A stretch of 64,000 nt of DNA from contig NZ_CP023396.1 in the NCBI RefSeq assembly GCF_008808095.1, positions 2,046,001-2,110,000 on the forward strand, written 5' to 3'. Source of the DNA: Pseudoalteromonas ruthenica (lineage in GTDB: Bacteria > Pseudomonadota > Gammaproteobacteria > Enterobacterales > Alteromonadaceae). Positions 1-64,000 of this stretch are shown piece after piece (the first letter of the stretch is position 1; every line of letters starts with the position of its first letter). The position numbers and the translations under genes are program-made. Below the pieces are notes generated by a model. The model saw only the letters and a list, made by a program, of their open reading frames with translations. It did not search any database and was not told the origin of the DNA.

Positions 1-212
1 TGACCTGACATACCCCTTTGCAGGGGCTATCAATAGAAAAGATTTCCAGCTGCTGCATGTACGCTCTACCCAGTGTGATTAGGCCAAGGTTCAATGCTGC
101 TTGCAGCGCATAACGCCGAGCGCATCGACTACCCTAACCTTTGTTACCCTTGGTGTGTATTAAAAACCAACCCTAGGTATAACGTTAATGCCAAAGACTC
201 TGAATTACCAGC
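1..212. other. Non-coding start of window
   Basis: No convincing coding region is seen on either strand. A four-base-pair hairpin (CCCC/GGGG, about 14-27) is too weak to call a terminator. This is the 3' flank of the acyltransferase gene that ends at 213 on the minus strand; the next gene upstream lies outside the window. Confidence 0.5.
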
Positions 213-1325
213 CTAGGTATCCATTTCTTCCTTGCGCAGTACTGGGCGCGCATACAAGGCCGTAACGAGATCGCGTAGCTCTTCGGGAATTGCACGCATA
301 CGCTCATCAAACTCTTTCACATCCACGGACTCGGAATCAACAACCGCATCACCGTGCTTAGCGGCAATGTAATTGCCTGGGTGCAAATAAAAAGATTCAA
401 CAATCTGCTTATCGATGGTTTTTGCAAGATCCTCTGGGGTATCACAGCCGGTTTGCACCGGTTGACCAAAAGCGAGGTGGACATGGCCTTTATTGGTCGT
501 AAAGCCCTCTACTATACTGCTGATATCCTCACCGGCAGATTTTATATACTCGCCGTGGTGCTTTTTATGATAAAGCTCCTTCGCTTTGGATATTGCACAC
601 GGTTCATACTGATAAGAAATGGACACCGGCACAATTTTTAGCTCACGTACATACTCAGCAAACTCTTTCTTTTGCTTGCGCCCATTCAATTGCAACATTT
701 TTAATAACGCCGGATCGGTTTGATCAAAACCGTCTTTGGTACGCCCTTCGCGCTGGGCTATCCAAATACTGTGGCCATCCTGCAACGAGTCATAAATATA
801 GGCTGAGAGCTGTGATAACGCTTTAAGCATTTCTTTGGGTGCTTTTGCCGAGCGTTTTACAATAAAACTTTTGTTTAAGCGCATCAGCTCAGTGATGTAT
901 GGGATCTGTAGCAGATTATCACCAATGGCAATGCGCACGGTATTCATATCATGTTGGTGCAAGCCAAAATTCACCAACGCGGGATCAAGTACGATATCAC
1001 GGTGATTGGAGATAAACAGATATGCTTGGTTTTTATCGAGCTTGCCTAGCCCTGAATAGGTGACCTCTGAGGTGGTGTTGTGGATGATGCGCTCAAGATA
1101 ATGCACAACTTCAAGCTGGACTTGGCGCACTGAGTTTACTTGGCCCCATTTACGTTTCAGGCTCGCACGCACCAGCGGGCGAGATAGAAAGCGCATACCG
1201 GCAAGCCAACCGGGCAAATTATGCTTCGCTATCAAATCAACAAAGTCATTATCTGCTACCAACCGGGCAACAGCATCTGCTACTTCGTCGTCATTATAGG
1301 GTCTTATGTCTGCATACTTATCCAC
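213..1325 (-). CDS. PlsC-like glycerophospholipid acyltransferase family protein
   Basis: A 370-residue protein of the 1-acyl-glycerol-3-phosphate acyltransferase superfamily, probably moving an acyl chain onto a lysophospholipid or related acceptor at the inner membrane. The catalytic block is NHRDIVLD at residues 107-114. Its spacing is His-X5-Asp, whereas PlsC and PlsB have His-X4-Asp, so it belongs to a divergent subfamily. The second block is REGRTKDG at 192-199, equivalent to the EGTRS phosphate-binding motif. There is no signal peptide and no clear membrane segment. It stands alone, with the metal permease gene upstream on the same strand. The exact substrate cannot be read from the sequence. 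Confidence 0.75.
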   Translation of the reverse strand: MDKYADIRPYNDDEVADAVARLVADNDFVDLIAKHNLPGWLAGMRFLSRPLVRASLKRKWGQVNSVRQVQLEVVHYLERIIHNTTSEVTYSGLGKLDKNQAYLFISNHRDIVLDPALVNFGLHQHDMNTVRIAIGDNLLQIPYITELMRLNKSFIVKRSAKAPKEMLKALSQLSAYIYDSLQDGHSIWIAQREGRTKDGFDQTDPALLKMLQLNGRKQKKEFAEYVRELKIVPVSISYQYEPCAISKAKELYHKKHHGEYIKSAGEDISSIVEGFTTNKGHVHLAFGQPVQTGCDTPEDLAKTIDKQIVESFYLHPGNYIAAKHGDAVVDSESVDVKEFDERMRAIPEELRDLVTALYARPVLRKEEMDT

Positions 1326-1428
1326 GATTACACCTTATTACCACAGGCAAAAAAACGGCGCTTATTGTATCGCGCCATTTACGTATTCGCTAAGTTTATC
1401 AACTCTTACCAGTAAGGGATACAACCCT

Positions 1429-2598
1429 TTATGCATTATCATGGTGCTGCGCAGGTGCTTGCCATGCGCGCAATTTCAGCCATACCAAGCGTAATAACAA
1501 CAGCAGTAAAATCACGGCTAAGCTTTGCGATAACCACGGTGCCATAAGCTCGTGCTGATGCCCAACTAAAGGGCTCACTGCAAAGCCGAACCGTACCACC
1601 AGCCAATCCGTTAAATACCCAAATGCTAAGGCTACACCAATGACAGCACTGAGATAGGCAACAATCGCGCGCTTGCCTAACTCCTTACCAACAACACCGA
1701 GTGTGGCAATGTTAGTCGCAGGTCCTGCTAGCATAAATACCAATACCGCGCCTGGCGATACTCCAGCAATGAGCAGTCCAGCGGCAACTGGCGTAGATGC
1801 CGTGGCACAAATGTACATTGGAATACTGATAAGCACCATCACCGTCATCGCCAATAATCCGCTGCCCCACTGGCTTAAGTAAGAAGCGGGCACATAAGTT
1901 TGCACTAACGCCGCGAAAAACAGACCAATCATTAACCACATGGCGGTATCATTTAACAGTTTCGTGGTACTAAAGTGCACCGCTTGCTTAAACTTAGCCA
2001 TGAAACTGGACTCTTTTGTAGCTTTAGAGCGGCTACTGCAGCATGAGGCCGGCGCTGTATTATCAGCCTGTTGTGCCTGCGTGGGAGCTTGGGATGCTGG
2101 CGCTTGTTGCTTATTGGTGCAACATGAAGTGCTCGGCTGTGGCGTTCTTTCGGCGCAGCAACTCGGCGAAGATGTCTGTGTTGGGGTTGCCTCGGGCTTA
2201 GACTCTTTACCTACTAGCACACCTGCGGTAATGGCACTGGTAATTGCGGCAATAGGACGAATAATAGCCATAAAAGGGCCCAGTAAGACATAGGATACGG
2301 ACACTGAGTCGACACCAGTTTCAGGCGTGGAGACTAAAAAGGACGTAGTCGCACTTTTCGAAGCGCCTGCCCGTCTGAGCCCAACGGCTGCAGGGATCAC
2401 GCCACAAGAACATAATGGCATGGGAGCGCCAATAAAAGCCGCTTTCACAGTTGTCCAAAAGCCTTCTTTACCAAGGTGGCGTTGCAAAAAGTTAGCTGGA
2501 AGGTATACATTGATGAGCCCAGCTAAAAACAGCCCCAGCATCAGCCAAGGTGCAGATAGCACAAACAGTTGCCAAAAATTAGTTAGTAAGTCCATCAA
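1429..2598 (-). CDS. SO_0444-family Cu/Zn efflux permease (DUF318/ArsP-type)
   Basis: A 389-residue polytopic permease with two hydrophobic halves of about four helices each. Both halves are of the ArsP/DUF318 permease type, and the first carries the family CSCG motif at residues 63-66 (PLCSCGVIP). The halves are joined by a hydrophilic Ser/Gln/Ala-rich loop holding three Cys-Cys pairs at 147-148, 159-160 and 186-187, which look like a cytoplasmic soft-metal binding segment. The family is linked to copper/zinc efflux. The start codon lies inside the end of the MerR regulator gene (20-nt overlap), so the two form one operon driven by the promoter at 3025-3056. Metal specificity is inferred from the family and the regulator. 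Confidence 0.85.
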   Translation of the reverse strand: MMDLLTNFWQLFVLSAPWLMLGLFLAGLINVYLPANFLQRHLGKEGFWTTVKAAFIGAPMPLCSCGVIPAAVGLRRAGASKSATTSFLVSTPETGVDSVSVSYVLLGPFMAIIRPIAAITSAITAGVLVGKESKPEATPTQTSSPSCCAERTPQPSTSCCTNKQQAPASQAPTQAQQADNTAPASCCSSRSKATKESSFMAKFKQAVHFSTTKLLNDTAMWLMIGLFFAALVQTYVPASYLSQWGSGLLAMTVMVLISIPMYICATASTPVAAGLLIAGVSPGAVLVFMLAGPATNIATLGVVGKELGKRAIVAYLSAVIGVALAFGYLTDWLVVRFGFAVSPLVGHQHELMAPWLSQSLAVILLLLLLRLVWLKLRAWQAPAQHHDNA

Positions 2599-2992
2599 CG
2601 TCCTCCAATGCGGTCAAAATTGAACAATGCTCTGCCGGTAACTCTGTGCCACAACACTGCTCCGCCAATTGTGAAAGAGAGGCATAAAAGCGTTGCAACT
2701 CAGCGATACGCTCTGCCACAAGTGCCTTTTTTCGCAGCGTGAGTTGCTTCACTTCATGACAGCTATGCTGCTGTTTCTCAAAGTTAATCTTCAATAACTC
2801 AGAGATTTCTTGCAAACTAAAGCCGACGTCTTTAGCACGACGAATAAAGTTTAATTGCGCTAAATGGGCGTGCGTATAATCCCGGTATCCTGCTGCAGTG
2901 CGATTAGGCGGCTGTAATAGCCCTTGCTGTTCGTAGTAACGAAGCGTATCGGGACTCATGTCCACCTTTTTTGCTAACTCTGAAATTCGCAT
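2579..2992 (-). CDS. MerR-family metal-responsive regulator (ZntR/CadR/PbrR-like)
   Basis: A 137-residue MerR regulator. The N-terminal winged helix (residues 1-70, motif DTLRYYEQQGLL) is followed by a dimerisation helix and a metal-binding loop. Cysteines at 78, 113, 114 and 123 match the zinc-site cysteines of ZntR (79, 114, 115, 124). The ZntR His119 position is not histidine here, but His79 and His122 are nearby. It should sense Zn, Cd or Pb, and it activates by untwisting a promoter with an over-long spacer. Exactly such a promoter lies just upstream at 3025-3056, so the gene probably controls itself and the overlapping permease gene. Confidence 0.88.
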   Translation of the reverse strand: MRISELAKKVDMSPDTLRYYEQQGLLQPPNRTAAGYRDYTHAHLAQLNFIRRAKDVGFSLQEISELLKINFEKQQHSCHEVKQLTLRKKALVAERIAELQRFYASLSQLAEQCCGTELPAEHCSILTALEDVDGLTN

Positions 2993-3024
2993 TAGTTTTT
3001 CTCGCAGTTATTTAACTGTCACTG

Positions 3025-3056
3025 ATTGTAGACCTTAGTGTTAACTCCAAGGTCAA
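3025..3056 (-). promoter_or_regulatory. MerR-type promoter and operator of the metal efflux operon
   Basis: Read on the minus strand: -35 TTGACC (3051-3056), a 20-bp spacer (3031-3050) and -10 TACAAT (3025-3030). The spacer holds an interrupted inverted repeat, ACCTTGGAGT/ACACTAAGGT-like, centred on TTAA. A spacer of 19-20 bp with a dyad between the boxes is the hallmark of promoters activated by MerR/ZntR proteins. The predicted start site is about 25 nt before the MerR start codon at 2992. Confidence 0.87.
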
Positions 3057-3155
3057 TATTTTTTTGCGTCCGCTAAGTCACCATGAAAGACTAGTGCTAA
3101 ACCACCGTATTTTAACGCCTACTTTGTCTCACTGGCGAAACGAGAGAAGAGAGTT

Positions 3156-4100
3156 ATGAACATAGTACTACTTGATGCAAAAACTTTAGGTGACAATAGC
3201 TTAGCCCCACTGGAGCAACTCGGAGACTTCCATTCTTATGAGCTAACTGAGCCGCAGTCCGTTGTTACTCGTTGCCAAGATGCCGAGGTTATTATTAGCA
3301 ACAAAGTAGTGATAAATGCTGAGCACATGCAATCGCTACCCAAGCTTAAATTGATTTGCGTTGCTGCCACCGGCACCAACAATATCGACTTACAAGCCGC
3401 TGCCAAGCAAGGCATCACAGTATGTAATGTTGCTGGCTACTCTACCGCCTCAGTGGTGCAACACACCTTCGCCCTACTCAACGCCTTATTAGGTAACATT
3501 CATCGCTACATTAATGACTGCCATCACGGTGCGTGGCAACAAAGTGATATGTTTTGTCGCTTGGATTATGCCATTGAGGAGCTTGCCGATAAAACCCTTG
3601 CTATCATCGGCTATGGCGAGTTAGGTCAGGCGGTGGCGCGCGTTGCAGAAGCCTTCGCTATGAAGGTCATTGTTGCGGAGCGTAAAGGACAGCCAGTACG
3701 AGAAGGACGGGTTAGCTTTGAACAAGCACTGCAAAACGCTGATGTGGTCTCTATTCATAGCCCTTTAACGCCACAGACTCAGCAACTATTTAACGCCGAC
3801 GCATTCACTTTAATGAAACCAAGTGCAGTGCTCATCAATACAGCTCGTGGCCCTATTATTGATGAACAAGCGCTCGTTGCAGCCCTAGAGCAAGGTGATA
3901 TAGCCGGTGCGGCGTTAGATGTGCTTACACGTGAACCTGCCACCGCAGATAATCCATTAATTGCATATCAAGGCCATAACTTATTGTTAACACCACACAT
4001 TGCTTGGGCCTCTCGCCAAGCCCGCGACCGCCTCATTGAACAATTGGCGAAGAATATTATTGGGTTTGCCAATGGTGAAATCCGCAATCAGGTTAGTTAG
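3156..4100 (+). CDS. D-2-hydroxyacid dehydrogenase (glycerate/hydroxypyruvate reductase type)
   Basis: A 314-residue NAD(P)-dependent D-2-hydroxyacid dehydrogenase, cytosolic, most like HprA-type glycerate dehydrogenases that interconvert hydroxypyruvate (or glyoxylate) and glycerate. The Rossmann motif GYGELG is at 152-157. The catalytic residues are Arg231 (NTARGP), Glu260 (TREP) and His281 (TPHIAW). The position after the second beta strand is AERK rather than an acidic residue, which may allow NADP(H). A good ribosome site (AGAGAAGAGAG) precedes the ATG. It is a single gene between the divergent MerR operon and the DUF3192 lipoprotein. Confidence 0.85.
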   Translation: MNIVLLDAKTLGDNSLAPLEQLGDFHSYELTEPQSVVTRCQDAEVIISNKVVINAEHMQSLPKLKLICVAATGTNNIDLQAAAKQGITVCNVAGYSTASVVQHTFALLNALLGNIHRYINDCHHGAWQQSDMFCRLDYAIEELADKTLAIIGYGELGQAVARVAEAFAMKVIVAERKGQPVREGRVSFEQALQNADVVSIHSPLTPQTQQLFNADAFTLMKPSAVLINTARGPIIDEQALVAALEQGDIAGAALDVLTREPATADNPLIAYQGHNLLLTPHIAWASRQARDRLIEQLAKNIIGFANGEIRNQVS

Positions 4101-4239
4101 ATTCACTAAACTATGGGTTTCTAGGCCTAAGAGACACCTTGGTAATTTAATAACCTAATGATAATAAAGACAAATAAATATTGGCATTAAATTTGTTATC
4201 TTACCTAGGTGTTAACAATACTTAATAACGGATATAACA

Positions 4240-4617
4240 ATGAAAAAAACACTTATTGCCGCTTTAGTCGCCCTTCCTTTACTGGGAGGCTGTGTTGTTT
4301 CAGTGAATGATGGCGATGCTGATGCTCGTTGGGCTGGCAGTGATTGGCAGCAGCAACAAAAAGACAACCGCACATATATTGCTGACTTGCAGCTAGGTAC
4401 GGGGTTTGCGCAAGTGAAAAATTCTTTGGGAACGCCAGATTTCAGTGAATCGTTCCGTCATCAACAAGACAACTACCAAGTGTTATTTTACGCCACGCAA
4501 AGTAAAAAGTCTGATGGCAAAATCTCAAAGGACGAATGCACTCCTTTGGTTTTTGCTGATGGCGCCTTAGTCAGTGTAGGTGACAGCGCCTACCAAGCGC
4601 TTATCAATAAGCTATAA
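4240..4617 (+). CDS. DUF3192 family lipoprotein
   Basis: A 125-residue predicted lipoprotein. A short signal peptide ends in the lipobox LGGC (Cys17). Residue +2 is Val, so outer-membrane sorting is expected. The rest resembles the DUF3192 family of gammaproteobacteria, which has a SmpA/BamE-like feel in the segment LQLGTGFAQVKNSLGTPDFS (residues about 50-69), where a short 'turn-Gly-hydrophobic' pattern precedes a conserved Gly-x-Pro-Asp. Function is unknown. It is monocistronic and closes with the terminator at 4624-4648. Confidence 0.75.
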   Translation: MKKTLIAALVALPLLGGCVVSVNDGDADARWAGSDWQQQQKDNRTYIADLQLGTGFAQVKNSLGTPDFSESFRHQQDNYQVLFYATQSKKSDGKISKDECTPLVFADGALVSVGDSAYQALINKL

Positions 4618-4623
4618 ACGTTC

Positions 4624-4648
4624 AGCCACCCACAGGGTGGCTTTTTTT
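4624..4648 (+). terminator. Rho-independent terminator of the DUF3192 lipoprotein gene
   Basis: An 8-bp perfect stem (AGCCACCC/GGGTGGCT) with loop ACA, followed by seven T on the plus strand. The convergent diguanylate cyclase gene ends at 4647, and the minus strand lacks a T tract, so it serves mainly the plus strand. Confidence 0.88.
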
Positions 4649-5549
4649 ATGCGAAAAATACAATGGTGTTACGCCCTTGTTGCTTCGCTTTATAAAGACC
4701 CTTGTCAGCGCGCTCAATAAGCTGTGATTCCGATTGCGCATCACCAAAACCAGGATAGGTGGACACCCCCATACTGATAGTGACATGGTCAGCAACAGGC
4801 GAGTCTATATGCGCCACGTTAAGCTCTTCTATAACGCGTTTTAGCTTTTGTGCCAACGCCATGGCTGTCCCCTCTTCACTCCCTGGCAGCACAGCAGCAA
4901 ATTCTTCACCGCCATATCGAGCGACGAAGTCACTACCACGTTGACAATTGGCCACCAAGGTTGAAGCCACTTTCTTCAAACACTCATCACCGCGTTGGTG
5001 GCCATAGTGATCGTTGTAGCGTTTAAAAAAGTCAATATCAATGAGCACCACAGACAACGGCAGCCCAGCACGGACACTGCGCCGCCACTCCCGCGAGAGC
5101 TGTTCATCAAAATAACGGCGGTTGGGGATTTCGGTTAAGCCATCGATACTGGCCAGCATCTCTAATAGGTCGTTCTTTTGCTTGATAGTCAGCTGGTTTT
5201 TAACGCGCGCGCGCACTATGGCACTACCAAAGGGTTTGGTTATGTAGTCCATGGCTCCTAGCTCAAGGCCTTTAGCTTCATCAACGAGAGAATCATTGGC
5301 GGAAATGATAATGACAGGAATAGGCTGTGTGCGCTCATCATGCTTAAGCTTACGCAGCGCTTCGTAACCATCCATACCGGGCATGACGATGTCCAGCAAG
5401 ATCAGATCAACACTGTTAGTCGCTAACCACTCGAACATGGCCTCAGCACTTTCGACACCAAACACTTTGTGCTTGGGGCTCAGCGTTTTCTCCAAAACCA
5501 CCCGATTTAACTCGTCATCATCGACAACAAGAATACGTGCTGACCTCAT
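4647..5549 (-). CDS. Response regulator with GGDEF output (diguanylate cyclase)
   Basis: A 300-residue two-domain protein. The receiver domain (about 5-120) has the acidic pocket DDDE near 10-13, phospho-acceptor Asp53 (LLDIVMP) and Lys105 (ITKPFG). The GGDEF domain (about 130-300) has an intact GGEEF active site at 213-217 and, five residues before it, an RGSD inhibitory site at 204-207. It is expected to make cyclic di-GMP on phosphorylation, with product inhibition. No partner kinase is adjacent, so it is an orphan regulator. It converges with the DUF3192 gene. Confidence 0.9.
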   Translation of the reverse strand: MRSARILVVDDDELNRVVLEKTLSPKHKVFGVESAEAMFEWLATNSVDLILLDIVMPGMDGYEALRKLKHDERTQPIPVIIISANDSLVDEAKGLELGAMDYITKPFGSAIVRARVKNQLTIKQKNDLLEMLASIDGLTEIPNRRYFDEQLSREWRRSVRAGLPLSVVLIDIDFFKRYNDHYGHQRGDECLKKVASTLVANCQRGSDFVARYGGEEFAAVLPGSEEGTAMALAQKLKRVIEELNVAHIDSPVADHVTISMGVSTYPGFGDAQSESQLIERADKGLYKAKQQGRNTIVFFA

Positions 5550-5719
5550 TTATTTGCCCTAGTTTGTCTTAACTGCTTGCAGAACCAATACAAAAGAATG
5601 AATTAGGCTGCAATTTACCCGCTATTTAACGTATTTACCCAGTTTAGACATAAATACCTAACAATTCACTGAATATATGGCAGAAATTAGCCACATACAC
5701 AGTGAATTAGCTTGTATGC

Positions 5720-7120
5720 TTAGAGGTTTTCTTCAGCAAATGAAGCAAGGCGACTGCGCACCACACCGTTTAGATTTACGGTGGCACTGCCCTCAAAATG
5801 CTTAAAGCGCTCAACGATATAGGTCAAACCCGATGTCACTGGGGTCAGATAGTTACTGTCTATTTGCGCCAGATTCCCCGAACAAATCAATTTAGTGCCC
5901 GCCCCGCAGCGCGTGATGATCGTTTTCAACTGTGAGGCTGTTAAATTCTGGCTCTCATCAAGCAATACCACGGCATTTTGGATACTACGCCCACGCATGA
6001 AGTTCACCGATTTAAACTGAATATTGGCTTTTTCCATAATATAGTTGCGACTGGAAATCGGGTTCTCATCGCCTTTGTGCAACACCTCCAAAGAATCGGT
6101 GATCGCTGCCAGCCAAGGCGCCATTTTTTCTTCCTCTGTGCCTGGCAAAAAACCTATAGACTCCGCTATTTCAGGGGTGTTGCGGGTCACAATTAGTTTG
6201 TCGTATATACCTTTTTCGATGATCATTTCAAGGGCGGCCGCTAAGGCTAAAATCGTTTTGCCGCACCCTGCCGGGCCTGTGAGTAACACCAGTTCGATAT
6301 CTGGGTCGAGCAAGGCATCCATGGCCATGCCTTGGTAAATATTTTTTGGTTTAACGCCCCAGGCACTGCGCGCCAATAGCCGTTCAACTCCTAGGTCTTT
6401 TAGGGTTATATGTGCTTCATCATAGCCAACTACACGAGCCGCGAAATGGCCACTGTCATCAAGCAAATATTCATTGGCAAAGACATCAGGTACCAACTCT
6501 CTGGCAACGTGATGAAGCGCATCGCGCCCTTGCTGCTCGGTTTCACACTCCCCAACATGCTGCCAGAAATCACCCTCTATTTTTTTATACCCTGAGGTCA
6601 GTAGTGTAATGTCATCAATCAGTTGGTCTGTACGGTAATCTTCAACATAATGCAGACCCGCACCTTTGGCTTTAAGACGCATGTTGATATCTTTGGTCAC
6701 TAGCACCACTTTGGCATCGCTGTACTGCTTTTGCAGATACACTGCGCAGTTAATGATGCGGTGATCGTTTTCATCCCCAGGCAGCCCAGAGATGCTATCT
6801 GCAAACAAATGATCATTAACAATAATGAGCTTACCCCGAGGCGCTTCTGGTGCACGTTTATTACTGGGCAATAGCACCCCCTGCAACATTTGCTCTGGGG
6901 TGGCATCGCGCAATACTTCATCGAGTGCACGAATAGCCACTCGTGCATCGCGACTCACATCACGTTTGCGGTCTTTTATGTGGTCGAGCTCTTCGAGGAC
7001 AGTCATTGGAACAATTACATCGTGTTCTTGGAAAGAGAGGAAAGCAAGGGGTTCGTGGAGTAATACGTTGGTGTCGAGCACATACATTTTACTACTGGTA
7101 GCGTGGCGGTCTTGGTCCAT
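5720..7120 (-). CDS. PIN domain-PhoH family ATPase
   Basis: A 466-residue fusion of a PIN ribonuclease domain and a PhoH-type P-loop ATPase/helicase, the PhoH2/YlaK architecture. The PIN half (about 10-160) keeps acidic residues of the nuclease site: Asp16 (LDTNVLLHEP), Glu44/Glu45 (VLEELDHIK), Asp119 and Asp144 (VTKDINMR). The PhoH half has Walker A GPAGCGKT at 282-289 and a Walker B-like VVLLDESQN near 385-393. Such proteins unwind and cut RNA in vitro. Here no antitoxin-like gene is beside it. A good ribosome site (AGGAACGCGCT) precedes the ATG. Confidence 0.9.
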   Translation of the reverse strand: MDQDRHATSSKMYVLDTNVLLHEPLAFLSFQEHDVIVPMTVLEELDHIKDRKRDVSRDARVAIRALDEVLRDATPEQMLQGVLLPSNKRAPEAPRGKLIIVNDHLFADSISGLPGDENDHRIINCAVYLQKQYSDAKVVLVTKDINMRLKAKGAGLHYVEDYRTDQLIDDITLLTSGYKKIEGDFWQHVGECETEQQGRDALHHVARELVPDVFANEYLLDDSGHFAARVVGYDEAHITLKDLGVERLLARSAWGVKPKNIYQGMAMDALLDPDIELVLLTGPAGCGKTILALAAALEMIIEKGIYDKLIVTRNTPEIAESIGFLPGTEEEKMAPWLAAITDSLEVLHKGDENPISSRNYIMEKANIQFKSVNFMRGRSIQNAVVLLDESQNLTASQLKTIITRCGAGTKLICSGNLAQIDSNYLTPVTSGLTYIVERFKHFEGSATVNLNGVVRSRLASFAEENL

Positions 7121-7437
7121 AGCGCGTTCCTATTTGTCTTTTATTGTATGTATGCCGCCGCAGCTCAATAAACAGCCTGAATCAGTAACGGCATACTTCA
7201 AGTTTAGTCTATGGATTACAAAAGACGCTTTTATGACAGTAAAAAAGACGATGAAAATCACACTTTTTTGTTTGCAAAAATGCCCTTCTTTTGCTGCTGT
7301 ATATAAAACACACAAGCGTAGAAACTTTTCTGCGTTTTGTGGTGATAATCAATCAAGAGCACGCTAATATAGCCGCCTTTTTTTGCTTGGGCCAACGCGC
7401 TCAAGCCTAGGTAAATCAAAGTCGAGTCGAGCAAGTA
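7121..7437. other. Intergenic region between divergent phoH-like gene and rapA
   Basis: A 317-base AT-rich spacer between divergent genes that must carry promoters for both. I see a possible -10 (TAATAT, 7365-7370) for rapA but no -35 at proper spacing, and no operator or hairpin that I would defend. A 45-codon ORF (7233-7367, plus strand) has no recognisable features. Confidence 0.5.
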
Positions 7438-10329
7438 ATGAATTTTTCCTTAGGTCAACGTTGGATCAGTGATACCGAGTCCGATTTAGGATTAGGTACC
7501 GTAGTTGCATTGGAAGGACGCCAAGTAAGCATTCTTTTTCCTGCAAGCGGGGAAAACCGGGTCTATGCACAAAGTGAAGCCCCCGTTACCCGTGTAAAGT
7601 TCAATCCTGGCGATACTATTCGCAGTGCTGATGAATGGGAACTTGAGGTCAGCGAAGTAACACAAAGCGATGGCTTATATACCTACGTAGGCAAACGTCT
7701 TGATAATGACGAACCGGTGGAACTCAAAGAAACTTTTCTCGATCATTTTATTAAGTTTAATAAGCCTCAAGACAGGCTTTTTGCTGGTCAAGTAGACCGT
7801 TTCGACCGTTACACGCTGCGCTACAACACGTGGCAACATCGCTACCAGCGCGCGCAGTCACCACTAAAAGGGTTAATTGGGCAACGCGCTAGCCTTATTG
7901 AGCACCAATTGCATATTGCCCGTGAGGTGGGACAACGTTTTGCTCCGCGCGTGTTACTCAGCGATGAAGTGGGTCTAGGTAAAACCATTGAAGCCGGTAT
8001 GATTTTGCACCAACAGTTGCTTACCGGGCGCGCTGCGCGCGTGCTCATAGTCGTGCCGGAGAATTTACAACATCAATGGCTAGTAGAAATGCTGCGCCGC
8101 TTTAACTTACAGTTTGCCATTTTTGATGAGGAGCGCTGCGCCGAAGCCTATGCCGACAGCCCCAATGTGTTTGAGACCGAACAGTTGGTGCTCACTAGCT
8201 TAGAATTCCTAACCAAGAAAAAACGCTGGTTTGAACAAGCAACCTTGGCGGATTGGGACCTTATGGTGGTTGATGAAGCGCATCACCTAAGCTGGTCGGT
8301 GGATAACCCCAGCACCGAGTATCAGCGCATTGAAGAGCTCAGTCGCGATATTGCCGGTCTTATTTTGCTTACCGCCACCCCAGATCAGCTTGGCCACCAA
8401 AGTCACTTTGCCCGTTTGAAACTGCTCGACCCTGACAGGTTCTATGACTACGACGCCTTTGTTGCCCAAGAGTCACATTATCAAGACATTGCTGACGCAG
8501 CCAATAGCGTACTCCAAGAACAAGCTCTGAGCACTGAACAACAGCAAGTACTTACCAACCTGCTAGGTAGCGAAGCGCAAGCACTACTTGCCGGTATTGC
8601 TAAGGGCGATGAGCAAGCGAAAGCCAGCATGCTAGAGCAGCTTCTGGACCGTCATGGCACAGGGCGCATTTTATTCCGTAACAGCCGCAGTGGCATAAGC
8701 GGCTACCCCGAGCGTATTTTGCACACCTACCCAATGGCAATGCCGTCGCAATACCAAACGGCGATGAACGTAATGGGCAGTTTAGGCAGCTCAGGGCCGG
8801 CTGAGCTCAACGCCATGCGCGCGCTGTTCCCAGAGAAAATGTTCCAAGAATTCGAGGGTCAAGACAGCAGCTGGACACAATTCGACCCTCGGGTACAGTG
8901 GCTTATCGACACCCTCAACGCCAATAAGCCGCAAAAGATGTTGGTGATTTGTGCTAAAGCCGAAACCGCGTTAAGCCTTGAGCAAGCACTGCGTGAACGC
9001 GAGGGGATCAAGGCCGCACTGTTCCATGAAGGTATGAGCATTATTGAACGTGACCGCGCCGCCGCATTCTTTGCCGACATTGAAGACAGTGCTCAGGTCC
9101 TTATTTGTTCTGAGATTGGCTCTGAAGGGCGCAACTTCCAGTTCGCTCACCACCTCGTGCTGTTCGACTTGCCGCTCAACCCAGACCTTCTAGAGCAGCG
9201 CATTGGCCGCTTAGATCGTATCGGTCAAAGCGAAGACATTAAAATTCACGTGCCTTATTTTCAACACACTGCACAAGACATCCTGCTGCAGTGGTATCAC
9301 CATGGATTGAATGCCTTTGAACACACTGCCAGCACTGGGCATATTCTCAATCAAGAGTTTGGCGATGAGCTCATCGAGTTACTGGCTGATGGCAGCTACC
9401 AAGATGAACCGCTGCAAGCACTGGTACAGCGCGTTCATGCGCGTTATCTAGCGCTCAAAGCGCAAATGGAGTCAGGACGTGACCGGTTATTAGAGCTGCA
9501 CTCCAGCGGCCAAGGCCAGTCTGAGCACCTAGTGCAGGATATCAATGCCTTAGACCACAGCTTTGAGTTGCCCAGCTACATGATCAATGTGTTTGATATT
9601 TGGGGTGTAAACCAAGAAGACAAAGGCGAAAATAGCATTATCCTCAAACCCACGGAGCACATGCTTGGTGCCACCTTCCCCTGCTTAAAAGAAGAAGGCA
9701 TCAGTGTCACTTTTGATAGAGACACGGCGCTTGCGCAAGAAGACTTGCACTTTATCAGTTGGGATCACCCCATGGTCGAAGGGGCGATGGAGATGATCTG
9801 TGATGACGATTTTGGCACCGCTTCGGTGGCGCTGTTTAAAAACAAAAAACTGCCGGCCGGCACCTTCTTTGTTGAATTGGTCTACATCGCCGAAGCCATG
9901 GCTCCGAAATCATTACAATTAGGCCGCTATTTACCGCCGACTCCCATACGACTGCTACTGGATAAGGGCGGTAACGACCTCAGCGCCAATGTTGCCTTTG
10001 ATACCTTTAATCAGCAATTAAATGCCGTTGGCAGACAAACGGCTTCGAAACTCGTAAATGCATTACAAAGTGCCATTCACCCGCTAATTGAGCAAGGTAA
10101 TGAGCAGGCGCAGGTGCACATGGAGCAACTACGTGAGCAGGCCAAACAGAGCATGCATCAGGCTCTGGATACAGAGCTGACTCGCTTGCAAAAACTGAAA
10201 GAAATCAATCCGAATATTCGTGACGAGGAGCTCAGTTATTATCGTGATAACAAGCAGCAAATGGATGATTACATCGACAAAGCCAAGGTTAAACTCGATG
10301 CCATTCGCTTAATCGTTGTCAGCCACTAA
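7438..10329 (+). CDS. rapA: RNA polymerase-associated ATPase RapA (HepA)
   Basis: A 963-residue SWI2/SNF2-family ATPase that binds RNA polymerase and recycles it from stalled post-termination complexes; E. coli RapA is 968 residues. The N-terminal part (1-110) is of the RapA Tudor-like type. Walker A is DEVGLGKT at 176-183, and the DEAH-box variant VVDEAHH is near 280. The helicase C-terminal motif QRIGRLDRIGQ and the RapA-specific C-terminal half are present. rluA follows 42 nt downstream, the same order as in E. coli, which supports the call. Confidence 0.97.
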   Translation: MNFSLGQRWISDTESDLGLGTVVALEGRQVSILFPASGENRVYAQSEAPVTRVKFNPGDTIRSADEWELEVSEVTQSDGLYTYVGKRLDNDEPVELKETFLDHFIKFNKPQDRLFAGQVDRFDRYTLRYNTWQHRYQRAQSPLKGLIGQRASLIEHQLHIAREVGQRFAPRVLLSDEVGLGKTIEAGMILHQQLLTGRAARVLIVVPENLQHQWLVEMLRRFNLQFAIFDEERCAEAYADSPNVFETEQLVLTSLEFLTKKKRWFEQATLADWDLMVVDEAHHLSWSVDNPSTEYQRIEELSRDIAGLILLTATPDQLGHQSHFARLKLLDPDRFYDYDAFVAQESHYQDIADAANSVLQEQALSTEQQQVLTNLLGSEAQALLAGIAKGDEQAKASMLEQLLDRHGTGRILFRNSRSGISGYPERILHTYPMAMPSQYQTAMNVMGSLGSSGPAELNAMRALFPEKMFQEFEGQDSSWTQFDPRVQWLIDTLNANKPQKMLVICAKAETALSLEQALREREGIKAALFHEGMSIIERDRAAAFFADIEDSAQVLICSEIGSEGRNFQFAHHLVLFDLPLNPDLLEQRIGRLDRIGQSEDIKIHVPYFQHTAQDILLQWYHHGLNAFEHTASTGHILNQEFGDELIELLADGSYQDEPLQALVQRVHARYLALKAQMESGRDRLLELHSSGQGQSEHLVQDINALDHSFELPSYMINVFDIWGVNQEDKGENSIILKPTEHMLGATFPCLKEEGISVTFDRDTALAQEDLHFISWDHPMVEGAMEMICDDDFGTASVALFKNKKLPAGTFFVELVYIAEAMAPKSLQLGRYLPPTPIRLLLDKGGNDLSANVAFDTFNQQLNAVGRQTASKLVNALQSAIHPLIEQGNEQAQVHMEQLREQAKQSMHQALDTELTRLQKLKEINPNIRDEELSYYRDNKQQMDDYIDKAKVKLDAIRLIVVSH

Positions 10330-10371
10330 GCATTTCTTTAAAATGGCCGGCCTTATCTAACGGGGCTGGCC

Positions 10372-11025
10372 ATGCTGTTACACTATAATCCACCGCGCAC
10401 TCCTTATCTGCGCATTCTTTACCAAGATGATGACTTATTAGTACTGGATAAACCCAGTGGTTTACTCAGCGTTCCCGGTAAAGACCCTAAGCATGCTGAT
10501 TGTGTGATCCGTCGCGCTAACCTTGTTTTTCCTAGCGCCAAAATTGTGCACCGCCTGGATATGGCTACCTCCGGGGTTATTTGTCTGGCATTAAATAAAG
10601 CCGCACACCGCCACCTAAGTATGCAGTTCCAAGAGCGGCAAACGGCCAAGCGTTACCTTGCTCGGGTTGAGGGCCACCTAAAAGAGCAAAGTGGTAGCGT
10701 CGATTTGCCCCTTATTTGCGACTGGCCGAACCGGCCAAAGCAAATGGTCGATCATGACCGAGGAAAACCCTCACTCACGCATTATCAGGTGCTTGATTAT
10801 GAGCAGGACGCCACCCGTGTTGAGCTCACCCCTATCACCGGTCGCAGTCACCAGTTACGCGTACATATGCTTAGCCTAGGACATGTGATCCTCGGCGATA
10901 GACTTTACGCCCACGAACGCGCCAAAGCCCGAGCAGATAGGCTACAACTACACGCCACTTGGTTACAGCTACGCCATCCTAGTAACGAAGAGATGATGGA
11001 GTTCACCGCTTCGTGTCCGTTCTAA
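10372..11025 (+). CDS. rluA: RluA-family pseudouridine synthase (tRNA U32 / 23S rRNA U746)
   Basis: A 217-residue pseudouridine synthase with the catalytic block HRLDMATSG at 60-68 (Asp63 nucleophile) and the later motif GRSHQLRVHML. Length (E. coli RluA 219), absence of an N-terminal S4 domain and position directly after rapA all fit RluA, which modifies U746 of 23S rRNA and U32 of several tRNAs. It probably shares the rapA transcript. A more distant RluA-family member is possible but less likely. Confidence 0.9.
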   Translation: MLLHYNPPRTPYLRILYQDDDLLVLDKPSGLLSVPGKDPKHADCVIRRANLVFPSAKIVHRLDMATSGVICLALNKAAHRHLSMQFQERQTAKRYLARVEGHLKEQSGSVDLPLICDWPNRPKQMVDHDRGKPSLTHYQVLDYEQDATRVELTPITGRSHQLRVHMLSLGHVILGDRLYAHERAKARADRLQLHATWLQLRHPSNEEMMEFTASCPF

Positions 11026-11088
11026 ACTTTTTATGACGTTGGCCGATAGCTATGTAGATATAAAAATAATAGAGGGTGTTTAACGTCT

Positions 11089-11979
11089 GTGCTGCGATTG
11101 ATACTGATATTAATAGGGTTGCTCGTGCAATGGCCAGCCAATGCCAGCCCGGCCCTCGATAGGCATTACCTAGCTAGCCTCGATGAGACACAAACGCTAC
11201 TCGCCAAAGGGGAAGAGTTTAGTGTGGTGTTTCGCCCACATATGGCGTCAGAGCACCGCGGTGTAGTGCTTATGATCCCGAGCATCGACGACCCCTATGG
11301 TAATCAACGTGGTTTTATTTTTTTACGGGCACTGCTCAGTGAGCGTGGCTACAGCAGCTACCTCTTAGTTAACCACCCAGCAACACGTGACGATGAGCAA
11401 CAGAGCGAAGCTGCCCAGCAAGACGCTAGCGAAGAGCAGCAACAAGACCAAACGCAGCAATCTCAGGAGCCGCCTCCACAACCTGCTGACGAAACCGAGC
11501 AGCCGCAACCCAGTTATGTCCCAGGCTATCAACAAGCCATCTCCTCTGAACTGTTGGATAAAGAACAACAGCGCTTAAGCGCACAACTTACTAGTCTGCT
11601 AGAGCGGGCACAAGAGCAAGGCAAAGCGGTTAGTGTGTTCGCTGCTGGGCGCAGCGCCGGCTTACTCAGTGAGTACTTTGTCGATAATCTACAGGTGGAT
11701 ATTAACGCGTTTATTGCTGTGGGCGCCTACTTGCCGGTCCCTGCGCGCCACCATCACATTAGCGCCAATTTATCAGTGATGCCCCCTGCGGTGCTCGACG
11801 TGTACACCCCTTTTGATCATAGCTGGGCCACACAGCAACGGCCACAGCGACGACTCTGGGCAGAGAAAAACAGAAAATTTGATTACCGCCAACGTACATT
11901 ATTCGCTGAGCTTAGTGAGCAGCAGCAAATACACCGCCTAGCAACGGAAATCGACGGTTTTCTGCGGCGCTTATTCTAA
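11089..11979 (+). CDS. DUF3530 family protein, alpha/beta-hydrolase-like, exported
   Basis: A 296-residue protein read from a GTG start with AGAGGG 12 nt upstream. A signal peptide of about 19 residues ends at ANA. The remainder matches the DUF3530 family pattern, with a nucleophile-elbow-like GRSAG at 187-191, so an alpha/beta-hydrolase fold is likely. Residues about 103-141 are an insertion of almost only Gln, Glu, Asp and Pro, which looks like an unstructured linker. The function and substrate are unknown. Its last four bases overlap the end of convergent djlA. Confidence 0.72.
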   Translation: MLRLILILIGLLVQWPANASPALDRHYLASLDETQTLLAKGEEFSVVFRPHMASEHRGVVLMIPSIDDPYGNQRGFIFLRALLSERGYSSYLLVNHPATRDDEQQSEAAQQDASEEQQQDQTQQSQEPPPQPADETEQPQPSYVPGYQQAISSELLDKEQQRLSAQLTSLLERAQEQGKAVSVFAAGRSAGLLSEYFVDNLQVDINAFIAVGAYLPVPARHHHISANLSVMPPAVLDVYTPFDHSWATQQRPQRRLWAEKNRKFDYRQRTLFAELSEQQQIHRLATEIDGFLRRLF

Positions 11980-12818
11980 GCCTTTAAGTACTCATACGCC
12001 GCTTGGATATCCTGACTTTTCTTTTGCGCTAACTTCATCATATGCTCAGGAAGGCCCTGAGAGACTAACTTATCTGGATGGTGCTGCGCCATCAACTTGC
12101 GGTAGGCCTTTTTAACAGTGCGCGCATCCGCTCCCTCTTCCAAACCAAGAATATCCAACGCCTGACGACGATTCATACCCGCATCGCTGGTACTTGATGT
12201 ACGCCCTTGATGATGCTGCTGTTGTTGCTGAGAAAAGCGTTGCTGCTGTTGGCGAAAAGCAAATTCGGCTTGGTAGCGTTTGAGGATAAAGTTAAAATGG
12301 GTTTTACTGACACCCAGCCCTTTGGCGACCTGCTCCAACAGCGCTTTTTCTTGCTCGGCTAAGTGACCATCACTGAAGGCCATCTGAATTTGGATTTCCA
12401 AAAATAACTGCAACATATCGAAGCGCCCGGCAAAATGCTCGCGGAACTCTCGCAGCGTCGCATTCATGGAGAAATCAGCCTCTTTCCCCGCGCGAAATGC
12501 ATGCTGAGCTTCGCGCTTGTCTTCACCACTTAAGCCCATTTCATCCATAAACTGTGTAGCTGCACGAATGTGCATCTCGTTGACGCGACCGTTGGATTTC
12601 GCAATGTGCCCCATGACAGCAAAGCAACTAGAGAAAAATAAGGCTTGGCGCTGAGATACATCTTCGTGGTTAAAAAAGCCACGAAAACCGCCAGCACGGT
12701 CAAAGTCCTGCTTTAAGCTTCTATCGAACATATGCCCAACGAACAGCCCCAATAAGGCGCCAAGAAACTTACCAAACATAAAGCCAAAGCAGGCACCAAG
12801 AAGCTTGCCCCACATCAC
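11976..12818 (-). CDS. djlA: Membrane-anchored DnaJ-like co-chaperone DjlA
   Basis: A 280-residue DjlA. The N-terminal membrane segment (about 3-30) is rich in Gly and Phe, the dimerising anchor typical of DjlA. The middle is a TerB-like helical domain. The C-terminal J domain (217-280) has the HPD motif at 247-249, which stimulates DnaK ATPase. A Gln-rich linker (about 190-208) joins the last two. It is divergent from lptD, as in many gammaproteobacteria, and linked to control of envelope stress and capsule in E. coli. Confidence 0.95.
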   Translation of the reverse strand: MMWGKLLGACFGFMFGKFLGALLGLFVGHMFDRSLKQDFDRAGGFRGFFNHEDVSQRQALFFSSCFAVMGHIAKSNGRVNEMHIRAATQFMDEMGLSGEDKREAQHAFRAGKEADFSMNATLREFREHFAGRFDMLQLFLEIQIQMAFSDGHLAEQEKALLEQVAKGLGVSKTHFNFILKRYQAEFAFRQQQQRFSQQQQQHHQGRTSSTSDAGMNRRQALDILGLEEGADARTVKKAYRKLMAQHHPDKLVSQGLPEHMMKLAQKKSQDIQAAYEYLKA

Positions 12819-12950
12819 CTAAATACCTCTGAAAACCAATGTGCACCACATAGTGACGAAAAATCATCGAACTAACAAGCGAAAGCATGACCCAGTAGCG
12901 CAGCTAGTTGTATACCCTAGCGCTTTTATTGCTAACAATTTTTAACCCTT

Positions 12951-12978
12951 ATCCGCTGACATCGCTTTGTCAGCGGAT
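12951..12978. repeat. Perfect 11-bp inverted repeat upstream of lptD
   Basis: ATCCGCTGACA and its exact complement TGTCAGCGGAT are separated by six bases (TCGCTT). No T tract follows on either strand, so it is not an intrinsic terminator. It lies 82 nt before the lptD start codon in the djlA-lptD divergent spacer and could be an operator or a transcript hairpin. Confidence 0.7.
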
Positions 12979-13059
12979 GTAATTACGGAAAAATTGCTTT
13001 ATTATGTCATGCTTATTTCCAGTGCACTTGGCAAGCAACATTAAGTTTAAGGGAAGTCG

Positions 13060-15381
13060 ATGAATAAATTGTGGGGCATGGTTATTCTCGCCCTGTATGG
13101 TGCCAGCGCAGGCGCCGTTTTTGCGCGCACAGCAGAGCTTGCGGCCAACACCGCTTCGGCGCAAGAGCACACAGATACCGATAAAAAACAGTTATCACAA
13201 AATATGAAGGTAGCGCACTGCTTAGCTGCTTCACGCCCTGCGCCTTGGCAAGCCCCTAACTTACCCTTGGGTCTAGTAGAAATTGTTTCCGACGACGTTG
13301 AATTAATAGGCCAAGATAGTGCTCAGTTTGACGGCAACGTCAACATCAATACGCGCACCATGAGCTTACAAGCGCAGTCGGCACTGATCGACAAACAACA
13401 AGGTTTATTAAATGCGACTGGGCCGCTAACTTACCGAGACGGTGTCTCTAAAATCACCAGTCGCGGCTTAAATGCAAGCTTAAACGACTCTAATATCAGC
13501 CTTCTTGGTGCCGATTATCAGCTCACTCAACAGCAAGGCCGTGGTGGCGCTGAACAATTGCAGGTTAATGAGGACGCCTTAGAGCTGAGTAATGCCAGCT
13601 TCACGACCTGCCCAGTCGATAGCGAAACCTGGGCAATCAGCGCCGATAAAATCATTCTTTCGCAAAAAGAAGGTTGGGGCGAGACCTACGGTGCCACACT
13701 GAAAATTTATGACACTCCGGTGTTGTATCTGCCTTATTTTACCTTTCCTATTGATGATAAACGCAAAACAGGGTTTTTAGCACCACAGATTTCCAGCTCA
13801 AACCGATTTGGCGTGGAGACTATCACTCCTTACTACATCAACTTGGCTCCTAATTACGACCTCACATTAACGCCGCGCTATATGTCCAAAAAAGGTATTC
13901 AGCTGCAGTCTGAGTTTCGTTATTTAACCCCGAGCAGCCAAGGTTTGCTAGGGCTCGAATACTTGGATTCAGATAAAAGTGAGCGCGAGCTTGGAAACCG
14001 TTATTTATTCCACTGGCAGCAGCAGAGCTACTTTAGTGATGTCTGGCGTGCAGGCGTTGATATTACGAATGTGAGTGACGATAACTACCTCACGGATTTG
14101 AATTCTAATTACGCCAATAAAACCGACACCCACTTAGCCCGTACGGGGATTCTTACCCATTTGGGTGAGCGTTGGCGCACTGATATACAATTGCAAGATT
14201 ATGAAGTCCTGGGCGACCATCTTGAGTCCTACACAACCTTGCCTCGCATCGGCTTTACACAGACGAATGCCTATAAATTGGGTTGGTTTGACGCCACAGT
14301 AAGCGGCGAGTTGAGCCATTTCCGTAACAGCACGCGAACTATTGATGAAGCCACACGAGTGCACATAGAACCGCAACTGCGTTTTAGTGAAGAGCGTTAT
14401 GCGTGGTCATTTCTCTCCGAGTTCAGTGTGCTGCACACTTATTATGACCAGCAAGGTAACCTTGAAGGGACGCAGTATGAGCAAACGGTAAACAGAACCC
14501 TACCGAAAGTTCGCCTATACAGCCAACTTAACTTCGAGCGCGACACCAGTTTACTCGTCGAAGATGGTATTCAAACCCTGGAACCACAAATTCAATATTT
14601 GTACACCCCCAATAAAGACCAAAATAACATTGGCCTGTTTGATACCACCAAACTCCAAGACGACTTTTATGGCCTGTTCCGCGATCGTCGTTTCTCCGGT
14701 GTAGACCGCATCGCTGCGGCTAACCAAATTACCCTCGGGGCGACAACGCGTATCTTTGATAAACAAAATGAGGAATTATTTAACCTCAGTGTCGGGCAAA
14801 TATTTTATCTCTCTGATTCTGCTAAACCCACAGAGCAAGACTTTGCCGGCGAAAACAATTACAACGCGTTATTCGCCGGTGAAGCCATGTGGCACTGGCA
14901 CCGTCGTTGGTATCTCTCCGGCGGCATTCAGTATGACACCGATGGCAAGCAAATAATCCAATCCCATGTGACCCTAGATTATAAGGGCGACGATAATGAG
15001 TTGGTGCAGTTGAACCATCGCTATGCAAACGATGTCTCAGGGAATACAATTGAGCAAATAGGTATGTTTACCAGTGTCCCAATTGACGATAACTGGCAAT
15101 TCGTGGCCAGCTACCACCGTGATATTGAAACCGGTCGTAGCATCGAAGTGTTCAGTGGTTTACAGTATGAGTCATGTTGTTGGGCAGTGCAGATCACTGG
15201 CCGCAGACAAATAGAAACGGACTTAAACCAAAGCATAAACCAAGAGCAAGCCATCTTCGACTCGGGGATCGGCATCAAATTTGTCCTTAAAGGACTTGGA
15301 GGCAAGAGCAGTTATGATGCACAAAAGTTACTTAGAGAAGGCATTTTTGGCTACCGTCGCCCCTATTTCCTTACCAATTAA
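13060..15381 (+). CDS. lptD: LPS-assembly outer membrane protein LptD
   Basis: A 773-residue outer membrane barrel that inserts LPS into the outer leaflet together with LptE. A signal peptide covers about residues 1-22. The periplasmic OstA/LptA-like beta-jellyroll (about 70-210) precedes the barrel. Four cysteines fit the disulfide pattern required for function in E. coli: Cys54 and Cys184 in the N-terminal part and the adjacent pair Cys706-Cys707 at the end. It is the first gene of the lptD-surA-pdxA-rsmA-apaG-apaH series, the same order as in E. coli. Confidence 0.96.
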   Translation: MNKLWGMVILALYGASAGAVFARTAELAANTASAQEHTDTDKKQLSQNMKVAHCLAASRPAPWQAPNLPLGLVEIVSDDVELIGQDSAQFDGNVNINTRTMSLQAQSALIDKQQGLLNATGPLTYRDGVSKITSRGLNASLNDSNISLLGADYQLTQQQGRGGAEQLQVNEDALELSNASFTTCPVDSETWAISADKIILSQKEGWGETYGATLKIYDTPVLYLPYFTFPIDDKRKTGFLAPQISSSNRFGVETITPYYINLAPNYDLTLTPRYMSKKGIQLQSEFRYLTPSSQGLLGLEYLDSDKSERELGNRYLFHWQQQSYFSDVWRAGVDITNVSDDNYLTDLNSNYANKTDTHLARTGILTHLGERWRTDIQLQDYEVLGDHLESYTTLPRIGFTQTNAYKLGWFDATVSGELSHFRNSTRTIDEATRVHIEPQLRFSEERYAWSFLSEFSVLHTYYDQQGNLEGTQYEQTVNRTLPKVRLYSQLNFERDTSLLVEDGIQTLEPQIQYLYTPNKDQNNIGLFDTTKLQDDFYGLFRDRRFSGVDRIAAANQITLGATTRIFDKQNEELFNLSVGQIFYLSDSAKPTEQDFAGENNYNALFAGEAMWHWHRRWYLSGGIQYDTDGKQIIQSHVTLDYKGDDNELVQLNHRYANDVSGNTIEQIGMFTSVPIDDNWQFVASYHRDIETGRSIEVFSGLQYESCCWAVQITGRRQIETDLNQSINQEQAIFDSGIGIKFVLKGLGGKSSYDAQKLLREGIFGYRRPYFLTN

Positions 15382-15394
15382 AGCAATAAAAAGT

Positions 15395-16687
15395 ATGAAA
15401 TTCAGACGTTTTTTAGCAACAACTTTATTCGCCCTAGGGTTATCTCAGGGTGTACAAGCACAAGAACAACTTATTGACCAAGTCGTAGGTATCGTTAACG
15501 AAGGGGTGATCCTTGAAAGTGAAGTGGACGCCATTGTTAACCGAGTAAAAGCACAAGCCAAAGAAAGTGGTCAAGATCTTCCCACTGACAGTGCTTTACG
15601 TGTGCAAGCTATTGAGCGACTCGTCAATCAAACCTTACTGATGCAAATGGCCGACCGTATGGGCTTAGAAATCTCCGATGGCCAGCTTGATCAAACTCTT
15701 GCAACCATGGCTAAAGACCAAGGCGGTACGATTGCCGACATGCGTCGCTCTGTGGAAGCATCCGGTGAAAGCTTCGCCCAATTCCGTGAAGATATTCGTA
15801 AAGAGATCACCACTCAGCAGGTATTGCGCGCTAACGTCGATCGTCGTATCTACATTAGCTTGCAAGAGATTGAAAACCTCTTACAAATTATGGAGCAGCA
15901 AGGCGGCAACAGTGAGGAATATGATATTGGCCATATTCTTATCGATATTCCCAGCTCTGCAACGCCAGAGGAAATTGCCAGTGCGCAAGACCGTGCAGCT
16001 AAAGTAATTGAATTACTTGAAGAAGGCCGAGAGTTTAAGCGTATCGCAATCGCCTCATCCAGTGGCTCTAAGGCGCTCGAAGGTGGACAGCTAGGGTGGA
16101 TGAGCACCAATGAAATGCCTTCATTATTTGCCGAGGCAGTGAAAGGTAAGAAAAAGGACACGATTGTTGGCCCACTGCGCAGTGGCGCGGGCTTTCACAT
16201 CATTAAAGTACAAGACGTGCGTGGCCGCCAAGTCGTGGAAACTGTCGAGATGCGCTCACGTCACATTCTTCTCAAGCCCTCAATTATATTGAGTGAAGAG
16301 AAAGCACGCTCAATGCTTGAAGGCTTTGTCAAAGACTTGCGTGCCGGTGATGCTGACTTTGCCGAATTGGCAAAAGAATATTCTGAAGATCCGGGCTCAG
16401 CGCTTAAAGGTGGTGAGTACGATTGGACCGACCCTACTACCTATGTGCCTGCGTTTCGCGATACGTTAATGTCGCTAGAAAAAGGCGAGATCAGTGAACC
16501 GTTCCGTTCCACTTTCGGCTGGCACATCGTGCAGCTGTTAGATAAACGCGTCGCCGATAAAACCGATTTAGCGAAGAAAAACCGTGCTCAACAGCTGCTA
16601 TATAATCGTAAGTTCAAAGAAGAGAGCTTTGCGTTCCAGCAGGAGATCCGCGAGCAAGCGCACATTGAGATCTTCGCAGAGGATTAA
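15395..16687 (+). CDS. surA: Periplasmic chaperone / peptidyl-prolyl isomerase SurA
   Basis: A 430-residue SurA (E. coli 428) that chaperones outer membrane proteins, including LptD, through the periplasm. The frame is open upstream to 15281, but the proper start is the ATG at 15395: it begins the signal peptide ([10 protein letters not shown], cleaved after VQAQ) and follows the lptD stop by 13 nt. The N-terminal chaperone domain is followed by two parvulin (PPIC) domains beginning near the motifs [10 protein letters not shown] and [10 protein letters not shown], then the C-terminal helix. Confidence 0.96.
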
Positions 16688-17685
16688 TGGTTATGACCTT
16701 ACGTATCGCCATTACTCCGGGGGAGCCGGCTGGCATAGGCCCGGACTTATTGCTTGAATTAGCACAGCAGCAGTGGCCCGCACAACTGGTCGCTATTGCT
16801 GATGCTAAGCTATTGCAACAACGAGCCAAAGCGCTGGGTCTGCCGCTACGGTTAACGCCTTTTGATGAGCAAGCTCCTGCCCAGCCCAGCGCAGCGGGTG
16901 AGTTGTATATCCATCAAGTCGATTTAGCAACGCCTGTGGTGGCTGGTGAACTTGATGAGAAAAATGGCGAATATGTGCTTGATACTCTGCGTATTGCCTG
17001 TGAGAAAAACATGGATGGCACGTTCGATGCCATCGTCACAGGCCCAGTTCACAAAGGTATCATTAATAAAGCGGGTATTTCTTTTAGCGGGCACACCGAA
17101 TATTTTGCACAACAATCAAATACCCCGGATGTCGTGATGCTGTTAGCAACACAAGGACTGCGAGTTGCGTTAGTCACCACGCACATCCCGCTGGCCTATG
17201 TAGCCAAAGCCATTACAGAAGAGCGCTTGAAAAAGGTAATTGGTATTCTTGAGCACGATTTACGTACTAAATTCGCAATTGCCAAACCGCGCATTTTAGT
17301 CTGTGGTTTAAACCCACACGCTGGCGAAGGCGGGCACCTTGGCCGTGAAGAAATTGAAGTGATCACTCCGACCTTGGAAGCGCTAAATCAACAAGGTATG
17401 AACTTAGTGGGCCCCCTTCCTGCAGACACCCTTTTCCAAGATAAATACCTCAATGAGGCGGATGCAGTACTAGCGATGTATCACGATCAGGGGTTGCCTG
17501 TGTTAAAATATAAGGGTTTTGGAAATTCCGTAAATATCACCCTTGGCCTCCCTTTTATTCGCACCTCAGTCGATCACGGCACTGCCCTTGACTTAGCTGC
17601 GAGTGGCCAAGCAGACGCTGGCAGTTTTCGCGTTGCTTTAAATGAAGCAATCAAAATGGCGAGCAAAAAAGCTAAGAGACAATGA
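16687..17685 (+). CDS. pdxA: 4-hydroxythreonine-4-phosphate dehydrogenase PdxA
   Basis: A 332-residue NAD-dependent, metal-containing dehydrogenase of pyridoxal phosphate synthesis, with E. coli PdxA at 329. Signature segments are [11 protein letters not shown] at the N terminus, the substrate/metal residues His136 (SGHTEYF) and His166 (TTHIPL), and the late motif MYHDQGLP. The ATG overlaps the surA stop (TAATG), and a second ATG two codons later (16693) is an equally possible start. It overlaps rsmA by four bases, so translation of the three genes is probably coupled. Confidence 0.95.
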
Positions 17686-18488
17686 CAGATAAATTACACC
17701 TAGGCCACTATGCTCGAAAGCGATTCGGGCAAAACTTTCTTCATGACGAAACCGTCATTGACAAAATAGTCACCGCTATCGACCCGCGTCCGGGCGATAA
17801 CCTAGTCGAGATTGGCCCAGGTTTGGGCGCAATCACCGAACCGGTGTGCGAGTTGACCGATCACCTTAACGTGGTTGAGCTTGATAAAGACTTAGCCGAG
17901 CGCCTGATTCACCACCCTTTTATGGCACCGAAGCTAACGGTACATCAAGGCGATGCGATGAAATTCGATTTTTCCTCGCTGCTACGCAACGACGCCAAAT
18001 TAAAAATATTTGGTAATCTGCCTTACAATGTTTCAACACCACTGCTATTCCACCTATTCAACTTTGTTGATGAGGTGGAGCATATGCACTTTATGCTGCA
18101 AAAAGAGGTGGTTAATCGTATGGTCGCAGGTCCAGGTAGCAAAGCCTTTGGCCGTTTGAGCGTAATGACACAATATTACTGCCATGCCATTCCTGTTATT
18201 GAAGTGCCGCCTAATTGCTTTAAACCGGCACCTAAGGTGGATTCGGCCGTGGTGCGCTTAGTGCCGAAAGACAAAGCACAACGCAGCGCTAAAGATACTA
18301 AGTTACTTAATACCGTGTGTTTAGAAGCGTTTAATCAGCGCCGTAAGACACTGCGAAATAGCTTGAGCAATTTATTGGATGAATCGCAGCTAAAAGGCCT
18401 AGGTATCGATCCAAGTTTGCGAGCAGAAAGCCTGAGTTTACAACAATTTATTGAGATTGCGAATTGGTTATATGACAACAAGCAGTAG
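17682..18488 (+). CDS. rsmA: 16S rRNA (A1518/A1519) dimethyltransferase RsmA (KsgA)
   Basis: A 268-residue SAM-dependent methyltransferase that dimethylates two adenines in the last helix of 16S rRNA, a late step in 30S assembly. The family signature RFGQNFLHD opens the protein. The SAM motif is [11 protein letters not shown], and the catalytic NLPYNVSTP motif IV is intact. The start overlaps pdxA by ATGA. It is slightly shorter than E. coli KsgA (273). Confidence 0.96.
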
Positions 18489-18861
18489 TACAGATTCAGC
18501 GATTAAAGTGAATGTCGAGACCTTCTACGTTGAAGGTCAATCGGAGCCAGAGCAAGACAAATACGTATTTGCTTATAACATCACGATAAAGAATCACAGC
18601 CTGAGTAGCGCCAAGCTCGTCAGTCGTTATTGGCTTATCACCGACGCCAATGGCAAAGAAGTCGAGGTAGAAGGTGAAGGCGTGGTTGGCGAGCAGCCAA
18701 CCATCGGCCCGGGTGAAAGTTACAGTTATACCAGTGGCGCAGTGTTGGAAACTCCCGTAGGCACCATGCAAGGCTACTACGTGATGCGCAGCGAATTTGG
18801 CAATGAGTTCCAGGCGCCCATTGATGTTTTCCGCCTGAACTGCCCCAACATTTTACACTAA
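18472..18861 (+). CDS. apaG: ApaG protein
   Basis: A 129-residue ApaG (E. coli 125), a single fibronectin-III-like beta domain. Its role is not settled; it is always found near rsmA and apaH. Conserved stretches are [16 protein letters not shown]-like [12 protein letters not shown] and [20 protein letters not shown]. The frame is open from 18451, but the ATG at 18472 gives the usual N terminus and overlaps the rsmA end by 17 nt, typical of this operon. Confidence 0.95.
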
Positions 18862-18865
18862 GCTC

Positions 18866-19684
18866 ATGGCGCTATACGCAATAGGTGATCTGCAAGGCTG
18901 TTATCATGAATTTGATGCACTGTTGCGGCGTGTTGATTTCAACCCCAGCCAAGATCATCTCTATTGTGTGGGTGATATCGTTGCGCGCGGTCCCGACTCG
19001 CTGTCATGTCTGCGCCGACTTGCGCAATTGCAAGGCAGTGTGAGTGTCACCTTAGGTAATCACGATTTACACCTACTGGCTTGTGCAGCATTAAATAAAG
19101 AACCCAACCCAAAAGATAAACTCGCCCCTTTATTTGCCGCCGATGATTTTGATTCCCTACTCGCGTTTTTACGTAACCAACCCTTAGCTCTTTGGTTAGC
19201 ACCGCTAAACACTCTGGTATGCCATGCTGGTTTGTCTCCACATTGGTCACTTGCGCAAGCTCTTGAGCAAGCGCAACAAGCGCAGCGCTGTTATCAAGGA
19301 AAAGACGCAGCCCATTATTTCGCGCACATGTACGAAAACAGACCTGTAAAATGGTGCGATTCTCTCAGCGAAATGGAAAAGTTTGTCTATACTATCAATA
19401 GTTTCACCCGCATGCGCTTTGTGGAACCCAGCGGTGCTTTAAACCTAAAAGAAAAAGGTAAACCAGGGTGTGATGATCAGCTTGTACCTTGGTTTGCTCA
19501 CAGCCATCGTCAGCATGATGATTTTGACATTGTATTTGGGCATTGGGCGGCACTAGAAGGCAAAACCGGGCGAGATAATGTACATGCTTTGGACACAGGA
19601 TGTGTTTGGGGTGGCAGCATGACTCTGATGGACTTGCAGAGTAAGAAAAAAGTTGTAAAGCAATGCGAATTTTTATCGCAATAA
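18866..19684 (+). CDS. apaH: Symmetrical bis(5'-nucleosyl)-tetraphosphatase ApaH
   Basis: A 272-residue metallophosphatase that hydrolyses Ap4A to two ADP, controlling alarmone dinucleotides and Np4 caps on RNA. The phosphoesterase signature is complete: GDLQGC (residues 7-12), GDIVARGPDSL, LGNHDLHLL and later the substrate histidines near HAGLSPHW and FGHWAALEG. It follows apaG by four nt and ends the lptD-apaH series; no intrinsic terminator is obvious behind it. Confidence 0.96.
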   Translation: MALYAIGDLQGCYHEFDALLRRVDFNPSQDHLYCVGDIVARGPDSLSCLRRLAQLQGSVSVTLGNHDLHLLACAALNKEPNPKDKLAPLFAADDFDSLLAFLRNQPLALWLAPLNTLVCHAGLSPHWSLAQALEQAQQAQRCYQGKDAAHYFAHMYENRPVKWCDSLSEMEKFVYTINSFTRMRFVEPSGALNLKEKGKPGCDDQLVPWFAHSHRQHDDFDIVFGHWAALEGKTGRDNVHALDTGCVWGGSMTLMDLQSKKKVVKQCEFLSQ

Positions 19685-19730
19685 GCTGATAAAAACGCAA
19701 AAAGTTGTTACATTTTAGCAATAGTTACCT

Positions 19731-19756
19731 TAATTTATCCTTAATCCTGCCGATAA
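19731..19756 (+). promoter_or_regulatory. Sigma-28 (FliA)-type promoter of the chemoreceptor gene
   Basis: An exact FliA -10 element GCCGATAA (19749-19756) stands 31 nt before the chemoreceptor ATG. The matching -35 region TAATTTAT (19731-19738) is a partial match to TAAAGTTT at 10-nt spacing. Chemoreceptor genes are a standard part of the FliA regulon. Confidence 0.65.
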
Positions 19757-19787
19757 GTTAAGATATTTTATGTAGTTAGGAACATCT

Positions 19788-21803
19788 ATGAAGCTTACTG
19801 TGAGTCAACGTATCTGGGGTGGATTCATCTTTATCACCCTCCTCCTTTTGGTTATAGGTGGCAACTCTCTTGTTCGCATTGCGAATATTGATAGCTCGAC
19901 GCAAAGTGTTAACCAACTTTCTTTACCTGCTTTAGATAAAAGCTCTGAGCTACAAGTTGAATTTGTGCTCATGAGTAAAGCTGCACTGGGCGCCTACAAT
20001 AGCGAGGATGAAAAGTCCCTTGCTGAGCTAAAACAAGCTTACAATAAAGAGCAAAAGCGCTTTGACAAGTCCATGGCGAACCTTATGGATGTGGTTGCTG
20101 ATGAGCCAGAATTAAAACAGCTCGCGCAAACCGTAGAAAAAACTTACACCCAGTTTGAGGGCCAAGTCACTCAGCTGTTTAGCAATAAAGCGAAAGCGCT
20201 GGCGCTTCGCAATACACTGCGCAGCCAGTTTGACGATATCGACCTAAACGCAGAAGATGCCATTTCTGTGGTTCTTGATATTTCTGACTTAGACGGCCTA
20301 GAAGAAGACTCACCACGCGCTTACCAGGCAGTTACGCAATTGGAAAACAACCTCACCGCAATTGCCACCACAGGCAACGACATTCTGTCTGTTAAGAATA
20401 AGCAAACGCTGGAAATTATTAAGAACGACCAACTGTTTTATATGGACGAGCTTGAACGCTCAATGGGGCTGATTGAAGAAGCTGTAAGCGCTAAAGATGC
20501 GTCACTGTACAGTGATTTAAATACCTATGTGAGTACCATTAGCGATGCGGTTAAAGGCTCAAGTTCACTTGCCGCAAACAAGTTGGAATTACTTAATACC
20601 TTAGATAAAACCACGGTTAATCTTGAAAACTCAGAAGTAACCACTGAGCAGGCGATCAAAAACCTGACCACCTTAGTGAAGCAAGTAAATAACCTTGCCT
20701 TCAAGCAACAAGAAGGTGTACGTGCCGATGTCAGTGCCGCTAACCTGTGGACTTGGTTGGGCATGATCATAGCCACCATCATCGCAGTGATTGTTGCTTA
20801 CTTCACCGTAAGCCGTATTACTAAACCATTGAGTGAAGTAAACAGCGTACTTAATATTGTTGCCTCGGGAGATATGACGCAACGCTTAGACGACAGTGCA
20901 CAAGATGAATTTGGTGAGCTGGCACGCAGTTGTAATACCCTAATTGACAGCTTGCGAGCTTTGATTCAAGGCATCATCTCGCGTTCAACACAACTTGCTG
21001 CAGCATCAGAGCAGACGTCGACCATCACCTCTGAGTCAAGCCACGCAATTCAATCGCAGCGCGCTCAGGTAGAGCAAGCCGCGACTGCCACAACCGAAAT
21101 GAGTAGTACCTCTCAGGCAGTGAACGACAGTGCTCAACAAGCACTGAGCGAGATTAAGAATGCCGACAGCGAAGCTAGCCGTGTTAAAGGGATCTCTAAC
21201 CAAAACAAAGAAACTATCGAACAGTTGGCTATTGAAGTTGATAACGCCTCACAGGTTATTAATCAGCTGCATCAAGACAGCGCATCAATTGGCGGTATCT
21301 TGGATGTTATTCGTGGCATTGCCGAGCAAACTAACCTCCTGGCATTGAATGCTGCAATCGAAGCCGCACGAGCAGGCGAACAAGGGCGAGGCTTTGCCGT
21401 TGTAGCTGACGAAGTACGCTCGTTGGCAAGTAAGACACAAGAGTCGACGCAAGAGATTCAAAATATGATTGAATCACTACAAACCGGAGCTCAAGCTGCT
21501 GTAGAAGCGATGTCGAAAGGCCGTCAACAAGCCGAGTCCTGTGTTGAGCAAAGTGAGCATGCGACCACTGCACTAGACTCAATCACTCACGCCGTTGCCA
21601 CTGCACACGATGTGAGCGAGCAAATCTCATCGGCAGCGATGGAGCAACAGCAAGTGTCGCAAGAAATAAGTGAGCGCTTGGAGCAAATTGTTTCTATCGC
21701 TGAGCAGACAGCTCAAGGGGCCGACCAGACTTCAGAATCAAGTACTGAAGTGGCCAAGCTCGCTGAAGAGCTGCGCCAATCTGTGGACCGCTTTAAGGTT
21801 TAA
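19788..21803 (+). CDS. Methyl-accepting chemotaxis protein
   Basis: A 671-residue transmembrane chemoreceptor. Helix TM1 spans about 11-29, a large periplasmic helical sensor (30-318) of the four-helix type follows, TM2 is about 319-341, then HAMP (342-395) and a long signalling coiled coil. The CheA/CheW-binding hairpin tip ([19 protein letters not shown]) is near 513-531. There is no C-terminal CheR pentapeptide. The ligand cannot be inferred. A FliA-type promoter precedes it and a strong terminator follows, so it is monocistronic. Confidence 0.93.
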
Positions 21804-21823
21804 ACAGCCAAGTGCTGATGATA

Positions 21824-21848
21824 AGGGCCGCTTTAGCGGCCCTTTTTG
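21824..21848 (+). terminator. Rho-independent terminator of the chemoreceptor gene
   Basis: Perfect 8-bp stem AGGGCCGC/GCGGCCCT with loop TTTA, then TTTT, 20 nt after the stop codon. Confidence 0.9.
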
Positions 21849-21933
21849 TTGCTGCTTAATTATCCTCCCCTTCCCGGCTGTTCCCTTGCGTATAAATTTG
21901 CTACATTCACAAAGCTGCTAACAGAGGATAAAA

Positions 21934-23595
21934 ATGATGAAAAACAAACTCGTTGCACTATTAATGATGTGCTCTATACCTTGCACAGTATTGGCACAAA
22001 CCACGGTTATTCATAACATAAAAGGCTATACACCCACTCAAAAAGGCGAGCTTGAGACCTTTGCAACCTTAGTGATTAAAGATGGGCGAGTGATCAATCG
22101 CGGCAAAGCACAACTTAGTAAAAGCTACCCTGATGCAAAGCGCATCGACGGCCAAGGTAAGGTGCTACTTCCTGGCCTTATCGATGCACACGGTCATATC
22201 ATTGGCTTAGGGCAAAACCTAATGCAGCTTGATTTACGCGGTGCAACCTCGGTTGCAGAGGTGGGAAAGCGTCTTCAAGCGTTCGCCGCACAGTCTGAAC
22301 AGCCATGGATTATAGGTCGTGGCTGGAACCAGGAACTTTGGCCTGGAAAAACCTTCGCCAGTGCCGCAGATTTAGACAAGTTCGTAAGCGACAGACCCGT
22401 GGTATTAAGTCGCGTAGATGGTCATGCTATTTGGGTCAACTCCAAAGCCATGGAGTTAGCAGGTCTTGATAGTGAGGTAACAAGTCCAGCCGGAGGTGAG
22501 ATAATACGCACTGCTCAAGGGAATCCGAGCGGCGTGTTTATAGATAAAGCAGAGCAGTTGATCACAGCACACATTCCCAAGCGCAGCGAGAAAGCTCTCG
22601 CCACAGCCTTAGATAAAGCCGGTCAACATTTATTAAGCTTAGGTATTACCAGCGCCCATGATGCCGGCATCGATTTTGATACGTGGCAACTGTATAAACA
22701 ACGCGCCAAAGACAACAACCTTCCGCTGCGCATTTACGCTATGCTCGGGGCCACCGATGCTAAGCTCGAGACCATGCTCAAAGCTGGTAAAGTCGATGAT
22801 AATGAAGACATGTTGGCCATTCGCAGTGTGAAAGTGTACGCGGATGGCGCGCTAGGCTCTCGTGGCGCCGCCCTACTGCAAGACTATGCTGACAGAAAGG
22901 GGCATCGAGGCCTGATGCTTGAGGACCAACAACAGCTCGAGGATATTTTCAGTTTATGCTTTAAGCATGGTTTCTCCGCTCATACCCACGCTATAGGCGA
23001 CAGAGCGAACCAAATAGTGCTTAACGCATACGAGAATGTCTTTAAACGCACAGGTGGTATTTTGCTACGTAACCGTATTGAGCATGCGCAAATTGTTGAT
23101 ACCGATGATATCCCGCGCTTTAAAGCACTTAAGATTATTCCTTCTATGCAGCCGGTTCATGCCACCTCTGACATGCATATGGCCGAGCAACGCTTAAGCG
23201 ACTCACAACTAGCAGGCGCTTATGCGTGGCGTACATTTTTAGAGCAAGGCTCTCGTGTGGCAGCGGGTTCAGACTTTCCCGTGGAGCTTGCAAACCCTTT
23301 CCATGGTCTTTATAGCGCTATCACACGCCAAGACCATCAAGGCTTACCTGAGCAAGGTTGGCGTCCTAAAGAATTGCTCACGCGCGAGCAAGCTTTGCGA
23401 GCATTCACTCTAGACGCTGCCTACAGCGCCTTCCAGGAGTTTAAGGTTGGCAGTTTAGAAAAAGGCAAGTGGGCAGATTTTATCCTTGTCGACACCGACA
23501 TTATTCATGCCCCGGTGCAGCAGGTATGGCAAACCAAGGTGTTAGAAACTTGGTTGGCAGGCCAGCGTCGCTACCAGCGTCAGCCTGCGCTTTGA
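21934..23595 (+). CDS. Exported YtcJ-like amidohydrolase
   Basis: A 553-residue metal-dependent amidohydrolase (Amidohydro_3 type) with a signal peptide ending at VLAQ (about residue 21), so it acts in the periplasm. The first metal motif DAHGH is at 84-88, and later histidines lie in AHTHAIGD and RIEHAQIV with the closing Asp in AGSDFPVE. The TIM-barrel is completed by a small beta domain at both ends. Members of this group hydrolyse cyclic amides or N-acyl compounds; substrate unknown here. Two adjacent ATGs make the start ambiguous by one codon. Its end overlaps the next, convergent gene by 16 nt. Confidence 0.85.
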   Translation: MMKNKLVALLMMCSIPCTVLAQTTVIHNIKGYTPTQKGELETFATLVIKDGRVINRGKAQLSKSYPDAKRIDGQGKVLLPGLIDAHGHIIGLGQNLMQLDLRGATSVAEVGKRLQAFAAQSEQPWIIGRGWNQELWPGKTFASAADLDKFVSDRPVVLSRVDGHAIWVNSKAMELAGLDSEVTSPAGGEIIRTAQGNPSGVFIDKAEQLITAHIPKRSEKALATALDKAGQHLLSLGITSAHDAGIDFDTWQLYKQRAKDNNLPLRIYAMLGATDAKLETMLKAGKVDDNEDMLAIRSVKVYADGALGSRGAALLQDYADRKGHRGLMLEDQQQLEDIFSLCFKHGFSAHTHAIGDRANQIVLNAYENVFKRTGGILLRNRIEHAQIVDTDDIPRFKALKIIPSMQPVHATSDMHMAEQRLSDSQLAGAYAWRTFLEQGSRVAAGSDFPVELANPFHGLYSAITRQDHQGLPEQGWRPKELLTREQALRAFTLDAAYSAFQEFKVGSLEKGKWADFILVDTDIIHAPVQQVWQTKVLETWLAGQRRYQRQPAL

Positions 23596-23810
23596 CGTTT
23601 AGCCTGGGCTAATTTGTGCAAGTGATAGATGTTAACAACAGAGAGTAAGGCGTTGGTCAGTGCCACTGGCCACGCCGCAATGGCGACCCCATAGGCAGTG
23701 AACGCGATACAGCCGGCGAGATTAAACCAACGCAGTTTCACGACATCGCTCATCGCCAGTGACGTAACTAATAAAGCAGAAGCGACATAGCCTAAATATT
23801 CCCAGGTCAT
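23580..23810 (-). CDS. Small inner membrane protein of the YgjV/CBU_0592 type
   Basis: A 76-residue protein with three hydrophobic segments (about 3-18, 26-45 and 47-63) ending in a basic tail (HLHKLAQAKRQ). The sequence pattern resembles half of a PnuC/SWEET-like small membrane protein of the YgjV or CBU_0592 kind. Function is unknown. A strong ribosome site (GGAGAG) stands six nt before the ATG. It is convergent with, and overlaps, the amidohydrolase gene. Confidence 0.65.
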   Translation of the reverse strand: MTWEYLGYVASALLVTSLAMSDVVKLRWFNLAGCIAFTAYGVAIAAWPVALTNALLSVVNIYHLHKLAQAKRQSAG

Positions 23811-24037
23811 TTGTTCTCTCCTCTGCTTTAAGTTAGCATAAACCTCGCTTGTTATAAGCCATTGTCGGCAACATCGCGAGAATAAGATAAAAAAGCCAAT
23901 TCACACCACTGAGTAAAAACGAATAAGTAAACACGGGAATGATTAAACCTATGACGGACTCAGTCTCTGTGCGTAAATTGGCATAAAAAGCGCTACATTT
24001 TCATCGTAGCGACATATTGGTGTAACAAAAAGGACAA

Positions 24038-24709
24038 TTGTCCCAACGAGTTTTGACTATGTTTCAATATCATTTTTCTACCGACTTGGTAGAGCAGCTA
24101 CTTCATTTCACTGGCAATCGCTACCAGCAGCAAAAAAAGGAAGTGCTATTACACCAAGATCAACCGCTTAAAAAGCTGGTACTGGTGCGCAGCGGTACCG
24201 TGTCTTTTAGCTACGATGTGGGCAATGGGCGACGTTTGCTCTTAGGTCAGCTTGATTGCAACAACACCCTGATTGGGGAAATAGAAGCGCTTAACAATCA
24301 GCCCTGTATCTATACCGTAACCTGCTTTAGCGATGTAAGTTATAACCTTATCGAGCTCAAGCATTGGCGCCAAGTATTATTAGAGAACCCCCAGCTGAGC
24401 TTGTACACAGCGCAAACTATAGCCGCGAAGTTTCAGGAAAACCAAAAGGTTAACCTTGATAAACTGTTACTGCCGCTAAGCTATAATATTGCCAAAGATT
24501 GCTTAATGCGGGCACAAAACAACAACCCGACCTTGTTACGCGCCTACCCCACTGTGAGCGCCGAGGCTGAGCGCTTTGCCACCACAGAGCGGGCTTATCG
24601 ACGCGTGGTTACCGAGCTGGTTGATAAAGGGCTTATTGTGCGCAGTAAAGAAGGCTTACAAACAATTGATGTGTCAGCTTTAGAGGAGTTTGTAGAAAGC
24701 TTCACGTAA
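24038..24709 (+). CDS. Crp/Fnr-family transcriptional regulator, YeiL-like
   Basis: A 223-residue protein with a cyclic-nucleotide-binding-type beta barrel (about 20-120; GRRLLLGQL and LIGEIEAL resemble E. coli YeiL) and a C-terminal helical DNA-binding segment (about 165-215, ending KGLIVRSKEG). It lacks an FNR-type N-terminal cysteine cluster. The start is uncertain: TTG at 24038 sits only three nt after AGGA, while the in-frame ATG at 24059 has no good ribosome site. Effector and targets are unknown. The divergent neighbour is the small YgjV-type gene. Confidence 0.75.
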   Translation: MSQRVLTMFQYHFSTDLVEQLLHFTGNRYQQQKKEVLLHQDQPLKKLVLVRSGTVSFSYDVGNGRRLLLGQLDCNNTLIGEIEALNNQPCIYTVTCFSDVSYNLIELKHWRQVLLENPQLSLYTAQTIAAKFQENQKVNLDKLLLPLSYNIAKDCLMRAQNNNPTLLRAYPTVSAEAERFATTERAYRRVVTELVDKGLIVRSKEGLQTIDVSALEEFVESFT

Positions 24710-24756
24710 GTGAGATCAGAGCACCAGCCTGCCCACTTGGGTTGTAAAAATGGGAT

Positions 24757-24784
24757 AAAAAAAGCAGCTTACGCTGCTTTTTTT
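24757..24784. terminator. Bidirectional terminator
   Basis: A 12-bp stem AAAAAAAGCAGC/GCTGCTTTTTTT with loop TTAC lies between the YeiL-like gene (plus) and the phosphoribosyltransferase gene (minus). It gives a T tract on both strands. Confidence 0.88.
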
Positions 24785-25346
24785 AATCGACTAATAAGTC
24801 TTTAATGTTGGCTAAATCCGATTTACCTTCAATCAATTCCTCGGGGGTTAACCCTGAAAGTTCATGAGGGAACACCAGCCACTCATCCGATTCATGGATG
24901 TAATAGTCAGGCTTCATAGGGACTTTGGTATTTTTCGGCTTATAATATGGGCAAGCTACGCGAATATCTTTAGGCAGGTTCAAACGCATCAATTCTGCTA
25001 ACTTTTCTTTTAATGCAAAAATACTGCGTCCTGAGTCGAAAACATCATCCACAATAAGGAGTGAATCACCCGCATTGGCATTTTCAATGATGTAATGCAA
25101 ACCGTGTACTTTGATCTCTTTCGATTGCTTACCAATACCATAGTAAGAAGAGGTACGAACGGCGATATGATCGGTCTCTATCCCTTTATAATCATAAAAC
25201 TCTTGTACAGCAATCCCAATAGGAGCACCACCGCGCCAAATACCAATAATAAAATCTGGACGGAAGCCGTCCTTATAGACTTGCGCAGCGACACGAAACG
25301 AATCTTCCAATAGTTGCTGTGCGGTAATATAAAGCTTATCTGACAT
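24783..25346 (-). CDS. Purine-type phosphoribosyltransferase
   Basis: A 187-residue type I phosphoribosyltransferase. The PRPP-binding loop is LLIVDDVFDSGRS (about 100-112), and the pyrophosphate loop IGIWRGGAP is near residue 35. The family converts a free base (hypoxanthine, guanine or xanthine most likely) plus PRPP to the nucleotide. It is longer than E. coli Gpt (152) and not a clear Hpt orthologue, so the base is not fixed. Lying 110 nt downstream of uraA on the same strand, it suggests a nucleobase salvage locus with upp-uraA. Confidence 0.8.
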   Translation of the reverse strand: MSDKLYITAQQLLEDSFRVAAQVYKDGFRPDFIIGIWRGGAPIGIAVQEFYDYKGIETDHIAVRTSSYYGIGKQSKEIKVHGLHYIIENANAGDSLLIVDDVFDSGRSIFALKEKLAELMRLNLPKDIRVACPYYKPKNTKVPMKPDYYIHESDEWLVFPHELSGLTPEELIEGKSDLANIKDLLVD

Positions 25347-25455
25347 AAGTTGCCCCTAGTTTGTGGTGGCTGAAGTTGAACACTGTGTCTTAGTGTGCCG
25401 CCACCAAACGATAACATGTGGCGGCAAATTCTATCGCATTTTCAGAATAAATGCT

Positions 25456-26694
25456 CTAGCCTTGCACTGGCGATTGCTTTTTACTGGGTAAAACAAGATT
25501 GAGCACGATGCCAAATATGGCGCACAAGCTAACGCCTTGCAGGGCAAATTCATTACCACCTATTTGCATACCGCCAATACCCAACACCAAAATAAGTGCA
25601 ATAATCACTAAGTTGCGTGGTTCACTCACATCCAAATCAGCCTTTAATAACGTTTTTAATCCAACCACAGCAATAGAGCCAAACAACAAAATCATAATGC
25701 CCCCCATTACTGGGACCGGAATAGTTTGTAAACCCGCCCCCATTTTGCCTATAAACGCCAGCAAAATCGCGATAACGGCGGTCCACGTCATAACCTTGGG
25801 ATTGAAGTTCTTGGTCAGCATCACTGCACCGGTGACCTCTGAATAAGTAGTATTAGGCGGCCCGCCAATACTGGCAGCTAGGCTCGTCGCGACGCCATCT
25901 CCCATCAGTGTGCGGTGTAAGCCCGGTTTTTTTAGGTAATCTTTACCGGTAACCTGACTAATAGCCATCATATCGCCAATATGTTCAATAGCAGGCGCAA
26001 TGGCCACGGGGATCATAAACGCCACAGCCTGCCACTTAAATTCTGGCGCGCTGAATGCGGGCACAGCGAGCCATTGGGCATTGTTGATCACCGCAAAATC
26101 GACTACGCCAAAGGCCAATGACAAGGCATAGCCAACAACAACCCCAGCTAAAATAGGCACTAAACGCCACACTCCTTTGCCAAACACAGCAAAAACCAGC
26201 GTTGCCACCAGAGCCGCCATGGATATCCACATTGCATGATCATAGGCCACTAATTGGGCGCTGCCATCACCACTTTTGCCCATGGCCATATTCACTGCCA
26301 CAGGTGCCAGCGCCAAACCTATGACCATGATCACCGGGCCAACAACCACCGGTGGTAGCACGCGGTGCAGCATGTCTGTGCCTTTCAAGCGAACAAGTAC
26401 GCTCAGTAACATGTAGGCGACACCTGCAGCCATTAACGCGCCCATGGTAGCGGCACTGCCATACAATTGGTTACAGGCAATGATAGGTGCGATAAAAGCA
26501 AAGGACGAAGCCAGAAATACCGGAACTTGCCCGCGAGTAATAAGCTGAAATGCCAATGTGCCAGCCCCAGCACTAAACAATGCGACGTTCGCATCAAGGC
26601 CTGTTAATAAAGGAACTAGAACCAAGGCGCCAAAGGCGACAAACAACATTTGCGCGCCGGTGAGGATGGTTTTAGGTGCAAATAAAGGCGTCAT
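25456..26694 (-). CDS. uraA: Uracil permease UraA (NCS2 family)
   Basis: A 412-residue, roughly 14-helix nucleobase:cation symporter of the NCS2 family that imports uracil with protons. Family signatures are the PAIEHIGDMMAISQ segment with the substrate Glu, and the later GGPPNTTYSE motif with its second Glu. The start codon overlaps the upp stop by one base (TAATG), so expression is coupled with uracil phosphoribosyltransferase, as in E. coli upp-uraA. Confidence 0.93.
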   Translation of the reverse strand: MTPLFAPKTILTGAQMLFVAFGALVLVPLLTGLDANVALFSAGAGTLAFQLITRGQVPVFLASSFAFIAPIIACNQLYGSAATMGALMAAGVAYMLLSVLVRLKGTDMLHRVLPPVVVGPVIMVIGLALAPVAVNMAMGKSGDGSAQLVAYDHAMWISMAALVATLVFAVFGKGVWRLVPILAGVVVGYALSLAFGVVDFAVINNAQWLAVPAFSAPEFKWQAVAFMIPVAIAPAIEHIGDMMAISQVTGKDYLKKPGLHRTLMGDGVATSLAASIGGPPNTTYSEVTGAVMLTKNFNPKVMTWTAVIAILLAFIGKMGAGLQTIPVPVMGGIMILLFGSIAVVGLKTLLKADLDVSEPRNLVIIALILVLGIGGMQIGGNEFALQGVSLCAIFGIVLNLVLPSKKQSPVQG

Positions 26695-27323
26695 TAAACG
26701 GTACCAAAAATCTTGTCTCCGGCGTCTCCAAGCCCTGGCACAATGTATCCTTTTTCATTGAGGTGGTTATCAACTGATGCAGTATAAATATCAATATCTG
26801 GGTGTGCCGCCAGTGTCTTTTCTATCCCCTCTGGGGCAGCGACTAGCACGATCACTTTAATTTGTGTGCACCCTGCTTTTTTCAACATATCTAAGGTCGC
26901 AATCATTGAACCACCGGTGGCCAACATTGGATCGATAACTAGGCTCAGGCGCTCATCAATATTGCCGACCAGCTTTTCAAAGTAAGGCACCGGCTCTAAA
27001 GTTTCTTCATTGCGCTCAAGGCCAACAACACTTACTTTCGCTGCAGGGATCAGGTGCATCACCCCCTCTAGCATCCCCAAACCAGCGCGTAAAATAGGCA
27101 CTACGGTAATCTTTTTACCTTTGATGCTTTGCACTGACAATTCACTCCCTTGCCATCCATCAATGGTTTTATCTTCTAACTCTAAGTTTTGAGTGGCCTC
27201 ATACGTGAGTAAAGTACCCACTTCCGATGCTAACTCACGAAAACTTTTGGTACTAATGCCGTGTTCGCGCATTAAACCTAGTTTATGTTGAACAAGAGGA
27301 TGATTGATTACATGAACTGCCAT
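26694..27323 (-). CDS. upp: Uracil phosphoribosyltransferase Upp
   Basis: A 209-residue enzyme (E. coli 208) that makes UMP from uracil and PRPP. The PRPP loop [10 protein letters not shown] and the PILRAGLGM segment are intact, as is the C-terminal uracil-binding stretch [12 protein letters not shown]. It is the first gene of the upp-uraA pair. A PurR-box-like sequence lies 9 nt upstream of its start codon (27332-27347). Confidence 0.97.
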
Positions 27324-27331
27324 ATTGATTT

Positions 27332-27347
27332 CCTGAAACGTTGTCGT
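27332..27347 (-). promoter_or_regulatory. PurR-box-like operator upstream of upp
   Basis: On the minus strand ACGACAACGTTTCAGG matches 10 of the first 12 positions of the PurR consensus ACGCAAACGTTT, including the central AACGTT. A TAAAAT -10-like element lies just upstream. The 3' part matches poorly, so this is a candidate only. Confidence 0.4.
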
Positions 27348-27406
27348 AACTGCTATTTTATCTCAGTATAGGAAGAGAACTGAATGGCTATCGCCAATTA
27401 TAGGCA

Positions 27407-27440
27407 AAAAAAAACCATGGACTTGGCCATGGTTTTTTTT
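27407..27440 (-). terminator. Terminator of the DUF3718 gene
   Basis: A perfect 14-bp stem AAAAAAAACCATGG/CCATGGTTTTTTTT with a six-base loop. It lies 12 nt downstream of the DUF3718 stop on the minus strand and before upp. Confidence 0.9.
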
Positions 27441-27451
27441 GTAGACGGTGC

Positions 27452-27823
27452 TTAAAGACCGGCACGGTCCTTAATGGCTGCGATCAGCGGTGAGCCTGCG
27501 TGATTGCTTGTTGCCCAATTTAAATCGGCGCCATCTTCTAGTGAACTTTTCGGTAAGCTTTTAATGATGTACTCGCCGGTGTCAACTGCGTTGCTCGCAA
27601 CTGCGTGACGGACTAGGTTGTTGCCATTACACTTTACAGCATCGCTGATATCACGAATCTTAAGGCGTGCTGAGCGCAGCGTCTTACGTAAACGGTTTTT
27701 ATCATCTGCAGCAATATACTCACAGATACTAATAGCTAGGCGATCATTCGCACTTGCAGGAGTGGTATACAGCGCACTTCCAGCTAATACGGCAGTAGCG
27801 ATAAGCGTTGACATTAATTTCAT
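27452..27823 (-). CDS. DUF3718 family periplasmic protein
   Basis: A 123-residue small exported protein. The signal peptide ends at PASA (about residue 25). The mature part (ICEYIAADDKNRLRKTLR, then a conserved cysteine in DAVKCNGNN) resembles the DUF3718 family found mainly in Alteromonadales; function unknown. The two cysteines in the mature protein could form a disulfide. The frame also opens at a GTG three codons earlier (27832), but ATG 27823 with AAAGGG eight nt upstream fits better. Confidence 0.75.
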   Translation of the reverse strand: MKLMSTLIATAVLAGSALYTTPASANDRLAISICEYIAADDKNRLRKTLRSARLKIRDISDAVKCNGNNLVRHAVASNAVDTGEYIIKSLPKSSLEDGADLNWATSNHAGSPLIAAIKDRAGL

Positions 27824-27900
27824 TTGTAGCACCCTTTAATACTTTTTTCTTACAAAGTAGACTAATAGTTTACCAACAAGCACTAATTTTATCAATCAAC

Positions 27901-28392
27901 TCACACTTCTTTATTAAGTGTAACAAACTCGTAGTTATGTGGATTCGTCGCATCTTTACTATGGCTAACCCGCTCTACACAGCGCCACCGGCCAACTTGC
28001 TCATAATCAGGGAAACGAGTGTCGCCTTCTACTTGCAAATCGATAAAGGTCAGATATAAGGATGAGGCTAAGGGTAAAAACTGCTCATAGATATGCCCGC
28101 CACCGATGACCATTACCTCTTCAACATCCTCAACTTGCGCTAGCGCTTGTTGCACCGACGTAACCACTTCGGCTCCTTCAAAAGCATAGTCTGAGTTGCG
28201 GGTGATGACAATATTGCGTCGTCCTGGAAGCGCTCGCCCAATAGACTCTAGCGTCTTACGACCCATAATAACGGGCTTACCTAAGGTCACTTGCTTAAAA
28301 TGCTTTAAATCGGCTGGAAGATGCCATGGCATATCGTTGTCTTTGCCAATTATGCGGTCTTTGGCCATGGCCGCAATCATCGATATTTTCAC
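27901..28392 (-). CDS. folA: Dihydrofolate reductase FolA
   Basis: A 163-residue DHFR (E. coli 159) that reduces dihydrofolate with NADPH. Motifs are IAAMAKDRIIGKDNDMPWHLP with the substrate Asp replaced in context as usual for the family (substrate acid in LPADLKHF), the NADPH segment VIMGRKTLESIG and VIGGGHIYEQF. The open frame reaches 28422, but the GTG at 28392 has AGGAT eight nt upstream and gives the usual N terminus; the ATG at 28380 is the alternative. Confidence 0.95.
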   Translation of the reverse strand: MKISMIAAMAKDRIIGKDNDMPWHLPADLKHFKQVTLGKPVIMGRKTLESIGRALPGRRNIVITRNSDYAFEGAEVVTSVQQALAQVEDVEEVMVIGGGHIYEQFLPLASSLYLTFIDLQVEGDTRFPDYEQVGRWRCVERVSHSKDATNPHNYEFVTLNKEV

Positions 28393-28410
28393 TACAGATA
28401 TCCTATATAC

Positions 28411-28432
28411 AAAAGGGCGCAAGTGCGCCCTT
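28411..28432 (-). terminator. Terminator of obgE
   Basis: Stem AAGGGCGC/GCGCCCTT with loop AAGT (plus strand 28413-28432), followed on the minus strand by TTTT. It is 12 nt past the obgE stop and just upstream of folA. Confidence 0.8.
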
Positions 28433-28443
28433 CATAACAGTTG

Positions 28444-29607
<1,164 letters not shown>

Positions 29608-29667
29608 TCACTTAGCGGATCTGCGATTGAATACCTGTATTATACAAGTTTATATGTATTGAAAACA

Positions 29668-29693
29668 AAAAACCCCGCAAAAGCGGGGTTTTT
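29668..29693 (-). terminator. Terminator of rplU-rpmA
   Basis: Stem AAAAACCCCGC/GCGGGGTTTTT with loop AAAA. It lies 20 nt after the rpmA stop on the minus strand; read-through would reach obgE. Confidence 0.9.
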
Positions 29694-29712
29694 CTGTAAG
29701 CTGGGTTACTGA

Positions 29713-29970
29713 TTATTCAGCAACGATGCTTACGTATTTGCGACCTAGGGGACCTTTTTGTTCGAATTGAACTTTACCATTTGATGTTGCAAATAGTGTG
29801 TGGTCTTTACCCATGCCTACGTTTGAACCCGCGTGGAAACGAGTACCACGTTGACGTACGATGATGTTACCCGCAAGAACTGATTCACCGCCAAAGCGCT
29901 TAACACCTAGACGTTTACTTTCTGAATCACGACCGTTACGAGTACTACCAGCTGCCTTCTTGTGTGCCAT
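29713..29970 (-). CDS. rpmA: 50S ribosomal protein L27
   Basis: An 85-residue L27 (E. coli 85). The N terminus [16 protein letters not shown] is the conserved flexible tail that reaches the peptidyl transferase centre, without the cleaved extension found in Firmicutes. It lies 17 nt downstream of rplU in the conserved rplU-rpmA operon. Confidence 0.98.
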
Positions 29971-29987
29971 CTTTCTGTACCTCTAAA

Positions 29988-30299
29988 TTAAGCGCTAATG
30001 CCAGTGATTTTAACTTCAGTGAACCATTGACGATGGCCCATCTGCTTGCGAGAGTGCTTACGACGTCTAAACTTAACAATCTTCACTTTCTCGCCACGAC
30101 CGTGAGAAACAACCTCAGCTGTTACTTTACCACCGTTTACGAACGGGGTACCGATCTCGATTTTCTCACCATCAGCAACTAAAAGTACTGTGTCAAATTC
30201 AACCGCTGCACCAGTTTCTACGTCTAGTTTCTCTAGACGAATTGTTTGACCTTCAGTCACACGGTGCTGTTTACCACCACTTTGGAAAACCGCGTACAT
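29988..30299 (-). CDS. rplU: 50S ribosomal protein L21
   Basis: A 103-residue L21 (E. coli 103), starting [14 protein letters not shown]. The frame stays open upstream to 30335, but the ATG at 30299 matches every known L21 start. Conserved end [13 protein letters not shown] is present. Promoter at 30361-30389. Confidence 0.98.
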
Positions 30300-30643
30300 A
30301 ATTAACTCCGTCTGTGCGCCCTCAAATCGACGCAACTAAATATTCTTCAATAGGGCGCGAAGTCTACGCTAAAACGCCCGGCTTGACAAGCTGTTTTTTC
30401 AATAAAAACTTGAAAAAATGGCGTCGATGAGGACATGAAAAAAATTTTCCTTATTCTATCTGTTTTTAGCCCGTTGCCAAGCAGATTAAGCAGTTTTTAA
30501 TCACTTTTTTTAGCTTTGGCTTATTTTTACTGCTAAAGCTTATAAAAATGATGCTTTGCTGGGAAAGTGTCGAGCAATGGCAAAAATTCATGTACAATTC
30601 ATCGCGCATTTCCTTGAACAACCGACAGTGGGCACGGAGTTAA
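30300..30643. other. Divergent promoter region between rplU and ispB
   Basis: This 344-base spacer carries the rplU promoter (30361-30389, minus strand) and, for ispB, an extended -10-like TGTACAAT (30591-30598) without a convincing -35. The middle is AT-rich with several poly-T/poly-A runs; no gene is seen. Confidence 0.6.
30361..30389 (-). promoter_or_regulatory. Sigma-70 promoter of rplU-rpmA
   Basis: On the minus strand, -35 TTGTCA (30384-30389), a 17-bp G+C-rich spacer and -10 TAGACT (30361-30366). It lies about 55 nt before the rplU start codon. Confidence 0.65.
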
Positions 30644-31615
30644 ATGGATATAAAAGCTATCCAGACGCTTATCGCTGACGATATGAACAGCGTCAATCAG
30701 TTAATACATGCGCAGATGCAATCTGACGTCGCACTGGTTAACCAGCTTGGTTTATACATAGTAAATAGTGGCGGCAAACGCGTACGCCCCATGTTAGCGC
30801 TGCTCGCAGCCCGGGCCTTAGGTTACCAAGGCGATAAACATGTCACCCTAGCGACTATCGTTGAGTTTATCCATACGGCGACCTTATTACATGATGACGT
30901 GGTAGATGAATCTGACTTACGTCGCGGCGAGCCTACCGCTAATGCCGAATTTGGTAACGCAGCCAGCGTGCTTGTGGGGGATTTTATCTATACCCGCTCT
31001 TTTCAGCTCATGGTCGGGTTAGGGCAAATGCGGATCATGGATATCTTGGCCGATGCCACCAATGTTATCGCCGAGGGCGAGGTTTTACAGCTAATGAACT
31101 GTAACGACCCAGATACCACCGAACAAAGCTATATGCAGGTCATCTATTCGAAGACCGCTAAACTGTTCGAAGCAGCCACTCAATTAGCAGCAGTGATCAC
31201 CGAGCAAGACGCAAACGTTGAAGAGGCAATGCGCTTGTACGGTATGCACCTCGGTACGGCTTTCCAGCTCGTTGATGATGTGTTGGATTACAGCGCCGAC
31301 GCCCACACGATGGGCAAAAACATTGGTGATGACTTAGCTGAGGGTAAGCCGACGTTACCATTAATTTATGCTATGCAGCATGGCGAAGCGGCGCAGAAAC
31401 GACAAATACGCGAAGCAATAGAGCAAGGAAATGGCTTAGATTACCTCGGTGATATCTTGACGACATTAACACAAACAAAAGCGCTTGATTTCACTATGCA
31501 GCGCGCTCAACAAGAAGCTGACAAAGCCATTTCGGCATTGGATTTTTTGCCTGAAAGCGCAGAGAAAGAGGCGCTTGTTGCCTTAGCGAATATCGCAGTC
31601 AAACGCGACCATTAA
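30644..31615 (+). CDS. ispB: Octaprenyl diphosphate synthase IspB
   Basis: A 323-residue trans-polyprenyl synthase (E. coli IspB 323) that makes the side chain of ubiquinone by adding isopentenyl units to farnesyl diphosphate. First aspartate-rich motif DDVVDESDLRRG is near residues 86-97, and the second DDVLDYSAD near 210. Its product is the prenyl donor for UbiA encoded at 43.6 kb. Ribosome site ACGGAG precedes the ATG, and divergent rplU is the usual neighbour. Confidence 0.96.
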   Translation: MDIKAIQTLIADDMNSVNQLIHAQMQSDVALVNQLGLYIVNSGGKRVRPMLALLAARALGYQGDKHVTLATIVEFIHTATLLHDDVVDESDLRRGEPTANAEFGNAASVLVGDFIYTRSFQLMVGLGQMRIMDILADATNVIAEGEVLQLMNCNDPDTTEQSYMQVIYSKTAKLFEAATQLAAVITEQDANVEEAMRLYGMHLGTAFQLVDDVLDYSADAHTMGKNIGDDLAEGKPTLPLIYAMQHGEAAQKRQIREAIEQGNGLDYLGDILTTLTQTKALDFTMQRAQQEADKAISALDFLPESAEKEALVALANIAVKRDH

Positions 31616-31672
31616 TGGGTGCCAGTAAAAACACACTATAAGTAGTGCTTTGATAAACAATTACTTAGATCG

Positions 31673-31700
31673 AAAAAGGCCAGCTAAGCTGGCCTTTTTT
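31673..31700. terminator. Bidirectional terminator between ispB and rpoH
   Basis: A 12-bp stem AAAAAGGCCAGC/GCTGGCCTTTTT with loop TAA, and T tracts on both strands. It lies between convergent ispB and rpoH. Confidence 0.9.
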
Positions 31701-31717
31701 GAGCACGGTATAACTAC

Positions 31718-32581
31718 TTATGCCATCGCATTTTGCAGCTTTTTCATCGCCGTTTTTTCTAGCTGGCGTACACGCTCTGCTGACACTTCATATTTTTGTG
31801 CCAACTCTTGTAATGTCGCTTTCTCATCTGCAAGCCAACGCGATGTAACGATATCCTGCGAACGATCGTCCAGCGTTTTCAGTGCTGAGAATAAGCGTGC
31901 ATGAGATTGCTCTTGCCATTGCTCCTGCTCTACACTTTCGGCTAAATCCGAAGCGTTGTCAGTTAAGTATTGCACTGGCGAATAGCTTTGCCCAACACTG
32001 CTATCATCTTCGTCAGCACTTAAATCGAAGCCCATATCTTGGCCGCTCATACGTGATTCCATCTCACGTACTTCTTTTTCACTAACGCCTAGCTCGCTGG
32101 CCACTGTGGCCACCTCTTCTTGGTTGAACCAACCTAGGCGCTTTTTATTTTTGCGTAGATTAAAGAACAGTTTACGCTGCGCTTTAGTGGTCGCAACTTT
32201 TACGATACGCCAGTTCTTTAACACATATTCATGGATTTCAGCTTTGATCCAGTGTACGGCAAAAGACACCAAACGCACTCCCACACTGGGATCGAAACGT
32301 TTAACTGCTTTCATAAGGCCAATGTTACCCTCTTGGATTAGGTCTGATTGTGGCAAACCATAACCGCTGTAACTTTTGGCAATATGGGCGACAAAACGCA
32401 GATGCGACATGATCAACTGTTTTGCAGCCTCTAGATCGCCTTCTTGCTGTAATCGAGTCGCTAACCGACGTTCTTCCTCGGCCTCGAGCATTGGGATGGT
32501 GCTAACAGCCTGCAAATATCCTTCGATGCTCGCGCTTTGTTGGCCAACCGTTAATGCCATTGCATTTAAATTCGTGCTCAT
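31718..32581 (-). CDS. rpoH: Heat-shock sigma factor RpoH (sigma-32)
   Basis: A 287-residue sigma-32 (E. coli 284). Region 2 contains [16 protein letters not shown]. The RpoH box [18 protein letters not shown], which marks heat-shock sigma factors and is involved in control by chaperones, is fully present near residues 130-150. Region 4 carries the -35 recognition helix ([18 protein letters not shown]). The start has a very strong ribosome site (GAGGTGA). Upstream sits a sigma-70 promoter overlapped by a perfect CIRCE operator, so transcription may be HrcA-controlled. It is next to the ftsYEX genes as in E. coli. Confidence 0.98.
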
Positions 32582-32615
32582 TTTTCACCTCGGGTGATCA
32601 ATCTGTCCATTTAAT

Positions 32616-32642
32616 TTAGCACTCTTTAACCGAGAGTGCTAA
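32616..32642 (-). promoter_or_regulatory. Perfect CIRCE element (HrcA operator) at rpoH
   Basis: TTAGCACTC (32616-32624), nine bases, then GAGTGCTAA (32634-32642): an exact match to the CIRCE consensus 9-N9-9. It begins four bases after the -10 box of the rpoH promoter, so the predicted start site falls inside the operator, the classic place for HrcA repression. It lies 35-61 nt before the rpoH start codon. HrcA itself is not in the window. Confidence 0.92.
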
Positions 32643-32646
32643 TCGC

Positions 32647-32675
32647 ATTGTAACCTTTGACCTTATGCATATCAA
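32647..32675 (-). promoter_or_regulatory. Sigma-70 promoter of rpoH
   Basis: On the minus strand: -35 TTGATA (32670-32675), a 17-bp spacer, -10 TACAAT (32647-32652). Good matches at ideal spacing; predicted start near 32640, leader of about 59 nt. Confidence 0.8.
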
Positions 32676-32912
32676 GAAGTTCTACAAATCTTCTTAATGC
32701 GCTCTAACTTAATGATAAAAAAGGAAAATAAGTTGAGAGATTCAATTGTAACTCACAAAGATGACAAAAGAATAACAGCAACTTTTAAATTCAACCTAAC
32801 AAAGAAGCCCTGAATTAGAAGTGAACTATAGCACCACCTCACGCACTTGCCACAAGCAAAGCTGTGAGCATCACTTGATGAAACAACCGTGCTTACAAGC
32901 GGTGCCGGCCCA

Positions 32913-33899
32913 TTAAACTTTATCCGGTTCAATTTCCTTGATATATCGACGCACAGATGAGTACGAACCACTAAAGCCCAAGATCACCGCTAAGCCAATA
33001 AGAATGAGGAATTCGTTAGCATCGAGCCCTTCTAAAATGAAGTTCGACTGGTATATTCCGGTCACTTGCACAACGGCCGACTCTAACCACCACATCATCA
33101 GCAGGTTGCAAATTAGCGCCACAAAGCCGCCAATAATGCCATACCAGATGCCTGTCCATAAGAATGGAGCTTGAATAAAGCCGTTGGTAGCACCAACTAA
33201 CTTCATTACTTGAATTTCACTGCGCTTATCAATAATCGACAAGCGAATGGTATTGCCAATAATAAGAATGACAGAAGTGAGCAATAATAGGGCAATAGTG
33301 ATCACGCTTTCCTTAAGAAGATTCAAAATTGCATTTAGACGCTCCAGCCACTCGATATCCAACTTGCCAAAGTCGACCTCTCGCTCTTGTTGTAATTTAT
33401 CTAGTAGCGCATTAGCAGCATCTGCATTACGGTAGCGTTCACCCGGAGTGACCAGCACCACATCAGGCAAAGGGTTGTCATCCAAATAATCTAACGCATT
33501 AGCAAAGCCAGACACCTGTTTAAACTCTTCTAGCGCTTGGCGCTTGCTAATAAAGCGCACTTCTTCAACTTCTTTATAGAGCGCCAAACGCTTTACCAAA
33601 CTTTGTGTTTGTTGCTCCGACATTTGTTCTTTAACAAATAAGGAAATCTCCGCTGCATTATCAAAGCCACTACTGACTTTCTGTACATTTTTAACGACCA
33701 AGTACAAAGTAGAAGGTAAGGTTAAGCTTAGTCCCAGTACAAGGATTGTCATCATTGATGCGGTTGGTGTACGCCACATCTCTCCTAAGCTCTGCACCCC
33801 TTGACGAATCGTATTAATAATACCGAAGTACATGCGTGCAACGGGCGAATGGCCTTTGCGCTGATAATCAGTTTCCCGACCTTTAAATAATAGACTCAT
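32913..33899 (-). CDS. ftsX: Cell division ABC-type membrane protein FtsX
   Basis: A 328-residue FtsX (E. coli 352). A cytoplasmic N terminus leads to TM1 (about 50-70), a large periplasmic loop that in the family binds amidase activators such as EnvC, then three more helices (about 200-225, 245-275 and 290-315). With FtsE it couples ATP use to septal cell-wall hydrolysis. Four-base overlap (ATGA) with ftsE. Confidence 0.96.
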   Translation of the reverse strand: MSLLFKGRETDYQRKGHSPVARMYFGIINTIRQGVQSLGEMWRTPTASMMTILVLGLSLTLPSTLYLVVKNVQKVSSGFDNAAEISLFVKEQMSEQQTQSLVKRLALYKEVEEVRFISKRQALEEFKQVSGFANALDYLDDNPLPDVVLVTPGERYRNADAANALLDKLQQEREVDFGKLDIEWLERLNAILNLLKESVITIALLLLTSVILIIGNTIRLSIIDKRSEIQVMKLVGATNGFIQAPFLWTGIWYGIIGGFVALICNLLMMWWLESAVVQVTGIYQSNFILEGLDANEFLILIGLAVILGFSGSYSSVRRYIKEIEPDKV

Positions 33900-34576
33900 G
33901 AGAGCGCCTCCTGAGCCAGTGGATCACTGAGCAGACGGCCTTCTTTAAGCGTCAGGCTACGATATTTCATCCGCGCTATTAAACCAAGATCGTGAGTGGC
34001 GATAAGCACAGAAGTACCATGGCGGTTGAAGTCTTCAAATAATTGCAGAATTTCCATCGATAACTCTGGGTCTAGGTTACCCGTGGGCTCATCCGCGAGC
34101 AGCAAAGGTGGGGAGTTAACGATTGCGCGGGCTATGCCCACCCGTTGTTGTTCACCCCCAGAGAGAGTTGTTGGGTTACAGCGGGCTTTATCACTGAGCC
34201 CCACTTTATCCAGCGCAGCATAGACACGCTTTTCTAATTGTTTGCGATGTGCCCCTTCAATAATCAGCGGTAACGCGACATTATCAAACACGGAGTAACG
34301 TTCAAGAAGTCGATGATTTTGAAAAATAATACCTATATCGCGGCGCACAAATGGAATTTGCTTTGCTTTGATAGCAGCGAGGTCTACGCCATTAATGGCG
34401 ACTTTACCAGCTGAAGGGCGCTCCATTAAGCTAATAAGCTTAAGCAGCGTACTCTTACCAGCGCCACTGTGCCCGGTGAGAAAAGCCAACTCTCCTTTTT
34501 CGATATGAAAGCTGATTTTCTCTAAGGCTCGATGCCCCCCCGGGTAGGTTTTACTGACCTCTTGGAACTTTATCAT
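33896..34576 (-). CDS. ftsE: Cell division ATP-binding protein FtsE
   Basis: A 226-residue ABC ATPase, partner of FtsX at the septum. Walker A GHSGAGKST (about 36-44), Q-loop FQNHRLL, ABC signature LSGGEQQR, Walker B LLLADEPTGNLD and H-loop ATHD are all intact. It follows ftsY by 27 nt and overlaps ftsX by four nt. Confidence 0.97.
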   Translation of the reverse strand: MIKFQEVSKTYPGGHRALEKISFHIEKGELAFLTGHSGAGKSTLLKLISLMERPSAGKVAINGVDLAAIKAKQIPFVRRDIGIIFQNHRLLERYSVFDNVALPLIIEGAHRKQLEKRVYAALDKVGLSDKARCNPTTLSGGEQQRVGIARAIVNSPPLLLADEPTGNLDPELSMEILQLFEDFNRHGTSVLIATHDLGLIARMKYRSLTLKEGRLLSDPLAQEALS

Positions 34577-34603
34577 TGTTATTATTTCCCAATGTTAGGG
34601 TAA

Positions 34604-36469
34604 TTATTGTTCGTTGCTAAACAGCGCCTCTATAAAGTCATCACTTTTGAAAGTGCGCAAGTCATCGATGCTTTCACCCACACCAATATAGCGAATAGGT
34701 GTTTTAAACTGATCGGCTATGGCGAATATGACTCCCCCTTTCGCCGTGCCATCTAGTTTAGTCAAAGTGATACCGGTCAAACCAACGGCCTGATCAAATA
34801 GTTTTACTTGGCTTATCGCATTTTGACCTGTTCCCGCATCAATGGTCAACATCACTTCATGGGGTGCTTCAGGGTCTATTTTTTTCATCACTCGCGCTAT
34901 TTTTTCAAGCTCTTGCATTAGATTGTCTTTATTTTGCAAGCGCCCGGCGGTGTCAGCAATTAGCACATCAACGTTGCGCGCTTTTGCAGCTTGGAAAGCA
35001 TCAAAGACCACAGAAGCGCTATCAGCTCCGGTATGCTGCGCGATAACGGGAATATCATTACGCTCTCCCCACACCTGCAATTGTTCTACCGCTGCTGCAC
35101 GGAAGGTATCGCCTGCAGCAAGCATTACCGACCTCCCTTGTTGTTGATACTGTTTAGCAAGCTTACCTATGGTGGTGGTTTTACCGACACCATTAACACC
35201 GACCATAAGTATGACAAACGGTCCATCTTTGCCCTCAAGGTTTAATGGCTGCTCAGCACTTGCCAACATTGTTGCCATCTCTTGCTTCAGTAGCTCATAT
35301 AAAGCCTCGCCATCTTTGAGCTGCTTGCGATCTGCTGCATCGGTAAGGCTATCAATCAACTTCACGGTGGTATCAACACCGACATCGGCTGTTAGTAGTT
35401 GTGTTTCTAACTCTTCGAATAATTCATCGTCAATTTTTTTGCCGCTAAATATAGACGCAAAGCCGGAGCCGATGTTTGACTTGGTTTTTAATAGCCCTTT
35501 TTTGAGTCGTGAGAAGAATCCTGGCTTTTTCTCAGCTACGGCCGCTTTTTCTGCCTGCTCTTGGGCGAGGCGTTCTTGCTGTTCACGTTCTGCTTGTTCT
35601 TTAGCTAAGCGTTCCTGCTCTTCGCGTTCTGCTTGTTCTTTCGCTAAACGCTCCTGCTCTTCACGCTCGGCTTGTTCTTTAGCTAGGCGCTCCTGCTCTT
35701 CACGTTCTGCTTGCTCTTTCGCTAAACGTTCTTGCTGTTCGCGTTCTGCCTGTTCTTTCGCTAAACGTTCTTGCTCTTCACGTTCTGCTTGTTCTTTAGC
35801 TAGGCGCTCCTGCTGTTCACGTTCTGCCTGTTCTTTCGCTAAGCGCTCTTGCTGTTCACGTTCTGCCTGCTCTTTAGCTAGGCGCTCCTGCTGTTCACGC
35901 TCGGCTTGTTCTTTCGCTAAACGCTCCTGCTGTTCACGTTCTGCCTGCTCTTTTGCAAGGCGCTCCTGCTGTTCACGTTCTGCTTGTTCTTTAGCTAAGC
36001 GCTCCTGCTGTTCACGCACTGCTTGTTCTTTCGCTAAGCGCTCCTGCTGTTCACGTTCTGCCTGCTCTTTTGCAAGGCGCTCCTGCTCTTCACGCTCGGC
36101 TTGTTCTTTAGCTAAGCGCTCCTGCTCTTCACGCTTGGCTTGTTCTTTAGCTAAGCGCTCCTGCTCTTTTCGTTCTGCCTGTTCTTTCGCTAAGCGCTCT
36201 TGCTCTTCACGTTCAGCTTGTTCTTTAGCTAGGCGCTCTTGCTGTTCACGTTCAGCCTGCTCTTTAGCTAAGCGCTCCTGCTCTTCACGCTCTGCCTGTT
36301 CTTTCGCTAAACGTTCCTGCTGTTCACGTTCTGCTTGTTCTTTCGCTAAGCGCTCCTGCTCTTCACGCTCAGCCTGCTCTTTTGCAAGACGTTCCTGTTC
36401 TTCTTGTTTTGCTTGCTCTTCTTTTTTACCTAATCCAAACCAGGACAGAAACTTACTTTTTTTAGCCAT
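34604..36469 (-). CDS. ftsY: Signal recognition particle receptor FtsY with repeat-expanded N-terminal domain
   Basis: A 621-residue SRP receptor GTPase that docks SRP-ribosome complexes at SecYEG. The C-terminal NG domain (from about residue 325) is standard: G1 GVNGVGKTTTIGKL, DTFRAAAVEQL, G3 DTAGRLQNK and G4 TKLDGTAKGG. The N terminus (MAKKSKFLSWFGLGKK) is a short basic/amphipathic anchor. Between them residues 24-309 are 22 tandem copies of a 13-residue unit, consensus (E/Q)QERLAKEQAERE, replacing the acidic A domain of E. coli FtsY (497 residues in total). The alternating Glu and Lys/Arg predict a very long single helix or coiled coil. Operon ftsY-ftsE-ftsX. Confidence 0.95.
   Translation of the reverse strand: MAKKSKFLSWFGLGKKEEQAKQEEQERLAKEQAEREEQERLAKEQAEREQQERLAKEQAEREEQERLAKEQAEREQQERLAKEQAEREEQERLAKEQAERKEQERLAKEQAKREEQERLAKEQAEREEQERLAKEQAEREQQERLAKEQAVREQQERLAKEQAEREQQERLAKEQAEREQQERLAKEQAEREQQERLAKEQAEREQQERLAKEQAEREQQERLAKEQAEREEQERLAKEQAEREQQERLAKEQAEREEQERLAKEQAEREEQERLAKEQAEREEQERLAKEQAEREQQERLAQEQAEKAAVAEKKPGFFSRLKKGLLKTKSNIGSGFASIFSGKKIDDELFEELETQLLTADVGVDTTVKLIDSLTDAADRKQLKDGEALYELLKQEMATMLASAEQPLNLEGKDGPFVILMVGVNGVGKTTTIGKLAKQYQQQGRSVMLAAGDTFRAAAVEQLQVWGERNDIPVIAQHTGADSASVVFDAFQAAKARNVDVLIADTAGRLQNKDNLMQELEKIARVMKKIDPEAPHEVMLTIDAGTGQNAISQVKLFDQAVGLTGITLTKLDGTAKGGVIFAIADQFKTPIRYIGVGESIDDLRTFKSDDFIEALFSNEQ
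35543..36400 (-). repeat. 22 x 39-bp tandem repeats inside ftsY
   Basis: Twenty-two imperfect 39-bp units coding the 13-residue motif (E/Q)QERLAKEQAERE, all in frame with no unit length change. Units differ mainly at synonymous sites and at the first residue (E or Q); rarer changes are E to K, E to V and K to Q. The last unit (QQERLAQEQAEKA) degenerates into the NG domain. Confidence 0.95.
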
Positions 36470-36607
36470 TGTATGAAACCATATTTCCAGTCATGGCGAT
36501 GCACTCGCCTTTTAAAGCAGCTGTCGTTAGCCACAAATATTATTTATAATTGCGCGTTATATTACCATTTTCCCAGCCTGTGGAAAAAGCATATAGTGAG
36601 TAAATGC

Positions 36608-37210
36608 ATGTCCATCAATAGAAAAGCCGCAAAACCCGCGCATAAACGCACAACAAAAACAGGGCAAATACGCATTATTGGTGGTCAACATAGAGGCAGA
36701 AAGTTACCAGTACATGATATTGAAGGCCTAAGACCAACCACAGATCGCGTAAAAGAAACCGTTTTTAATTGGCTCATGATGGATATTCGTGATGCCCAGG
36801 TATTAGACTGCTTTGCAGGTGCCGGCAGTCTAGGGTTTGAAGCCCAATCACGATTTGCCAAACAAGTGACTCTGTTTGAATTGGAGCCCAAAGCAGCACA
36901 GCAACTACGCGATAACGCAGCACTCCTTAACATGCTAAACGTGAGTGTACAACGAGGGGATGCGTTATCTCTGTTAGCTCAACCAAGCAGTGCGGCTTAT
37001 GATATTGCTTTTATTGATCCACCTTTTAATAAGGGACTCGCGAATAAATGTGCCCAAGCCTTGGAAGAAAATGGTTGGCTAGCTGACGATGCTTTAGTGT
37101 ATGTGGAAGTGGAGGCGAATAACGCCGACTTCACTGCCCCTAATAACTGGCAGTTGCGAAAGGAAAAACGCGCTGGGCAAGCTTGGGGACGCTTATACCA
37201 GCGCATGTGA
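36608..37210 (+). CDS. rsmD: 16S rRNA (guanine(966)-N2)-methyltransferase RsmD
   Basis: A 200-residue SAM methyltransferase (E. coli 198) that methylates G966 in the 30S head. Segments IRIIGGQHRGRKL, RPTTDRVKETVFNWL and the SAM motif VLDCFAGAGSLGFEA are typical; the catalytic motif is DPPF (AFIDPPFNKG). The open frame extends to 36473, but the extra residues are not family-like, and ATG 36608 gives the usual N terminus. Divergent from ftsY, the same arrangement as in E. coli. Confidence 0.94.
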   Translation: MSINRKAAKPAHKRTTKTGQIRIIGGQHRGRKLPVHDIEGLRPTTDRVKETVFNWLMMDIRDAQVLDCFAGAGSLGFEAQSRFAKQVTLFELEPKAAQQLRDNAALLNMLNVSVQRGDALSLLAQPSSAAYDIAFIDPPFNKGLANKCAQALEENGWLADDALVYVEVEANNADFTAPNNWQLRKEKRAGQAWGRLYQRM

Positions 37211-37224
37211 TATGTGGCGTTGGG

Positions 37225-37815
37225 CTAAATTTCTACACCAATGTTAGTGTGCCCATCCTCTACAGCAAGATGGCGCAAGGCTTTAACATTGTCTTTATCG
37301 ATGCGATTCAAGGCCGAGACAAAGTCAATTAACTCACTTAGCACCCCAACCTCGTATTCCATTAATGGGTGTTGGTTTACATCTTTGGCTTGATAAGGTT
37401 GCTCGTCCAGCTCAAACTGATACTCAATCAATCGTGCTACTGTACCTTGAGCAATCTTGCATACGTTGACGTACTCTTGCTCATCCTTGCTTTGAATCCC
37501 ATGCAAAAGCGTTAGCAGCGCGGTTGCCGCATCGATAGCTGGATATACACCAAAGACATCAAAATCAGACACTTCTGGCACATTTGGCTCAACTTTCTCG
37601 ACTAACTTCTCGATACTAATCTTACTTTTTGGTAAAAGAATTTTTTCCCAACATAAAGCGAGTGCATTTTTGAGTACTGCGGGATCTCCAAATTCAAGTG
37701 CATCACTGAATAGCGAGTAGTTAGGAAGCATACGTTCCATTAAGGCTGCCGCTAACGCAGCCTTTTGCACCGTATTCAACTCACGAATACGCTGAAAGTT
37801 ATTGGGCTTGTTCAT
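37225..37815 (-). CDS. YjaG (DUF416) family protein
   Basis: A 196-residue helical protein, the same length as E. coli YjaG and with the family pattern (LPNYSLFSDALEFGDP near 31-46, YPAIDAATALLTLLHGI near 91-107). Function is unknown. It overlaps the DUF2007 gene by 17 nt and is the last gene of the operon that begins with the coiled-coil ORF at 39564. Confidence 0.85.
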   Translation of the reverse strand: MNKPNNFQRIRELNTVQKAALAAALMERMLPNYSLFSDALEFGDPAVLKNALALCWEKILLPKSKISIEKLVEKVEPNVPEVSDFDVFGVYPAIDAATALLTLLHGIQSKDEQEYVNVCKIAQGTVARLIEYQFELDEQPYQAKDVNQHPLMEYEVGVLSELIDFVSALNRIDKDNVKALRHLAVEDGHTNIGVEI

Positions 37816-38128
37816 GTTTTTCTTTCATGCAGGACCAACACAGATCAAAGCTTGCAGGGTTCCACTGCTGACAATGGTGGCATTGCCACTTCTGCGCGGA
37901 TGTTTTCGATTGTCGATATTCTAACAAGATTTGTTGGGCGGCGGACAGTTTTATATCGTACACCCACACACCAACGCCAGCCTCAATGAAAGGGATCTCT
38001 CCCAAGGCCCCTTGCAGAGCCTCGCCGGTCAAACGACTTTCTATACCAGCATGTTGTAGGCGACCTTTAATGATATTGGCCTCGACGCCGTGCTCAGCGT
38101 CGAAGACCTTAACCCACTTGAAATCCAC
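37799..38128 (-). CDS. DUF2007 protein with C-terminal zinc ribbon
   Basis: A 109-residue protein. Residues 4-70 resemble the DUF2007 'putative signal transducing protein' fold (GVEANIIKGRLQHAGIESRL, then a Gly/Ile-rich middle). The end carries CHHC (83-86) and CWSC (97-100), a CxxC-x10-CxxC zinc ribbon. It starts with GTG whose G is shared with the stop codon of the coiled-coil ORF (TAGTG), so translation is coupled. Role unknown; a small regulatory or RNA/protein-binding part is one guess. Confidence 0.75.
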   Translation of the reverse strand: MDFKWVKVFDAEHGVEANIIKGRLQHAGIESRLTGEALQGALGEIPFIEAGVGVWVYDIKLSAAQQILLEYRQSKTSAQKWQCHHCQQWNPASFDLCWSCMKEKHEQAQ

Positions 38129-38592
38129 TACGAATCGCTTTGCAGCTGCTTCTGGGCGTAGTCAAATTTCAGTTTGTATTCCATCATTTTCTCTTGTGCT
38201 TGCTCTAGCTCATCTTTGAGTTCGATGTGCTCAGAACGTAAGCTATCAAAAGCTTGGCGAGCTTGTCGTGAATCATTATCAATACGTGAACGCAAGCTCT
38301 CATTACGCTCTCGCTCATCGCGATGGCGGTTGGTCAGCTCTTGAATTTGCTTCTTCAGCTCTTCAATTTCTTGCTCTTCTTGCTCACAACGTACTTTATG
38401 TTGCTCAAGCTCTTCAGCAAGCGATTGCTTCTGTTGATCCAGCTCTTCGGTTTGCGATTGCTTCTCAGCTAAGCCCTGCTCTAATTCCTCTAACCGCGCT
38501 TGCCACTGTTGCTGCTGCTGTTCAAATTGAGCTTGTTGCTGTTGCGCTTGTTCTTGCAGAGCTTGCTCATGCTGCTCGCTTTGCGCTTGCAT
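38128..38592 (-). CDS. Glutamine-rich coiled-coil ORF, downstream part
   Basis: A 154-residue frame, almost entirely Gln/Glu/Lys/Leu heptads, predicted coiled coil throughout. It is in exactly the same reading frame as the 322-residue ORF upstream and is separated from it only by TAG-CAA, so it is either the second half of one protein cut by an amber codon or a re-initiated product. The ATG has only a weak ribosome site (GAAG). It ends in TAG overlapping the DUF2007 GTG. I do not recognise the family. Confidence 0.6.
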   Translation of the reverse strand: MQAQSEQHEQALQEQAQQQQAQFEQQQQQWQARLEELEQGLAEKQSQTEELDQQKQSLAEELEQHKVRCEQEEQEIEELKKQIQELTNRHRDERERNESLRSRIDNDSRQARQAFDSLRSEHIELKDELEQAQEKMMEYKLKFDYAQKQLQSDS

Positions 38593-38595
38593 TTG

Positions 38596-39564
38596 CTACT
38601 TCAACTCATCAATGGTGCCCAGCTGTGCCGTAAGTTGCTCGATTTTCTGCTGCGACTGCTCAATTTGCTGAGCCATATCGCCGCTACTCGCATCTTGGCG
38701 CTCTAAACGCTCAATGAGTTGCTGATTTTCTTCCTTATGTTGAGCAACCGCAGCTTGTTCCTCGCTGAGCTGTTCACGTAGCTGCTCACCTAGTTGCTGT
38801 AAGCGCTCAACAGTAAGCTGGTGATTTTCACCTTGCTGCTCTGTTTCATTAAGCTTTTCAGACAGCTCCGAGAGTTGCTGATTCTGACGGCTAACAAGCT
38901 GTTCGTAGTGAGCCAGTTGCTCTGCAACAGCTTCATTTTCTTTTTGCAGATCAGTGAGCTGCTGTTCGAGCTGCTCGTTACCTTGCTGTTGCGAAGACAC
39001 TTCTTGCAGTTTTTCTTGCCACGCCATATTGCTTTGACGTTGGCTCTCAAGCGCCTGCTTCAACGATTGGTTGTCTTGCTCCAACCGTGTTTTTTCCTCT
39101 CGCAACGCTGTTACGGCATCCAGTAACTCTTGGCGCTCACTTTGCGAATTGTAATTATCGCTCTCAAGCTCCGTTAAACGATGCTTCAATGCCGCCAGTT
39201 CATGTTGTTTTTGCTTAAGTTGAACATGCTCATCGGCATACTGCGCATTTTCCTGCTGCGCTTCTAGTAACTGACGATTCTGTTTGGCATAGCGCTCTTT
39301 AATAGCACTGAGCTCGTTACGCAATTCGTCTAGCTCTGCGCTATCTCCACCACGACCCAGCTGCGCTGCAACGAGAGCAATGCTCAGCTGCTGACTTAAT
39401 TGCGCGGCAAGTTGATTTACTTGTTGATCACTGGATGAAGCCGCCAAGGCTTGATTTAACTGCTCTGGCTCAACATTGAACAAATCAGCACAACGTTGTG
39501 CGAAGTCACTTGCTAATTTATCCGTTACTTCATTGTGATGGTATTCACCACTGTTGATAGCCAT
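38596..39564 (-). CDS. Glutamine-rich coiled-coil ORF, upstream part
   Basis: A 322-residue protein: an N-terminal globular stretch (about 1-75, ending in an Ala/Gln-rich helix) and then a long coiled coil rich in Gln, Glu and Leu. There is no signal peptide and no membrane segment, so it is cytosolic. It resembles SMC-like or cytoskeletal coiled coils only in composition; no ATPase motif is seen. It is first in an operon with the downstream coiled-coil part, DUF2007 and YjaG. It ends at a TAG with the frame continuing beyond. Confidence 0.7.
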   Translation of the reverse strand: MAINSGEYHHNEVTDKLASDFAQRCADLFNVEPEQLNQALAASSSDQQVNQLAAQLSQQLSIALVAAQLGRGGDSAELDELRNELSAIKERYAKQNRQLLEAQQENAQYADEHVQLKQKQHELAALKHRLTELESDNYNSQSERQELLDAVTALREEKTRLEQDNQSLKQALESQRQSNMAWQEKLQEVSSQQQGNEQLEQQLTDLQKENEAVAEQLAHYEQLVSRQNQQLSELSEKLNETEQQGENHQLTVERLQQLGEQLREQLSEEQAAVAQHKEENQQLIERLERQDASSGDMAQQIEQSQQKIEQLTAQLGTIDELK

Positions 39565-39764
39565 CTCTCCCCCTTTGCATCAACGTGCGGCACCGTATCA
39601 CCGACACGAGCCCTCTACGCATACGCATATTCTTGATTAATCTTGTCTTTTGCCTTAGCTTTTGAATTGGCGAGCGGCAAATTGTTAACATTAAGCCCGT
39701 TATTTGTAAAAATGTCTAGCCCATAGTTAACATTCCCTAATTATACACATAAAAATTGGAAAAA

Positions 39765-40172
39765 ATGATGACATTAACCACCCCTGCACTGCTTTTTCCA
39801 GCGATTTCTCTTCTCCTGTTAGCCTATACCAATCGTTTTCTCGTACTGGCACAACTGATCCGCGAACTTAATGCCCGCGAAGGCGAGCAAATCCGACCCT
39901 TCGTGATTGAGCAAATATTAAACTTAAAGAAGCGAATTCGACTTATCCGCAGTATGCAATTTTGGGGGGTAGCGTCGTTCTTACTGTGTACCCTAGCGAT
40001 GTTTGCGTTATTTGTTGAGTTTACCCCTCTAGGCACGGCCTTATTTGGCATAAGCTTAGTGGCACTCATGGTCTCTTTGCTCACCTCTCTTTACGAAATA
40101 CATATTTCCTGTGATGCGATTGCCATTGAATTAGAAAGCATAGGAAAACATTCTCACTCACCAGAGAAATAA
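39765..40172 (+). CDS. DUF2721 family membrane protein
   Basis: A 135-residue protein with three hydrophobic segments (about 5-22, 65-86 and 90-112) separated by a basic helix (LNLKKRIRLIRS), matching the DUF2721 family; function unknown. The frame is open from a TTG at 39756, but that would put the start inside the ribosome site GGAAAA. The ATG at 39765, or the next one at 39768, is the likely start. Divergent from the coiled-coil operon. Confidence 0.75.
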   Translation: MMTLTTPALLFPAISLLLLAYTNRFLVLAQLIRELNAREGEQIRPFVIEQILNLKKRIRLIRSMQFWGVASFLLCTLAMFALFVEFTPLGTALFGISLVALMVSLLTSLYEIHISCDAIAIELESIGKHSHSPEK

Positions 40173-40205
40173 ATCTCACCTATACTCAGGTTACATTGAC
40201 CTGAA

Positions 40206-41747
40206 ATGGTGGAACCCAGTGTGAGTGAGTATCTTTTTTCCGAAGTCGATGACGCAGAAACACAAACAACAGAAACTAGTTTACCGCCTTGGCGTGTACT
40301 TGTTGTTGATGACGACCAAGATATTCACCATGTCACTCGGTTAGTGCTTTCTAACTTTGAGTTCGAGCATCGCTATGTAGAATTAACACACGTCTATTCA
40401 GCACAAGAAGCTATCGAATTACTGGAACAAGATAGCACTTTCGCTGTTGCGCTAGTCGATGTGGTTATGGAAACCAATCACGCCGGATTGATGCTCATAA
40501 AGCATATTCGCGAGCAAATTGATAACCATGATATCCGTCTTATTTTACGCACTGGGCAACCAGGAGAAGCTCCCGAAGAGTCGATTATCCGCGACTACGA
40601 CATCAACGATTACAAAAATAAAACTGAGCTTACCGCTATAAAACTCAAAACGTTGGTTTATTCGGCGCTGCGCGGATATCGCGATATTCAATTAATTAAC
40701 CGCCAGAAACAAGGGTTAGAACGCATCATCAACGCCTCTACGGTGTTTCTCAAGTGTGACAGCATCCACCAATTTGCGTCCGTGGTGCTCAATAACATTT
40801 CCCATATACTGGGCCTAGAAGATGCCGAGCTATACTGTGCTGCGGTGACCTACAGCAGCAACCAAGAAGATACTGAGTTTAAATTGCTCGCGGCTTCAGG
40901 ACACCCTCCCGAGTCAGACATTAGTAAACTGCCACACAATGTGCGCCAAGATTTCCACAGTGCTCACCAGCGCAAACGTTCAATAAAAAATGATAGTAAC
41001 TATGTCGGTTACTTCCCAGGTCAAAATGGCATGGAGACCATGCTATATGTTGATCGCGGCGCCCACTTGAATACTCATGAACACCAATTACTAGAGTTTT
41101 TCGCCAATAACGTGGCGCTGGCTTACAACAACTTAAAATTACGGGAAACGGTAAGAGAGTCGCAAAAAGAGCTGTCGTATATTCTCGGTGAAGCCGTGGA
41201 AAAACGCTCGAAAGAGACCGGTTCTCATGTAAAAAGGGTGGCTAATTACAGTTATCTATTGGCAACACTTTATGGCTTAAGTGATTATCAAGCTGAAGTA
41301 CTTAAACTGGCATCGCCGTTACATGATATTGGCAAAATAAGCATCCCGGATCATATTTTAAATAAGCCTGGAAAGCTCAATGATCAAGAATGGGAAATAA
41401 TGCAACAACATGCACAAGTGGGTTACGAAATACTCCACAGATCCAGTAACGAAATTTTACAATGTGGTGCAATAATCGCCGGCCAACACCATGAAAAATG
41501 GGATGGCTCTGGATACCCTAAAGGCCTTGCCAAAGAGGCCATTCACATTGTTGGCAGAATTACGGCTCTGGCAGACGTATTTGACGCACTAGGGAGCGAA
41601 CGCTGTTATAAAAAGGCTTGGCCTATGGAGGATATAATAGACTTTATAGAACAACAAAAAGGGCATCATTTCGACCCGACTTTAGTCGAATTAATGATCA
41701 AAAATATTGATGAATTCATTGCTATAAAAAACCGCTACCCTGACTGA
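40206..41747 (+). CDS. Response regulator, DUF3369 and HD-GYP (c-di-GMP phosphodiesterase)
   Basis: A 513-residue protein with three parts: receiver domain (about 30-155, acidic DDDQD and phospho-acceptor Asp85), DUF3369 (about 175-320, a GAF-like linker domain) and HD-GYP (about 330-510). The phosphodiesterase site is complete: LHDIGK near 375, then HHEKWDGSGYP at about 428-438. It should cleave cyclic di-GMP when phosphorylated. The GTG at 40221, with GGTGGA seven nt upstream, is an attractive alternative start. No cognate kinase is adjacent. Confidence 0.9.
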   Translation: MVEPSVSEYLFSEVDDAETQTTETSLPPWRVLVVDDDQDIHHVTRLVLSNFEFEHRYVELTHVYSAQEAIELLEQDSTFAVALVDVVMETNHAGLMLIKHIREQIDNHDIRLILRTGQPGEAPEESIIRDYDINDYKNKTELTAIKLKTLVYSALRGYRDIQLINRQKQGLERIINASTVFLKCDSIHQFASVVLNNISHILGLEDAELYCAAVTYSSNQEDTEFKLLAASGHPPESDISKLPHNVRQDFHSAHQRKRSIKNDSNYVGYFPGQNGMETMLYVDRGAHLNTHEHQLLEFFANNVALAYNNLKLRETVRESQKELSYILGEAVEKRSKETGSHVKRVANYSYLLATLYGLSDYQAEVLKLASPLHDIGKISIPDHILNKPGKLNDQEWEIMQQHAQVGYEILHRSSNEILQCGAIIAGQHHEKWDGSGYPKGLAKEAIHIVGRITALADVFDALGSERCYKKAWPMEDIIDFIEQQKGHHFDPTLVELMIKNIDEFIAIKNRYPD

Positions 41748-41888
41748 TGATTATTATTAATTAACCCCACGATGAACTTGAAAAATTTGTTACAAAAGAC
41801 ATCTTTTTATTTCAGGTACAATGTACTAGTATTGAGGAGGATTAACCCCAATCCATACACCTAATAACTTACTTAAAAGGAATTAAAA

Positions 41889-42776
41889 GTGAGATTCGAA
41901 CAACTTAAACAATTCCTCGCCCTTGGCTCTTTGCGCCATTTTCGCCAAGCGGCAGAAAAAACCAACATCAGTACCTCCGCATTAACACGAAGCATTCAAA
42001 CTTTGGAAGAGGAAGTTGGTCATCAACTAGTATCACGCTCTACACGCTCAGTCATATTAACGAAGGAAGGCGAAGTTTTTTTACGTTTTTGCCAAAATAC
42101 CCTAGATGAATATGCACGTACCAAACAATTACTCGACAAACTCAGTGGCAAAAGTGAAAACCGTGTTGTAATTGGCTATACCAGCTCAGCAAGCTCCATT
42201 GTGCCCATGTCTTGCGGTCAGTTTATGGCACAGCACCCTGAAGTGAAAATCGAGATGCAGCTACAAGATCAGCAAGAGCTACATTCTCGTCTGAAACGAG
42301 GCGAAATTGATATTTTTGTCAGTGAAGAAAACGCCTGCCTCGGCGGGAGCGATATCCATTTACCGGATCAGCTCGTACTCTTTGCAAGTCGCAACCACCC
42401 TTTAGCACACAAAGCCAGCGTCACCTTACATGACCTTGATGCCTACCCGCTGTTTGGTTGTTTTTCGCAAAGCCAGCATGTGCAAAGCATGATAAAAGAG
42501 GCTGCCGACGTACTGCGCAAGGGCAATGGCCTGCGTTTAGGTAGCCTAGAAGAGGTGATTAACGCGGTGACCAACGGGCAAAGCATTGCCATTGGCGGCA
42601 TTGAACATACAAATGCCATCAACAACCACGATGACCTTATATGCCTACAAGCCAGTGATGAAGCGCACTCGCGTTTAATCGTCAAAACCCAAGAGCAATT
42701 GGAGCAGCAACAGCACATTATTCAACTATTAGATGTGATTGAACAAGTTGCCAGCGCTCGGCACTTGAGTGCTTAA
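41889..42776 (+). CDS. LysR-family transcriptional regulator
   Basis: A 295-residue LysR-type regulator with a GTG start behind AAAAGGA. The N-terminal winged helix (1-60; FRQAAEKTNISTSALTRSIQ) is intact and the C-terminal periplasmic-binding-like domain covers about 90-290. No divergent or adjacent target gene is obvious, since the gene beside it (2OG oxygenase) is on the same strand 213 nt away. The effector is unknown. Confidence 0.9.
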   Translation: MRFEQLKQFLALGSLRHFRQAAEKTNISTSALTRSIQTLEEEVGHQLVSRSTRSVILTKEGEVFLRFCQNTLDEYARTKQLLDKLSGKSENRVVIGYTSSASSIVPMSCGQFMAQHPEVKIEMQLQDQQELHSRLKRGEIDIFVSEENACLGGSDIHLPDQLVLFASRNHPLAHKASVTLHDLDAYPLFGCFSQSQHVQSMIKEAADVLRKGNGLRLGSLEEVINAVTNGQSIAIGGIEHTNAINNHDDLICLQASDEAHSRLIVKTQEQLEQQQHIIQLLDVIEQVASARHLSA

Positions 42777-42989
42777 CTCTTCGCAGCCTCTAAGTAAACA
42801 CCTACCGACTCGCTCAAACTTGGGCGAGTATTACTACTCCTCCTTAAGTGCCAAGCCATTAAAAAAATAGCAGCTAAGACTAGGCGGGCGAGGCTTATCT
42901 ATCAATGTGCCCACATTTACACCAATAAACAGTAGTGCTTTGTCATTTCGAGGGTATACTAAGCCACCTTTTAACTTGAATTTCCCCAT

Positions 42990-43610
42990 GTGAATCAAGA
43001 ACCATTATTTGCACAGATCATCGATGATGTGCATCAGCACGGTTATGCTGTGATTGAACATGCATTACCGAGCTCTTTAACCAGCCAGCTCCTGAATACA
43101 GCGCAACAACAATACGATGCCTTTTCACCAGCTGGAATTGGCCGCCGCCAAGAGTTTCAACATAACGAGCAAATAAGAAAAGACAAAACTTTGTGGTTTA
43201 GCGGACACTCACAAGCAGAGCAAGACTACATAGCTTTAATGGAAGCATTGCGCCTGCACATTAACCGACATTTTTTCCTTGGCCTGTTCGATTATGAATG
43301 CCACTTTGCCCACTATCAGCCTGGGGACTTCTATAAAAAGCATTACGATGCTTTTAAGGGGCGCTCGAATCGTGTATTTACTACGGTTTGCTACCTAAAC
43401 ACTCCTGATGAGGGAGGCGAGTTAGTGATCTATCAACCGCGCTCCAAATTAGTTGCCCGGCGCGTAGCTCCCCGCTGTGGCACACTGGTTGTGTTTGAAA
43501 GTGAGTTATTTATGCATGAGGTATTGCCAGCAAAGCAGTCGCGCTTCTCTATCGCTGGCTGGTTTCGCAAGAATAATTCAGTCGCCGGCTTTGTTGACCC
43601 GCCGAATTAA
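42990..43610 (+). CDS. 2OG-Fe(II) oxygenase of the prolyl 4-hydroxylase type
   Basis: A 206-residue Fe(II)- and 2-oxoglutarate-dependent oxygenase. The iron triad is His118, Asp120 (KKHYDAF) and His176 (FMHEV), and Arg185 (SRFSIAGWF) binds 2-oxoglutarate. The pattern is that of SM-20/EGL-9-like prolyl hydroxylases, which in bacteria can act on proteins such as elongation factor Tu; the substrate here is not known. GTG start with a poor ribosome site. It converges with ubiA, and the last four bases overlap. Confidence 0.85.
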   Translation: MNQEPLFAQIIDDVHQHGYAVIEHALPSSLTSQLLNTAQQQYDAFSPAGIGRRQEFQHNEQIRKDKTLWFSGHSQAEQDYIALMEALRLHINRHFFLGLFDYECHFAHYQPGDFYKKHYDAFKGRSNRVFTTVCYLNTPDEGGELVIYQPRSKLVARRVAPRCGTLVVFESELFMHEVLPAKQSRFSIAGWFRKNNSVAGFVDPPN

Positions 43611-44476
43611 AGCAAGCTAACGGCAATACCAATAAAAATGGCTAGGCCGACATAGTGGTTATTCAAAAATGCATTGAAACACGCGGCTCGCTCTCGGTGG
43701 CGACACAAGTATAGCTGTCGCACCAACAACATAGTCGCAATGCTGAGACCAAGCCAAAATGGCCAAAAAAGTTGCATATCCAAGCCGATATAGGCCAATA
43801 GTGCAATAAAGGTGACATCCAATAAAGCCACCGCCAGAAGGTCGTAACGACCAAATAAAATAGCGGTGGATTTGATACCTATTTTAACATCATCATCCCT
43901 ATCCACCATCGCATATAAGGTGTCATACGCTACAGTCCACACTACATTGGCAAAAAATAGTAACCATGCATGTATCGGCAGCGCTTCGATAGTAGCCATG
44001 TAAGCCATTGGAATTGCCCAGCTAAACGCAGCTCCTAATACCACTTGGGGTAAATGGGTATAACGTTTCATAAAGGGGTAACACGCAGCCAAGGCAAGCG
44101 CCCCAAATGACAGCAATATCGTCTGCCAGTTAAGTAATAACACTAGCGCAAAAGCCATAACTACCAGCAAAGCGAATAAGCTCAGCGCCTCACCGGCACT
44201 CACGGTTCCTGCTGCCAAAGGGCGCTGTTGAGTACGCTGTACCGCACCATCAACATTACGATCGGCAAAGTCATTGATCACGCACCCTGCGCTACGCATA
44301 ACGAACACCCCCAAGGCAAAAATTACCGCGAGACTCACCGGCGGCCAATCTGCACCAGCAAGCCACAAAGCCCAAAAAGTGGGCCACAGCAGTAGCAAGG
44401 TGCCGATAGGCTTATCAATACGCATCAATTGCTTATAATAAGGCCAATGCATCGCCTTAAGTGGTGCTAGTTTCAT
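43607..44476 (-). CDS. ubiA: 4-hydroxybenzoate octaprenyltransferase UbiA
   Basis: A 289-residue integral membrane prenyltransferase (E. coli 290) joining 4-hydroxybenzoate to the octaprenyl chain in ubiquinone synthesis. The first Asp motif is NDFADRNVDG and the second DTLYAMVDRDDD. Eight to nine helices are predicted. The frame is open further upstream (44545), but ATG 44476 gives a normal N terminus and an ATGA overlap with ubiC. Confidence 0.94.
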   Translation of the reverse strand: MKLAPLKAMHWPYYKQLMRIDKPIGTLLLLWPTFWALWLAGADWPPVSLAVIFALGVFVMRSAGCVINDFADRNVDGAVQRTQQRPLAAGTVSAGEALSLFALLVVMAFALVLLLNWQTILLSFGALALAACYPFMKRYTHLPQVVLGAAFSWAIPMAYMATIEALPIHAWLLFFANVVWTVAYDTLYAMVDRDDDVKIGIKSTAILFGRYDLLAVALLDVTFIALLAYIGLDMQLFWPFWLGLSIATMLLVRQLYLCRHRERAACFNAFLNNHYVGLAIFIGIAVSLL

Positions 44477-45015
44477 AGGTAAGGATAGGCTCCGGGTAAA
44501 AATATCTCGCACACCATTATTTGTTGGTTCGTTAAATTGAAGCAACTACGGCGTCCCCATAGCGGCCCACCAGGCAGCTTTAACGAGTGTGTAAGCTCAG
44601 CCAGACTCTGATTGTGAGCGAAATCAGCCACCTCCATACCTACTCGTTGGATTTGCGGGTCTTGGAAAATCACTTCGCCCAATGGATTATTGCCCAAATG
44701 GGCTAAATCAACCCCTTGCTCCGACTGCTGTTCAGGAAGCCAAGTTTGCGCATAGACCATAGGTTCATTATCGCAAAACAGCAACACTTCACGCACACGC
44801 ACATTCGTACCGGGGGGCTTGAAAATAGCGTGGTCGCAAAAGCGACTGGCTACCACTTTTTCACTTAGAACTTCCACCGCAAATTGTTGGCACTGTGACT
44901 TTAAACGCTTCGTTAGCGAGCCAGACTCCAGTAGCCAATCGGCTAGTGTGTCAGTCACCTTAGCGTGCTCGATGCTTATCCACTGCGCGCGAAGAGGTAT
45001 AGGGTGTGCAGGCAA
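44473..45015 (-). CDS. ubiC: Chorismate lyase UbiC
   Basis: A 180-residue chorismate lyase (E. coli 165), which splits chorismate into pyruvate and 4-hydroxybenzoate, the first committed step of ubiquinone synthesis. Conserved REVLL, the Arg in WGRRS and Glu in CEIFLPG are present. It is translated just ahead of ubiA, which uses its product. Confidence 0.88.
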   Translation of the reverse strand: MPAHPIPLRAQWISIEHAKVTDTLADWLLESGSLTKRLKSQCQQFAVEVLSEKVVASRFCDHAIFKPPGTNVRVREVLLFCDNEPMVYAQTWLPEQQSEQGVDLAHLGNNPLGEVIFQDPQIQRVGMEVADFAHNQSLAELTHSLKLPGGPLWGRRSCFNLTNQQIMVCEIFLPGAYPYL

Positions 45016-45143
45016 AACATACTACCTTGATTCGACTATTGCTTCGATCATACCACTGCTACACTAATGGCAAAAGCTCTCACAGAGCACAGTAACCCCT
45101 TTACTAATAAATCTGGACGATAAATCGCTAAGCGCGCTAAAAT

Positions 45144-45578
45144 ATGGATAACTTGATGAAAACTAGCACACTAATTATTATGCCTCGAGCGCTCAAACTA
45201 TTACTTGTCAGTGCCTTTACTCTGCTCATGTTCAGCCCCGCAAAGGCGGCGGGAGATGTTGGTTATTATGGCTTTGAGCCTGATATCGTTGCGAACTACA
45301 TTAGCCAATCAAGTAAGAAGCTCGGCTATGTGCGAGTGACTGTCGATCTGATGTTAGAAGATGTTGGCAATATTTCAGTGGTTGAACACCACATGCCACT
45401 GCTGCGTGACGCCATTGTTGAAATTTTATCGCAAGAGCCAGAGGATAAAATCAAAAGCTTAACGGGCCGCGAAGAGATAAGACAGAAATGCATCGAACGG
45501 CTTAAAACCTTACTAAAGCAGGAAACCGGTAAAGATATTATTCGCGATGTACTGTTTACCAAATACCTTTATCACTAA
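45144..45578 (+). CDS. FliL-like flagellar basal body-associated protein
   Basis: A 144-residue exported protein with an N-terminal hydrophobic segment (about 16-36, AKA at the end) and a periplasmic domain resembling the FliL C-terminal domain (YVRVTVDLMLEDV near 62-74 and the tail GKDIIRDVLFTKYLYH). No flagellar genes are adjacent; it lies divergently from ubiC-ubiA. ATGs at 45144, 45156 and 45180 are all possible starts. A perfect bidirectional terminator follows. Confidence 0.72.
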   Translation: MDNLMKTSTLIIMPRALKLLLVSAFTLLMFSPAKAAGDVGYYGFEPDIVANYISQSSKKLGYVRVTVDLMLEDVGNISVVEHHMPLLRDAIVEILSQEPEDKIKSLTGREEIRQKCIERLKTLLKQETGKDIIRDVLFTKYLYH

Positions 45579-45585
45579 CATTACG

Positions 45586-45623
45586 AGTAATAAAAAAGCG
45601 GCTTAAGCCGCTTTTTTATTACT
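45586..45623. terminator. Bidirectional terminator, 17-bp stem
   Basis: AGTAATAAAAAAGCGGC and its exact complement flank a TTAA loop, giving T tracts both ways. It ends the FliL-like gene on the plus strand and glpG on the minus strand, and includes the last codons of glpG. Confidence 0.9.
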
Positions 45624-46424
45624 TCCAAAGGCCATCACCAGCGCTAACACGATACCGCTGACTAAACCGCCTAAATGCGCCCAGTTGGCCATAGGCATAA
45701 AGAAAGTATCGGTAAAACCAAAAACTAGCCACAGTAGCAGAAAACCAATCATCGCCTTGGTCATCATCGGTTTAGTTTTCGCTAGCAAAGGATAAATCCA
45801 GCAAAACCCTACCTGCGCATACACAACACCCGAGAGACCACCGAAATTAGGGCCGACCATAGTATATTGCGCCCACGCGCTGGCCAAAGAGCCAAGCAAA
45901 AACACACTCAATAAAGTGAGTTTCGATGTCTGGCGTTCAATAGCGGGCCCTAACGTCAACCACCACAGCACATTAAATATCAAATGAATTGCAGAGAAAT
46001 GAACGACTGCTGGCGTTATCCAAGAGAGCGGCTGCGATGCTTTAAACTGTAACAGTGGGAATATATGACTAAACTGGCCCAATAAAAACAGCGCATAGAT
46101 AATCACACTGATAATACTGACGCTTTTAACCAATAAACTTAGCCCGTTGAAGCGTTGCCACAAGTTAAGCTTATTGCCGCTGTAAACCAAGCCTGAATCG
46201 GTACGCCCACTTTGCCAAGCGGCATCACTGTATCGCGGATGATTCGGCTCTGTTTTAAACTCATTCCATAACGGCTGAGCAGCATGAAAATGCTCCGGAT
46301 CAACAGCAATAATTACATGCCCCTGCTGTGCAGGTTTGAGCTCGCCATGCAGCCCTTGAGTACTCAAGTAATCAATAAACCCTTGAGCAGCACGCACGTT
46401 ATTGGTGCTCCCTAGTTCAATCAT
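45603..46424 (-). CDS. glpG: Rhomboid intramembrane serine protease GlpG
   Basis: A 273-residue rhomboid (E. coli 276). A cytosolic N-terminal domain (1-75) precedes six helices. The catalytic Ser198 lies in GGLSG and His250 in ANWAHLGG; His147 and Asn151 (AIHLIFN) match the oxyanion residues of E. coli GlpG. It overlaps glpE by four nt, as in the glpEG unit. Confidence 0.95.
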   Translation of the reverse strand: MIELGSTNNVRAAQGFIDYLSTQGLHGELKPAQQGHVIIAVDPEHFHAAQPLWNEFKTEPNHPRYSDAAWQSGRTDSGLVYSGNKLNLWQRFNGLSLLVKSVSIISVIIYALFLLGQFSHIFPLLQFKASQPLSWITPAVVHFSAIHLIFNVLWWLTLGPAIERQTSKLTLLSVFLLGSLASAWAQYTMVGPNFGGLSGVVYAQVGFCWIYPLLAKTKPMMTKAMIGFLLLWLVFGFTDTFFMPMANWAHLGGLVSGIVLALVMAFGSNKKAA

Positions 46425-46738
46425 TTTTCAACCGACTGTGGAAATTGCTTCGCCCAGGCGTCAAAGCCGCCATCCATACTGTATACGTCATCAAACCCTT
46501 GCTCAGCTAGGTAACCAGCAGCGCCTTGCGAGCTAATACCGTGGTAACACACAATAATAATAGGTTGCTCATACTCCTTATGCAGCATGAACTCACCGAT
46601 ATTACTATTACTCAAATGCTCTGAACCAGGAATATGGCCGCTTGCGAAACTGTTCGGGTCACGTATATCAGCAATAACGACATTATCGTCGTTTAGTAAT
46701 TCATGTGTCTGCGACACCGAGATATGTTTAAAAGCCAT
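46421..46738 (-). CDS. glpE: Thiosulfate sulfurtransferase GlpE
   Basis: A 105-residue single-domain rhodanese (E. coli GlpE 108) that moves sulfane sulfur from thiosulfate to cyanide or thioredoxin-like acceptors. The active-site loop is VCYHGISSQ with Cys64. It is translated with glpG. Confidence 0.93.
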   Translation of the reverse strand: MAFKHISVSQTHELLNDDNVVIADIRDPNSFASGHIPGSEHLSNSNIGEFMLHKEYEQPIIIVCYHGISSQGAAGYLAEQGFDDVYSMDGGFDAWAKQFPQSVEK

Positions 46739-46765
46739 GGGACTCCAAATTTACTAAACACTGAA

Positions 46766-46784
46766 AAGGCGGCTTAGCCGCCTT
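46766..46784 (-). terminator. Terminator-like hairpin after tdh
   Basis: Stem AAGGCGGC/GCCGCCTT with loop TTA, followed on the minus strand by a short TTTT run, 10 nt past the tdh stop. The T tract is short, so efficiency is uncertain. Confidence 0.65.
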
Positions 46785-46794
46785 CATAGGCTAC

Positions 46795-47820
46795 TTACTG
46801 CCAATCGAGGATAACTTTACCCGACTGCCCCGACAACATCGTGTCGAAACCTTGCTGAAAGTCATCAATATTGAATTGATGAGTGATCACAGGGGAAATA
46901 TCAAGACCTGACTGAATCAAGCTGGCCATTTTGTACCAGGTTTCAAACATCTCACGACCATAAATACCCTTGATTACCAAGCCTTTAAAAATAACTTGGT
47001 TCCAGTCTACAGCCATATCTGAAGGCGGAATACCCAGCATGGCTATCTTGCCGCCATGGTTCATGTTATCAAGCATAGAGTTGAATGCCACCGGCACCCC
47101 TGACATCTCTAAGCCAACATCAAAGCCCTCTGTCATCCCCAACTCTGTCATCACGTCTTCGAGCTTTTCTTCACTGACGTTAACGGCCCGTGTAGCGCCC
47201 ATCTTACGGGCCAAATCAAGGCGGTACTCGTTGATGTCGGTGATCACCACATTGCGTGCGCCAACGTGCTTAGCTACAGCTGCAGCCATAATACCAATCG
47301 GGCCTGCGCCGGTGATCAATACATCTTCACCGACCAAATCGAACGACAAAGCAGTGTGTACAGCGTTGCCAAACGGGTCAAAAATAGAGGCCAGCTCATC
47401 GGAGATATTATCGGGGATCTTAAAAGCATTGAACGCCGGAATAACCAAGTATTCCGCAAAGCTGCCTTCACGGTTAACGCCCACACCTGTGGAATTACGA
47501 CACAAATGTACACGCCCAGCACGACAATTACGACAATGACCACAGGTAATATGACCTTCACCAGAAACCCGGTCGCCGACTTCAAAGCCTCGTACTTCCT
47601 GGCCCATATCGACAACCTCACCGACATACTCATGACCTACCACCATAGGCACTGGAATGGTGTTTTGCGCCCACTCATCCCAGTTGTAAATATGCACATC
47701 GGTGCCGCAAATAGCGGTTTTACGAACTTTAATCAATAAATCGTTGTGGCCCACTTCCGGTTTTGGCGCATCAGTCATCCAAATCCCGGTTTCAGCCTTT
47801 AATTTTGATAATGCTTTCAT
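46795..47820 (-). CDS. tdh: L-threonine 3-dehydrogenase Tdh
   Basis: A 341-residue zinc alcohol-dehydrogenase family enzyme (E. coli 341) oxidising threonine to 2-amino-3-ketobutyrate with NAD. The catalytic zinc Cys lies in CGTDVH and the next ligands in [10 protein letters not shown]; the four structural-zinc cysteines lie in [18 protein letters not shown] motif GAGPIG. A second Met directly before (47823) is possible. Kbl, which uses the product, is immediately upstream. Confidence 0.97.
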
Positions 47821-47830
47821 CACTGCGCTC

Positions 47831-49027
47831 CTAAATTACGCCCAACTCTTTGCCGATACGAATAAAGGCATCAATGGCTTTGTCGAGTTGCGCTTTGCTG
47901 TGTGCAGCAGAGATTTGGGTACGAATACGCGCCTGCCCTTTTGGCACCACTGGGAATGAGAACCCGGTGACATAAATGCCTTCAGCCAGTAGTTTATCGG
48001 CCATTTGCCCAGCGAGCTTGGCATCTCCTAGCATCACCGGAATAATGGCATGATCTTTACCAGCACAAGTGAAACCCGCCGCTTCCATTTGCTCACGGAA
48101 GTAAGCCGCATTGGACCATAAAGTATCGCGCAACTCTTTGCCATCAGCCAGCATATCCAGCACTTTTATTGACGCAGTCACAATGGATGGTGCCAGCGAG
48201 TTCGAGAATAAATAAGGACGTGAGCGTTGGCGTAGCCACTCAACGATTTCTTTCTTACCTGAGGTATAACCGCCTGATGCGCCGCCTAAGGCTTTACCTA
48301 GGGTTCCAGTGATAATATCGACACGGTCTAACACGCCACAGTACTCAGGCGTACCACGGCCGTTTTCACCAACAAAGCCTACAGCATGAGAGTCATCGAC
48401 CATAACGAGGGCATCGTACTTATCAGCTAAATCACACAGCGCTTCGAGGTTACAAATCACGCCATCCATCGAGAACACGCCGTCAGTGGCGATCAGCTTG
48501 GTTTTAGCGCCTGCTTCATCAGCGGCAATCAGTTGCTGCTCAAGGTCGGCCATATCATTGTTGGCATAGCGGAAACGCTTTGCTTTACATAGACGCACAC
48601 CGTCGATAATTGAGGCATGGTTTAGCGCATCGGAAATAATGGCGTCTTCAGGGCCAAGAATGGTCTCAAAAAGACCCGCATTGGCGTCAAAACAAGAAGA
48701 GTAAAGAATGGTGTCTTCGGTTTGTAAAAAGTCACTGATTTTGCTTTCAAGGGTTTTGTGAATGTCTTGCGTACCACAGATAAAACGCACGGAAGCAACA
48801 CCGAAACCATGGTCGTTCAAGCCTTGTTGCGCTGCTTTAATAAGCTCTGGATGATTCGCTAAACCAAGGTAGTTATTAGCACAAAAGTTAATCACTTTAT
48901 CGCCGCTGGCAACGTCAATTTCAGCCTGTTGCTGCGAGGTAATAATGCGCTCGCTTTTGTATAGGCCATCGGCTTTGACTTGCTCGATTTGCGCTTGCAG
49001 TTGAGTATAAAACGCAGAGGCTCTCAT
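47831..49027 (-). CDS. kbl: 2-amino-3-ketobutyrate CoA ligase (glycine C-acetyltransferase) Kbl
   Basis: A 398-residue PLP enzyme (E. coli 398) cleaving 2-amino-3-ketobutyrate with CoA to glycine and acetyl-CoA, the second step of threonine breakdown. The PLP-lysine segment is [17 protein letters not shown] 49027 has GGAGAAA nearby and gives the usual N terminus; the open frame extends four codons further. It forms the kbl-tdh operon; the leader carries a possible hairpin (49054-49079). Confidence 0.97.
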
Positions 49028-49053
49028 AGATTTCTCCAATACTTGAACGGGGG

Positions 49054-49079
49054 ACCCATGCTACGTCAAAGACGTGGGT
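49054..49079 (-). other. Possible hairpin in the kbl leader
   Basis: ACGTC-AAA-GACGT forms a stem just outside which ACCC and GGGT can pair across a five-base bulge. It lies 27-52 nt upstream of the kbl start codon. A TACAAT -10-like box lies further up on the minus strand. Evidence for a regulatory role is weak. Confidence 0.3.
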
Positions 49080-49200
49080 AGGTTCGCTTGTTAAACAAAG
49101 TTAGGGGTATTGTAAAAGGTTACACGTACAATTGCATTGTTTGTACACGCGGTTGGACCACAGCACAGCGTGGTAACCCATCCCGGATGTAAAGATTCCC

Positions 49201-49746
49201 TCACAGCAGTGCAGGCACATCAGCGAGCGCGTCGCAGGTGTAATCGGCATCACTTTGCGCCTTTTGGTCAAACTTTTGGCCGCTACGCACCAACACTTTA
49301 GTGCCAATGCCACAGCGCTGTGCAGCTTGGATATCGCCATGTTTGTCACCGACCATGACACAGTGCTCGGGGTCGAGGTTAAACGCAGCAATGCCGCGTT
49401 GCAACATGCCCGGTTCAGGCTTACGACAGCCACACTGCTGGCGGTAGTCGCCTATCCCCTTAGTGGGGTGATGAGGACAGTAATACACCTCATCAATGCG
49501 CACATCGTGCTGTAAAAACTGCTCTTTCATCCAGGTAGTAAGTTCAGCAAATTGTTGTTCGCTGTAATAGCCACGGGCAATACCCGATTGATTCGTGACA
49601 ATTATCAGTCGATAGCCACGCTGTTGAAAACTGCGACAGGCGGCAAACACGCCCGCAATAAACTCAAAATCTTCGGGTTTGTGGACATAGGCATGGTCGA
49701 CATTAATAACGCCATCGCGGTCTAAAAAAACGGCTTTATTGCTCAT
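49201..49746 (-). CDS. gmhB: D-glycero-beta-D-manno-heptose 1,7-bisphosphate 7-phosphatase GmhB
   Basis: A 181-residue HAD phosphatase of the LPS heptose pathway. Catalytic Asp motif FLDRDGVIN (about 7-15), the TNQSG motif II, and the zinc-binding CPHH and CGC clusters plus CRKPEPGM typical of GmhB are present. It overlaps the heptosyltransferase gene by four nt. Confidence 0.94.
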   Translation of the reverse strand: MSNKAVFLDRDGVINVDHAYVHKPEDFEFIAGVFAACRSFQQRGYRLIIVTNQSGIARGYYSEQQFAELTTWMKEQFLQHDVRIDEVYYCPHHPTKGIGDYRQQCGCRKPEPGMLQRGIAAFNLDPEHCVMVGDKHGDIQAAQRCGIGTKVLVRSGQKFDQKAQSDADYTCDALADVPALL

Positions 49747-50789
49747 AATCGGTGCTCGTGTACAACTTTATCAAACATCGCGGTCACAGCTTCAACACTA
49801 ATGCGATGCATTAGCTCACCTTTAACCCGCGTGCCCCAAGGTAACTGCTCAGCAGGCTTACCATGCTGTTCTTTAACCGCGTCAAAATAGCTTTCCACTA
49901 CGTACTGCTGCGATAGGTAGGGCCCGGTTCGCTTCGGGTTTGAGTGCGCATATAGGCCAATAACGGGTGTGCCTTGGGTCGTTGCCATATGCGCCGGACC
50001 GGTATCGGGAGCCAGTACTACGGTGGCCAAAGCCAACACGCAGGTCAGCTCTTTAAGCGAGGTTTGGCCCACCAAATTATTCACCTCAAAATCGCACTGG
50101 CTGATAATATCAGCGGCTAAAGCGCGCTCCATGTCGGTCGGGCCGCCAGTGAGTGCCACCTTGAAACCTTTACTCGCCGCATACTTGGCAACAGCAGCAT
50201 AACGTTCAGGTAGCCAATTACGCTCCGCTTTACTTGCCGCAGGGCTTATCACCAATAACGGATCGCCATTGTCGCCCACCAGCTCAACTGCTTTGGCTTT
50301 ATCTACCCCGCTCAAGGGCAACTGCCAGTGCGGGGTAAAATCTTGCACCCCTAATTGCTCGGCAAATTGCATAAAACCTTCGAGCACATGAGGTTCACTC
50401 TTAGCGTCGATGCGTTTATTAATAAATAGGCTGTGCAGTTCTTTTGAGCGTGCTTTATCGAAGCCGATTTTCACCCTAGCTGGAATACAACGGCTAACCA
50501 AGCCCGCTCTAAAAGCCACTTGCATGTTCAATAACACGTCAAAGCGCTGACCTTTGAAGCGTTGCTTTAAAGCTTTAAAAGCAGCCCTTCCCTGCTTTTT
50601 ATCAAACACCACCAGCTCGACCCCCGGCAATCCTTGCAACAGCATGGCCTCAACCTTGCCAATCACCCAAGTAATCTTGGCATTAGGATGCACTTTTTGA
50701 ATCGCTTGCACGGCACTGACGGCATGACACACATCGCCAATCGCAGACAAACGAAGGATACAAATGGATTGCACAGACTCTAGCGGCAC
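49743..50789 (-). CDS. LPS heptosyltransferase family protein (GT9)
   Basis: A 348-residue GT-B fold glycosyltransferase of family GT9, which moves ADP-heptose onto the LPS inner core at the inner membrane face. The N-terminal signature is ICILRLSAIGDVCHAV, and the sugar-nucleotide site is PDTGPAHMATTQGTPVIGLY. Whether it is the first (WaaC) or a later heptosyltransferase is not clear. The GTG at 50789 has AGGA eight nt upstream and gives the normal start; a TTG at 50834 in frame is the alternative. Operon with gmhB. Confidence 0.82.
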   Translation of the reverse strand: MPLESVQSICILRLSAIGDVCHAVSAVQAIQKVHPNAKITWVIGKVEAMLLQGLPGVELVVFDKKQGRAAFKALKQRFKGQRFDVLLNMQVAFRAGLVSRCIPARVKIGFDKARSKELHSLFINKRIDAKSEPHVLEGFMQFAEQLGVQDFTPHWQLPLSGVDKAKAVELVGDNGDPLLVISPAASKAERNWLPERYAAVAKYAASKGFKVALTGGPTDMERALAADIISQCDFEVNNLVGQTSLKELTCVLALATVVLAPDTGPAHMATTQGTPVIGLYAHSNPKRTGPYLSQQYVVESYFDAVKEQHGKPAEQLPWGTRVKGELMHRISVEAVTAMFDKVVHEHRL

Positions 50790-50922
50790 GCGGTATTTCC
50801 TAATAGCAATTAATCTTCGCAAATGGTAAAGCAACCCCAGCGCAATGCAAGCGTGAAGCGGTTTAACCTGACTCCAAAAGCAGCTACACTAGCGCCATTA
50901 TTTTGTTTGCCTTGTAACACTC

Positions 50923-51648
50923 ATGCATACTCGCCCACTTTCTTCCAAGCACACGCTATTAACGTACAAATACCCAGCCCAATCTGTGCAGGAAAATTGG
51001 TTCGAGCCGACGTTTTGGTTAAAGCAAAATAAGGTCTATGCACAAAAAAGCGGCCGAGCAACCACCTATTTTTTCGAACATCAGGGTTTACGGGCAGTGC
51101 TTCGCCACTATTGGCGCGGCGGATTGATTGGCAAGGTGCTGAGCGATCAGTATTTTTATACTGGTTTAGCCAACACCCGAGTATACAAAGAGTTCGCCCT
51201 CACCTGCCAACTTCATGAACAAGGCCTGCCTGTAGTTGAACCCATAGCTGCCATGATTCGCCGCAACGGCTTAATTTACCGGGGCGACATTATCACCCGG
51301 GCACTACCAGGGGCGCAAAGTTTGTGTGAAAAGCTAGTTGCCGCGCCCCTAGAAGATACGCTGATAAGCCATATCGGCACCACCCTGGCTCGCTTCCATC
51401 AAGCCGGGGTGTATCATGCTGATTTAAATATTAATAATATTTTGTTTGGCGCTGACAACCAGGCCCATGTTATCGATTTTGATCGTGGCGAGCTGCGCAT
51501 TCCCAAGCAACAATGGCAGCAGCAGAATATCGCCCGCTTACAACGTAGTTTCGCTAAAGAAGCCGCTCGACAGCCCAGTTTTCATTGGCAAGAACACCAT
51601 TGGCAACGCTTAGAGCAAGCTTACCTCGATACCCTAAACGCTCTATAA
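50923..51648 (+). CDS. kdkA: 3-deoxy-D-manno-octulosonic acid kinase KdkA
   Basis: A 241-residue kinase-fold protein, the same length as H. influenzae KdkA, that phosphorylates Kdo in the LPS inner core. The catalytic loop YHADLNINNILF starts at residue 164 (Asp167), and the metal motif DFDRGEL follows. It lies divergently from the heptosyltransferase gene, in a cluster for Kdo and heptose. Its end overlaps the next, convergent gene by six nt. Confidence 0.9.
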   Translation: MHTRPLSSKHTLLTYKYPAQSVQENWFEPTFWLKQNKVYAQKSGRATTYFFEHQGLRAVLRHYWRGGLIGKVLSDQYFYTGLANTRVYKEFALTCQLHEQGLPVVEPIAAMIRRNGLIYRGDIITRALPGAQSLCEKLVAAPLEDTLISHIGTTLARFHQAGVYHADLNINNILFGADNQAHVIDFDRGELRIPKQQWQQQNIARLQRSFAKEAARQPSFHWQEHHWQRLEQAYLDTLNAL

Positions 51649-52752
51649 CGCCAACAACTCTTGAAATTGCTTGGCAATGAAATCTTGGCTATGCAATTGC
51701 GCACGCCCCTGCAAAGCGTTTTGTATGCTTGCCCACTGCTGTTCATCATTGAGCAGTGCTACCGCTTGTGCAGTCAGCGTGTTACGGTTTAACGGCGCAG
51801 CATGCACTAACCCCTGTGCAGAGCACATTGCTAGGCGCTTAGGCTGATCTTTAGAAACGGGCGCGGCAACACAAGGGAGCTGCAAAGCAATCGCTTGTAA
51901 TAAAGCATCGCCGGCACTCAGCAGACCCATCTTGGCATTAGCCAGTAAAGCAATAAACTCAGCATTACTCAAGCCACCGACAACATGCACCAAGGGGTCG
52001 CTCGATACAGGCAAAGCGTCAGGGTAATTAGCCCCAAATACGACCACCGTCGGGATATTTAAGCGCTCACTTAACTCTTGTGCAGCCTTATAAAATACAT
52101 CGGCACAGACTCCTTGCTCACTCAGGTGCCCGCCTGAGCCGGCGTTAACAACAACGTATTGACCCGCTTGAACCCCTCTATCGGCCATTGCTTGTCGTGT
52201 TGATTGAGCATCAGGGAGCGCAAAGTAAGGGCCTATGTTGATTGGCTCAACTAAGTTGAAACAGCGAATTTTAAGGCGTTCCAACCAACTTAGTGGTTCG
52301 ATGCAAAAGTCTGGCTGCACCACCCAGTGCTTATCAATACAATCAACGCGATTTAGCTTGAGCCCTTTTGCGCGCTTTTTAGCGTGCTGAGAAATAAACA
52401 CAACCTGGGCTCCCGCTGCACGGGCACTGCGCATCTGCGATGCTCTTCCAGCACAATCAAAAATCACGACATCGGGCTTATAATCTTGGATTAACGCACA
52501 CACACGCGTATTTTCTTTTGTCGGCGACTGCACCAGTAAGGTGGTATTGAAGGGACAGGTACTGGCGTACTTGGTGTGCTGATTAAGAGCAAAATGCACA
52601 TCAATAGCATCCGCGTAGCGCTGCTTTAAACTCAGGGCTAGGGTTAGAGAACGTATATATTCGCCGATACCTTCAGTGGATGAGACCGGAATGAATAGCA
52701 GCCGTTTTACACTTGTTGGTGCTATTGGGCTAATGCGCTCGGAATGTTCCAT
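51643..52752 (-). CDS. Unassigned GT-B-like glycosyltransferase homologue
   Basis: A 369-residue soluble protein. The N-terminal half (FIPVSSTEGIGEYIRSL, about 20-36) and the C-terminal half (VVNAGSGGHLSEQG, then GLSNAEFIALLANAKMGLLSAGD) look like the two Rossmann halves of a GT-B enzyme of the MurG/PseG type. It lacks the GT9 and GT4 signatures. Context is LPS core/surface polysaccharide genes. It starts with ATG after GGAG, is convergent with kdkA and divergent from wzi-like. Substrate unknown. Confidence 0.6.
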   Translation of the reverse strand: MEHSERISPIAPTSVKRLLFIPVSSTEGIGEYIRSLTLALSLKQRYADAIDVHFALNQHTKYASTCPFNTTLLVQSPTKENTRVCALIQDYKPDVVIFDCAGRASQMRSARAAGAQVVFISQHAKKRAKGLKLNRVDCIDKHWVVQPDFCIEPLSWLERLKIRCFNLVEPINIGPYFALPDAQSTRQAMADRGVQAGQYVVVNAGSGGHLSEQGVCADVFYKAAQELSERLNIPTVVVFGANYPDALPVSSDPLVHVVGGLSNAEFIALLANAKMGLLSAGDALLQAIALQLPCVAAPVSKDQPKRLAMCSAQGLVHAAPLNRNTLTAQAVALLNDEQQWASIQNALQGRAQLHSQDFIAKQFQELLAL

Positions 52753-52931
52753 TTACTCCACATTCTGGCTTGCGTTAATCGCCTCATTATATAGGGGGTT
52801 GATGTAGTTTTCGATACCCTCACGGTCGCTGTATTGAATATTTAATAAATTATCAAAGCGTATTTCAACTGCTGCAAACTCACTATTAGCTTGGTAGACT
52901 ACCCGCTCGTTTTGTATTAGGGACTAATAAC

Positions 52932-54491
52932 GTGCGCTTCTCTACTTCTTCATTATGCACTTTTTTGTGTTTAGTTAGTTCTTCAGTTTTTGCTGAGCCT
53001 TGGGTTAAGCCTGATGATTATGGTCTTCGTGCAGATATCCAACGCCTTGCCGATGCCGGTGTAATCTCAGCCCCGGTAACCACATTTCCACTTATGTGGA
53101 ATAGCTTTATCGACGAGTTGCGCGCGGCACCGGTTGCGTCATTAAGTGCTGAGCTTCAAGATGCGGCACTGCGTGTACGTCACCGCTTTGAATCCGAAAA
53201 TGGCCAACCTCACAACTTTCAAGTGCATAGCTTTAAAGCCACCGACCCCCGTGCAGTCACCAGTTTTGGGATGAGCCACTCTCAGCAAACAGAAATGCTT
53301 GCAAGTTACAGCTACTTGGGAGAGAACTTTGCGGCAAAACTGGCAGTTAATCACCGCGAAGACGGACGTAATTGTTATGTCAAAGATAAAGGCCAAGCGG
53401 ATATCGTGGCCAATGAGCAAGCACTCGAGCAATGTGATGACACGACTTTGGACCACAGTTATATCGCTTATCGTTTAGGAAACTGGATATTTCGTGCCGG
53501 TGCGGTTGAGCAGTTTTGGGGGCCGGGTATTGATAACAGCTTGATTATATCCACCAACGCCAAGCCGCTACCAGCGATTAGTGTGAGCCGTGAAAAGGCC
53601 ACCGCGTTTGAGACGCCGTGGCTAAGTTGGATTGGTCCTTGGTCATTTACCGCACAGATGGCGCAACTTGAGTCAACACGGGTCGAGCCTGATGCGATGC
53701 TATGGAGCACCCGCGTTAATTTCCGCCCGCTACAACAACTTGAAGTCGCTTTATCGTGGTCAGCGCAATGGGCAGGTGAAGGCCAGCCAAGCTCCTTAGG
53801 AGACTTTGTTGATATGATCTTAGGTAAAACCGAATGTGCAAACGGCGCTGACAGCTGTACCTCTGAGCAGGAGACCAAACTCGGTAACCAACTTGCGGGG
53901 CTCGATGTGCGTTGGTCAGACACGCTTTTTTCTCAGCCTTATGCCTTGTATGTCAGCACAATTGGAGAAGATGCAAGCAGTTACTTTAAACCGGCAGACA
54001 GAGCTTATGTCTTTGGCGCCCAAACCAGCGCATATGCATTCGCGCAAAACCTGACTTTTAACCTGGAATATATCGATACTGGCGTCAGCTGTGCCGCCGA
54101 AGCACCGGATATTGAAAACTGCTATTATGAGCACTCTATTTATCTATCTGGCTATCGTTATCAAGGACGGACTATTGGCTCGGCTTACGATAACGACACG
54201 CAATCTTGGGTATTTACTGTTTTAGGCCAACAAAGTAATGGTCATGACTGGCAAGTCAAGTTGCGCCAAATCGACTTTAACAGTGACAACAGCGATCGTT
54301 ACCCCAACAACCCTGACCTTGGTCATAGCATTACCAAAACACCGATTGATAGCCAGCAGCTGGAAGCTCGCTATCGCTTTTTAGCGATGAAAGGACGTTT
54401 CACTGTGGGTGGCGTTGTTGCTAACAATGATACCGTTGAGGGCTCAGAAACAGACACCAGCGCATACTTAAAGTTTGAATACAACTTTTAA
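52932..54491 (+). CDS. Capsule assembly Wzi-family outer membrane protein
   Basis: A 519-residue protein with a signal peptide (cleaved near VFA-E, residue 21) and a long region of alternating polar/hydrophobic strands ending in the aromatic YLKFEYNF, a barrel C-terminal signature. The start (KPDDYGLRADIQRLADAGVI, the helical plug-like motif) matches the Wzi family that anchors capsular polysaccharide at the surface. GTG start with AGGGA eight nt before. Its neighbours are LPS core genes rather than a wza-wzb-wzc cluster, so its partner polymer is unknown. Confidence 0.82.
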   Translation: MRFSTSSLCTFLCLVSSSVFAEPWVKPDDYGLRADIQRLADAGVISAPVTTFPLMWNSFIDELRAAPVASLSAELQDAALRVRHRFESENGQPHNFQVHSFKATDPRAVTSFGMSHSQQTEMLASYSYLGENFAAKLAVNHREDGRNCYVKDKGQADIVANEQALEQCDDTTLDHSYIAYRLGNWIFRAGAVEQFWGPGIDNSLIISTNAKPLPAISVSREKATAFETPWLSWIGPWSFTAQMAQLESTRVEPDAMLWSTRVNFRPLQQLEVALSWSAQWAGEGQPSSLGDFVDMILGKTECANGADSCTSEQETKLGNQLAGLDVRWSDTLFSQPYALYVSTIGEDASSYFKPADRAYVFGAQTSAYAFAQNLTFNLEYIDTGVSCAAEAPDIENCYYEHSIYLSGYRYQGRTIGSAYDNDTQSWVFTVLGQQSNGHDWQVKLRQIDFNSDNSDRYPNNPDLGHSITKTPIDSQQLEARYRFLAMKGRFTVGGVVANNDTVEGSETDTSAYLKFEYNF

Positions 54492-54503
54492 ACCTGACTC
54501 ATC

Positions 54504-54529
54504 AAAAAAGGAGCCGTAGCTCCTTTTTT
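54504..54529 (+). terminator. Terminator of the Wzi-family gene
   Basis: Stem AAAAAAGGAGC/GCTCCTTTTTT with loop CGTA, 12 nt after the stop; it can also serve hldE on the minus strand. Confidence 0.88.
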
Positions 54530-54555
54530 ACTGTCCTTTTTTACTGTCCTTTTTT
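54530..54555. repeat. Tandem 13-bp duplication at the 3' end of hldE
   Basis: ACTGTCCTTTTTT occurs twice in a row. The second copy (54543-54555) contains the end of the hldE coding region and the first lies in its 3' flank. Confidence 0.8.
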
Positions 54556-55986
54556 AATTCGCTCTATCACGTTGGAAGTTGAGCAACCATCGAGAAACTC
54601 CAGCACTTCAACATGGCCGCCATGGCGCAGCACATGTTCGGCCCCTGCAATTTCTTCTACGTTGTAGTCTCCGCCCTTGACTAAGATATCCGGGCTGATT
54701 TGCTCAATCAGTTTTGCCGGCGTGTCGCCCTCATGCTCTTTGCCGAAAGGGATCACCCAGTCCACAGAGTTCAGCGCACTCAATACCATGGCCCGCTCAG
54801 CTAAAGGATTGATAGGACGTTCAGGCCCTTTCAGCCGAGCAATGGAGTCATCGGTATTTAAGCCAACAACGAGCCTGTCTCCCATGGCTTTCGCTTGTGC
54901 CAAATAGCGCACATGACCGGCGTGGAGGATATCGAAGCAACCATTGGTGAATACAATTTTCTCACCATTTTGTTTCGCAAACTCAATATGCTGGATTACG
55001 GATTCAAAAGGCGTTTGGTAATGCTCGCCATTCGCACGCAGGTACTGGCCTAGTTTTGCACTGAGCTCCTCAGGCGACACGGTAGCCGCACCTAGCTTAC
55101 TCACAGCAATACCCGCTGCTAAATTGGCCAGCTCTACTGCATCAGAATCTGGCATTCCTGCCCCGAGCATCACCGCTAAAGTTGCGATTACAGTATCGCC
55201 AGCGCCTGTGACATCACTCACTTCTTGCACTTGTGCGGGATAGTCGTGTTTAGCGCTGGCACTAATCAACGACATACCTTGTTCTGAGCGAGTCAGCAAC
55301 ATCGCGCCAATTCCCGCCTCTTTTATTAATGCCCGCGCCGTATCAGTCAATGCCTGCTCGCTGCTGGCATCGCCACCGGCGAGCTTAAACTCATTTAAAT
55401 TAGGCGTGATGTAGTCAGCACCACGGTATAAGCCTAACTGCGGCGACTTAGGATCTACCAATACGGTTTTTCCCGCATCTTTGGCTACCCGGATCATAGC
55501 CTCAATGAGCGTCAATGAGCCTTTGTTGTAATCTGAGAAAACAATGAAATCATAGTCACCCACCACACGCTCTAAACGATTCAACAATAACTGCGAATGC
55601 TCTTTAGAAAACTGTTCTTCTTGGTCTAGGCGCACCACTTGCTGGTGTCGACTAATCACCCTGAGCTTGGCTATCGTCGGCAATTCCACAGCATGGACTA
55701 ACTGTGAGTCAATGTGTTCATCAGCAAGAATGCGCTCTAGAATTTGACCACTTTCATCCTCACCAATAAGCCCTAGCAGGCCTACCTGACCATCAAGGCG
55801 CGCGATATTCTTGGCAACATTGGCAGCGCCACCGGCTTTGTCTTCAAGCTGGTTCACTTTGACCACCGGTACCGGCGCTTCAGGGGAAATACGCCCGGAG
55901 TCACCATGCCAGTATCGGTCAAGCATGACATCCCCAACCACCAAGACCTTGGCATTGTGCAGCTGTTTTAACAGACCTAAATCCAT
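54541..55986 (-). CDS. hldE: Bifunctional heptose kinase/ADP-heptose synthase HldE
   Basis: A 481-residue fusion (E. coli 477). The N-terminal ribokinase-like domain (1-320) phosphorylates heptose-7-phosphate at C1; its catalytic loop DVTGAGDT is present. The C-terminal nucleotidyltransferase (about 345-481) has [16 protein letters not shown] and makes ADP-heptose. It follows gmhA by five nt. Confidence 0.97.
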
Positions 55987-55991
55987 GTTGC

Positions 55992-56576
55992 TTACTCCGC
56001 CACTAGCATATCTAGGGCTTCACACAACCAGTGGCCGATAAACATATGGGCTTCTTGGATACGCGCGGTCTCATCATTGCTGATGATAATGGGAAGTTTA
56101 GCAATATCTTTAACGGTGCCGCCTTCACGGCCAGTCAAAGCCACGGTATAAGCACCGATGTCGTTGGCCGCTTGGAGCGCAAGATTGATGTTAGCGCTGG
56201 TTCCCGAAGTCGTCAGGCCAATAACCAAATCCTGTGGTTTACACAACGCCTGAACTTGACGCTCAAATACAGTATCAAAATGATAGTCGTTAGAGTGCGC
56301 GGTTAAAATCGAGGTATCCGTTGTCAGGGCAATGGATGCCAGTGGCCCACGCTCTTTTTTATAGCGCACCACAAACTCTGCAGCGAGATGCTGTGCATCT
56401 GCGGCGCTGCCACCATTACCGAACCAGATCACCTTACCACCAGCAGCTAGTGTCTGATGACAGGCGCTCAACAATTGCGATACTTGCGGTTGGTATTGTT
56501 CCATGGTGTCGAATAGTGCGCGGTGGCGCGCAAGGCTATCGAGGTAAGTGTTGGCGGCGTTGTCAATATTAGCCAT
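55992..56576 (-). CDS. gmhA: Sedoheptulose-7-phosphate isomerase GmhA
   Basis: A 194-residue SIS-domain isomerase (E. coli 192), first step of heptose synthesis. Motifs are [16 protein letters not shown] (about 53-68) and [11 protein letters not shown]. It starts behind GAGGAC and is co-transcribed with hldE. Confidence 0.96.
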
Positions 56577-56710
56577 AAAGCGTCCTCATTCACGGGTTTA
56601 TCGGCATTATTCCAAAGAGTACTGATAAATGCACGTTTTTGTCAGCCAAGCTTTGGCTTGCCCTATTGCCTGCGGTACACTTTAGTCGAATTTTACAATT
56701 AGGCTTTATC

Positions 56711-57973
56711 GTGTTTGCCCGTTTTCTTTATTCGCTTGTTTTAGTACTACTGATCCCCATAGCCTGGGTATACCTGTATTGTTTACGTGGTCGTAAGAAC
56801 CCTGGTTATCGCCAACACTTTGGCGAGCGCTTTGGCTACACTCAGGCCACTGGCGATATTATTTTGCATTGCGCCTCAGTCGGTGAAGTACTTGCCAGCG
56901 CACCACTGATAAAAGCCTTGCTCGGTGCCAAGTACCGCTTAATCATTACTTGCAACACCCCCACCGGGCGTGAGCAAATCACCACTTTATTCGCCGACGC
57001 CATAAGCCAAGAACGTTTAAGCTGCTGCTACTTACCGTTCGATTTGCCTTGGTGTCAACGGCGCTTTATCCGTCGTACACAAGCAAAAGTACTGTCTATA
57101 ATAGAGACCGAACTGTGGCCGAACTTATTAAAGCAGGCGAAACAAGCAGGTTTAGCGACCGTGATTATTAACGCGCGGCTGTCGGCGAAATCCGCCAACG
57201 GATATGCCAAAGTAGCTCCCCTCACTCGAGATATAATGCGCCATATTGATGTGCTTGCCTGCCACCATCATGATGACGCCGAGCGATTTGTAAAGCTGGG
57301 TCTGGCCCAGCATAAAGTGCATGTTACCGGCTCCATCAAGTTCGATATCACCGTCAGCGAAAAGCACCAACAACAAGCTCAGCAATTGCGCCACAAGTTC
57401 AATAAGCCCTTTGTTTGGATTGCCGGCTCCACTCACCCTTGCGAGCCGGAATTACTCCTTCAAGCACACCAGGAATTACTGAAGCAGCAGCCCTCGGCTT
57501 TACTGATCATTGCCCCGCGTCATCCGGAGCAATTTGACAATGTTGCCACCGTGCTTAAACAGCAGAATTATGATTTTTGTCGTCGTAGTCACAACGACTA
57601 CCAAGGGCAGAGCGTCATGCTCGCAGATACTTTAGGAGAGCTGACCATGCTTTATGGCTGCGCTGACCTCGCTTTTATCGGCGGCAGTCTTATCGCGCGC
57701 GGCGGACACAATCCATTAGAAGCTTGCGCCCACGCCATTCCAGTTTTAACAGGCCCCCATACTTTCAACTTTGCCCACGTTTACCCAGAGCTCATCAAGC
57801 AAGGCGGTGCGCAGCAAGTGCAAGCCGATAACTTAGCAGCACAACTGATCGCACTCAGCCATGACCCTCATAAGCGCCAACAAATGGGCGCGATAGGTCT
57901 TAATGTAGTGAAGAAAAACCAAGGGGCGATAGCGAAAACATTGGCGATTATAGAGGAATACACTGATGTCTAA
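56711..57973 (+). CDS. waaA: 3-deoxy-D-manno-octulosonic acid transferase WaaA (KdtA)
   Basis: A 420-residue Kdo transferase (E. coli 425) that adds Kdo to lipid A. An N-terminal membrane anchor (about 5-23) leads to RGRKNPGYRQHFGERFG, and the GT-B domains carry CASVGEV and, late, GGSLIARGGHNPLEA. The open frame extends to a TTG at 56639, but GTG 56711, with AGG seven nt before, gives the standard N terminus. Whether one or two Kdo are added is unknown; KdkA nearby suggests a single phosphorylated Kdo. Confidence 0.94.
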   Translation: MFARFLYSLVLVLLIPIAWVYLYCLRGRKNPGYRQHFGERFGYTQATGDIILHCASVGEVLASAPLIKALLGAKYRLIITCNTPTGREQITTLFADAISQERLSCCYLPFDLPWCQRRFIRRTQAKVLSIIETELWPNLLKQAKQAGLATVIINARLSAKSANGYAKVAPLTRDIMRHIDVLACHHHDDAERFVKLGLAQHKVHVTGSIKFDITVSEKHQQQAQQLRHKFNKPFVWIAGSTHPCEPELLLQAHQELLKQQPSALLIIAPRHPEQFDNVATVLKQQNYDFCRRSHNDYQGQSVMLADTLGELTMLYGCADLAFIGGSLIARGGHNPLEACAHAIPVLTGPHTFNFAHVYPELIKQGGAQQVQADNLAAQLIALSHDPHKRQQMGAIGLNVVKKNQGAIAKTLAIIEEYTDV

Positions 57974-58514
57974 CTGTGTTGCAGCCATGCGTGAATGGGT
58001 CAGTGCGGTCATTGTTAAATACAACTTTTGCCCGTTTGCTCGCAAAGAAGTCGAAAGCCAACGCATTCATTATCACCCCAGTGATGCCGTTAGCGTTGAT
58101 GAGGCGGTGCTTGACACCCTAGAGCAGTGTCGTGTGCTTGATAACGATAGCGACATTGAAACCACCTTGGTGATTTTTGCTAAGGGTTTTAACGACTTTG
58201 ATGATTTTCTCGAGCTGATAGATTTAGCTAATGCTTTATTAGTTGCACAGGGCTTTGAGGGCACCTATCAATTAGCCCACTTTCATCCGCACTATGTATT
58301 TGCTGACGCCGAGCCGGAGGATGCCGCAAATTACACTAATCGCGCGCCCTACCCGGCCTTACATATTATTCGCGAACACAGTATGGAGCAAGCACTCGCA
58401 CAGTACGATGACCCTGAAAGTATTCCCGAAAACAACATTCGTTTGGCTCGGCGTAAAGGTAGCCGTTTTTGGCAGCAACTGTTGCAACACTGCACTAACG
58501 CAGCCGATAAGTAA
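57966..58514 (+). CDS. DUF1415 family protein
   Basis: A 182-residue soluble protein with the family segments VKYNFCPFARKE (about 17-28) and LAHFHPHYVFAD (about 102-113). It overlaps waaA by eight nt, so it is in the same operon. Function unknown; conserved Cys and His could bind a metal. Confidence 0.82.
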   Translation: MSNCVAAMREWVSAVIVKYNFCPFARKEVESQRIHYHPSDAVSVDEAVLDTLEQCRVLDNDSDIETTLVIFAKGFNDFDDFLELIDLANALLVAQGFEGTYQLAHFHPHYVFADAEPEDAANYTNRAPYPALHIIREHSMEQALAQYDDPESIPENNIRLARRKGSRFWQQLLQHCTNAADK

Positions 58515-59265
58515 AAAAGACCATTAACTGGTGCGTATAATGTGTCGATACTAAAGGGCTGTGATAAATTTCATCGTCCCAGAATTCGCTTCGGTAAGCG
58601 GCTACTGCCTGCCATTGCGGTGCGAATTGATAACTCAGGGCAACACGTGCAAAAGGGTTGATAGCGCCTTGGGAGTGATACTCCGTGCGCCCATACTGTG
58701 GGGCAGCTTGCACCTTACTTACACCATAAAAGTGTTGGGTATAATCTTCACTGAGCAACCGAACTCCGAATCTTGTGTGTACCCGGAGCTTGTCACTCAA
58801 CTCCCAAGGAGACAGCGTGTAGGAAACGTTTGCCGCCAGCGAACTGGATTCATTGCTAATATCTTGGGCAAAACGGGCCGAGAAGCCATGATAGTTGAGC
58901 GCCATAGTTGCGACCAGCTCGCCACTAGGGTCGTCATAAGAGGTGAATACAGGGTCGTCAGAAAGGTCGCTTTTATATAACAAAACACTGTCGTAGCTGG
59001 GGTCGCGAAAGTTAAGGCCCATATCAATACCGACTTGGCTATCCAACACGCGGTAGCTCACCAACCCTTGGTCAACACCAAAGCGCCAACGTCCATATTG
59101 AGCACTTACAAACGGCAGTGACTGATGTTGTGTTGCCATTCCAGCCCAAGGGGTTGTGATAATGGCTCCGCCAGCACCGAGGGTGACCTGCCATTGAGTA
59201 GACTGCTCAGCCTGAGCCTGCACGGCGACTAACAAGAACCAGGCAGCGTTCAATACTTTTTTCAT
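58495..59265 (-). CDS. MipA/OmpV-family outer membrane protein
   Basis: A 256-residue beta-barrel with a signal peptide (cleaved near QAQA, about residue 18) and a final stretch of aromatic beta strands ending MVFFTYRLR, matching the MipA/OmpV family. Members bind or scaffold peptidoglycan synthases or act as minor porins; role here is uncertain. The frame opens earlier (59358), but ATG 59265 starts the signal peptide after AGGATACG. Its 3' end overlaps DUF1415 by 20 nt. Confidence 0.8.
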   Translation of the reverse strand: MKKVLNAAWFLLVAVQAQAEQSTQWQVTLGAGGAIITTPWAGMATQHQSLPFVSAQYGRWRFGVDQGLVSYRVLDSQVGIDMGLNFRDPSYDSVLLYKSDLSDDPVFTSYDDPSGELVATMALNYHGFSARFAQDISNESSSLAANVSYTLSPWELSDKLRVHTRFGVRLLSEDYTQHFYGVSKVQAAPQYGRTEYHSQGAINPFARVALSYQFAPQWQAVAAYRSEFWDDEIYHSPLVSTHYTHQLMVFFTYRLR

Positions 59266-59359
59266 TGTTCGTATCCTGTGATGAGGTTGAAGTGTCACTG
59301 TAAAGAGCAACACCCCATTCGACCTGTGCCAAATGTCACTGGATGCGAAAAAAGACAAA

Positions 59360-59383
59360 AAAAAGCGCCTTCAGGCGCTTTTT
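59360..59383. terminator. Terminator between DUF3581 and MipA/OmpV genes
   Basis: GCGCC/GGCGC stem with loop TTCA, flanked by A8 on the left and T5 on the right; it can end the DUF3581 gene (minus strand), whose stop lies 12 nt away. Confidence 0.8.
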
Positions 59384-59395
59384 ATCTGTGCTTTA

Positions 59396-60094
59396 TTACG
59401 GTTTCAATGCCGCTTTGCGTTCGTTATAGCCGCGTATCAGTTCATCCACCGTGTCCTGACAATACTCACGAATCCCCGAGACCAGCATATGCTTTTCTCC
59501 ACGACCCACAACTTCACCCTGAGCCAGTAAATCAAAGCGCAAAATAATCTTGCCGCGCTTACCTTCGTAGGTAAATACATGTTCGGCTTCGCGCAGTTCT
59601 GGAGCTGTTACTGCTAGAGTATCCATATGAATACTCATTGATTCATAAATGATCATTGGCCGCGCAGGGTTAATCATTACACCTTGCTTTGCCATCAGTG
59701 GCACAACCACATGGGGAAAGGCCTTTCCCGAGAATTCAACATAGTTTTTGATCAGCGCATTGGTCAGGGTTTTACATTGGCTGTTTTCACCCTCACGCTG
59801 CACGCTTAGATAGCATTTGTCGCCGTCTTTAATATCGAACTGTGCTTCTCCTTGCGGCATGCTTAGCTTTACACCCTCATCGACCATATTGGCGAAGGTG
59901 AAGTGCATTTGCTCATTAATTCCATATTTATCGAGTACCACCGAGAACAGTAAATCCCCAGGCACGCAAAATTTCTTCGCCTCGACATCATGTAATGGGT
60001 TGAAGTCATCGGCGACCGCTTTGGCAAATCGGCTGCCTTGCTCACGAGAAATGCACACATGGGTACCAAAGTCTTGATAAAACTGCTCTAACAT
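59396..60094 (-). CDS. DUF3581 family protein, hotdog-like
   Basis: A 232-residue soluble protein of the DUF3581 family. Residues 30-50 (DFNPLHDVEAKKFCVPGDLLF) look like the MaoC/hotdog dehydratase signature in which Asp30 and His35 would be catalytic, and a further beta-rich hotdog-like half follows. A fatty-acid or acyl-thioester role is only a guess. It is monocistronic, with gltX upstream on the same strand. Confidence 0.7.
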   Translation of the reverse strand: MLEQFYQDFGTHVCISREQGSRFAKAVADDFNPLHDVEAKKFCVPGDLLFSVVLDKYGINEQMHFTFANMVDEGVKLSMPQGEAQFDIKDGDKCYLSVQREGENSQCKTLTNALIKNYVEFSGKAFPHVVVPLMAKQGVMINPARPMIIYESMSIHMDTLAVTAPELREAEHVFTYEGKRGKIILRFDLLAQGEVVGRGEKHMLVSGIREYCQDTVDELIRGYNERKAALKP

Positions 60095-60188
60095 ACCTGC
60101 TCTGCTTTAGTTCAAAAAAACTGCGGCAGTGTAACAAAATTTACGCATGGAGAGGTCGAATCTGTTGCAATTTATGGAAAAAAGGCAC

Positions 60189-60218
60189 AAAAAAGCCGCA
60201 GCATAACAGGCTGCGGCT
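60189..60218 (-). terminator. Terminator of gltX
   Basis: Stem AGCCGCAGC/GCTGCGGCT with a seven-base loop, followed on the minus strand by TTTTT, 16 nt after the gltX stop. Confidence 0.88.
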
Positions 60219-60234
60219 GTCTTTTTGCCAATGC

Positions 60235-61725
60235 TTAGTTAAAATCGCGGTAGGCTTTTTCTAGTTTCTTCGCTTGCTTCTTAGATACACCAATGTGCCC
60301 TAGCGCTACACGCAACCGTGCTCGCGACATATCAGAGCCAAGAATTTCCATCGCATCGATCACCGATGTAGATGACTTCTTGCCCGTAATAGCAACAAAA
60401 ATAGGCTCTAAAAAGTCTTTGATCTTCAATTCATGGAAGGTCGCCACTTTTTTCGCAATAGCAAAGATCGCTGACTTTTCCCAGGTGCGCAGTGTTTCCA
60501 ACTCCCAAATAAAGAACTGCAGTGCTTGGCGCACCACATCTTCTGGCGCTTTACCATCGGTTAATAGCGCAGGGTCATATTCAGGCATCCCGGCGACAAA
60601 ATGCCCGGCCAAGTCGACTAAGTCAGAGAGTGTATCAATACGGGTTTTCGCTTCAGGTAGTATGCGCTTTAGCGTATTAGCGTTATATTTCCAGTCGACA
60701 AAACGCGTAATCAGTTGCTCATCGCTAAACTCTTCACGTAACCAAGTGCCATTCAGCCACTTTAGCTTTTCCACATCGAATACCGGACCACCCAGAGAAA
60801 CACGTTTCATATCAAAGTGTTCAATCATCTCAGCGAGGGTAAACTTTTCTCGCTCATCAGGCATCGACCAACCCATACGACCCAAGTAATTCAATACGGC
60901 CTCAGGAAGGAAGCCCATTTCCTTGTAGTAATTAATAGACGTTGGGTTTTTGCGCTTTGAAAGCTTTGACTTATCAGGGTTACGCAGCAAAGGTAAATGC
61001 CCTAATACCGGCGCTTGCCAACCAAAATCTTCATACAGTTTCAGTAGCTTTGGTGCCGAGTTAATCCACTCTTCACCACGGAAAATATGGCTAATTTGCA
61101 TGTGGTGGTCGTCCACCACGTTAGCTAAGAAGTAAGTAGGGAAACCATCTTGCTTCAATAACACCTGCATATCGACATTTTCCCATGGGATTTCAATCTC
61201 ACCACGCAAATAGTCATTGAAAGTAAAGGTGCCTTGCTCCGGTATTTTCATGCGGATCACATAAGGCTTACCAGCATCCAGGTTGGCTTGAATTTCTTCT
61301 TCGCTCAAAAGTAACCCACGCCCATCGTACTTAGGACGCAAGCCTTCGGCCATTTGCTGCTCACGCATTTGCTCAAGCTCTTCGGCGCTGGCAAAACAAT
61401 AAAAAGCTTTGCCCTGCTCCACGAGCTGGTGTGCATACTTTTTATAAAGCTCTGAGCGCTCTGACTGACGGTATGGGCCAAACTCACCACCGACATCCGG
61501 TCCATGATCCCATTGCAGGCCTAGCCATTGTAGGCTGTCCATGATCGCCTGTTCTGATTCTGCGGTACTGCGCACTTGGTCAGTGTCTTCTATACGCAAT
61601 ACGAATTCACCGCCTTGCTGCTTGGCAAAACAGTAGTTAAACAGGGCAATATAGGCAGTGCCTAGGTGCGGGTCACCCGTAGGTGAAGGGGCAACACGGG
61701 TGCGAACACAGATGTGGTCAGTCAT
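60235..61725 (-). CDS. gltX: Glutamyl-tRNA synthetase
   Basis: A 496-residue class I synthetase (E. coli 471) charging tRNA-Glu. The HIGH-type motif is [10 protein letters not shown] (about 14-23) and the KMSKS-type motif is SKLSKRKNP. The frame opens at 61785, but ATG 61725 with AGAGAAG six nt before gives the usual start. It lies alone between the DUF3581 and glutaredoxin genes. Confidence 0.97.
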
Positions 61726-61800
61726 GCTAGCTTCTCTTTCAATTAGCAACAAAAATTTGCTGCAAATGCTAGCACAAAGGGGCAAAACTTCGTAGTGGAA

Positions 61801-61820
61801 AACGCCGCAATTGCGGCGTT
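61801..61820 (-). terminator. Terminator-like palindrome after the glutaredoxin gene
   Basis: A perfect 20-bp palindrome AACGCCGC-AATT-GCGGCGTT, followed on the minus strand by TTTT. The T run is short, so termination may be partial. Confidence 0.6.
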
Positions 61821-61841
61821 AACGATAAATAGAATGGTTGC

Positions 61842-62201
61842 TTAAGCAGCTAAATCATCAAGGTAGGCAACAATGTCGGATGATTCATACAACCAGCGCA
61901 CCTGCTGGTCTTGTTCAATACGTAAACATGGCACTTTTACTTTGCCCCCTTGCTCAGCAAGCTCTTGGCGGTAAGTGTCATTGTTTTTAGCGTCCCGCGT
62001 TTGTATTTTTAGGCCGTTACGCTTAATCGCGCGGCGTACTTTGACACAAAAAGGACAGGCGTGAAACTGATACAATGCCATATTCGCGGTTTGCGCATCT
62101 AACTGCTGCTGCGCTTCAGCAGGACGTTTTTTACTGCGCGGAGTAAAGACAAAATTAAAGAACAAAATAATACGGCCTAGCAACCAACGTACAAACTTCA
62201 T
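61842..62201 (-). CDS. Membrane-anchored glutaredoxin
   Basis: A 119-residue protein. An N-terminal hydrophobic anchor (about 4-19) is followed by a charged linker and a glutaredoxin domain with active site CPFC (Cys49-Cys52) and the cis-Pro region KVPCLRI. It is probably tethered to the inner membrane with the redox domain facing the cytosol. Substrate unknown. ATG 62201 is chosen; the frame extends four codons upstream. Confidence 0.82.
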   Translation of the reverse strand: MKFVRWLLGRIILFFNFVFTPRSKKRPAEAQQQLDAQTANMALYQFHACPFCVKVRRAIKRNGLKIQTRDAKNNDTYRQELAEQGGKVKVPCLRIEQDQQVRWLYESSDIVAYLDDLAA

Positions 62202-62255
62202 AAGCACTCTCAAACAGAAAAATTCGGCGCAGAGTTTAGCACGCTCTGAAAGTGG

Positions 62256-63245
62256 TTAAAATAGCTCCAACATATCGTCGTCTAGATCATCGTCGCCTGC
62301 ACCCTTGGGATTATCAGGAATATTTAAGCTATGGAAATCGACCACTTGGTTGCGGCCATTATTTTTCGCACTGTAAAGAGCTAGGTCGGCTTTATGCACC
62401 AGCTCAGGGACCATTGAGGTGTTATCAAAAGCACAAAAACCAGTGCTAATAGTCAATCTTTTCACCTGCGGAAAGGTAAAATCAGCCACAGTTGCGCGCA
62501 GTCGCTCTAACACTTGCATCGCTTGGTCTTTATTATCGCACAGCAATAGCACGGCGAACTCTTCGCCTCCATAGCGAAACACATAATCCTCACTGCGAAA
62601 GCTCTGTTTTAAAATTCGCGCTACGAGAATAATAACCTCATCACCAATCACATGGCCGTAGGTATCATTAACGCGTTTAAAGTGATCAATATCGAACATG
62701 GCAAGATACCATTGGCGCTCAAGTTCATTGTCACGGCGCTCAGCAAAGCCGTCGCCATTGATGATGTCCATCACCTGTGAGTCAAAAGTTTGCCGGTTAA
62801 GCAGTTCAGTGAGTGGGTCTAATCGCGAGCGATACAGTAAATACAGCTGGTTGGCGTAAATATTAAGAATATTAGTGATCACGAAGGGGGAATCATGCGT
62901 CAGCGCGAAGTCACTTCTGCTTTGCACAAAACCTATCACTGCACCAAGATGGTAGATAGGAAAGTAGACATATTGTCCTTGGCTACCACTAATGCGCATG
63001 CGCTCAGCATCAATTTTTGCCACTAACTGCTGAGCTTGTTCATCATTGAGTATTGCGGCTGAGCCCCCTGAATAGCTGCATCGTATGTGGCCCTGCGAAG
63101 TAAATTGTTTATTCATGTACAGAGCAAAATTGTTATCGGCAAACACCTGGCTAAGTATATCAATAAGCGCTGCATCCAACGCACGTTCACTTTGTTGCTG
63201 CGTTAGACGAATGATCCATTGATGACCACAGGAGTTACTTTGCAT
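62256..63245 (-). CDS. GGDEF domain diguanylate cyclase
   Basis: A 329-residue protein with an N-terminal GAF-like sensory part (about 20-150) and a C-terminal GGDEF domain (about 160-310). The active site is GGEEF (RYGGEEFAV) with an RSED inhibitory site five residues before it, so it should be an active, product-inhibited cyclase. The C-terminal tail GAGDDDLDDDMLELF is strongly acidic and ends in Phe, unusual for this family. Confidence 0.88.
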   Translation of the reverse strand: MQSNSCGHQWIIRLTQQQSERALDAALIDILSQVFADNNFALYMNKQFTSQGHIRCSYSGGSAAILNDEQAQQLVAKIDAERMRISGSQGQYVYFPIYHLGAVIGFVQSRSDFALTHDSPFVITNILNIYANQLYLLYRSRLDPLTELLNRQTFDSQVMDIINGDGFAERRDNELERQWYLAMFDIDHFKRVNDTYGHVIGDEVIILVARILKQSFRSEDYVFRYGGEEFAVLLLCDNKDQAMQVLERLRATVADFTFPQVKRLTISTGFCAFDNTSMVPELVHKADLALYSAKNNGRNQVVDFHSLNIPDNPKGAGDDDLDDDMLELF

Positions 63246-63329
63246 AGGCGCTTGTTTTGCTGCTTGATTCTCCTAAGTGTAGACGAACAAAAAGAGTTCT
63301 GTGCCCAGTGCACAATGACTGTGTGCAGG

Positions 63330-64000
63330 CTAAACACTGTCAGTGAAATTGATAAAATCATCGCGATGCACCAGCATAGCGCCATTACTGTAGCCCAAGG
63401 TTTCGACGATAGTTTGCTCTTTATGAGCCAGCAATTGGGCCACAGCCACACTGTCATATCTCGCCACGCCTTTGCCTAAGTTAAGCCCTTGCTCGTCACA
63501 CAAGGTGATGACATCACCACGACTAAACGGCCCCTTTAATTGCGTTATACCAACCAGAAGTACACTGGCCCCACCTTTTGCAATCGCTGCTGCCGCACCG
63601 ACATCAAGCACCACCTTGGCTTTGCTCATCGGCCCTGCTAGCAACCACAGCTTGCGACTGCGCCGAGGTGCTTTTAAGCTCAATACCCGGGTGCCTGTTT
63701 GCTGCTGCAAACAATTTATAATGACATTCTGGCCATGTCCTGCACTGATCACCACATCCACACCACCGTGACGGGCAATACTCGCAGCTTCCAGCTTAGT
63801 AGCCATCCCCCCTGTGCCCACAGTACTGCCCGAACCTCCTGCTAACGCCTTTACCTGATCATCAATATGGCGGATTTCCGCAATCAGCTCGGCATCGGGG
63901 TGGCTGCGCGGATCGGCGGTGAATAATCCAGGCTGATCAGTTAACAATAACAAGGTATCAGCGCGAGCTAATATGGCTACCTTAGCGGAAAGGTTATCAT
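63330..64000 (-). CDS. proB: Glutamate 5-kinase ProB, 5'-truncated by window end
   Basis: The C-terminal 223 codons of ProB, the first enzyme of proline synthesis. The window begins in DNLSAKVAIL (64000 side), followed by TDQPGLFTADPR, GTGGMATKLEAA and ASIARHGG, then the PUA domain (GKGVARYDS) to the end. The N-terminal part, with the ATP-binding start, lies beyond position 64000. No gene lies between it and the diguanylate cyclase on the same strand. Confidence 0.92.
   Translation of the reverse strand, partial: DNLSAKVAILARADTLLLLTDQPGLFTADPRSHPDAELIAEIRHIDDQVKALAGGSGSTVGTGGMATKLEAASIARHGGVDVVISAGHGQNVIINCLQQQTGTRVLSLKAPRRSRKLWLLAGPMSKAKVVLDVGAAAAIAKGGASVLLVGITQLKGPFSRGDVITLCDEQGLNLGKGVARYDSVAVAQLLAHKEQTIVETLGYSNGAMLVHRDDFINFTDSV

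Follow-up and report, generated by a model that had tools for sequence, protein, structure and literature searches.

Introduction

Among the closest described systems is the classical HrcA/CIRCE regulon of Bacillus subtilis and other bacteria, in which the CIRCE operator stands at groESL and hrcA-grpE-dnaK. In Escherichia coli the sigma factor that heads the response, sigma-32, is encoded by rpoH, whose control works through mRNA folding, proteolysis and several promoters; the search of an E. coli control genome gave no HrcA match. According to a review, HrcA activity depends on support by GroE in B. subtilis, C. trachomatis and H. pylori, and a titration model has been proposed (PMC6032397). 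The idea of an operator at rpoH is itself already known. A perfect CIRCE was predicted upstream of rpoH, at position -51, in the deltaproteobacterium Geobacter sulfurreducens, which also keeps CIRCE at groESL and hrcA-grpE-dnaK-dnaJ (Rodionov et al. 2004, PMC545781).

Pseudoalteromonas shares with the classical regulon the operator, a homologous repressor, the DNA-reading motif of that repressor and, as we infer, the logic of release by stress; with E. coli it shares the sigma factor that leads the response. Unlike the classical regulon, it has no CIRCE at groES, dnaK or hrcA-grpE, and HrcA is not CIRCE-autoregulated. G. sulfurreducens combines CIRCE at rpoH with CIRCE at the chaperone operons, whereas Pseudoalteromonas has it at rpoH only. 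What is new here is the reduction of the HrcA regulon to rpoH together with a remodelled HrcA. Neither such a one-target regulon nor a CIRCE at rpoH outside Geobacter was found in those parts of the literature on HrcA with CIRCE, rpoH, Pseudoalteromonas and Alteromonadales that were available to us.

A perfect CIRCE element overlaps the predicted rpoH start

The window, the whole stretch of 64,000 nucleotides of Pseudoalteromonas ruthenica DNA that was analyzed, contains the rpoH locus with these features (window coordinates):

31673..31699, no strand assigned: stem-loop flanked by T/A tails, lying between rpoH and a convergent polyprenyl synthetase gene (PF00348), by sequence reading
31718..32581, minus strand: rpoH, heat-shock sigma factor sigma-32, 287 aa, an ORF with a TIGR02392 score of 417.7 bits (cut-off 323.1)
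32586..32591, minus strand: rpoH ribosome-binding site GAGGTG, by sequence reading, also in the genus consensus at ≥60% of loci
32616..32642, minus strand: CIRCE operator TTAGCACTC-N9-GAGTGCTAA with perfect arms, by pattern search, 0 mismatches
32647..32652, minus strand: predicted sigma-70 -10 hexamer TACAAT, by promoter scan and by the genus position of the -10-like hexamer
32656..32682, minus strand: possible sigma-E-like promoter GAACTT-N16-TCAAA, overlapping the sigma-70 promoter, a weak call by sequence reading
32670..32675, minus strand: predicted sigma-70 -35 hexamer TTGATA with a 17-base spacer, by sequence reading and promoter scan

On the minus strand the order is TTGATA, 17 bases, TACAAT, GCGA, CIRCE, 34 bases and then, at 32581, the ATG of rpoH. 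The initial annotation had claimed a perfect CIRCE four bases past a good match to a sigma-70 promoter before rpoH, and the pattern search bore this out. It had also placed the operator over the predicted start site. A predicted start 6-8 bases past the -10 hexamer lies inside the first CIRCE arm, so that a bound protein would cover it, and this placement would fit repression. Chance was rejected as the origin of the element: the window holds one match with ≤3 mismatches, and dinucleotide shuffles gave a mean of 0.02.

The sigma-70 match alone is weak evidence, with three sigma-70-like sites in 1.5 kb against 2.1 expected by shuffling. The call gains support from its position relative to CIRCE, which is conserved across the genus: in 57/66 genus loci, 4-5 bases separate the end of the best -10-like hexamer from CIRCE. 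The overlapping GAACTT-N16-TCAAA was called from the sigma-E promoter consensus, and E. coli rpoH likewise carries a sigma-E promoter. A similar pattern occurs in 8/66 genus loci, a count that has no chance control. Given this possible overlapping promoter, rpoH may have other promoters that are less well controlled by HrcA.

The stem-loop at 31673..31699, judged by its sequence, probably terminates transcription of rpoH as well as of the convergent polyprenyl synthetase gene; it was missing from the terminator scan output.

The operator arms are conserved across Pseudoalteromonas

At ≤2 mismatches, CIRCE was found in 87/89 Pseudoalteromonas genomes, that of P. ruthenica included. In the two genomes without it (G016 and G066) no RpoH match exceeds the family cut-off, and rpoH is therefore missing from these assemblies. 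The sites of 66 of the 87 CIRCE-positive genomes were read, and CIRCE precedes rpoH in all 66; a lack of conservation at related rpoH genes, which the initial annotation would have counted as a refutation, did not occur. The five best named relatives of RpoH belong to Pseudoalteromonas species, at 82-86% identity.

The arms carry 1.99 bits per position, are perfect in 64/66 loci and are extended by one T/A pair that is invariant across the genus loci read. The inner seven loop positions, by comparison, carry 0.26-0.99 bits, with 33 different loops among the 66 loci, and the 60 bases upstream of CIRCE average 0.73 bits. Among these loci, imperfect operators occur in G017 and G029 only, with the same one substitution in both. 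In G029 (C12:1804600-1807400) hrcA is split into two overlapping frames, the matched frame being the C-terminal part only, so that gene and operator are both damaged there; in G017 the hrcA frame is whole despite the imperfect operator.

The palindrome might instead act in the mRNA, where a 10-pair 5′ hairpin would stabilize the rpoH transcript or shield its 5′ end with HrcA uninvolved. A hairpin is indeed formed in the predicted RNA, and the predicted start would place it at the 5′ end. However, the arm sequence is fixed beyond pairing, the two exceptions share a one-sided change that breaks a pair, and no compensatory change was seen in the arms of the 66 loci. Moreover, CIRCE tracks the presence of HrcA across genomes, and the rpoH leader as a whole is not unusually stable (z -1.2). 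With arm sequence kept rather than pairing, and with ordinary leader stability, we rejected an RNA hairpin as the main role of the element and regard an HrcA-independent hairpin as highly improbable. The CIRCE at rpoH is real and conserved, and it is very probably functional.

rpoH is the only genomic CIRCE site at ≤2 mismatches

The P. ruthenica genome (4.12 Mb, two contigs) has CIRCE with ≤2 mismatches only at rpoH. The hrcA gene, whose absence would have refuted the initial annotation, is present, next to grpE on contig C1. The CIRCE elements that it had expected at groES, dnaK and hrcA, in contrast, are absent: nothing nearer than 6 mismatches was found in the groES, dnaK and hrcA-grpE loci, and spacers of 6-12 bases tried upstream of these four genes still left ≥6 mismatches. 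At ≤2 mismatches, then, the sites of the classical regulon at groESL and hrcA-grpE-dnaK are lacking here, which makes rpoH the sole CIRCE target and not an addition to the usual set. Sites with 3 mismatches in this genome comprise seven copies of one sequence, which we take to resemble an rRNA spacer (three of the seven copies were read in their surroundings), and one further site on contig C2.

Across the genus, a second CIRCE-like site with 2 mismatches was found in 6/89 genomes, against 3/89 for a reversed control pattern. Five of the six (all but that of G043) were read and have no rpoH, groES, hrcA, grpE or dnaK match within 2 kb. Being near the control rate and, in these five, without a chaperone or rpoH neighbour, the second sites were rejected as further regulon members.

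Sequences resembling the sigma-32 consensus precede grpE (CTTGAAA-N13-CCCCAT), dnaK (CTTGAAT-N12-CCCCTA) and groES (CTTGGGT-N13-CCCCCATTA). Within the 64-kb window, a related pattern of lower stringency has a single match; by this rough control, such matches are not frequent.

It could be argued that HrcA represses rpoH and also further targets through non-CIRCE sites, the one-gene regulon being only apparent. A strongly diverged HrcA could have gained other sites, and the pattern search was limited to CIRCE with ≤3 mismatches. A precedent is H. pylori, where 49 genes are under HrcA influence by RNA-seq, directly or not (PMC6843607). A broad change of specificity is nevertheless improbable, because conservation within HrcA falls on the DNA-reading region and the operator is unchanged; furthermore, the groES, dnaK and hrcA-grpE loci hold no match closer than the 6 mismatches noted above. 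We consider additional non-CIRCE targets unlikely. In Pseudoalteromonas the usual chaperone targets of HrcA seem to be gone, with one conserved site left, on rpoH.

Two further observations concern dnaK and hrcA. The dnaK gene above the family cut-off is on the smaller contig (C2:682678-684477), away from hrcA-grpE on C1. The start of hrcA (C1:630672) shows no evident ribosome-binding site, and a TATAAC ends three bases before the ATG; on this sequence, the hrcA mRNA is possibly leaderless.

CIRCE at rpoH in the family and in Gammaproteobacteria

HrcA and CIRCE were found together in 94 of 147 genomes, HrcA alone in 2, CIRCE alone in 1 and neither in 50. In the family of P. ruthenica, 105/395 genomes from 10/52 genera have an HrcA match, with one genus (g344) below the cut-off. 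In the CIRCE search of 28 family genomes, all 19 HrcA-bearing genomes, from eight sister genera, have CIRCE at one place, rpoH, which holds one element or a tandem pair. Seven of the nine genomes without HrcA are also without CIRCE, and the other two have a two-mismatch site away from rpoH. An rpoH-only CIRCE is thus the rule in this family among the genomes searched. In the genus and in these 19 genomes, rpoH is the constant member of the regulon, and groESL has dropped out.

Among named records, 9/80 in all have CIRCE at rpoH, namely five of five Pseudoalteromonas, Rheinheimera pleomorphica, Alishewanella agri, Catenovulum sp. 2E275 and one MAG. The other 71, which include Shewanella, Vibrio, Colwellia, Idiomarina, Aeromonas and enterobacteria, show ≥5 mismatches within about 300 bases upstream of rpoH.

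Some variants of the arrangement were also seen. Tandem CIRCE pairs with starts 31-34 bases apart stand before rpoH in several sister genera and in other families (loci L181-L183, L187, L194, L066-L068 and L078). Such a pair is present in Catenovulum sp. 2E275, whereas Catenovulum agarivorans has none, its best match having 8 mismatches (loci L288 and L294); the comparison of the two sequences makes a recent loss in C. agarivorans possible. Degenerate CIRCE-like palindromes lie before rpoH-like genes of G110 and G323 (L137 and L143, with 5 and 3 mismatches) and, from their sequence, are possible relics. HrcA was not found in the search of G110.

In the whole class, 281/369 genomes have CIRCE at ≤2 mismatches. 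Thirty-five genomes, those with sites among the matches listed of the 281 and not a random sample, were read site by site: 29 have CIRCE at rpoH, 33 at groES and 11 at hrcA, and one is rpoH-only (in the site reading as a whole, G353 L203 and G238 L226 found no assignment, and the second place of G138 lay outside it). A further 27 single-site genomes, picked at ≥90% completeness, divide into 12 rpoH-only and 15 groES-only. The rpoH-only state therefore occurs in 13/62 genomes of other families at ≤2 mismatches, a count of CIRCE sites with HrcA outside the survey, in which sites with >2 mismatches would escape. A CIRCE at rpoH is thus common in Gammaproteobacteria, and the initial annotation's view of it as an exceptional location has to be abandoned. 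Of the 35 genomes read site by site, 33 differ from Pseudoalteromonas in carrying a groES site.

Pseudoalteromonas HrcA has a conserved DNA-reading region and a diverged sensor domain

The P. ruthenica protein shows full-length homology to HrcA and the HrcA fold. Its C-terminal domain (PF01628) scores 34.4 bits against a cut-off of 22.2; the winged helix (PF03444) scores 19.7 bits against a cut-off of 21 and lies at the expected place (residues 3-71), and the DNA-reading motif SATVRN...SPHTSAGR is kept. The TIGR00331 equivalog cut-off is not reached (110.6 bits vs. 197.2), which marks the protein as a divergent homologue, HrcA-like rather than an equivalog. The C-terminal signature GPTRM-Y-VIP-VD-TA, present in the consensus of 25 other HrcA proteins, is absent from that of 27 Pseudoalteromonas HrcA. 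In the alignment, from which 4/61 ORFs were left out as shorter than 300 aa once trimmed to the first M, the winged helix-turn-helix (wHTH) and DNA-reading region are conserved and the sensor domain is strongly diverged. In a tree of 57 chosen rows, made by a quick method with a midpoint root, all 16 Pseudoalteromonas HrcA lie beyond one very long branch (support 100), with 2.82 and 1.26 changes per site to either side of the root. The HrcA relatives at 59-67% identity, where genus-named, are all Pseudoalteromonas.

Could such a protein belong to a relic system, with HrcA and operator decaying and the regulation gone? The very long branch that parts it from all other tree rows would agree with this, as would G029, with its split hrcA and one of the two imperfect operators. 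Yet HrcA is matched in 89/89 genus genomes with no internal stop in the matched stretch (in G029 the C-terminal part only), and conservation is selective, strong in the wHTH and the operator arms and not in the loop and flanks. We find decay very unlikely and favour a functional repressor with a changed sensor domain.

The change extends to cysteine content. Pseudoalteromonas HrcA has a mean of 8.4 cysteines (27 rows) vs. 2.3 in 25 others. Cysteine stands at residues 19, 40, 111, 198 and 290 in 36 to 39 of the 39 Pseudoalteromonas HrcA and in 0/30 others. When compared with 26 sister-genus HrcA, four of the five are unique to Pseudoalteromonas, and Cys198 is common to 8/26. Cys40 directly precedes the recognition helix. 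Cysteine makes up 2.5% of residues in Pseudoalteromonas HrcA, 1.5% in sister genera and 0.7% in canonical HrcA of the order; in the long ORFs of the window, spurious ones included, the share is 1.2%. This distribution suggests a possible thiol or metal input to HrcA. A different conserved cysteine, in the column of residue 97 of the P. ruthenica HrcA, is found in the sister-genus proteins (26/26), and Pseudoalteromonas lacks it (L145-L174).

Proposed mechanism

The operator, the promoter-like sequence, the sole-site status at ≤2 mismatches, the conservation, the co-occurrence with HrcA, and the homology and fold of HrcA point to one arrangement. We consider it likely that CIRCE is an HrcA operator over the rpoH start, that stress inactivates HrcA, and that sigma-32 passes the signal to the chaperone genes, with rpoH as the sole CIRCE-controlled gene. 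Counting against it are the sub-threshold equivalog and winged-helix scores of HrcA, the loss of its C-terminal signature, the possible sigma-E-like promoter and the 3-mismatch sites elsewhere in the genome. In unstressed cells, HrcA bound to CIRCE would block RNA polymerase at the sigma-70 promoter and sigma-32 would stay low. Upon heat or other protein-damaging stress, HrcA activity would be lost and rpoH transcription would rise. Sigma-32 would then activate groESL, dnaK and grpE, which have sigma-32-like sequences and no CIRCE, and the recovered chaperones would restore HrcA and close the loop. Since rpoH is the only CIRCE-controlled gene in the genus, and apparently also in the HrcA-bearing genera of the family, HrcA would act via the sigma factor alone.

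If GroE titration is valid here, sigma-32 would be the only route by which GroE acts back on its own gene. Titration in Pseudoalteromonas is uncertain, as it is carried over by analogy from other bacteria and the putative sensing domain is the part of HrcA that has changed most. A more tentative proposal, which we hold to be doubtful at present, is that Pseudoalteromonas HrcA is a one-operator governor of sigma-32 with a rebuilt sensor, in which a thiol, redox or metal signal, instead of or besides GroE titration, would release rpoH and couple oxidative stress to sigma-32.

If the likely arrangement is true, (i) repressor control and sigma-factor control, the two main heat-shock systems of bacteria, would act one after the other, and the repressor would have just one gene to itself; and (ii) the strength of the entire heat-shock response would depend on one repressor. 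Because GroE is outside the direct regulon of HrcA, Pseudoalteromonas would offer a clean natural test of HrcA sensing, and also of how the sensor domain of a regulator evolves when only one target is left to it.

Other features of the window

The window also encodes FtsY (34604-36469, minus strand, 621 aa, PF00448 + PF02881). Its gene contains a tandem array at 35549-36420, with a 39-bp unit in 22.4 copies and an 84% match, which encodes a long 13-residue charged repeat ahead of the helical-bundle and GTPase domains.
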